A model generated the notes under the pieces. That model was given only the letters and a program-made list of their open reading frames with translations. It was not told the origin of the DNA and made no database searches. Below, piece by piece: positions 1-28,751 of a stretch of DNA of 28,751 nt. A program made the translations under genes and the position numbers. Positions within the stretch are counted from its first letter, which is position 1. Every line of letters starts with the position of its first letter. The stretch spans positions 1-28,751 of IMG/VR virus record IMGVR_UViG_3300027777_000114. One strand, written 5' to 3'. The stretch is from a virus.

Positions 1-824
1 ACATAACCTAAGTCGTGTTGGAAATATATAATTGGTTCACCAAATGTATAGTCTGATTTCTTACCTACTTGTTCGATACGATAGATAAATGTATCATCAT
101 ATAGTTCTAAGATAATACCACTCTCTTCTACCTTACTTCCTACCTTGACATCTGAGTTATCATCACATATCACTAAGTAGTATTCACCATATTCTTGACC
201 TACAATTCTCTTACAATTATAGTATGATGGCATTGGCTTAATAAGATTGTTACTCATCAATACTTGTTCACCATCCATCATTGGTGCTTCTACATCAAAC
301 TCTTCAGGTTCGATGGCAATGATGCCATTAGGGTCAATCAATTTGAGAGTAGGTAGCATTGACTTGACGAATGCCTCGACACTACCAAACTTATCAATCT
401 CTTCATTTATGAATCTGCTAAATGTATCTTCACCAAATCGTTCATCAGTTTCGGGTTTTACATTTATGCTCCAGTTTTGGTCAGCAAATGCACGAGATAT
501 TGTAGCTTTAAAATCCTCAAATACATTAAGAGTAGTAGCCTTGTAGTTAGCCTTAATGTACTCATATTGTGCTTCTGTTTGGTTAGGACTTCTAACAGAT
601 AAAAGATGCTCAGGATAGACATCTGCTCTTGCGTGAGGAAGGATAGAATCATACATCATTGCAGAGAAATTGTACCCATCCCAATATTCGGGATATTGAT
701 ACATTCCTACCCTACGTTTTGATATAGGATTGACCATTGACCTTGACTTGTCATTGTCGAATGCCTTATGTTTTTTGGCAAACCTATTGACTATCTTATT
801 TACTTCCTCAATTGAGAGTGCCAT
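1..824 (-). CDS. Portal-like head protein, N-terminal part (3' end outside window)
   Basis: An open frame of 274 codons starts at the ATG at 824 (MALSIEEVNKIVNRFAKKHK) and runs off the left edge without a stop, so the C-terminus is missing. The protein is hydrophilic and acidic, with stretches such as VYPEHLLSVRSPNQTEAQYE, WSINVKPETDERFGEDTF and LKLIDPNGIIAIEPEEF. These resemble a large structural protein that I know from Bacteroidota siphophages and regard as the portal or a portal-like protein of the head. This is from memory of the family, not a search. The start overlaps the stop of the 26-aa ORF upstream (TAATG). It lies downstream of the glycan-modifying genes rather than next to the terminase, which is unusual if it is the portal. 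An alternative is another large head or minor structural protein. Confidence 0.55.
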   Translation of the reverse strand, partial: MALSIEEVNKIVNRFAKKHKAFDNDKSRSMVNPISKRRVGMYQYPEYWDGYNFSAMMYDSILPHARADVYPEHLLSVRSPNQTEAQYEYIKANYKATTLNVFEDFKATISRAFADQNWSINVKPETDERFGEDTFSRFINEEIDKFGSVEAFVKSMLPTLKLIDPNGIIAIEPEEFDVEAPMMDGEQVLMSNNLIKPMPSYYNCKRIVGQEYGEYYLVICDDNSDVKVGSKVEESGIILELYDDTFIYRIEQVGKKSDYTFGEPIIYFQHDLGY

Positions 825-904
825 TATGCTACTACTTTAGTTGATGTTGTTGAGTTAATGATGTGTGAGCCACAAGATTTAGAACGACAGAATGTAGTTT
901 TCAT
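824..904 (-). CDS. Tiny conserved-looking ORF, 26 aa
   Basis: A 26-codon frame (MKTTFCRSKSCGSHIINSTT then STKVVA) begins 7 nt after the stop of the methyltransferase gene. It ends in TAATG, sharing one base with the start codon of the portal-like gene. It fills the only gap between these two genes, and the coupling is the kind used throughout this genome. Cys6 and Cys11 could be half of a metal site but the protein is too short to say. No function is recognised. It could be a chance frame or a leader whose translation aids initiation of the next gene. Confidence 0.4.
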   Translation of the reverse strand: MKTTFCRSKSCGSHIINSTTSTKVVA

Positions 905-911
905 ATGATTG

Positions 912-1520
912 TTATTTATGTAGGATGGATAAACCACGACCTTCAGGTGTATTTAATGTTGTTGTCTTGTACTTGTAGTATGCAGCATACTCAACAAGTT
1001 TCTTAGGGTCTTCTAAATGGATAGTATCGTGATAAACGATTACACCACCACGACTAACTAACTTTTCAACTAACTTAAACTCAGGTAAGATAGATGCCCA
1101 CGAATGGTCACCATCAACAAAGATTAAATCAAAGTGATTAGATGGTAGTTTTTTTAATTCATTGTGAGAATTTCCCAAGATAAAGTCAATTGACTTACCA
1201 CCCTCTGCCATATATAACTTAGTTGCTGGTGTACGATAATCATTTATATCTATACCAACATATTGACCTCCTTGTGGTAGTGCCTTGATGAGATGTTGTG
1301 CAGTCTCACCTTCAAATACTCCAACTTCAAGAATTGTCTTGTACTTAGACATCTTAACAAGTGATGCTAAGAACTGACCTACCTCATCTTCAGAGTTCCA
1401 ATCGTGTCTTGCTATCTCTGTAAATGTTTCAGTAGTGACAATGACAGATGGTGTTATTTCAATTTCAGTAACGACCTTCTTAGGTCTGCCTTTAGGTTTT
1501 TTGGTAGATGTATCTTTCAT
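912..1520 (-). CDS. Class I SAM-dependent methyltransferase (Methyltransf_24-like)
   Basis: A 202-aa Rossmann-fold methyltransferase. Motif I is LEVGVFEG at residues 64-71. The acidic end of strand 2 is in VGIDIND (D91). The strand-4 motif is IFVDGDHSW (D136), typical of the Methyltransf_24 group. That group usually methylates sugars or small molecules in glycan pathways rather than DNA. Ahead of the domain, residues 8-15 (KPKGRPKK) look like an AT-hook, a minor-groove DNA-binding tripeptide context; this may be incidental. The start ATG overlaps the stop of the glycosyltransferase-like gene (ATGA), so the two are translationally coupled and likely act together, perhaps to methylate a glycan on the virion. 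The acceptor substrate cannot be told from sequence. Confidence 0.75.
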   Translation of the reverse strand: MKDTSTKKPKGRPKKVVTEIEITPSVIVTTETFTEIARHDWNSEDEVGQFLASLVKMSKYKTILEVGVFEGETAQHLIKALPQGGQYVGIDINDYRTPATKLYMAEGGKSIDFILGNSHNELKKLPSNHFDLIFVDGDHSWASILPEFKLVEKLVSRGGVIVYHDTIHLEDPKKLVEYAAYYKYKTTTLNTPEGRGLSILHK

Positions 1521-2470
1521 TTGTTAACGTATTTCTGAGATATGATATTATCAATATGAAACTCGTGTATCTTATTATTTTTTTTCATTATTACCCTCAT
1601 TAATCTATCAAGCCACTCAGTATAAAATCTTGATGTAAAGTTACGACCACCATAGTATGATTGAAAGTAATAATTATCAGTTACCTCTTGAAATGATAAA
1701 CCACGAACTGAGGCAAAATGAATGAATCCAGTTTCAGATTTACCCTCACCTACTATACCATCATTCTTATATGATGGGTCATATTGAGTCATTGCCAATG
1801 CAACATTCATATATAGTTCATCGGGTTGACCATTGCCCCACTTCATTCTAAGTCTATTAGTAGGCAGTTGATTAGTCGTATAAAGAATTCTAAGAACACC
1901 AAATAAATCTTTGGACTCTTTGCACTTCTTAATGAATTGAAGACTGCTATTGATGGCTGGTAAGATGGCATCATTATCTAATTTAAAATGAGACCATATG
2001 TCATCTGCCCAACCCCATTGCATTGATGGGATATCACGACCTAAACCAATAGTATGATATCCCACACAATGACTGATGTAATGCCTCTTGGTACTAACTA
2101 AATCGTCAATGAGTGGTTGAATGTCTTTAAGACATATAGCATCAACATCAAGATATAGATTATTTTTAAAAGGCAAATACTTATATAAAGACACCTTTAA
2201 CATAGCTGGGTCAAATTTACCATCAACGTAAAGGTCGGAATGTTCTATTTGATTTATTGAATCGACATACTTGTCAATATCACCAGTTGCATTGTAGCAC
2301 TTCTTAATGTCATCAACAAAGAGTGCAATATTAATATTAGGCGAGTAATGTCTTATTGAATAGGCTAAGTTATATGCTGCTTGGTAATAGCCTTGTTTAC
2401 CAAATGCAAATAGTACCACACCCTCCGAAGAAGATGTGGTAATATCGTTAGATGTTAGTTCCTGACTCAT
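1517..2470 (-). CDS. Glycosyltransferase-like protein (GT-A type, DVD motif)
   Basis: A 317-aa protein starting at ATG 2470 (MSQELTSND). This start shares one base with the stop of the upstream tail gene (TAATG), whereas a longer frame beginning at 2524 would overlap that gene by 55 nt. The N-terminal half has the pattern of nucleotide-sugar glycosyltransferases: VVLFAFGKQGYYQAAYNLAYS at the nucleotide-binding end, then LYLDVDAICLKDI with the metal-binding DxD at residues 108-110. C-terminal QPDELYMNVALA fits the acceptor-side acidic region. It resembles GT8-like or DUF-type phage glycosyltransferases. No signal peptide or membrane segment is visible, so it would act in the cytoplasm, for example glycosylating a virion protein. 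The link to the following methyltransferase supports a glycan-modification pair. Confidence 0.6.
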   Translation of the reverse strand: MSQELTSNDITTSSSEGVVLFAFGKQGYYQAAYNLAYSIRHYSPNINIALFVDDIKKCYNATGDIDKYVDSINQIEHSDLYVDGKFDPAMLKVSLYKYLPFKNNLYLDVDAICLKDIQPLIDDLVSTKRHYISHCVGYHTIGLGRDIPSMQWGWADDIWSHFKLDNDAILPAINSSLQFIKKCKESKDLFGVLRILYTTNQLPTNRLRMKWGNGQPDELYMNVALAMTQYDPSYKNDGIVGEGKSETGFIHFASVRGLSFQEVTDNYYFQSYYGGRNFTSRFYTEWLDRLMRVIMKKNNKIHEFHIDNIISQKYVNK

Positions 2471-3006
2471 TAAAAGATTCCTGCTGGTGCAGCGAATTGA
2501 GTTGGAATTGACTTCTGTCTCCAAGAGAATGTTACTTCATATCTCTGCAATTCGTTGTTCTGTTCAGGGATAATGAAGTTAGCAGATGTCGTGATACCTA
2601 CTGGTGGGTCAATGTAAATTACTTTACCCGAATCACATAAGTATGCCATAATCCAACCAACCTTCTGCTGATTCAAAGAGTTATAGAATACATTGTTTTG
2701 GTCAGTCACGTTAGCATCGTATAAAGTAGCAGTTCGGTCTTCGTTGATACGGATTTGTGTACCACATCCAACTGGTGAATCCACCTGAATAGGTGAACCA
2801 GCGGGTAGCGCAAAACGTATATCTTCAACCATTACCGCAGTACCAGCATCTAATGCTGCCGTAATTTCAGCAGCATCAGTAGGGTCAGCTAATACAGATG
2901 CACAAGAACCAATGATGATAGCGGATACTCCGCCAAGTTTATACTCTCCACATACGACTAAGTCGTGTATTTCAAGTCCTGATTCGCAATATGAGGCGCA
3001 GCCCAT
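2470..3006 (-). CDS. Tail-tube-like virion protein
   Basis: A 178-aa protein with an N-terminal Cys-rich start (MGCASYCESGLEIHDLVVCG), then alternating beta-strand-like segments. It ends in LQRYEVTFSWRQKSIPTQFA, a pattern resembling the closing strands of tail-tube-like proteins of Bacteroidota siphophages. It follows the tail-tip genes and has its own candidate promoter and an 84-nt leader region, as expected for an abundant structural protein. The ATG at 3006 is the first start available. The call rests on general resemblance and position; another abundant structural or decoration protein is possible. Confidence 0.45.
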   Translation of the reverse strand: MGCASYCESGLEIHDLVVCGEYKLGGVSAIIIGSCASVLADPTDAAEITAALDAGTAVMVEDIRFALPAGSPIQVDSPVGCGTQIRINEDRTATLYDANVTDQNNVFYNSLNQQKVGWIMAYLCDSGKVIYIDPPVGITTSANFIIPEQNNELQRYEVTFSWRQKSIPTQFAAPAGIF

Positions 3007-3081
3007 TGTGTATAGATTTAAGTTGTTTCAGTCGCTCTTAAAGGTCGCTTCTGTTAAACCTACGGGTTGCAAAAAGATGAA
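3007..3081 (-). other. Structured untranslated leader of the tail-tube-like mRNA
   Basis: This 75-nt non-coding stretch, unusually long for this compact genome, reads on the minus strand AACC-CGTA-GGTT (small hairpin). Then GTTT-AA-CAG pairs with CTG-AAAC across a loop containing two copies of AGCGAC separated by 7 nt. No alternative start codon is present. It may stabilise the mRNA or regulate translation; no known riboswitch is recognised. Confidence 0.35.
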
Positions 3082-3109
3082 CAAATATAATTAATTTTCT
3101 TGATACAAA
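3082..3109 (-). promoter_or_regulatory. Candidate Bacteroidota promoter for the tail-tube-like gene
   Basis: On the minus strand the -7 box TATATTTG (followed by T) is at 3089-3082, with TTTG at 3109-3106, a 16-nt spacer. It overlaps the last codons of the 556-aa gene. The spacing is at the short end of the known TTG/TAnnTTTG range (about 17-23). A leader of roughly 70 nt would follow. Confidence 0.5.
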
Positions 3110-4761
3110 TTAATTGAATCTTGAGTTGTAATTCGATTAAGGTCTTGAGTCAATATAAATGGCTCATCTTGATTATCTAATATGGATGGTAGGCAGTCAG
3201 CATCTGAGTCAGTACATTGCACCTTAACTACCTTATTCTCTTTCTCAAGTAAGTCAATATTAAACGAACCTAAGTATGTATCAGCATCTGACCAATCAAT
3301 AGTTGGAAATGCATTGTCTTGTGGAAACATCAACACACCATTAACATAGCAATTGTCATAGTAGAAGATGGTAGATAAGAAATCAAGAACGTATTCAGGC
3401 AATCTACCAAAATGATATGTCCATTGTTTAAGACGATTGACATAGTTTGCATTCCACTTACCTGATGCATAACGAAAGGTATTAGCATTAGTCACATATT
3501 GAGCCTTAGACCTTCTACCTTCAAGTCTTATCATAGGTAAGAATGAACTACCACCAAAGGCAAGATTGAACTGGTCTTGTGCGTTACATCCTTCTATTTT
3601 GAAATACTTGCAAGAATCATTATAGTCACCAATTGTAAGTATGTCACTATACATATCCCATTGGACATCGTTATTATCTATGCTTATTTCAACAAGTTTA
3701 ATATTAGCATATCCAGTACCTACACCATTATCTTGGACTATAATAGTAACTTGAGTTCCATTGGTTGATGGATTACCAGCAGTAATAGCAGCAGTCAAGT
3801 AACCAGTACCAGCACCAAAATAAACAAACTCATCTCCAATTTGAACTGAGATATTAGCATTACTTCTACTTTCAACGAATATTGAAACATAGTAATACTT
3901 GCCAGTACAAGCACTAACACTATTAATTAAGTAAGCAGTTGAATCTTCATAAGGTAAATCAAAGTATGCACTACCCTCACTCAATGTAACTACTGCATCA
4001 AATTCAGTTATGTATGCCCATCCATCAACACCTATACGTGGAAGACTTCTGAATACTCCATTTACTAAATAACTCTGACCACAAGTATTAGAACAAAAGT
4101 CTGTCATTGATATTCTATAACATCCTTCACTTACTGCTACATTAGTTAAATCAAATGCAGTTGTAATCTTATTGTCTTTGAGAGTATAGATAGGTGTTAT
4201 TAAATCAATCGTTTCTAAAGTTGTTGCATCAACAATACCTACCTTCATCTGATTGATAGATGGTAGACCATCAACTAAAATATACTGACTTAAACAACCC
4301 TTCCAACCTACCTCACCAGTATTGGTATAGAATCTTAATGTGATACTATCATTGGTCATTGTTGGATTGGCAAAGTACAAGGTATATGTACCAGCTAATG
4401 TAATTTGATATGTTGACGAGCCATCTACACTAACATTCAATACACCCTCATCAAAGGTCAATATTGTAAATGTCACTTGATATAACTGGAAAATATATTG
4501 TGTTCTAAGATATACTGCATATACACCAGCATCTCCTACACTACATATCTTATTATCTATGTCTTGCCATACTCCTAAAAAAGAATCATATTTATAGCAA
4601 CTTGATATACTACAAGGTGTTGATTCAACTTGAAAGAATAGCTGGTCATTAAGGTCAACCAATTGTCTATAACTACCATCCCCACATTCAATGCAAGGTG
4701 TTTGTATTTCCTCTTCCGTATGAAATATAATAGGTTGGTTTGGTATTGATGTATAACTCAT
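3091..4761 (-). CDS. Tail-tip / distal tail structural protein, 556 aa
   Basis: A large beta-rich protein with many Tyr, Thr, Ser and Asn residues and paired cysteines near the N-terminus (PCIECGDG, CSISSCY). Its ATG overlaps the stop of the 670-aa gene (ATGA), and it follows tape measure and tip protein in order, so it is very likely part of the tail tip or baseplate. Residues about 240-360 (CYRISMTDFCSNTCG, then GEFVYFGAGTG-like strands) look like a carbohydrate-binding or jelly-roll-like module, but I cannot name one. C-terminal WTYHFGRLPEYVLDFLSTIF and VVKVQCTDSDADC are reminiscent of tail proteins found at this position in Bacteroidota siphophages. No enzymatic motif is seen. Confidence 0.6.
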   Translation of the reverse strand: MSYTSIPNQPIIFHTEEEIQTPCIECGDGSYRQLVDLNDQLFFQVESTPCSISSCYKYDSFLGVWQDIDNKICSVGDAGVYAVYLRTQYIFQLYQVTFTILTFDEGVLNVSVDGSSTYQITLAGTYTLYFANPTMTNDSITLRFYTNTGEVGWKGCLSQYILVDGLPSINQMKVGIVDATTLETIDLITPIYTLKDNKITTAFDLTNVAVSEGCYRISMTDFCSNTCGQSYLVNGVFRSLPRIGVDGWAYITEFDAVVTLSEGSAYFDLPYEDSTAYLINSVSACTGKYYYVSIFVESRSNANISVQIGDEFVYFGAGTGYLTAAITAGNPSTNGTQVTIIVQDNGVGTGYANIKLVEISIDNNDVQWDMYSDILTIGDYNDSCKYFKIEGCNAQDQFNLAFGGSSFLPMIRLEGRRSKAQYVTNANTFRYASGKWNANYVNRLKQWTYHFGRLPEYVLDFLSTIFYYDNCYVNGVLMFPQDNAFPTIDWSDADTYLGSFNIDLLEKENKVVKVQCTDSDADCLPSILDNQDEPFILTQDLNRITTQDSINLYQEN

Positions 4762-6770
4762 CTTAGTATCTTGTTAGACTTTAATTCAAATGATGCTTGT
4801 TGTTCAATGATACTCTTAACATCTAACTTCTTTATGTATCCTTTGATTACTCTTAATGGGTCATCCCATCTACCAAATGATATTGGTCGTGATGAGTTAT
4901 CAAGTATCTGTTCAATCTCACTCATTGCCAATGGTCGTTCAAACTTATAGATTAATCTTCTAATCTCATTTGGGTCAACTGGTACTAATTCACTTCTGTC
5001 GAATGGTCTACCACTACCTTCAAAATATGTTTTATATCCTTGAAGATTTTCTCTTGATATTTTACCATTATAATTTATTGATGAATCTACTGATAAACCA
5101 CACCAATCAACCTTAATAATATCACCAGCTACACATACTAAGTTATTCCAAGTGACACTCGTTACATTACTACTATTAATAGTCATAAATTTAGGTAACC
5201 CAGTTCGTTCTTGAATTAATGTTGTATCATCACTTTCATATCGTTGTATCTTACAAAAGAATGTCGATAATGTATCAGGCGAATAGAATGCATAGTCTTT
5301 AACACATTGTGCCGAAAATGAATAGATACCATCATATGGAATCACATACCTATCAACATTAAAGTTATTGCCATTATCGGTTACCTCATCAGTAAACTTT
5401 AAGTGATTACCAACCATTTCTGCATAACATCTAACACCATCATCAGGATTACCTATAATGAATTGTTGTATTGGGTCGTTTGTATCAAGTATCTCTGCTC
5501 TGAATATTGTACTATTAGGGTCAAATCCTTGAAGATATTGATAGAGTGAGTTAGGGTAACCACCAAGCCAATTCTCAGCAACTTGCTCATTAATATAATC
5601 AGCATTGTATACGTGACCACCCACTCCTAATGGGTCACCTTGATTTGCAAAGATTGGATTAGCAAACCCAAACCAATTACTATCAACAAGTACCACATCA
5701 GTATCATAATCTTCTGCATCGAATCGATATATATTTTCAATTACATTAGAATCAAAGATGATATCACTTGATGTTAAGTCTAACTTATTAGTTGTATTGC
5801 ATTCACCAAGTACCCCAAATGTCTCGTCTCTGAATCCTCTAAATGTAGTCTGAGTGAATGAACATCGTTGAGTATCATTACCACATTCAAAATCATTTAA
5901 GAATGGGTCAGAGCCGAAATCAACAGATGCATATAGTTGTGTTGAATCGTAGTTAAACTTAATCTCAGGTTGATTATATAGATTGACTGATGGGTTAAGT
6001 TGTTGGAAGTAATCATAATTTTCAATGCGTAGCAAAGGCTTATTATTAGGTTGTCTTTGAATGACCATTCCTAATCTTATCTTCCTATTGAGTGCATTGT
6101 ATAACTTTTCAAATACTAAGTTGGTATGGATTGCACTATCTGACCTTATTGCCTGACCATTAGATACCATCAAGGTAGTGCCATAACCTAACTCATTTAT
6201 TTGATTTTTAAAGTAGTCAGATTCAAAGTCAACTAAGTTATCACTCATACATCCTACAAGATGTTTTAACGCATCATAGATAGTTATGAATCCAGTATTA
6301 GAACTTGTCTGATATTCGTTATTGGCTGGATTAAAAAGATTGACATAATAAACTTCAGGAGGTACTATTGGTTGAAGATTCTTAGTGATGTTTGAATCAC
6401 TAAAGAATGGTATTGACTTATTGTTATTAATTTTAGTTGAGAATGAGTCATCATATAACTTAGTTGTTACACTACATCTATCAAGGTCAAATACACATTC
6501 ACTTACTACGATGTAACCATTAGTTAATCTTTTCCAAACACCACTACAAATGTATTGTACCTCAACTTTTATAAGTGAGCAACCACCAGTATCAATTAAG
6601 TTAGTATAGATATAATCAAATGCATTTCCAATGAAGTTAAGGTCGTTATTAAATGATACAATACGAGCATTAATATTAGACTCTTCTGCAATGGTGAATC
6701 CAAACTCATCAGCATTGGTAGGTTGACCTCTATCAGTACCATCGATTAAGAACTTAATATCTACTGCCAT
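4758..6770 (-). CDS. Large tail-tip (hub/baseplate-like) protein, 670 aa
   Basis: This gene immediately follows the tape-measure gene, overlapping it by 10 nt, which is the usual position of distal-tail and hub proteins. It begins MAVDIKFLIDGTDRGQP and contains beta-rich segments such as SLIKVEVQYICSGVWKRLTN and VFDLDRCSVTTKLYDD, typical of tail-hub-type domains in Bacteroidota siphophages. Residues about 140-240 (YDALKHLVGCMSD, FEKLYNALNRKIRLG) may form the tube-facing or hub part. Residues about 340-580 are probably carbohydrate- or receptor-facing. C-terminal GYIKKLDVKSIIEQQASFEL closes the protein. No peptidase or lytic motif is visible. The assignment is by position and general resemblance. 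Confidence 0.65.
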   Translation of the reverse strand: MAVDIKFLIDGTDRGQPTNADEFGFTIAEESNINARIVSFNNDLNFIGNAFDYIYTNLIDTGGCSLIKVEVQYICSGVWKRLTNGYIVVSECVFDLDRCSVTTKLYDDSFSTKINNNKSIPFFSDSNITKNLQPIVPPEVYYVNLFNPANNEYQTSSNTGFITIYDALKHLVGCMSDNLVDFESDYFKNQINELGYGTTLMVSNGQAIRSDSAIHTNLVFEKLYNALNRKIRLGMVIQRQPNNKPLLRIENYDYFQQLNPSVNLYNQPEIKFNYDSTQLYASVDFGSDPFLNDFECGNDTQRCSFTQTTFRGFRDETFGVLGECNTTNKLDLTSSDIIFDSNVIENIYRFDAEDYDTDVVLVDSNWFGFANPIFANQGDPLGVGGHVYNADYINEQVAENWLGGYPNSLYQYLQGFDPNSTIFRAEILDTNDPIQQFIIGNPDDGVRCYAEMVGNHLKFTDEVTDNGNNFNVDRYVIPYDGIYSFSAQCVKDYAFYSPDTLSTFFCKIQRYESDDTTLIQERTGLPKFMTINSSNVTSVTWNNLVCVAGDIIKVDWCGLSVDSSINYNGKISRENLQGYKTYFEGSGRPFDRSELVPVDPNEIRRLIYKFERPLAMSEIEQILDNSSRPISFGRWDDPLRVIKGYIKKLDVKSIIEQQASFELKSNKILR

Positions 6771-9700
6771 TGGTATCTTGAATCAATTGAGTTATTAAAT
6801 TGTCTTTTATCGTTTCTCAAGTCTTTTCTTAGACCTTTAAGTTCTGCCTCCATAGTCTTTGAGTTTAATGTAGCATTTACATTAACACCCATCTCTTTAG
6901 ATTTTGAACCTAACATATAATTCATTACTGCTGGTCTTACATACCTATCGTGTATTAGCTTCTTAAAGGCATCAGAGGATTGATTTAACGCATTTAATTC
7001 TCTACGATGAGCAGATGTTTGTTTTCTGTTGACAATATACTCACCTTGCTCTGCTTCTACAATCGTACCTCCTTCACTATGTCGCTTACCGCCAATCTCT
7101 CCACCCTTCTCGAACTTAGGTACTGGTTGTGCAGCAATGGCTGCTATCTGAATTAATCCAGCAGCACCAACTAAAACTGATAAAGGAATGTTAGGTAATG
7201 CTTCAGTCACGGCTCGTGCAGTTGCTATCGTTGCTTGAAAGATTGCAAGTGCCTTATCTCTACTTGCTTGTTTACGTTTCTCTTCAGATATCAATGCTTG
7301 AGTTCTTTTTTCAAGTGCTGCACGTTGTTTGACCTTATCACGTTCTAATGCATCTGAGTTATTGATGGCATTAAGTTCAGCCTCACTTGATGCAGTAATA
7401 TCTGATACTCTTTGTTCTGTTGCTTGTTTTGATAAATCATTGATTCCTGAGAATACATTAGCAACTGCATTGGCATACTCAAATACCTTATCAAGTCTTG
7501 CTTGTTGCTCTGCATTTAACTTAGCAGTAGTATCTGCATTAATCTTAATGACTGCTGCATTATACTCTTCTTCACTCATCTTCTTTTTATCCAATGAGTT
7601 TATCTGCTTTTGACCTTCATCTTCAATCAACTTTACTCTTTGGTCATAGGTTGAACGACCTAATGTTACCGCTGCTTGTGCTTCGGCATTATCAATATCA
7701 ATACGTTTGTTAGCCTCAACTACTTTAGCTTGTGTTATTTCATTGTCGGTCTTAGCTATGATAGCCTTTCTATTAGCCTCTTTTACCTCAAGTGAACTAT
7801 TAGATATCTCATTTGCTTTTAACTCAGCCTCTGCCCTTGCACGAATCAATGATAGTTCATCAGCCAATGTCGTTACACCTAACATCTTCTGTAGTTCAAA
7901 TGACTGAACTCTTAGGTTATACTCTTCAAGTATACCTTTATTCTTGATTTCTTGAATCTTCTTTGTGCTATTGGCAGTCAGTAATTCAAGGTCAGCATTA
8001 GATGCTTGATTCAATTTAATCTTTGCTTCAAGAATATTTTTCTCAGCAGTAAATGATAACTCTGCTTGTTTTATTTCATCTTCAATACTTGCTTTACCTG
8101 ATATTCTTTTAGCCTCTAATAACTTTACCTCGTCTTCAATTGCTTTGTTGGTTGCATCAAGTCGTATCTGAGCAACATTCTCTGCTAACTGGGCATCGAT
8201 TAGTGCAATGGTAGTTGCTCTTAACTTTGCATTCTCAATACCTGATTTAGCAGCAGCCTTATCTATCTCTGCTTGTTTATTAGCTTGGTCAATCTTATTC
8301 TGTGTTGATTGACCAGTTATTACTTCAGTAGTCTTTAATTCATTCAACTGAGACTTTAACCTATCCTCAATTAACTTATCATTGATGTCTTTAAGTTTCT
8401 TAGCATTCTCTTTGGCAGTTTCAATATCAATAATATTCTTAGAACTTTGAGCAGCACTCTTATTAGCATCTTTAATTTGATTAATGCTATTAGTTACATT
8501 CTCTGTTTGTTTTGTAGTTGTCGATAATTGTTCTTCTAATTGTTTTAATCTATCAATTGAGCCTTGCTTTTCAACATCACCTAATGCTAATATTGCTTTC
8601 TTTTGTTGTTCAATTTCTCTTCTTTGATTATATGCAACATCTAATAATTTCTCTTTCTCTTTATAAAGTGCTTTAGTATCTTCTTTATTTTTTTGACCAG
8701 CATCTCTATCAATCTTATTTTTCTTAGCATCTTCCTCTTTTAGTAATCCTTGTTGAACTAACAATTGCTCATTTAAGTCTATTTGTTCAAGACCTAATTT
8801 TTTTATAAGTTCTTTTGAGTTTTGTATTTCATTATTAGATGATTTCAATGCATCAGTATATTTCTTATTTGCTTCTTGATTCAATTGATATATTTGATAT
8901 AAAGCATATAATGCTATTACCAATGCACCAATACCAGTAGCAGCTATTGATACTTTTAATAAGTCAAGACTTTTCTTGGTTGCTAATGTGGCTACCGCTG
9001 CACCTTCTTCGGCAGTAGTCAATGTACCAACTGCTCCAGCAGCAGCAGTAGTAGTTACTATCTTCTCTTTCATAAAGAAATTCTGCAAGGCTATCTTTGT
9101 TGCACCTTGACCAGTAACTAAGTCAGCTATCTCTTGTAGTCCAGTTAACAATGCCAATGCTCCCTGAGTTCTTGCAATGGTTTTATTTAAATCTTCACTT
9201 TCAATACCAAATGCAGCAGCAGCACCTTGAGCAACTGCAAAACCAGCAGCCAAACCTTTGACTGCACCTAATGCTGCATCAAACTTGAATGTATCGGATG
9301 AAAGTACTTTTACCCTTTGCTGAGTATCACTAACTTGGTCTTGTAGTTTACCAGCCTCAATTGATAGTTTCTGAAATGCAGCACTACCTTCTTGACCAGC
9401 AGTCTCAAGTCTTGATAGTTCTTCTTTTAATTCTCGTAATCTACCCTTGAGTGATTGCGTTCTCTTACCAGTCGCATCAGTACCATTAGATGTATCTGTT
9501 AATGTCTTCTGATACTTGGCTAATGCCTCCTTTGCTTTTAATGTTTCTTGAGCATTCTCTTTAACTATCTTACCAAGAGTCAATGCAGCCTTATTAAACT
9601 TGATTGATTCACCAGTTAACTTATTGAGTGCATCACGATTCTTGTTAAGATTGGCAATGTTGCTATTGATTGCCTTTGTTACCTCTTGTGAACTAAAGGC

Positions 9701-9859
9701 AGCACCCATTGCCTTACCCATTGACTTATATGCATTAGCACCTTCTTTTGCAGCAGTCTCTGCACTATCTCCAATCTGCTTATTGGCATTGATGATAGTA
9801 TCTGTTACTGCCTTTAACGATGCTGCTTGTGCCTCATATTCAATAATTACCTTAGCCAC
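6761..9859 (-). CDS. Tail tape measure protein
   Basis: At 1032 aa, the longest complete gene in the window. It is rich in Ala, Lys, Glu, Gln and Leu, with long predicted coiled coils (about residues 40-190 and 330-860). Hydrophobic segments lie at about 200-218, 305-328 (IAATGIGALVIALYALYQIY) and 880-912 (LSVLVGAAGLIQIAAIAA). The C-terminal GGEIGGKRHSEGG followed by TIVEAEQGEYIVNRKQT is a hallmark of Bacteroidota phage tape measures. It sets tail length and is threaded through the tube. The frame starts with GTG at 9859, overlapping the stop of the small upstream gene by 8 nt; no nearby ATG fits better. The preceding chaperone-like genes support the call. Confidence 0.93.
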   Translation of the reverse strand: MAKVIIEYEAQAASLKAVTDTIINANKQIGDSAETAAKEGANAYKSMGKAMGAAFSSQEVTKAINSNIANLNKNRDALNKLTGESIKFNKAALTLGKIVKENAQETLKAKEALAKYQKTLTDTSNGTDATGKRTQSLKGRLRELKEELSRLETAGQEGSAAFQKLSIEAGKLQDQVSDTQQRVKVLSSDTFKFDAALGAVKGLAAGFAVAQGAAAAFGIESEDLNKTIARTQGALALLTGLQEIADLVTGQGATKIALQNFFMKEKIVTTTAAAGAVGTLTTAEEGAAVATLATKKSLDLLKVSIAATGIGALVIALYALYQIYQLNQEANKKYTDALKSSNNEIQNSKELIKKLGLEQIDLNEQLLVQQGLLKEEDAKKNKIDRDAGQKNKEDTKALYKEKEKLLDVAYNQRREIEQQKKAILALGDVEKQGSIDRLKQLEEQLSTTTKQTENVTNSINQIKDANKSAAQSSKNIIDIETAKENAKKLKDINDKLIEDRLKSQLNELKTTEVITGQSTQNKIDQANKQAEIDKAAAKSGIENAKLRATTIALIDAQLAENVAQIRLDATNKAIEDEVKLLEAKRISGKASIEDEIKQAELSFTAEKNILEAKIKLNQASNADLELLTANSTKKIQEIKNKGILEEYNLRVQSFELQKMLGVTTLADELSLIRARAEAELKANEISNSSLEVKEANRKAIIAKTDNEITQAKVVEANKRIDIDNAEAQAAVTLGRSTYDQRVKLIEDEGQKQINSLDKKKMSEEEYNAAVIKINADTTAKLNAEQQARLDKVFEYANAVANVFSGINDLSKQATEQRVSDITASSEAELNAINNSDALERDKVKQRAALEKRTQALISEEKRKQASRDKALAIFQATIATARAVTEALPNIPLSVLVGAAGLIQIAAIAAQPVPKFEKGGEIGGKRHSEGGTIVEAEQGEYIVNRKQTSAHRRELNALNQSSDAFKKLIHDRYVRPAVMNYMLGSKSKEMGVNVNATLNSKTMEAELKGLRKDLRNDKRQFNNSIDSRYQWQ

Positions 9860-9962
9860 GTTGTTGAGATTTTATGAACGATTCAAATTTAGTCAAAAAT
9901 AAATCAACATCACTATGCATAAGTTGATTGTATGCAACAACATCACCATCAACTATTGTCAT
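9852..9962 (-). CDS. Small ORF before tape measure, possible C-terminal part of a frameshifted tail chaperone
   Basis: The 36-aa frame starts at ATG 9962 (MTIVDGDVVAYNQLMHSDVD), sharing one base with the stop of the upstream gene (TGATG), and ends inside the tape-measure start. The same frame stays open upstream to 10166, in the -1 register relative to the upstream gene. In many siphophages the equivalent pair (lambda G and GT) is made by a programmed -1 frameshift just before the tape measure. Here it may be translated by coupling, by frameshift, or both. The acidic, Phe/Leu-rich sequence would suit a short chaperone tail but no firm homology is recognised. Confidence 0.5.
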   Translation of the reverse strand: MTIVDGDVVAYNQLMHSDVDLFLTKFESFIKSQQRG

Positions 9963-10612
9963 CACTTGATTTTTAATTCTCGTGGTCGTTTCACTCGCTC
10001 TGTATCGTGGTGAGAATCTAAGTGGGTCAATGCTTTTATCAGGTTGCGTTGTGCCTCCACGTTGTACTCCCATAATTTCTTGAAGTCTTCGGGAGACATA
10101 GACATTAAGGGTATTAGCGGCTCTATACCCAATCGTGTAAAAAAATCGTGTGAACCCTCCTTGCACATCTTTTCAAACACTTCTAACTTCTCCTTGTGAA
10201 TATCGTTGTTGATGATGGTTGGGTCTTCATCATCTCTTATTATCCAAGTGGCAGCAATGTTAAGTAACAAGTCACGATGGATGATGGTATCTTGTCTCTC
10301 ACGTATGATGTGAATGTATGTAGCAACTAATGCTGCATTCTTTGGATTCGATAGACCAGCACTTAATGCCTTCTCCATACCTTCCAGTATCATATCCATC
10401 TCTGAACCACTTATACCTGAACTTAATCGTTCAAGTAATGCCATAGACATTGAAAACCTTTCAAGTGGCATATTGGTCTCTTTTGGGAATCTGAGATAGT
10501 TGTAACCATCTTTGGTAAATACCTTAACAAGATTGTAACTGGTCTGTTTGTTTGACCATCTATTGAATCGATGCCACAACTTGCGAGGCATTAATCTTCT
10601 GAATAACTTCAT
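9962..10612 (-). CDS. Putative tail assembly chaperone (gpG-like), 216 aa
   Basis: A mostly helical protein directly upstream of the tape measure gene. The N-terminus is very basic (KLFRRLMPRKLWHRFNRWSNK). The middle has PLERFSMSMALLERLSSGI, and the C-terminus EDFKKLWEYNVEAQRNLIKA. Its position, size and helical content fit the tail assembly chaperone that binds the tape measure. It contains GAT TTT TTT ACA at codons about 156-159, a T TTT TTT heptamer in the right register for -1 slippage at 10145-10139. The start at 10612 overlaps the previous gene by 53 nt; the Met at 10588 is an alternative that halves the overlap. Confidence 0.6.
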   Translation of the reverse strand: MKLFRRLMPRKLWHRFNRWSNKQTSYNLVKVFTKDGYNYLRFPKETNMPLERFSMSMALLERLSSGISGSEMDMILEGMEKALSAGLSNPKNAALVATYIHIIRERQDTIIHRDLLLNIAATWIIRDDEDPTIINNDIHKEKLEVFEKMCKEGSHDFFTRLGIEPLIPLMSMSPEDFKKLWEYNVEAQRNLIKALTHLDSHHDTERVKRPRELKIK

Positions 10613-10820
10613 CTATTGTATTGTTGCTAACCAACCTATCTAAGTTGGTTAAGGTTAATATTGTTGTTCCTTGATTCTCTATCACCATCATTATGGCATT
10701 AACATTTACCAGCACCTTGCATTCACCTAAATCAATTGCAGATAGTTCTTGTAACTCTTCATCTTCTATACTCTTATTGTATTCTATTAGGGTCGATTGT
10801 AAGATGATAAAGTTTGCCAT
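10560..10820 (-). CDS. Small conserved-type phage protein, 86 aa, unknown function
   Basis: A short protein (MANFIILQSTLIEYNKSIED) with the pattern CKVLVNVNAIMMVIENQGTTI followed by LTLTNLDRLVSNNTIDEVIQKI. Short proteins of this type (one beta sheet, one helix, an invariant-looking VNVNAI segment) occur in Bacteroidota phages near the tail genes, with no known role. It sits between the zinc-ribbon-like gene (3-nt gap) and the tail chaperone (53-nt overlap), so it is in the late structural operon. Confidence 0.6.
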   Translation of the reverse strand: MANFIILQSTLIEYNKSIEDEELQELSAIDLGECKVLVNVNAIMMVIENQGTTILTLTNLDRLVSNNTIDEVIQKINASQVVASIQ

Positions 10821-10823
10821 AGG

Positions 10824-11030
10824 TCACCAATATTCGTGTGGGCATTGTGCATCTTCTACTCTTGTCTTGGCTGGAAGAAAACAACCACAAGAGTTACAGA
10901 TGTTGAGTGGCTTGTAGCGATGTTGGCAGTTGTTACATATGGCAGTTCTACCCTTGCTCAGTTCCCTTGACTTCTTGTTTGCAGTTAGGTAGTAATACCA
11001 CCCTCTGATGATTGCTGATAATTTGCTCAC
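10824..11030 (-). CDS. Small zinc-ribbon-like protein, 68 aa
   Basis: Starts at GTG 11030, overlapping the previous stop (GTGA). After a basic, aromatic N-terminus it has CNNCQHRYKPLNICNSCGCF then CPHEYW: a C-x2-C ... C-x2-C-x-C pattern with a final C-P-x-x-x-W. This layout is familiar from small phage proteins of Bacteroidota located near the terminase and tail genes. It probably binds zinc structurally, but its function is unknown. The GTG start is supported by the 4-nt overlap and lack of an alternative ATG. Confidence 0.65.
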   Translation of the reverse strand: MSKLSAIIRGWYYYLTANKKSRELSKGRTAICNNCQHRYKPLNICNSCGCFLPAKTRVEDAQCPHEYW

Positions 11031-11359
11031 GGAATTACAATTGGATTAAAACCTATCGATGCAGTTGAGAATGATATGCACTTGTAGCTTTCTGCATTAA
11101 TAATTAAATCGAGTTTATCGTAGCAGTTTTGACATTGAGTTACCCAAATAGTATATCCTTGCAATGGGTCAATCTTAACACCATCAATTAAAATAAAACC
11201 ACCATCACTAACTACTTCAAACTGCTGAATCTTTTTGGTTGCATTGTGTTGAATCCAAACATAGTAGGTATCATCAGCTAATCCAATGTTATAAACTATC
11301 TGAGTCAAACAAGCATCAACATAACTACCAGCATCATAACAAGGTGAACATATACTCAT
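11027..11359 (-). CDS. Small structural-region protein, 110 aa, unknown function
   Basis: Starts at ATG 11359 (MSICSPCYDAGSYVDACL), which overlaps the terminase stop as ATGA; a start at 11401 would overlap the terminase by 46 nt. It is a beta-rich protein with five cysteines in the complete sequence near CSPC and CQNCYD, and motifs YYVWIQHNATKKIQQFEV and YTIWVTQCQNCYD. It looks like a small virion-associated protein placed between terminase and tail genes. No family is recognised with confidence. Confidence 0.6.
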   Translation of the reverse strand: MSICSPCYDAGSYVDACLTQIVYNIGLADDTYYVWIQHNATKKIQQFEVVSDGGFILIDGVKIDPLQGYTIWVTQCQNCYDKLDLIINAESYKCISFSTASIGFNPIVIP

Positions 11360-12636
11360 AGGTATCTTTTTAATATTGAATTGACAAAGTAACGAAAACA
11401 ATCTAAAAAATCTGCTCTTTCAGATAAATTCTTTCTGTTTGATTTGATTATACCACCATCACTATTACATTGTACTTGTTTAGCATCGTATACAAATCCT
11501 TTACACCTAACTGAGTTGACCTTGATATCTAATCGTGTAAGTGCATTGTTGCAGTCTATTCGACTATTGTAGTGGGTCGGGTTAGCTGGTATGATAATCT
11601 GTGAGTCTGCAAGGTGTAACCTTCTTTTGATTTGAGTATAGGCTGATGAGTTATCACGTTGTTGTATACTGCGACCATTACCCATTGCATCCCCAGTTAT
11701 TCTCAACAAACCACGAGGCACATTCAAACTCTCCACATAATCACAGAATGCATCTATACTACCTTTGTCTATGTTTATCTCACCAATGACTGAACAACCT
11801 TTAGTTGTATGTTGCTGAATGATTAGGGCTGAAAGTGGGTTAATATTAAAATCGACAGAAACGAATACTGGTAGATTAGGATTGATGGTTAGTGAATCGT
11901 CTATGTGTCTATCGTCATCCCAAGCATACAAGAATGGATTGTTTACCTCATCCATTACATCCCAATCACCCTCTACGAATCTTGCATACTGAATGGGTGG
12001 TAGTTCTTTAAGTGACTCAAGATATTCTTGACTGATGTATGGGTTATCTGTGATACGTGAGTTAATGTAACACCACTTATCAGGTAGTGTGTTACTTCGC
12101 CACCTTTCATAGATTACTGACTTAACCCAATTATTAGCTGGGTTGCAAGTTGCAAGACAAACTATTGGTGGTTGACCTTGTGCCTTATTCCAACTACCAA
12201 TACGTTCTTGAACCTTGTAGAATGTTGCTTCTTGTAGTTCGTTTACCTCATCAAGACCAGCACCATTAATCTCAAGTCCTCTGAACCTATTCAAGTCCTT
12301 ATCATCGTCAAATGATTCAGCCATAAAGATTAACTCTGAACCATTCTTGAATGTAACTACATTGGTTTCACGATTCCAAGAACTAATGTATTCACTCAAC
12401 CCATCGTTAATTATTGATGAGAATGATGGAAAGGTAGTCCTCTTTAAATCAGGTAATGTCTTACGAATGATTACCCATCTTGACTTGGGATAGAGTAAGC
12501 AGAGTGAAGATAAGGTTAGTAATAGCCAGTATGTCTTACCACCACGTATTGCTCCTCCAAATACTATTACCTTCTTAACACCATTAACTGCTAAATCATA
12601 TGCAGTTGTTTGACGTTTGGTTAGTTTGAAACTCAT
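11356..12636 (-). CDS. terL: Terminase large subunit
   Basis: The packaging motor that pumps DNA into the prohead and cuts the concatemer. The ATPase half has Walker A GGAIRGGKT at residues 27-35, Walker B-type GAGLDEVNE (D129-E130), and LATCNPANNW at about 161-170 as the coupling motif. The nuclease half has the RNase H-like acidic residues in VFVSVDFN (D262), RITGDAMGN (D316) and RADFLDCFRYFV (D409/D412). At 426 aa it has the usual length of PBSX/Terminase_3-type large subunits. The start overlaps the small terminase stop (ATGA). Confidence 0.95.
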   Translation of the reverse strand: MSFKLTKRQTTAYDLAVNGVKKVIVFGGAIRGGKTYWLLLTLSSLCLLYPKSRWVIIRKTLPDLKRTTFPSFSSIINDGLSEYISSWNRETNVVTFKNGSELIFMAESFDDDKDLNRFRGLEINGAGLDEVNELQEATFYKVQERIGSWNKAQGQPPIVCLATCNPANNWVKSVIYERWRSNTLPDKWCYINSRITDNPYISQEYLESLKELPPIQYARFVEGDWDVMDEVNNPFLYAWDDDRHIDDSLTINPNLPVFVSVDFNINPLSALIIQQHTTKGCSVIGEINIDKGSIDAFCDYVESLNVPRGLLRITGDAMGNGRSIQQRDNSSAYTQIKRRLHLADSQIIIPANPTHYNSRIDCNNALTRLDIKVNSVRCKGFVYDAKQVQCNSDGGIIKSNRKNLSERADFLDCFRYFVNSILKRYL

Positions 12637-13079
12637 TCATCTTTGTCTCCCTCAGTTCGAATGATGATTAATGGTTCAGTTGTATTGAATGTTGACTCAC
12701 CATTGTTTGCCCATAGTTTACGTTGACGATTGGCTAACCAATGTTTTGCTGCTGGTGTATCAGGAGGCAGTTCTTTTCTTAACTGGACTATCTGACCATC
12801 CTTAGTCAATGCCTCCTCAATGATGGTTAAACCTAATGCTCTCTTGTACATTGCCTTCGCTACTTTGCCATCTGCATTCTCTTTCCCTTGCGTTAATGAC
12901 TTAAGAAATTCAGGGTGCTTATGCTTCCAAGCATTAAATGTGACCTCAGATATTCCAATGATGTTAGACATCTGAACATCTGATAAACCAAGCAATGCCA
13001 TTTCAAATACTTGGTCATTGAATATCTCTTTATATTCAGTTGGTCTACCTACACTATTAGATTCTTCTTGACTATTCAT
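12633..13079 (-). CDS. terS: Terminase small subunit
   Basis: A 148-aa DNA-recognition subunit of the packaging terminase. After GRPTEYKEIFNDQVFEMAL come a helix-turn-helix (about residues 32-57, LSDVQMSNIIGISEVTFNAW) and the downstream region KVAKAMYKRALGLTIIEEA. It ends in a helix containing PAAKHWLANRQRKLWANN, as in many terminase small subunits. It immediately precedes and overlaps the large subunit. The overlap with the upstream HAD-like gene is 8 nt. Confidence 0.88.
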   Translation of the reverse strand: MNSQEESNSVGRPTEYKEIFNDQVFEMALLGLSDVQMSNIIGISEVTFNAWKHKHPEFLKSLTQGKENADGKVAKAMYKRALGLTIIEEALTKDGQIVQLRKELPPDTPAAKHWLANRQRKLWANNGESTFNTTEPLIIIRTEGDKDE

Positions 13080-13386
13080 AATTTACTAATTCGGCTCGTG
13101 TATCTGTATTGTCTTTTATCTTCTGTATCTGTTCACCATTGTTGTCGTAGTGAACATCAATATTGAGTCTTTTAATCGTGTTCCACTTATCCTTTCCATT
13201 GGTAAAGTAAACGTGGAGTCTTGGTATACCTAACTCTTTTGCTACCTCATATACACTTCTTGACATTGTAGACTCTTGTCTTGCCGTGATGATATATACT
13301 TGGTCACCTTCATTAATCTTTCTTCTTGCAAGTGCCTTGCCTTGTGGAGTAGATAGTACACCATCGAAATCAAATGATACTTTCAT
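13072..13386 (-). CDS. HAD-superfamily phosphatase-like protein, 104 aa
   Basis: Motif I is FDFDGVLS (nucleophile D6 and D8). Motif II is the Thr of IITAR (T34), motif III a Lys in NGKDKW (K65 or K67), and motif IV the aspartates in DVHYDNN (D77, D81). This is the minimal HAD core with no cap, about 100 aa, a type seen in phages next to terminase or nucleotide-metabolism genes. The substrate is unknown; nucleotides or polynucleotide 5'/3' ends are plausible. The start overlaps the stop of the 44-aa gene (ATGA). Confidence 0.75.
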   Translation of the reverse strand: MKVSFDFDGVLSTPQGKALARRKINEGDQVYIITARQESTMSRSVYEVAKELGIPRLHVYFTNGKDKWNTIKRLNIDVHYDNNGEQIQKIKDNTDTRAELVNYE

Positions 13387-13517
13387 CTTTTACGTTTTGA
13401 TTTTTCTGCTTCAGCATAAGCAATGGCTACTGCTTGTTTAGGCTCGTATCCTTCCTTAATTAACTTAGCAATGTTCTTGTTGATTACTTCGTAAGTATCT
13501 CCTTGTATGAGTGGCAT
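13383..13517 (-). CDS. Small conserved phage protein, 44 aa
   Basis: A 44-codon frame (MPLIQGDTYEVINKNIAKLI, then KEGYEPKQAVAIAYAEAEKS, ending KRKR) between the 130-aa gene and the HAD-like gene. Its stop overlaps the next start (ATGA). The pattern MPL.xG...I..NI..., followed by KQAVAIA..EA..., is a recurrent small phage protein family of unknown role. The close match in layout makes this a real gene despite its size. A -7 box (TAACTTTG) ends 4 nt before the ATG. Confidence 0.75.
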   Translation of the reverse strand: MPLIQGDTYEVINKNIAKLIKEGYEPKQAVAIAYAEAEKSKRKR

Positions 13518-13521
13518 ATGA

Positions 13522-13529
13522 CAAAGTTA
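13522..13529 (-). promoter_or_regulatory. Candidate -7 box before the terminase operon
   Basis: TAACTTTG followed by T on the minus strand, in the 19-nt gap before the 44-aa gene. No good -33 TTG lies 16-22 nt upstream (an ATTG is 24 nt away), so the call is weak. If used, the mRNA would be leaderless or nearly so and would drive the packaging and tail genes. Confidence 0.35.
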
Positions 13530-13536
13530 GTAAAAG

Positions 13537-13929
13537 TTATAATTGGTATGTATCAATTCGTTTTTTTACCATATCAATAAACTTATCCATCATTGATGCA
13601 TAATAACTATTAAAGTCTTGGTATCCTTCAGGATTGCGTTCAAATAATACGTATAGGCAAGACCTCAACCTTTGACTGGGTGTCTTTGAACCCATCTCTT
13701 CAGCATCTATCTTCATTGACTTGAGTAGTTCCTCATCATTGTAATTGAATGATTCACCTTTGAATGCCATCACACCTACACCTGATGTCCATTGGTTGAA
13801 TAACTCTGCTGCCTTAGATGGTGATAGTTCTTGTGTACCTATCACTACCTTTAATGTTTTGTCTCGTCTTGTAGCAACAGATTCAATTGCACAAGGTATA
13901 AGTAGTAGGTTACTATCCATAGAACTCAT
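13537..13929 (-). CDS. Conserved-type phage protein, 130 aa, unknown function
   Basis: Contains LSPSKAAELFNQW, followed by FNYNDEELLKSMKID and KTPSQRLRSCLYVLFE, and then YQDFNSYYASMMDKFIDMVKK. The KTPSQRLR..LYVL block together with a final helical segment occurs in many Bacteroidota phages between replication and packaging genes. It looks like an all-helical, acidic DNA- or protein-binding factor. No catalytic motif is seen. Two starts (13929 and 13920) are possible; the first overlaps the upstream gene by 17 nt. Confidence 0.7.
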   Translation of the reverse strand: MSSMDSNLLLIPCAIESVATRRDKTLKVVIGTQELSPSKAAELFNQWTSGVGVMAFKGESFNYNDEELLKSMKIDAEEMGSKTPSQRLRSCLYVLFERNPEGYQDFNSYYASMMDKFIDMVKKRIDTYQL

Positions 13930-14131
13930 TATAAAAGTCTAATGATGCCTTAGGAGCATATCTTTCAGTTTCTGAGTCTTCAAGTCCGCACTCATAAGCA
14001 CCCATTACTTCCATCTTATGTTGAGACTTTATCTCTTCATAATTGGTATTAAGCCATTGTACGAAATCATCAATGTTCATTTCGTTTTGTCTTTCAAAGA
14101 TTAGTTCAATAACCGATTGTTCAGCAGCCAT
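13913..14131 (-). CDS. Small acidic helical protein, 72 aa, unknown function
   Basis: The chosen start, ATG 14131 (MAAEQSVIELIFERQNEMNI), overlaps the upstream gene by 11 nt. An ATG at 14170 would add 13 residues and overlap by 50 nt. The pattern SVIELIFER, then KMEVMGAYECG and the end ASLDFYNEFYG matches a small protein repeatedly found in Bacteroidota phages (a helix, an M-E-x-x-x-G-A-Y box and a final YYNE-like tail). No function is known. Confidence 0.6.
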   Translation of the reverse strand: MAAEQSVIELIFERQNEMNIDDFVQWLNTNYEEIKSQHKMEVMGAYECGLEDSETERYAPKASLDFYNEFYG

Positions 14132-14330
14132 AGTGTTCAGATTTAGTTGGTTTACTTGATTTGTATTCATTACTGACCTTATCAAGATACTCTTTAAGCA
14201 TTGCCTTGATTAGTTCCTTATGTGATGTTGGGATTCTAAATGTGATGTTGATTGTCTTCTCACCATACTTGAATGGATGCCCAGCACCGACTCTCTTACC
14301 ACCCCTATTATCTTTCTTGATTTGTTCCAT
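14121..14330 (-). CDS. Small basic GGKRxGAG protein, 69 aa
   Basis: Starts at ATG 14330 (MEQIKKDNRGGKRVGAGHPF); the in-frame TTG upstream is not needed. The segment GGKRVGAGHPFKYGEKT, then INITFRIPTSHKELIKAMLKEYL, is typical of small proteins in Bacteroidota phages and mobile elements. The N-terminal Gly/Lys/Arg motif is followed by a ribbon-helix-helix-like strand and helices, suggesting nucleic-acid binding. A perfect TAnnTTTG box lies 6 nt before the ATG, predicting a leaderless transcript. Confidence 0.65.
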   Translation of the reverse strand: MEQIKKDNRGGKRVGAGHPFKYGEKTINITFRIPTSHKELIKAMLKEYLDKVSNEYKSSKPTKSEHYGC

Positions 14331-14336
14331 AGTCAA

Positions 14337-14344
14337 CAAATATA
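14337..14344 (-). promoter_or_regulatory. Candidate -7 box (TATATTTG), leaderless start predicted
   Basis: TATATTTG followed by T on the minus strand, with its last base 7 nt from the ATG of the GGKRxGAG gene. No clear -33 TTG is found at 16-22 nt upstream. A leaderless transcript would begin at or next to the start codon. Confidence 0.4.
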
Positions 14345-14356
14345 GTGATTATATGA

Positions 14357-14479
14357 TTACGTTTTACATTGTTTATTACTACAAAATATCTTGCCGTGAT
14401 ACACCTTTGCGAATTCGCACTTACCACTTCTTATCTCGTAGTAGTTAAACTCACAAGGTAATGGCTCAGAATGGTTCAT
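14357..14479 (-). CDS. Small cysteine-rich protein, 40 aa
   Basis: A 40-codon frame (MNHSEPLPCEFNYYEIRSGK then CEFAKVYHGKIFCSNKQCKT) that starts inside the last codons of the DnaB-like gene (14-nt overlap, different frame) and fills the gap before the next promoter. Cysteines at residues 9, 21, 33 and 38 could bind one metal ion. The pattern C..F.KVY.GK.FCSN..CK resembles small zinc-binding phage proteins. It accounts for what would otherwise be a non-coding gap of about 125 nt. Confidence 0.55.
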   Translation of the reverse strand: MNHSEPLPCEFNYYEIRSGKCEFAKVYHGKIFCSNKQCKT

Positions 14480-15851
14480 TGGTTTCTTTATCCCAGTCTT
14501 TGTCTGCATAGTGTCTTAGGTCTTTAGGTTGAGGTAAGTAAGTGCTACCAATGTCGTGTGTAGTCACATCAGTAAAATTGGTCATATTAGGTGAATGTCT
14601 GAACTCAACTATACCAGTTGCACCTTGACGATGTTTTTCAAATAGATAAAATATATGATTGGTGTATGGATTGCCATCTTCATCATTCAATCCATAGTAT
14701 GATGGTCTCCATACGAATGCTACACTATCTGCATCTTGTTCTAATGAACCTGATTCTCTCAAGTCAGATAAGATTGGTTTCTTATCGGGTCTCTTTTCAA
14801 CTTCTCTACTAAGTTGAGCCAATGCAATAATTGGTATGCCAAGTTCTTTTTGTGCTGCTTTTAATGTTCTACTAATCTCAGCTACCTCTGCCTCTCTGTT
14901 ACCTCCTTTAAAACCTTCTATGGTCATCAATTGTAAATAGTCAATGATTGCCCATTTACATCTACCCTTACGATGTTCTTTCTTCATTACTCTTATTGCC
15001 TCGTGTACTCCACATCTTGCCTTATCGTAAATCAAGAATGGTACTTTCTCAATATTACCTATCGTCTTTTCAAATGAGTGCAGTTCAGATTGACTTAGGT
15101 TACCATCTCTGAGTCGTGAAGAATGAATTGAGTCACCAGCCTCTTGAAGTATCAATCTCTGACATAGTTGTGACTTGTTCATCTCAAGATTGAAATAGAT
15201 ACCAGCCTCACCACTTTTCATTCCGTGAAATAGTGCAAGTGCAGTCTTACCCATTGATGGTCTACCAGCAATGATTATGAATTCGGGATGGAATCCACCA
15301 GTAAATTTATTGAGTGAGTTAAGACCAGTCTCAAGTCCAGTAGTCTTACCCGATAGTGTTAATGCTGCCCTACGATAATATGCCTCACGTTCATCATTAG
15401 TCAATTGTGATAAGTCAATTATATTATCTGAATTGCTTCCAGTATCAAGTAGGCTGGTCAATGACTTGATTATTGATGTTGCAGTTGTGAATCCATCAGT
15501 ATTACTTAGACCTAATGATTGTTCAGTTACAATTGATGCTATTGACCTTTTGATGTGATTGTCTTTTAATATAGCAATATATTCGTTAACTGGTTCATTG
15601 TAGGTCAAGTTGTTTGACCACATTACTATCTCAGATGTCTCTTTAGGTGTGAACTTATCAAGTTCATTGGCAGTCATAAAAAAGTTGACCAAGTTAGGTG
15701 TAAGACATTTGTCAATAGTCTTCTTAATTACTTGATAACATCTATTGGTAAGCACCTCATTAAAGAGATGCTCACCAAGTTGTGGCATTAGTTCCTGATG
15801 TGTTTCACCAGTCATTAAAATACCTATAAGTGCTTGTTGTGGGTTAGTCAT
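14466..15851 (-). CDS. dnaB: DnaB-like replicative helicase
   Basis: A 461-aa hexameric helicase that unwinds the phage fork. The N-terminal domain (about residues 1-110) has the DnaB helical fold with LFNEVLTNRCYQVIKK. The C-terminal RecA-type ATPase has Walker A GRPSMGKT (196-203), Walker B in WAIIDYLQLM (D304), and the LAQLSREVEKR and SDLRESGSLEQDADSVAFVWR motifs near 340-375. The length is standard for DnaB. The start ATG at 15851 lies 7 nt after a good -7 box, so the mRNA may be leaderless. The 40-aa gene begins inside its last codons. Confidence 0.95.
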   Translation of the reverse strand: MTNPQQALIGILMTGETHQELMPQLGEHLFNEVLTNRCYQVIKKTIDKCLTPNLVNFFMTANELDKFTPKETSEIVMWSNNLTYNEPVNEYIAILKDNHIKRSIASIVTEQSLGLSNTDGFTTATSIIKSLTSLLDTGSNSDNIIDLSQLTNDEREAYYRRAALTLSGKTTGLETGLNSLNKFTGGFHPEFIIIAGRPSMGKTALALFHGMKSGEAGIYFNLEMNKSQLCQRLILQEAGDSIHSSRLRDGNLSQSELHSFEKTIGNIEKVPFLIYDKARCGVHEAIRVMKKEHRKGRCKWAIIDYLQLMTIEGFKGGNREAEVAEISRTLKAAQKELGIPIIALAQLSREVEKRPDKKPILSDLRESGSLEQDADSVAFVWRPSYYGLNDEDGNPYTNHIFYLFEKHRQGATGIVEFRHSPNMTNFTDVTTHDIGSTYLPQPKDLRHYADKDWDKETNEPF

Positions 15852-15858
15852 TGTTTTT

Positions 15859-15888
15859 CAAATTTAATAATATTTTTGTTTATGCAAT
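15859..15888 (-). promoter_or_regulatory. Bacteroidota-type promoter before the helicase gene
   Basis: On the minus strand ATTG (15888-15885), 18-nt spacer, TAAATTTG (15866-15859). The box ends 7 nt before the helicase ATG at 15851, so transcription should start at or beside the start codon. Spacing and sequence match the known consensus. Confidence 0.6.
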
Positions 15889-15892
15889 ACGT

Positions 15893-16546
15893 TTATTCAA
15901 ATAATGATGTTTGATTAAACTTAGACTTTTCAAATATGCCACGAGCAACATTGTAGATAGTCAAACCAGCTTCATAGTCAACAAGATTACGAGCAACTTT
16001 AATCATACTTTGTTCACCTTTATATGATGAAATATCAATTTTATGAAATTCACATAGCCTTTTTAGTTCATCAGTTCCAGCACCTATCTGAACTCTTCTA
16101 TCCCCTAAATCACTTGGTAGATTAAAGTTAGTCCAATATAAATGCCTACCTCTTTTCTTTGCTGCTATCAATGGTTCATAGTATGGTATGACATTCTCAA
16201 CTACCCATTTACCAGTTCTATAGTAATGTTGTAAGAATAATATTTCTTCATACAATTTCATATCAGGATATACCGCTTCAACATTAGTATCATAGTTTGA
16301 ACTGGTCCAATATCTTGCTCTACTATGACTTGGGCAAGGTGGTGAAGACCAAATAAAATCAAACTCTTTATAATGTTCAAGAAGATATTGATGTGCATCA
16401 TCAACTATTACTATATCATTTGGAAATCTTTCTTGATACATTCTTGCAAGTTCTTTGTCAAGTTCTATAGCAGTAACTTCACAATCTGTCCATAGGTATC
16501 TATTACCACCAAGACAAGCATATAAATTAAGTACTTTGTATTTCAT
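15893..16546 (-). CDS. Short cytosine-C5 DNA methyltransferase (Dcm-like)
   Basis: At 217 aa it is far shorter than typical C5 methyltransferases (300 aa or more) and appears to lack most of the target-recognition domain. SAM-binding motif I is degenerate (LNLYACLGGNRY, near residue 6). Catalytic motif IV is SSPPCPSHS with Cys71. Motif VI is VVENV (E117). The C-terminal EAGLTIYNVARGIFE resembles motif X. Members of this short family occur in many Bacteroidota phages. It presumably methylates cytosine in phage DNA, protecting it from host restriction. It is 12 nt downstream of the PP-loop gene, suggesting a shared modification function. Confidence 0.8.
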   Translation of the reverse strand: MKYKVLNLYACLGGNRYLWTDCEVTAIELDKELARMYQERFPNDIVIVDDAHQYLLEHYKEFDFIWSSPPCPSHSRARYWTSSNYDTNVEAVYPDMKLYEEILFLQHYYRTGKWVVENVIPYYEPLIAAKKRGRHLYWTNFNLPSDLGDRRVQIGAGTDELKRLCEFHKIDISSYKGEQSMIKVARNLVDYEAGLTIYNVARGIFEKSKFNQTSLFE

Positions 16547-16558
16547 AGTTATATTATT

Positions 16559-17371
16559 TTAATCTGTACAAAAACCGCCCTGACAACCAGCACCACCGCC
16601 ATAATTAAAATCAAGTTGAAGACCTAACTTAGATATGTTTTGGTATGTCATTCCATTTTTCCAATTGCCTTGTATTTTATTTTCTTGGTCAATGAACCAT
16701 TGCATCTTATTAGGATTATCTTCATAGTTCTTTCTTAATTGCTCCTTAGACTTATGAAAACATCCAACACAATTACTATCAATTGGAAATTTAAGATTTG
16801 TTGAATCAGCCCATTGTTTAACTGGTAGGTGTGTTATCTTATTTTCAATTAGTGGAAAATATCCTTCCCTCCACTCTATTTCTTTCCATTTGTTTCTACC
16901 ATTGTTTGACTTACCTACTATACCTTTAAATGTGTTAGTTAGTCGTTCTGCTCTTTCCATTTCATCCCACCTATAACCAATACCCATCTTTATCTTTTCA
17001 TTGATATTATTATACCACCAGTCCCAAATAGGTCTAATTTTCATTTCTGAGGTGCAAAACCTTCTTAATGCATTTGGTAGTATTGTACTTTTTTTAATTA
17101 TAGAATCAAAAGACTTACCACTTACCCATATAATTTCTTTACCTATAAGTTGTTCAAGTTCTAAAATAACAATAAGTGTCTTATCATCTTCTGCGGTAGC
17201 TATAAATTCTTTGCCAATCTTATCAGATATTATTTTAATCAATCCTTTGTCATTAGGTGAACATCTAACATCTTCAATAGTTACTAACGAAAATATGTTG
17301 TAGTCTGATGGGTAATGATAAGCCATATATGATGATGTCTTACCGCCTGATAGTGAGTTTATTGTTTTCAT
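16559..17371 (-). CDS. PAPS-reductase-like PP-loop ATP-pyrophosphatase
   Basis: Starts at ATG 17371 (MKTINSLSGGKTSSYMAYHY), 4 nt after the upstream stop; a longer frame from 17392 is less economical. The PP-loop SGGKTSS (residues 8-14) binds ATP pyrophosphate. Later motifs include RRFCTSEMKIRPIWDWW and CVGCFHKSKEQL, and the C-terminus ends GGGAGCQGGFCTD, four or more conserved cysteines that could hold a metal or Fe-S cluster. Phage proteins of this group are annotated as phosphoadenosine phosphosulfate reductase-like and resemble the PP-loop part of DndC-type sulfur-modification enzymes. Whether it adenylates, thiolates or reduces its substrate is unknown. Confidence 0.75.
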   Translation of the reverse strand: MKTINSLSGGKTSSYMAYHYPSDYNIFSLVTIEDVRCSPNDKGLIKIISDKIGKEFIATAEDDKTLIVILELEQLIGKEIIWVSGKSFDSIIKKSTILPNALRRFCTSEMKIRPIWDWWYNNINEKIKMGIGYRWDEMERAERLTNTFKGIVGKSNNGRNKWKEIEWREGYFPLIENKITHLPVKQWADSTNLKFPIDSNCVGCFHKSKEQLRKNYEDNPNKMQWFIDQENKIQGNWKNGMTYQNISKLGLQLDFNYGGGAGCQGGFCTD

Positions 17372-17375
17372 AAAT

Positions 17376-18122
17376 TTATTTAACATCGTCACCTACATAA
17401 TGCTGACCTTGTGATGAACGATTGAATACTGGTATTTGACCTTGTTTGACAAAGGTGTTAGAGTTATTAGTCTTGAGTTCAAATATGCCTATCCAATTAT
17501 TCTCTATTGATTTTTCAAGAATCTTAACTGCAACATCTTTGTTTGCCTTAGATAGTTCTTTAAGTTTATTAGTAAGTAATTCAACTGCATTCTTAGTTGG
17601 AATCTTTTTCATATTGATTCTCATTTGAATAAAGTTGATGAATGTCTTGTTAAGAATTTCATCAGTTCCTAAGTATTTCTCTGAATCCATCAACTTGACA
17701 AAATCATTTATAGATTTTGGCTCTTTGTTATTCTTTACTTTAACTATTTCTCTTTCATTAACACTTACATTATCATTTACATTATCATTATCAGTTGATT
17801 CTGTTGAACACATCTCAACACTTTCAACACGTGTTAATTCTGTTGAACTCTGTTGAATTTGTTTTAATGCTTTAACTTCTGCTGACTTTTTACCAGCCTT
17901 ACTCTTTGCTTCTATTGATTCTAAGTAACTTTCATTGTCTCTATCTAATTGTAGTTTGATAGGATTAAATACAAAGAATAGCATATTAGATGGGTCAGGG
18001 AACGTACCATACAACTTATACTCAAAGATTAATCTTGTTAGCTTACCTAACTGCTCATCGTCCAAAAATCTTATTGTCTCATAAGAATCGTGGTATAATA
18101 GAAATGCCTTTTTACGTTTCAT
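17376..18122 (-). CDS. DUF6291-like replication/helicase-loader candidate
   Basis: A 248-aa protein. The N-terminal part (KAFLLYHDSYETIRFLDDEQ, followed by GKLTRLIFEYKLYG, and NPIKLQLDRDNESYLESI) matches the DUF6291-type domain of phage replication proteins. A low-complexity Asn/Asp/Val/Glu linker (about residues 85-135) follows. The C-terminal segment has the shape of DnaD-like helicase-loader tails: VKILEKSIENNWIGIFELKT. It probably loads the nearby DnaB-like helicase. The structured RNA with terminator hairpin ends 6 nt before the ATG, so its expression may depend on read-through of that terminator. Confidence 0.7.
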   Translation of the reverse strand: MKRKKAFLLYHDSYETIRFLDDEQLGKLTRLIFEYKLYGTFPDPSNMLFFVFNPIKLQLDRDNESYLESIEAKSKAGKKSAEVKALKQIQQSSTELTRVESVEMCSTESTDNDNVNDNVSVNEREIVKVKNNKEPKSINDFVKLMDSEKYLGTDEILNKTFINFIQMRINMKKIPTKNAVELLTNKLKELSKANKDVAVKILEKSIENNWIGIFELKTNNSNTFVKQGQIPVFNRSSQGQHYVGDDVK

Positions 18123-18128
18123 AACAAT

Positions 18129-18200
18129 AAAAAAAGCCGTACGAGGACTGCGGTAGAATCGACCTTGATATTACTCTTAGTCTCGCAGTCACCATACGGC
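18129..18200 (-). terminator. Rho-independent terminator at the 3' end of the candidate small RNA
   Basis: A two-part stem of 6 and 7 bp, separated by a 4x4 internal loop (UGGU opposite CUCG), is followed directly by seven U residues. It also forms hairpin 2 of the RNA. It lies 6 nt before the ATG of the loader gene, so that gene is transcribed only by read-through or antitermination. Confidence 0.6.
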
Positions 18201-18247
18201 AACAATGTTTTACAATACACCCAAGATTCTACCTTTGAGTGATGCTA
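18129..18247 (-). ncRNA. Candidate structured small RNA or leader with kissing hairpins and terminator
   Basis: Between the VRR-NUC and loader genes is a 135-nt stretch with no credible ORF. Transcribed from the minus strand it forms hairpin 1 (CACUCAA at 18241-18235 pairing with UUGGGUG at 18224-18218, loop AGGUAGAAUC). It then forms hairpin 2, with GCCGUA (18200-18195) / UACGGC (18141-18136) and GACUGCG (18190-18184) / CGCAGUC (18152-18146). A U7 run at 18135-18129 follows hairpin 2, a Rho-independent terminator. The hairpin 1 loop (GGUAGAAUC) is perfectly complementary to GAUUCUACC (18160-18152) in the loop of hairpin 2. The start near 18247 is inferred from the upstream promoter. It may be a free small RNA or an attenuating leader of the loader gene. 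No known RNA family is recognised. Confidence 0.6.
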
Positions 18248-18252
18248 ATTTA

Positions 18253-18284
18253 CAAATTTATTCTTGATTGATATAACTTTCAAT
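18253..18284 (-). promoter_or_regulatory. Promoter for the candidate small RNA
   Basis: On the minus strand ATTG (18284-18281), 20-nt spacer, TAAATTTG (18260-18253) followed by T. It overlaps the 3' end of the VRR-NUC gene and would start transcription near 18247, just upstream of hairpin 1. Confidence 0.55.
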
Positions 18285-18641
18285 CACTTTAATTGTTTCG
18301 TCCACTCCAGTTGAGAATAGTGCAGCATAACCTACCTCATTCAATGCTTTCAATACCTCTGCTTGACGTTCTATATGCTCATTGGATTTTAGTGTGCCAT
18401 CTTTCTTAAATGGGTTAGCTTTATCAGTCTTAATCTCAATGAATAGACCAGCAAAACCACCACGAGGTAAGGCAATAAACAAGTCAGGGTATCCTTTGAT
18501 TGGATTCTGCGCTCTATGTTTATTTGCCATATATGGACTTAGGTAAAGACCAGCAGCAAAGTCAAAACGAAATATGACCTTTGGGTGTTTGATTGTTAGA
18601 TACCTTGCTATGACCTTGTATATCTCTGCTTCTTGACTCAT
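18258..18641 (-). CDS. VRR-NUC domain nuclease
   Basis: A 127-aa stand-alone VRR-NUC (PD-(D/E)XK) protein. The catalytic core is GYPDLFIAL (D53), LFIEIKTD (E69, K71) and ERQAEVLKAL (Q93), then GYAALFSTGVDE. Small phage VRR-NUC proteins are thought to be structure-specific nucleases (Holliday-junction or flap-like) in replication or recombination. The start at 18641 overlaps the 154-aa gene by 80 nt. The first 26 residues (MSQEAEIYKVIARYLTIKHP) look native for this family, so the overlap is probably genuine. Confidence 0.88.
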   Translation of the reverse strand: MSQEAEIYKVIARYLTIKHPKVIFRFDFAAGLYLSPYMANKHRAQNPIKGYPDLFIALPRGGFAGLFIEIKTDKANPFKKDGTLKSNEHIERQAEVLKALNEVGYAALFSTGVDETIKVIESYINQE

Positions 18642-19026
18642 TTAAGAAAAGTTTATAGTTGTGGATTAGTTGCTCTCTTGAATTATTGGCAAGATAAAGA
18701 TAGTAGTTAAGTTCATATACTGGCATCCAATCAAATCTATATGACTTAGGATATAAGTTATGTAACTCTTTTTCTGAATATGTGACCTCAACCTTTGGTG
18801 CTTGGTCTTTTAGTTTAACACCAGTTATCTTAGACATCTGTTTCTGAATCATCAGAGTCAACTTATTGTGGTTGATGTCAAGGTATTTTGCTATTTCACT
18901 TGATGGTAGTTCACCGCCACACATAAACCATCTGTTTAATGCTATCGTGTACCTATCTTCAATCTCTTTAAACTTCATTGACTTGTCAGTCAGGTATTCA
19001 ATGTGTTCTATTAGTTCAGCCTTCAT
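18562..19026 (-). CDS. Phage protein with helix-turn-helix-like segment, 154 aa
   Basis: Begins MKAELIEHIEYLTDKSMKFK. A middle segment, GELPSSEIAKYLDINHNKLT, looks like a helix-turn-helix (about residues 38-57). ELNYYLYLANNSREQLIHNY and following residues look helical. The last 25 or so residues are read out of frame over the start of the VRR-NUC gene, so the functional C-terminus may be earlier. It may bind DNA in the replication region. The start overlaps the 81-aa gene by 11 nt. No family is firmly recognised. Confidence 0.55.
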   Translation of the reverse strand: MKAELIEHIEYLTDKSMKFKEIEDRYTIALNRWFMCGGELPSSEIAKYLDINHNKLTLMIQKQMSKITGVKLKDQAPKVEVTYSEKELHNLYPKSYRFDWMPVYELNYYLYLANNSREQLIHNYKLFLNESRSRDIQGHSKVSNNQTPKGHISF

Positions 19027-19261
19027 TGGTATTAAATGTTTGTATGTAATATTGATTAGCAGTCAAGTAAAATTTATCTTCATTTATCTCTACATAAGAA
19101 TTACCTAAGTCTTTACCAATTTTAAATGCATCTTCTATCTGTTTTTTTTCAATTTCTAAATAACTTTCAATGACTTCAATTACTTCAGGACATTGCTTAT
19201 TTAACTTATCGTGTGAACTAAGTAGTCTTAGTATGATTTGAATTGCAGTTTCATTTTTCAT
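19016..19261 (-). CDS. Small protein, 81 aa, unknown function
   Basis: MKNETAIQIILRLLSSHDKL, followed by an amphipathic helix region EKKQIEDAFKIGKDLGN and an aromatic, Asn-rich tail. The EKKQIEDAF..G box resembles small helical proteins of Bacteroidota phages with unknown function. It lies 4 nt downstream of the nuclease gene and overlaps the next by 11 nt, so it is in the same operon. Confidence 0.5.
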   Translation of the reverse strand: MKNETAIQIILRLLSSHDKLNKQCPEVIEVIESYLEIEKKQIEDAFKIGKDLGNSYVEINEDKFYLTANQYYIQTFNTNEG

Positions 19262-19265
19262 TTGA

Positions 19266-19883
19266 TTATGATTTATATGATGCGTTAAAGTTTGATTTTA
19301 GTTGTTCAATGTTGATGTCAAGGTATCCAATAATTAACTTGTAGGCATCTGCTATCTCGTGGTCATTGTGACGATAGACTAATATGCTATCAGATTTGCT
19401 ACCTAATCGTTTACTTCGTGCAGTAACTCCAATGTAATAGAAATTCTTAGGGTCAATTCCAGCAATCAATGAATACCATACTGCTTGAATATGATTGTAG
19501 TGTTTGGTCATATCTTGTCCAAAAATATCTAAGGTCTTAGCAGATGTTGTTTTGATGTCAGCAATTACATTAAGTTGCTTATTGTATATATCAAACATTG
19601 CCTTACCTTGAATAGTATGCCTACCAATTTGAACATCTTTAATCATTGGATGTTCATTGATTGCACCATTCATTATTCTCTTAGCTACTGGATGGTTACC
19701 GATTGCCTTATGTACATTGTATGCCTCAAGGTTCATATCTTCAGGTCTTAAATCAAGTAGTTGATGGTGTAGACTAACACCTTGTTCAAGTGCTACTTTT
19801 GCATAACTGATGTCTCCAGTATAGTGCTTTTTAATTCGTGAGCAAGATAATGCTGGATAATAAACGAATTGGTCTCTTGTCAT
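19266..19883 (-). CDS. RecE/Cas4-like PD-(D/E)XK exonuclease
   Basis: A 205-aa nuclease of the PDDEXK_1 / DUF3799-like group. N-terminal YPALSCSRIKKHYTGD is the entry motif. GVSLHHQLLD (about residue 35) is a helix carrying the conserved His. The active site is KAMFDIY (D98), LNVIADIKTTS (D109-x-K111) and YNHIQAVWYSLIAG (Q133). It would degrade DNA ends to produce single strands for recombination with the SSB-like and coiled-coil neighbours. The start overlaps the upstream stop (ATGA). Confidence 0.85.
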   Translation of the reverse strand: MTRDQFVYYPALSCSRIKKHYTGDISYAKVALEQGVSLHHQLLDLRPEDMNLEAYNVHKAIGNHPVAKRIMNGAINEHPMIKDVQIGRHTIQGKAMFDIYNKQLNVIADIKTTSAKTLDIFGQDMTKHYNHIQAVWYSLIAGIDPKNFYYIGVTARSKRLGSKSDSILVYRHNDHEIADAYKLIIGYLDINIEQLKSNFNASYKS

Positions 19884-20239
19884 AATTGATTATCTAAGTA
19901 GTTTAGTAAACCATCTGCACATCTATTAATGCTATTGGCTCTTTCTCTGAGTGACTTAATTTGGTTTCTTATCTCTGCTATATCACTACTAACATAATAA
20001 CCTTTACTTGTAGCTATTAATGGTAACATCGAATGACATCTAATATGATTGACTAACTTTCTAAGTCTTGCACCATTTAATTTTAACCTTGAGTTTCTAC
20101 TATTAAATCTTGCTACTATCTCAGGTTCTTTGATTGGATATTGTTTTGTGTATCTTTTAAAACCTTCAATCATTAATGGTAACATCTCTAATTCAATGTC
20201 ACTCAATTCTTGCGTTATATTTTCAAAGTTCGTTATCAT
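19880..20239 (-). CDS. Conserved-type phage protein with winged-helix-like pattern, 119 aa
   Basis: The sequence RLRKLVNHIRCHSMLPLIAT, then SKGYYVSSDIAEIRNQIKSL and RERANSINRCADGLLNYLD, closely follows a small phage protein common in Bacteroidota. A helix, the RL.K.VN.IR block, a GYYV turn and a C-terminal helix with the N-R-A/C-D-G segment suggest a DNA-binding wing. It sits between the coiled-coil and nuclease genes, and both junctions overlap as ATGA. Its function is not known. Confidence 0.65.
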   Translation of the reverse strand: MITNFENITQELSDIELEMLPLMIEGFKRYTKQYPIKEPEIVARFNSRNSRLKLNGARLRKLVNHIRCHSMLPLIATSKGYYVSSDIAEIRNQIKSLRERANSINRCADGLLNYLDNQL

Positions 20240-20886
20240 CTTATCACTTGTGTTTTATGTTCGTAAATTTCAATGCCATCAATCTTAACTACTCCGCATT
20301 TCTCCATTGCCTTTGCTAATGGTGCAAGTAGTTCTTGGTAGTCAAGGCACTCAGCAGCGAATAATACATTAAGCACCATTGACCAGTTAACTTCACCGCA
20401 GATACGAGCCTTCTTAGTTATCCTGATGTTCTTAGGTTGTTCAGTATTGATTGATATTGATTGGTCAATTAACTGACCAGCTAATGTTGAGAAATCTTCA
20501 ATAGATACATTTGCTAATGCTTTCTCTGATTCAATTCTCAATTTCTCATTTGCTTCACGTTGCACTCTGACTAACTCTTCATTGTATGCTAACATCATTG
20601 TTTTAGCAGATTCGATGTACATCTTGAGTGGTTCAGTTGCTTCTTTCTCCAATTCCATTATCTGCTTCTTGTATGCATCAATAGGAGTAGTTACGTATTT
20701 ACGAATTGATTCAATCGATTTAACGACCTCATTTGCCAATTTGATGGTATGCTCAGTAATGTCGTAAGATAGTTTATCCTCAACCTTATTTGGGGCATCT
20801 TTGATTAGTTGCTGAGTCTTGAGAGTTGATGTGTGGTTAATGACTTCGTATAGTGAATCAACCTTTAGTGTTATTTCTGCTTTCAT
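20236..20886 (-). CDS. Coiled-coil recombination-region protein (DUF1351-like), 216 aa
   Basis: Starts at ATG 20886 (MKAEITLKVDSLYEVINHTS); the frame extends upstream by TTG but that would run through the palindrome. Residues about 60-135 are a long coiled coil (KSIESIRKYVTTPIDAYKKQ onward). The C-terminal RICGEVNWSMVLNVLFAAEC and VVKIDGIEIYEH resemble a phage family next to SSB and exonuclease genes, often annotated DUF1351 or recombination protein. It may act with the SSB-like protein or nuclease. A perfect 21-nt palindrome is just before its start. Confidence 0.65.
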   Translation of the reverse strand: MKAEITLKVDSLYEVINHTSTLKTQQLIKDAPNKVEDKLSYDITEHTIKLANEVVKSIESIRKYVTTPIDAYKKQIMELEKEATEPLKMYIESAKTMMLAYNEELVRVQREANEKLRIESEKALANVSIEDFSTLAGQLIDQSISINTEQPKNIRITKKARICGEVNWSMVLNVLFAAECLDYQELLAPLAKAMEKCGVVKIDGIEIYEHKTQVIR

Positions 20887-20900
20887 AGTGGATTTATTAA

Positions 20901-20921
20901 GTGGGGACAAATTGTCCCCAC
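20901..20921 (-). other. Perfect 21-nt palindrome / strong hairpin between SSB-like and coiled-coil genes
   Basis: GTGGGGACAA and TTGTCCCCAC are inverted repeats around a single base, giving in RNA at least an 8-bp G/C-rich stem. It is 12 nt after the SSB-like stop and 14 nt before the next ATG. The downstream sequence UUAAUAAAU is U-poor, so it may slow transcription, protect the upstream mRNA from 3' decay, or serve as a DNA operator rather than a full terminator. Confidence 0.6.
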
Positions 20922-20933
20922 GTATTTAATTAA

Positions 20934-21632
20934 TTAAAATGGTAGTTTACTTGGGTCTTCTGAATCACCTTGCATCCAGTCAAAGTCACTTGGGTTAACA
21001 CCCTTTTCAATAGTGAATGAAGGTAGTGCTTCAATCTTAGGATATTTAGCAGTCATCTCTGCATTCATATAAGCAATGAATTCATCACTCAACTTAATCT
21101 TGTCTTGTACGAATTCAGGTAGACTTCTGAACACAACCATATCAGGTTGTTGGGTTGAGAATACCAATGGTGGATTAACTGCTGGAGGGCATACCATACC
21201 TTTAGGTAATGGTGTGATAGTTTGAATGTTGGCAAATGTCTTATCTCCACTTTGTTTGTGTATTATGTTAACCATACACTCACGACCAATTAAACTAAAT
21301 ACATTGTACTTCTTAGCTTCATCCTCAGTCAATGTCTTACCCTCAATTGAGTGAACATCTTTTCTTAGTGTAGACTTCTCGTGCATTGACAAGGTGTACA
21401 TATTACGAGCATAGAATGGTTGCTCACCTTTGTTAGGGTCAAATACCGCAGTCTCTAATGGTAGTTCGAATAATATCTGAACCTTTCGTTTTTTACCGCC
21501 AAACTGACCAGTTTGCTCTGTAGTGCCTAAGTCAATGATTTGGTAGATACGTGCAAGATGCATACCTACTGGTGCAATCTTGTTTGAGTAATTTGAGTCT
21601 CCACCGATGGGAGCATTTAAGGTTGGTAACAT
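20934..21632 (-). CDS. Phage single-stranded-DNA-binding-like protein
   Basis: A 232-aa protein. PVGMHLARIYQIIDLGTTEQ, followed by KKRKVQILFELPLE, then MYTLSMHEKSTLRKDVHSIE and GRECMVNIIHKQSGDKTFAN, is the pattern of an OB-fold-like ssDNA-binding family found in phages. The C-terminus is acidic and ends in the SSB-like tip PSKLPF, comparable to the D-D-I-P-F tail of bacterial SSB that recruits partners. It likely coats ssDNA made by the nuclease and the helicase. The leader is A/T rich with no Shine-Dalgarno sequence. Confidence 0.75.
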   Translation of the reverse strand: MLPTLNAPIGGDSNYSNKIAPVGMHLARIYQIIDLGTTEQTGQFGGKKRKVQILFELPLETAVFDPNKGEQPFYARNMYTLSMHEKSTLRKDVHSIEGKTLTEDEAKKYNVFSLIGRECMVNIIHKQSGDKTFANIQTITPLPKGMVCPPAVNPPLVFSTQQPDMVVFRSLPEFVQDKIKLSDEFIAYMNAEMTAKYPKIEALPSFTIEKGVNPSDFDWMQGDSEDPSKLPF

Positions 21633-21659
21633 AATTGATTTGGATTTATTGATTAAAAA

Positions 21660-21953
21660 TTAAAGTGATTTAAACATAATGTGTGCAGCATCTTCTAACT
21701 TAGCTAATGCCTTGTCATACGCCTCAATATACTCATCTATACTTACTGCAACATAGTCACGATACATAAGAGGTACATTGTGATACTCTTCATTGTGGAA
21801 CTGACGAGCCATTACCGCACAATTAGAATCGCATCGGGTGAAGATACCACTATAACATCCTTCAGTTACGATTGAAATCATTGAGCCATTAAGATGGTCA
21901 TAGTGAAAGTATGTGTTACCTTCTGCAATTTTAAAAATAGTTGATGTGTTCAT
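21660..21953 (-). CDS. Protein of unknown function, 97 aa
   Basis: MNTSTIFKIAEGNTYFHYDH, then GSMISIVTEGCYSGIFTRCD and a C-terminal helix EAYDKALAKLEDAAHIMFKS. Three cysteines (in CYS, RCD and NCA) are present but not in a clear metal motif. The length and helical C-terminus suggest a small soluble regulator or inhibitor. It begins after an A/T-rich leader and ends 27 nt before the SSB-like gene. No family is recognised. Confidence 0.5.
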   Translation of the reverse strand: MNTSTIFKIAEGNTYFHYDHLNGSMISIVTEGCYSGIFTRCDSNCAVMARQFHNEEYHNVPLMYRDYVAVSIDEYIEAYDKALAKLEDAAHIMFKSL

Positions 21954-21994
21954 AGTACACGAATTTAGGATTGATTGATTAGAAAATTAGTGGA

Positions 21995-22192
21995 TTAAAA
22001 GAATGGGATATACTGAACCATAAAGTCACCTTCCCAAATTACGAGGGATGGATTTTCAGACTCTATATATTCAGACTTCTTGGTTGTAAGGTAAGTATCA
22101 ACCCACATTTTAGCATCTCTTAATAGTTGATGCGAAGAGATTGATTCAGATGTTGTATTAGTTTCTATTGTGATATGAAATTGCTTGTTCAT
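21995..22192 (-). CDS. Small protein, 65 aa, unknown function
   Basis: The ATG at 22192 (MNKQFHITIETNTTSESISS) is preferred because a longer frame from 22306 runs back through the terminator hairpin and the gene upstream. It contains AKMWVDTYLTTKKSEYIE and ends VIWEGDFMVQYIPFF. It is hydrophilic with no domain recognised. It is the first gene after the terminator and so relies on read-through or an unseen promoter. Confidence 0.5.
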   Translation of the reverse strand: MNKQFHITIETNTTSESISSHQLLRDAKMWVDTYLTTKKSEYIESENPSLVIWEGDFMVQYIPFF

Positions 22193-22227
22193 TGTGTTTG
22201 ATTTAGTAAGTGAGTAAATTAAAAAGT

Positions 22228-22247
22228 AGGGAGGTCTGAGCCTCCCT
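22228..22247 (-). terminator. Rho-independent terminator after the 87-aa gene
   Basis: On the minus strand AGGGAGG, loop CTCAGA, CCTCCCT (7-bp perfect stem, 22247-22228), followed by ACTTTTTAATTT. It lies 6 nt after the stop codon of the 87-aa gene and isolates it from the replication genes downstream. Confidence 0.65.
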
Positions 22248-22253
22248 GATTGG

Positions 22254-22517
22254 TTAAATGTCGAATTTAGGGTATGATTCGTAAAATGGATTACCACGTT
22301 CACCAAGTATCTGCTTGTACTTATCAGATGTTATTACAATCATATTTTTTTGAACCAATTGAGATAAATAACCTTTTAATTGGTTTTGAGACATTTGGTC
22401 TTTAACAATATCATATACTTCATCTGCATATGTAAAGTCTCCACCAGTAGATAATTTTGCAGCATCATATACTGCATTGTAAACTAATTTTTCGATGTTG
22501 TTAAGTGATGTGTTCAT
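22254..22517 (-). CDS. Small winged-helix-like protein, 87 aa (single-gene cassette)
   Basis: MNTSLNNIEKLVYNAVYDAA, then FTYADEVYDIVKDQMSQNQL and LVQKNMIVITSDKYKQIL. The helix, helix, DQMSQNQLKGYLSQLVQKNM recognition-like helix and strand-turn-strand (IVITSDKYKQ) make a winged-helix DNA-binding domain plausible, though I recognise no family. It has a promoter (ATTG, 19 nt, TATATTTG) 44 nt upstream and a terminator right after, so it is transcribed alone and possibly early. Confidence 0.6.
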   Translation of the reverse strand: MNTSLNNIEKLVYNAVYDAAKLSTGGDFTYADEVYDIVKDQMSQNQLKGYLSQLVQKNMIVITSDKYKQILGERGNPFYESYPKFDI

Positions 22518-22560
22518 AGTAAGTAATTAAAGAGTGATTGATTAGTGAATTAGTATGCAG

Positions 22561-22591
22561 CAAATATAAAACCTTTTTTTGATTCTGCAAT
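22561..22591 (-). promoter_or_regulatory. Bacteroidota-type promoter for the 87-aa gene
   Basis: On the minus strand ATTG (22591-22588), 19-nt spacer, TATATTTG (22568-22561) followed by C. This is the best match to consensus in the window, with a predicted leader of about 35-40 nt before the ATG at 22517. Confidence 0.65.
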
Positions 22592-22664
22592 ACATCTATC
22601 AAAATAAACACAATTATTTTTAGTCATATTACATAACTAACTGATAATGAACTACAAAACTTTT

Positions 22665-23342
22665 CTATTTTATTATTTGACTGCTAATACCAACACCCAA
22701 TAACATACCAACACCAACTTTAAAAGCAGTTGATTGATACCACTTAGGTTCTTTCTTAACGTAGATATTAGATAGGTTAGTGATTGACATAGTTGGATTA
22801 TCAATGTGCAACCTAACAACACTATCTTTTTTTCTCAATAAACGATTAAATAGACCATCTCTGAGAGTATCTCCTACCGAATAGGTCAAAGTACCACTTG
22901 ATAGAATTGAATCGATTACAAGGCTTCCAGTAGTATCAATCTTACCATCTATTGACCACCAATCATTGTAGTCTGAGAATTGAACTGGTAACTTAATGTA
23001 GTTACTTGAATCAATTGTGATAGGTTCAGTAAGTTGTATCTTAGTTTCTACCTTAGTCTTATACTGAATCTTAACAATCTCCTTAGGATTACGAATTGCA
23101 AGTAGTTTAATTGCCATATCCCTTGAATCAATTTCAGTTTGATAGTTAATAGCCTGACTAATCAATTGACTTGAATCAGATAGGTGTTGTACCCTATATG
23201 ACTCTACCTCTTCTTTCATCTTACGATAGTCAATGGTAAGTTGTCCATTAGTACCACAAGTATGAATGAAGATAAGTATCATCACCATAGCACCAACAAT
23301 CATCAATACCTTATCAAGTGAATCAAACTTACTTTGTTCCAT
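22665..23342 (-). CDS. Spanin-like / DUF6549-type membrane protein, 225 aa
   Basis: Starts at ATG 23342 (MEQSKFDSLDKVLMIVGAMV); the TTG start 3 codons upstream is less likely. An N-terminal membrane segment (about residues 12-28, VLMIVGAMVMILIFIH) is followed by a coiled-coil stretch (YRKMKEEVESYRVQHLSDSS onward), then a beta-rich domain and a C-terminal hydrophobic patch (FKVGVGMLLGVGISSQII). Proteins of this build in Bacteroidota phages (DUF6549-like) sit near lysis genes and have been suggested as spanin-like, but the function is not established. It ends 148 nt before the next gene. Confidence 0.5.
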   Translation of the reverse strand: MEQSKFDSLDKVLMIVGAMVMILIFIHTCGTNGQLTIDYRKMKEEVESYRVQHLSDSSQLISQAINYQTEIDSRDMAIKLLAIRNPKEIVKIQYKTKVETKIQLTEPITIDSSNYIKLPVQFSDYNDWWSIDGKIDTTGSLVIDSILSSGTLTYSVGDTLRDGLFNRLLRKKDSVVRLHIDNPTMSITNLSNIYVKKEPKWYQSTAFKVGVGMLLGVGISSQIIK

Positions 23343-23529
23343 AGCTACCAATTAACTTAATAAACTTTTCCCACTTCAATTCAAAACAAGACTTATCTCT
23401 TAGGTTTGACCTCAATACATTCTTTGCCACATAGATTGGCATTTCACGTTCAGTCACATAATGCTTTACCACAATCAGCAGTCTCTCATCTGCTTCTTCT
23501 TCGTCCATTGGTAGAGTGCATTCTTTCAT
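23329..23529 (-). CDS. Small protein, 66 aa, unknown function
   Basis: MKECTLPMDEEEADERLLIV, followed by VKHYVTEREMPIYVAKNVLR and KSCFELKWEKFIKLI. Acidic N-terminus, basic C-terminus, probably helical. Its start overlaps the PAS-DHp stop (ATGA) and its end overlaps the spanin-like start by 14 nt, so it is translated with them. It is not the missing ATPase domain of a kinase: no N-, G1- or G2-box motif is present. Function unknown. Confidence 0.5.
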   Translation of the reverse strand: MKECTLPMDEEEADERLLIVVKHYVTEREMPIYVAKNVLRSNLRDKSCFELKWEKFIKLIGSYGTK

Positions 23530-24095
23530 AACTGCCTTGTTGCTTTCTTAACTAATAGGTGTATTGATTCATCAAGTTTCTTCATTGAATCATCAACCAT
23601 CTTGAGTAGTTCAGTCTGCTCTTGGTCACCTACTTTTTCACCCTTATCAAGCAACAACTTAACCACTCCAGCAACAGATGTCAATGGTTGTCTTAATTCG
23701 TGAGACAACATAAACCTAAACTCTTCTAATAACTGCTTCTGCTTCTCGTGTTCGTGAGATGTGATACTGGTCACATCAGTAATTTGAAAACCTATAAAAT
23801 GTAATGAACCAAGTATTGCATAACAATTCCACAAGCACCATCTTAAACCACTATTTTTTTGCTTGGTTCGTGCATAAATACGAACTGGATTAGGTGTAAT
23901 CTCAATGGCTCTCTTAACTGAATAAACATAGTCGTCAAGTTCAGTATCGTCTGAGATTATATCACTAACTTTTTTTGGTTTGATGTGACTTGAATACTCC
24001 TTAAACAAGTCATTTGAACTCACAATCTTACCTTCATAGTCAGAAACTACATACAACAAGTCAATAGAATTGGCTAAGATGTATATTGCCGACAT
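23526..24095 (-). CDS. PAS + histidine-kinase dimerisation (DHp) protein without ATPase domain
   Basis: A 189-aa protein. Residues about 10-110 look like a PAS sensor domain (LLYVVSDYEGKIVSSNDLFK ... LHFIGFQITDVT as PAC-like end). Residues 113-175 form a helical linker and a HisKA H-box: FMLSHELRQPLTSVAGVV with His132, followed by the second DHp helix (LLKMVDDSMKKLDESIHLL). The protein then ends at 189, so the usual HATPase_c domain is absent and the next genes do not supply it. It could be phosphorylated by, or dimerise with, a host kinase. It lies between two membrane-protein genes in the lysis block. Confidence 0.8.
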   Translation of the reverse strand: MSAIYILANSIDLLYVVSDYEGKIVSSNDLFKEYSSHIKPKKVSDIISDDTELDDYVYSVKRAIEITPNPVRIYARTKQKNSGLRWCLWNCYAILGSLHFIGFQITDVTSITSHEHEKQKQLLEEFRFMLSHELRQPLTSVAGVVKLLLDKGEKVGDQEQTELLKMVDDSMKKLDESIHLLVKKATRQL

Positions 24096-24098
24096 ATA

Positions 24099-24587
24099 TT
24101 AACTCTTCACAATCTTATTAATCTTACGAATCATTTCCAACCAGTAAAATGTAGAACGATATAGCCATATTGAAGTAGCCAATAACATCAACATCATCAC
24201 AATTGAGTTCGATAAGTCACTATATTGGTAAGGTTGAGCCATAGTTAATTCATTTTTGTGTGAAATAATAGGTTTAAGATTCAACTTTTCACCACGAATT
24301 AACCACTTAGCATCACAAGGTTGGATGGTATCTGATGCTCTGAATGGTATAGATAGTGATGGTTGTACTTCTACCTCTACTTTCGGCTCAAATTTAATCA
24401 AATTTTCATCAACATATAGAATTTCACCCCATTGATTTTGATATATATACATTGATGTATCACCCATATAGTGATTAATGAACATAAATGGTTCAGGCTG
24501 CTTGACTTCCTTATGATTTATGGTGTAAATTGTATCATATGTAACCTTATATTGTGAATGGATGGTATCCTTAACTGAATCATACAT
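24099..24587 (-). CDS. One-TM protein in the lysis block, 162 aa
   Basis: MYDSVKDTIHSQYKVTYDTI then a hydrophilic, beta-rich domain with YQNQWGEILYVD, then a membrane segment at about residues 127-143 (SNSIVMMLMLLATSIWL) and a short basic tail. The topology is likely a C-terminal anchor. The start at 24587 is preceded by GGGAGG about 9 nt upstream, one of the few convincing Shine-Dalgarno-like sites here, and overlaps the holin stop by 8 nt. The gene ends 3 nt before the PAS-DHp gene. It may be a lysis accessory or membrane partner of that protein. Confidence 0.5.
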   Translation of the reverse strand: MYDSVKDTIHSQYKVTYDTIYTINHKEVKQPEPFMFINHYMGDTSMYIYQNQWGEILYVDENLIKFEPKVEVEVQPSLSIPFRASDTIQPCDAKWLIRGEKLNLKPIISHKNELTMAQPYQYSDLSNSIVMMLMLLATSIWLYRSTFYWLEMIRKINKIVKS

Positions 24588-24789
24588 TAGTACCTCCCTT
24601 CTCTGATGGTTTCCACACCCATTTCAATGTAACAACTGCACCAATAATGTAGGCAAATGACTCTTTATCTATCTTCTTACTGAAAAATAGCCAAAATCCT
24701 ATGACAGATATGAGTGAGCCAATTGTTAAGTGCCAGTACACCATAATCAAATCGGCTATTTGCTTAAATTTTTTTGGTTCTATAGCCAT
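24580..24789 (-). CDS. Two-TM holin candidate, 69 aa
   Basis: Size, charge and two hydrophobic segments (about residues 18-36, YWHLTIGSLISVIGFWLFF; and about 44-59, SFAYIIGAVVTLKWVW) with a polar turn between fit a class II holin. It directly follows the endolysin gene (5-nt gap), the expected place. Another small membrane protein cannot be excluded. The C-terminus is basic (KPSEKGGTNV). Confidence 0.65.
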   Translation of the reverse strand: MAIEPKKFKQIADLIMVYWHLTIGSLISVIGFWLFFSKKIDKESFAYIIGAVVTLKWVWKPSEKGGTNV

Positions 24790-24794
24790 ACTAA

Positions 24795-25253
24795 CTATAC
24801 GACCTTCGTAAAATATAGTTCTGCTTCTTTTTGCCTTCTTTTAGTTAAACCTTTCAACACAACACCACCTCCACGGTTCCATTTAACGAACTCTAAGGCT
24901 ATATTTGGGTCATTAGGGTCACTAAGTACCTTCTTGAGTAAAGTAGACTTGGAAAGATTGCCTAATCCAACATTGAATGCAAAACATACCAATGCATTAA
25001 ATTGATATTGGTTTAATTTTACTGATTTAGTGTATTTACTGACATAGATATCATAGTCAACTAAGGTATGAATCAATAATACTTCTGCTTCTTCCTTGTC
25101 ACGCAACACATCACCCATCTTTACATTAGACTTATCAGGATAGTAACAAGAACCATAGCCAATTGTAGGTACATTGGCTGAACACCTATATGCATTCAGC
25201 CTAAGTCCTTCAAAGTCTTTGATTAATTGAATACCAGTCTTGCTAATGTTCAT
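24795..25253 (-). CDS. GH24 endolysin (lysozyme)
   Basis: A 152-aa T4-lysozyme-family muramidase. The catalytic pattern E-(8 aa)-(D/C)-(5 aa)-T is present as E15 in DFEGLRLNAY, C24, and T30 in VPTIGYG. Later motifs include NQYQFNALVCFAFNVGLGNL and WNRGGGVVLKGLTKRRQKEA, the usual C-terminal lobe. C24 takes the place of the Asp found in T4 (D20), a known variant. No signal-anchor is seen, so it needs the holin. The start overlaps the upstream stop (TAATG). Confidence 0.93.
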   Translation of the reverse strand: MNISKTGIQLIKDFEGLRLNAYRCSANVPTIGYGSCYYPDKSNVKMGDVLRDKEEAEVLLIHTLVDYDIYVSKYTKSVKLNQYQFNALVCFAFNVGLGNLSKSTLLKKVLSDPNDPNIALEFVKWNRGGGVVLKGLTKRRQKEAELYFTKVV

Positions 25254-25792
25254 TATAAGTATAATCTAATTTCAATACTTGTGTCTGTAAAATCATCTTG
25301 ATAGCCACTACCAATACTATAATTAAAGAAATTAATTGTATTAACTGATACCCCTATAACACCTAAAAAACAATCATTATTAGCAGTAGCACCTGATGTT
25401 GCTAATAAAAATACTCTTCCAGTATTAAATATATCTGTACTTGATGTGATTGAATATTTACCAGCACTAATTCTTGCAAATATAATTGTTACACCAAGTG
25501 TATTTTCTTGTTCATTAAATATTGGGTCACCACTACCACTTTGTGAAACTAACCCAACCCAAGTAAGATAAGGTCTTTTAACAATAGGATTGTGAGTATC
25601 TGCATTATCTACCAATTCACCAGTAACAGATGAGACTATATTAGGTAATTGACCAATTAAGTTTTCAGCAGTTATCTGCTTCGATGTACCTTGAGGTGAT
25701 TGAGTCGTGTCGCTCACATCAACGATGTATAATAAGTCTGCTGCAACTGGTGCAGTTAGAACTTCTAAGTCGGTTATTTTTACTCCTGCCAT
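25253..25792 (-). CDS. Tail fibre / receptor-binding-type protein, paralogue A, 179 aa
   Basis: The first 40 residues (MAGVKITDLEVLTAPVAADL ... TTQSPQGTSKQ) match paralogue B at 34 of 40 positions and look like a short adaptor that docks to the tail or fibre. The rest is beta-rich (VVSSVTGELVDNADTHNPIV, then FARISAGKYSITSSTDIFNT), of the type found at fibre tips. The start codon context contains the only CATG I saw in the window. It is followed at once by the endolysin gene. Confidence 0.6.
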   Translation of the reverse strand: MAGVKITDLEVLTAPVAADLLYIVDVSDTTQSPQGTSKQITAENLIGQLPNIVSSVTGELVDNADTHNPIVKRPYLTWVGLVSQSGSGDPIFNEQENTLGVTIIFARISAGKYSITSSTDIFNTGRVFLLATSGATANNDCFLGVIGVSVNTINFFNYSIGSGYQDDFTDTSIEIRLYL

Positions 25793-26294
25793 GATATTAT
25801 GCTATTAAGTAAGTTCCTGAAATATTTATGTTGTAATCACCACCTATTGCAGTATTTAACATCGAGAAAATGATTCGTGTTCCAGTACCAGTTATTGAAT
25901 AACTTGATAACAATGGATTTTGAACATCATTATTTGTCTTAAATGCCATTATTCCATTAGCATTTGTACTTGGTAATAATCCATTTGGTGGTGTAAAATA
26001 TGTCTCTCCAAATAGAATTGGACTTGCACTATTAAACAAACCGAAATTAATATAAAAACTAACAGAATTACCTATGCGAGTATAGAATGCACTACGTAAA
26101 ACTGAATTTTGATAATCGGTAGTTATTGTTGGTGTCCACGTTCCACTTTCAATAGCCAATACATTGCTGACTTCTATCTGCTTACTTGTCCCTTGAGGAC
26201 TCTGCCGAGTATCACTAACATCGACAATATATAGCAAGTCATCACTTGCAGATTCCGTCAATACTTCTAAGTCGGTAATTTTTACTCCTGCCAT
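25673..26294 (-). repeat. Duplicated 5' ends of the two fibre-tip genes
   Basis: The first 120 bp of paralogue A (25792-25673) and paralogue B (26294-26175) are clearly homologous at DNA level. The first 31 bp (ATGGCAGGAGTAAAAAT then accgacttagaag) differ at only one base. The repeats encode the shared docking segment and could recombine to swap tip domains. Confidence 0.75.
25797..26294 (-). CDS. Tail fibre / receptor-binding-type protein, paralogue B, 165 aa
   Basis: Shares the 40-residue N-terminal adaptor with the downstream paralogue. The remainder (SGTWTPTITTDYQNSVLRSA, then FYTRIGNSVSFYINFG, FTPPNGLLPSTN) is a different beta-rich tip domain; the GTWTPT and YTRIGNSVSF segments are familiar from phage fibre proteins. 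It probably binds a surface receptor. The stop is 4 nt before paralogue A. Confidence 0.6.
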   Translation of the reverse strand: MAGVKITDLEVLTESASDDLLYIVDVSDTRQSPQGTSKQIEVSNVLAIESGTWTPTITTDYQNSVLRSAFYTRIGNSVSFYINFGLFNSASPILFGETYFTPPNGLLPSTNANGIMAFKTNNDVQNPLLSSYSITGTGTRIIFSMLNTAIGGDYNINISGTYLIA

Positions 26295-26298
26295 ATGG

Positions 26299-26517
26299 TT
26301 AATTGTTTAAGATGTAGTTTACTGCTTTAGTTGAGTCTGTAAATTTAATACCATTGAATGTAAACTGATTTACATTTATTAAGAAGATGCCGACATTAGT
26401 ACCTAAGTGCAAGGTAAATTCATCAACGACTTCGCATAGTTCAACATTGGATGCAATTTCACCAAAGACCGATGTTGTGAAGGTTACATATCCACCTTCA
26501 ATTGTTATGTCTATCAT
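26299..26517 (-). CDS. Small fibre-region protein, 72 aa, unknown function
   Basis: MIDITIEGGYVTFTTSVFGE, then LCEVVDEFTLHLGTNVGIFL and NQFTFNGIKFTDSTKAVNYI. Beta-rich, acidic, with no cysteine motif. The start overlaps the fibre stop (ATGA), and the gap to the next gene is 4 nt. It may be a fibre-associated or assembly protein. No family recognised. Confidence 0.5.
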   Translation of the reverse strand: MIDITIEGGYVTFTTSVFGEIASNVELCEVVDEFTLHLGTNVGIFLINVNQFTFNGIKFTDSTKAVNYILNN

Positions 26518-28751
26518 AGTTTTTCGATTAAGAACATTGAACCAAAATTAACATCTGTCGCATTAGTATTCTGCAATGCGAAGACAATATATCTGTTTGC
26601 CGTCCAATCAATAGCATTAGCAGATACTCCTTGTGTTGTGCCAATATCACTTGGAAATCCAGTATAAGCAGCATTAAATGTTTCAGTATTCGTTGTAGCA
26701 TTTTTAATTACCCAATGGCGTAGCATCTGATTCAATAAGTTAGCGGCACCAGCAGCAGCCCAAGCACTTACTAATAATGGTGTTCCACTCAAATCAGCAG
26801 TAGCATTAACATATATTCTCAAGGTTTGTGTACCTGAAACACCAGTTTTCTTAGTACGAAAGCTAATTCTGATAATATCACCAACTGCAAATGTATTGGC
26901 TGCAATTAGCTGAGTATAGACGGCAGTATTAGTTGTATTTGAAAAACTTGCAGTATCGGTTACTGACTTATAAATTGTCGGAACTACAATTGATATATTG
27001 CCACTACCAAGCAATGATGTTGAGTTGATGGTCTTGATGCTTGTTCCACTTACTAATGCATCTTGTTTAGCATTCCAAGTAGATGCACTTGCAATACGAG
27101 CATCAGCCAATGTTCCAGTCCATCCTAATGTTAATGATGTTGCTTGTAGTAGAGCCGTTGTAGGAGTGCCACCAAGTGTAAGTGTCACATTGGTATCATC
27201 AACTTTGGTTAATGCAGCAGCAGTTATTGTTGGTTGTTTTCCATTTAACGCAGTTTGCGTAGCCGTACTGATTGGCTTATTAGCATCACTTGTATTGTCG
27301 ACATTGCTCAATCCAACCGCAGACTTATCTAATGTTTGAAAAGACTTATCTCCTCTATAATATTGTGATGATGTACCAGCTGTAATTGTAGGCTCAACTG
27401 CAATGTTACCAGCACCAAGAACACTTGTTGAGTTTATGGTCTTAATGTTTGTGCCACTTACAAGTGAATCTTGTTTACCATTAAAAGTTGACCAATCAGC
27501 ACTACTCAATGCTCCTCTATTAGATGCAGATGCAGTTGGTAGGTTCAATGTATGTGTACTTGTTGAAGAACTTATTGCAAAATCAGTTCCACTTGTACCT
27601 ACTGCCAAATTTTGCACTTGTGCAGTTAAACCATTAAGTGCATTTATGCCAGTTGAGAATGTTGTGATTACTTGGCAAAGATGATTATCTTCAGTATGTA
27701 GTGTAATTGTTTTGCTACTATGTAATACATAGACTCTTATAGCAAGTCTATCAGCGGCAAGTAATATTGTACTTGGAACTGCTACCGCAGTAGTATAAAG
27801 GTCAATCGTAGTACCATTAGTAATGCCTTCAGGATTAGTTGAATTCGATGCAATTAATGTCAATGTGCCACCACTTAACTTATATAATTCTACATAGAAT
27901 GATGGACTACCACCGCCACTTGATGCAGAAAAGTACATCTCGAAATTCCAATTTCCAGCAGGTATTGCCAATAGATTTGGAACACTCGCATCAGTTATAA
28001 ATGACTGAATGTATCCATTTGCATTAATGCTAAAATCTGTTCCTCCACCAATAATTGGAGTTCCACTCATCTGCTTGAATGCTACACCTCCCAATGTACC
28101 TTGAGCAACTGAACCATTTAAATAGTAACTTAGAGATGAACCACCACCACTTGATGTTGGAAAATTAGCAAGTTGCCCATCTCCACGAATGTATTGACTT
28201 GATAAACCATTTGCACTTACTCCTAATGTACCACTTGTTGTTATTGGACTATTAGTTACTGAGAATGCAGATGGCATTGTAAGACCAACTGATGTAACAC
28301 TACCATTTGGTATATTAGGTTTGTTCTTGATGTAGTCAAGTAATAAGTTATTTGTTTGATTCCAATCACTTTGTATTTGGGCATCAGGTATTGTAGGCTT
28401 ATTTAATATTTGAGAAAGTCCGCTCGTTGCGTTCCAATCAGAATTAACTTGTGGTGGAACATCTGTAATTTTTATAAAACCACTATCATTAGTCAATTGA
28501 CTTGTCAATGTTGGCACATCAGCAGATGTAATAAAACCACTATCGTTAGTTAGTTGACTTGTAGCAGTTGGAACATCTGCTGAAGTTATAAATCCGCTAT
28601 CGTTAGTTAATTCACTCGTCAATGTTGGAACATCGGCAGAAGTGATAAAGCCACTATCGTTAGTCAAGTCACTTGTTAATGTCGGAATTGTAGGTTGATT
28701 ACTTAAATCGTTATAATTTCCACTTGTAGCTACTGCTGCTAATGTTGGTTT
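26514..28751 (-). CDS. Large tail fibre protein (5' end outside window)
   Basis: At least 745 codons are present and the frame is open to the right edge. The first visible residues are KPTLAAVATSGNYNDLSNQP, so the true start is outside; an apparent TTG start at 28667 is inside a repeat and not real. It has tandem 19-aa repeats LTNDSGFITSADVPT-TSx near the N-terminal visible part. It then has fibre motifs SSQYxRGDxxF (twice), and two copies of GTxIKTINSTSxLGxGNI. C-terminal domains are beta-rich (SYYLNGSVAQGTLGG; TQTLRIYVNATADLSGTPLL). These modules are common in side-tail fibres and receptor-binding proteins of phages. Confidence 0.85.
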   Translation of the reverse strand, partial: KPTLAAVATSGNYNDLSNQPTIPTLTSDLTNDSGFITSADVPTLTSELTNDSGFITSADVPTATSQLTNDSGFITSADVPTLTSQLTNDSGFIKITDVPPQVNSDWNATSGLSQILNKPTIPDAQIQSDWNQTNNLLLDYIKNKPNIPNGSVTSVGLTMPSAFSVTNSPITTSGTLGVSANGLSSQYIRGDGQLANFPTSSGGGSSLSYYLNGSVAQGTLGGVAFKQMSGTPIIGGGTDFSINANGYIQSFITDASVPNLLAIPAGNWNFEMYFSASSGGGSPSFYVELYKLSGGTLTLIASNSTNPEGITNGTTIDLYTTAVAVPSTILLAADRLAIRVYVLHSSKTITLHTEDNHLCQVITTFSTGINALNGLTAQVQNLAVGTSGTDFAISSSTSTHTLNLPTASASNRGALSSADWSTFNGKQDSLVSGTNIKTINSTSVLGAGNIAVEPTITAGTSSQYYRGDKSFQTLDKSAVGLSNVDNTSDANKPISTATQTALNGKQPTITAAALTKVDDTNVTLTLGGTPTTALLQATSLTLGWTGTLADARIASASTWNAKQDALVSGTSIKTINSTSLLGSGNISIVVPTIYKSVTDTASFSNTTNTAVYTQLIAANTFAVGDIIRISFRTKKTGVSGTQTLRIYVNATADLSGTPLLVSAWAAAGAANLLNQMLRHWVIKNATTNTETFNAAYTGFPSDIGTTQGVSANAIDWTANRYIVFALQNTNATDVNFGSMFLIEKL
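28440..28690 (-). repeat. Tandem 57-bp coding repeats in the tail fibre
   Basis: Three full copies (28667-28611, 28610-28554, 28553-28497) and partial copies on both sides encode LTNDSGFITSADVPT[L/A]TS[E/Q]. The copies are nearly identical in protein but differ at many third codon positions. They probably form a repeating shaft segment. Confidence 0.8.

Follow-up and report, generated by a model that had tools for sequence, protein, structure and literature searches.

Comparative sequence evidence strongly supports the presence, in a group of phages, of a conserved structured RNA with two mutually complementary hairpin loops and with a promoter box and terminator of its own. The RNA was characterized in a window of 28,751 nucleotides (the whole stretch of viral DNA analysed, IMG/VR record IMGVR_UViG_3300027777_000114), and its predicted structure, its strand and its conservation are all strongly supported. 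Its most likely role is that of a leader RNA or attenuator; pairing between the loops would set either termination or the activity of a small RNA (sRNA), and the loop sets would rarely cross-pair. That the loops differ between phages yet stay matched suggests a lineage-specific RNA control of replication.

Architecture of the RNA at the window locus

On the minus strand, from 18252 to 18129, the -7 box TAAATTAG is followed by 3 nt, a 5' hairpin (H1), a 17-nt linker, a terminator hairpin (H2) and U7 (Table 1). A first-pass annotation of this DNA had described such a layout, and its promoter box, two hairpins and U7 were all found in place, as were a first hairpin of 7 bp with a 10-nt loop and a two-part second hairpin with a GACU/GGUC inner stem. 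From the position of the -7 box we infer a start that would give an RNA of about 110 nt. Six nucleotides separate U7 from the ATG (18122) of the downstream gene, which is replication-initiator-like (it had been annotated as replication-loader-like); its 248-aa product also matches primosomal families.

Table 1. Features of the RNA and of its flanking genes (positions in the window)
Feature	Position	Strand	Description
Upstream gene	18258..18641	-	Holliday-junction-resolvase/endonuclease-like matches
TAAATTTG, second TAnnTTTG-like sequence	18253..18260	-	Overlaps the upstream gene's stop codon; not conserved there
-7 promoter box TAAATTAG	18245..18252	-	Kept in relatives as TAnnTT[T/A], then mostly G
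5' hairpin H1	18218..18241	-	Stem of 7 bp, 18241-18235/18224-18218; loop of 10 nt
X, H1-loop half of the kissing contact, GUAGAAUC	18225..18232	-	Pairing and covariation
Linker	18201..18217	-	17 nt, A/U-rich
Terminator hairpin H2	18136..18200	-	9 bp, U.C mismatch and 7 bp, 18200-18184/18152-18136
Inner hairpin of H2	18161..18182	-	GACU/GGUC and GA/UC
X', partner half of the kissing contact, GAUUCUAC	18153..18160	-	Pairing and covariation
U7 of the intrinsic terminator	18129..18135	-	Sequence
Downstream gene, 248 aa	17376..18122	-	DUF6291 N-terminus; replication-initiation O-like match, residues 59-229

The annotated Bacteroidota-type promoter was upheld, with a change of place. The Bacteroidota -7 consensus is TAnnTTTG according to available passages of PMC7366714. 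In the alignment of 40 close relatives (family I), columns 5, 6, 9 and 10, all within the box TAAATTAG, are invariant as T, A, T and T, whereas columns 1-4, in the region of the better-looking TAAATTTG 8 nt upstream, are variable. No kept -33 element was seen among the family I relatives. In most members of two further families of the same plan (families II and III) the box has the form TATATTTG.

A perfect nine-nucleotide match between the loops had also been reported. It is exact in the window, where GGUAGAAUC of the H1 loop (18233-18225) has its full complement, GAUUCUACC (18160-18152), in the 3' part of the H2 loop. Eight of these nine partners are free in loop 2, and C18152, the ninth, also belongs to the inner stem as its last base. 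In relatives whose loop is CUGGAAUC the ninth pair cannot form, and the conserved contact is therefore one of 8 bp.

The layout had been called unlikely to arise by chance, and for the window alone this is only moderately so. A plan scanner, which looks for a hairpin loop complementary over at least 7 nt to the loop of a terminator hairpin, plus a T run, found one place in the window, with a 9-nt contact and a box. Sixty shuffled windows pooled gave 24 matches with a contact of at least 7 nt, six with at least 9 nt and four with a promoter box. The certainty of the element comes from the comparative evidence and not from the window alone: a chance origin is ruled out by the covariation of the contact and the stems described below. 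A coding reading was also rejected, since frames starting from the invariant AUGGUGACUG span from 5 to 83 codons and the reading frame is therefore not conserved.

Covariation among close relatives

Forty virus loci were found by way of the downstream gene and two DNA patterns added more. After removal of duplicates, family I comprised 40 distinct RNAs (39 distinct alignment rows). Viral pattern matches that lacked the contact (L067, L069, L073 and L080) were unrelated and were dropped. In addition, 31 stretches in genome_contigs matched the family I pattern; 29 of the 30 of these bacterial candidates that were examined (L120 left out) were without the exact 8-nt contact and were not accepted as relatives, and L115, in which the complementary stretch lies within a tandem repeat, was likewise rejected.

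Ten loop sequences form the kissing contact in the 40 RNAs. In a set whose extraction demanded the exact 8-nt contact, all 312 of 312 contact cells were paired, and 51 of these had changed on both sides, in four of the eight contact pairs. None of 500 shuffles reached the observed pairing, and contact registers slid along the loops were at most 54 % paired. A tree from which the contact columns were left out, uncertain because the alignment is short, calls for at least 12 changes of loop type (nine being the minimum for ten types) and for at least seven, six and five changes in the three most variable contact pairs. The consensus fold, also computed without the contact, gives H1, H2 and the inner hairpin (the last with one pair fewer in the RNAalifold consensus), and both sides have changed in four of the seven H1 pairs. 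Compensatory changes, proposed at the outset as the test of the structure, are present in both stems and in the loop contact.

G.U pairs occupied 70 of the 1031 stem cells in family I against none of the 320 contact cells. Within the stems G.U far exceeds A.C (70 against three in family I and, among the matches listed, 108 against five in family III), which places the RNA on the minus strand. This tolerance of G.U and hardly of A.C, on one strand only, speaks against an element acting as DNA, such as an origin hairpin or an invertible or recombination site. The inverted repeat does adjoin replication genes, as such an element might, but it comes with a -7 box and a U tract and no flipped copies occur in the alignments, and we consider this explanation very improbable.

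Families II and III and singletons of the same plan

RNAs predicted to have the same layout fall into families that share no evident sequence likeness. In 20 loci whose DUF6291 genes are distant, a covariance search returned weak matches upstream of the gene in four; one further weak match in these loci was taken for chance. The same plan was met with other stems and loops, as in GUAGGCU/AGCCUAC of L037 and GUGAGAUG/CAUCUCAC of L022. The plan scanner returned 14 matches in 22 loci, eight of them with a -7 box, compared with seven and one in three pooled shuffles. One of the eight, on the minus strand of L036, was judged spurious, and the other seven lay in seven loci, two of which share one RNA. 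Fifty further loci gave 24 matches, 17 of them boxed (13 and one in three shuffles); the 17 comprised four of family I, seven repeats of earlier loci and six new RNAs (L141, L148, L149-L151 and, less certain, L187). A boxed RNA was absent by the scanner from 15 of the 22 and 33 of the 50 loci with DUF6291-type genes, and the RNA therefore does not accompany every such gene.

Family II was collected with a pattern blind to the contact, which had 13 distinct matches. L125 and L126 (coding sequence) and L136 (cut off) were dropped, and the 10 complete RNAs carry four loop sequences (GTCGCAT, GTAGGCT, GTGAGAG and GTAGGAG) in near-identical flanks. The contact-blind pattern for family III matched at least 120 stretches, giving, together with six founders, at least 88 distinct matches. 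All eight contact positions were paired in 86 of the 88 distinct matches listed, 81 of them with Watson-Crick pairs only and five with one G.U; L251 and L306, pattern matches without the contact, were dropped. At least 20 loop sequences occur in this family. For the first 65 matches, RNAalifold recovered both hairpins, in which both partners have changed in 15 of 17 pairs, and 94.9 % of contact cells were paired against 67.6 % when shuffled. The unpaired cells belonged to five rows of one loop type aligned one column off, which pair at eight of eight positions when read directly. With these five rows left out, G.U took up five of 479 contact cells against 104 of 987 stem cells among the matches listed. 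Direct reading of families I, II and III showed that one contact strand mostly begins with GU and the other mostly ends with AC. A few singletons share the plan.

The recurrence of stems and contact together with promoter box and U tract, in families unlike in sequence, bears on whether the complementarity might be kept by mutation and not by selection, through template switching between the arms of an imperfect inverted repeat. In the family I contact, five of the six relations between pair types are double transversions, which are hard to pass one side at a time and would suit such a process. Mutation alone would be insufficient for the recurrence, and of all the explanations weighed here we give this one the least credence.

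Genomic position and neighbouring genes

The next ATG lay 0-13 nt past the U tract in all those family I RNAs, 37 of the 40, that were measured by regex. Proteins of initiator or loader type, recognized by their N-terminal motif, were encoded within 900 nt downstream of 39 of the 40 family I RNAs, the exception being L070 with no ORF listed behind the RNA, and of 74 of the 86 family III RNAs among the matches listed, the remaining 12 having no initiator type in reach. One small gene often stands between the RNA and the initiator- or loader-type gene.

Nineteen genes behind the RNA were compared with PHROGs. Six matched replication initiation, helicase-loader, primosomal or replisome-organizer families (L205, L199 (weakly), L263, L008, L006 and L012), one a primase/helicase family (L238) and four only unknown PHROGs that are also matched by the gene of the window itself (L207, L196, L204 and L074). 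The rest were two thymidylate synthases, two DNA methyltransferases, one HNH endonuclease and three genes without a match. The downstream genes are accordingly of several types, some of them related to one another. In L197, L256, L215, L082 and L200 the place of the initiator is taken by genes for thymidylate synthase, ParB/DNA-methyltransferase or HNH endonuclease, and the initiator slot looks as if it takes inserted genes. An identical loop sequence precedes two or more gene types for five of the 10 loop sequences of family I and, among the matches listed, for 11 of 17 in family III. As judged from sequence, the position fits an attenuator of the replication module or an sRNA linked to it.

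Several other genes of the window stand out. Directly after the initiator gene lies one for a phosphoadenosine phosphosulfate reductase-like protein (16559-17392, minus strand), and next to it one whose product has a partial match to C-5 cytosine methylase (15893-16546). The ORF at 23526-24095 (minus strand) has a histidine-kinase HisKA domain match (E 2.9e-9), a domain that we consider unusual for a phage, and 26514-28667 (minus strand) encodes a protein with tail matches and a near-perfect N-terminal repeat, LTNDSGFITSADVPT.

Distribution and life style

The carriers are many uncultured phages, probably of Bacteroidota bacteria. Model searches gave one strong copy per virus record, with the exception of G406, and weaker overlapping matches also on the opposite strand of the same hairpins. 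G406 (62,297 bases; L314 and L316) holds two kissing RNAs with different X and two DnaB genes, and because of the latter it is taken for two related phages joined. Tyrosine integrase (PF00589) was found in none and serine recombinase (PF00239) in one of 25 records, which may be fragments. With integrases mostly missing, prophage immunity of the P4 kind is unlikely.

DUF6291 was present in three of 395 Bacteroidota genomes. In one of these three a same-plan RNA with the loop GTGCAGA precedes the DUF6291 gene (L190, 206-290); its promoter box, which the scanner had missed, was read directly. A gene that reads as GIY-YIG-like stands between this RNA and the DUF6291 gene. The family III model gave one weak match in the 395 genomes, without the contact, and this was rejected. 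Comparison by DNA revealed no named phage relatives, only short matches. Three scanner matches in Flavobacterium phage tant8-1 were obtained at loose settings and judged not credible, and no match with a box was found in the 7 kb of Cellulophaga phage phi13:2 that were scanned.

At the gathering score, Rfam 15 had no match in the window or in 13 loci that included the other families, which bears out, for this release, the annotated absence of a known RNA family. A relaxed Rfam search of L001 gave two matches, neither of them within the RNA. No published description of such an RNA was found in the literature searched, and kissing and attenuation are absent from the available passages of a review of phage sRNAs (PMC12197685).

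Loop specificity and proposed function

The reading we favour, though tentatively and at less than even confidence, is of a replication-leader RNA of about 110 nt in which X:X' pairing would set the expression of the replication genes, each lineage responding mainly to its own RNA. Transcription would start at H1 and end at the terminator directly before the phage replication genes, and by virtue of its terminator the RNA would be a short transcript and at the same time attenuate the genes downstream. X and X' would pair as the RNA is made, possibly also between RNA copies, and this pairing would alter terminator folding or sRNA action and, through it, replication gene expression. X and X' would have diverged jointly into sets that rarely cross-pair, and each phage lineage would therefore answer mainly to its own RNA. 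The weakest step is the link from contact to termination, which is a guess because neither single-sequence nor consensus folds showed a rival antiterminator; the terminator stem overlaps X' at one base only. Moreover, a contact in cis should usually beat pairing in trans. Also counting against this reading are the 12 family III RNAs (matches listed) with no initiator type in reach and the many loci with DUF6291-type genes in which the scanner found no boxed RNA.

The specificity of the loops was assessed from predicted duplexes. Non-cognate X:X' duplexes came within 3 kcal/mol of the cognate ones in four of 90 ordered combinations in family I and, among the matches listed, in 13 of 420 in family III. 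Of 2782 random cross pairs in family III (matches listed), 276 were able to pair at eight of eight positions once G.U pairs and register shifts were permitted, and the orthogonality is therefore good, not absolute. X outpaced the rest of the RNA in nine of 10 divergence bins, by 1.1 to 1.9-fold, and was slightly slower in one bin; every change in X needs a partner change in X'.

Copies of an RNA's own X or X' elsewhere were counted in partial, related loci, and the counts are to be read as such. In the family III locus sequence there were none, against 6.7 expected when types were permuted (P 0.003). Family I had five against 8.2 (P 0.26, not significant), and both families together five against 15.4 expected. 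Together, the points on specificity, on divergence and on the lack of own X and X' elsewhere lean weakly towards pairing between molecules.

YUNR is the U-turn motif of antisense kissing loops. It was present in 14 of the 18 family III X types among the matches listed (X read at columns 22-29 of alignment A3), against 10.7 in column shuffles (P 0.013), and in one of the 10 family I X types and two of the 18 family III X' types (matches listed).

The main rival to the leader reading is nearly as likely, and itself stays short of an even chance: X and X' would pair only in cis, as an intramolecular pseudoknot that builds a compact and stable RNA, a platform for protein binding or an efficient terminator, and X would drift with compensation. 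X and X' do match within each RNA, and family I has the form of a three-way junction, with 0-1 unpaired nt where the contact, the inner hairpin and the stem come together. Linker and H2 lengths also look alike across the three families, although L022 and L187 have longer linkers. The absence of a family III RNA's own X elsewhere in the locus sequence argues against a purely structural role, as do the scarcity of G.U in the contact compared with the stems and the rare cross-pairing of X sets, although helix stability could also explain these last two.

Pairing between molecules might go further and serve as a self/non-self RNA address, a reading that we regard as possible but unlikely. In phages of Bacteroidota-type hosts, the leader would sense its own copies via the variable kissing loops (at least 20 codes in family III and 10 in family I) and would limit replication by genome dosage or shut off any co-infecting phage with a matching code; those with other codes would escape.

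The promoter box, the terminator and the exposed loops would equally befit a free trans-acting sRNA directed at host or phage mRNAs, the contact hiding its seed until a target competes, and the YUNR motif in 14 of 18 family III X types (matches listed) is in keeping with this. Such a role is improbable in our view: no excess of targets was found in the phages, where own X and X' are rarer than expected, a host target would have to change along with X through at least 20 forms, and YUNR is as infrequent in family I X and family III X' (matches listed) as given above.

Comparison with known systems

The RNAs described here form a group of structured phage RNAs that is absent from the libraries searched, is known by plan and not by sequence, and is mostly placed at the entry of replication genes. 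In its working the leader RNA that we favour is kin to the antisense kissing regulators of plasmids and phages, such as pT181 and P4 CI, yet it is a member of neither group, because both partners sit in one short transcript.

Regulators of the pT181/pIP501 type have an attenuator in the leader RNA before a replication gene. Available passages of PMC4878617 describe pT181-type attenuators as working through loop-loop kissing, a separate antisense RNA and an antiterminator. Set against those passages, the phage RNA has in common with pT181 a 5' hairpin that would be recognized by kissing, an intrinsic terminator downstream of it, here predicted from sequence in the leader of a replication gene, and specificity that lies in the kissing hairpin. 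In pT181 the complementarity between the antisense RNA and the 5' part is complete, whereas in the phage RNA both loops are in one molecule and only 7-9 nt are complementary.

The P4 CI RNA, in the passages available of PMC4825925, pairs with seqA and seqC, up- and downstream, and stops replication gene expression in lysogeny. As there, the antisense segment of the phage RNA and its target lie on one strand, in one presumed transcript, and would act by early termination ahead of replication genes. P4 as portrayed in that source has lysogeny, a processed CI RNA and outside targets; here the partner is the terminator loop and integrases are mostly missing, giving no sign of a temperate life style in records that may be fragments. 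STnc6030 of phage BTP1 is presented in passages of PMC7067206 as a phage-specific exclusion RNA with proposed base pairing, from which single changes escape. It differs, on the same partial account, in being a prophage-encoded 786-nt antisense RNA to late genes.

The pRNA of phi29, likewise from a phage and about 120 nt long, has two loops that are complementary to each other and covary. It is a packaging-motor RNA from another phage group, not known to have a leader or terminator role, and the RNAs described here are set apart from it by having no Rfam match. In ColE1 RNAI/RNAII, CopA/CopT and FinP/traJ the kissing-loop sequences define compatibility groups, and sense and antisense RNAs come from opposite DNA strands. 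If the loops of the phage RNAs are likewise a compatibility code, they would constitute a natural set of near-orthogonal kissing pairs, and phages in which integrases are mostly missing would have a counterpart to plasmid incompatibility that works by base pairing.
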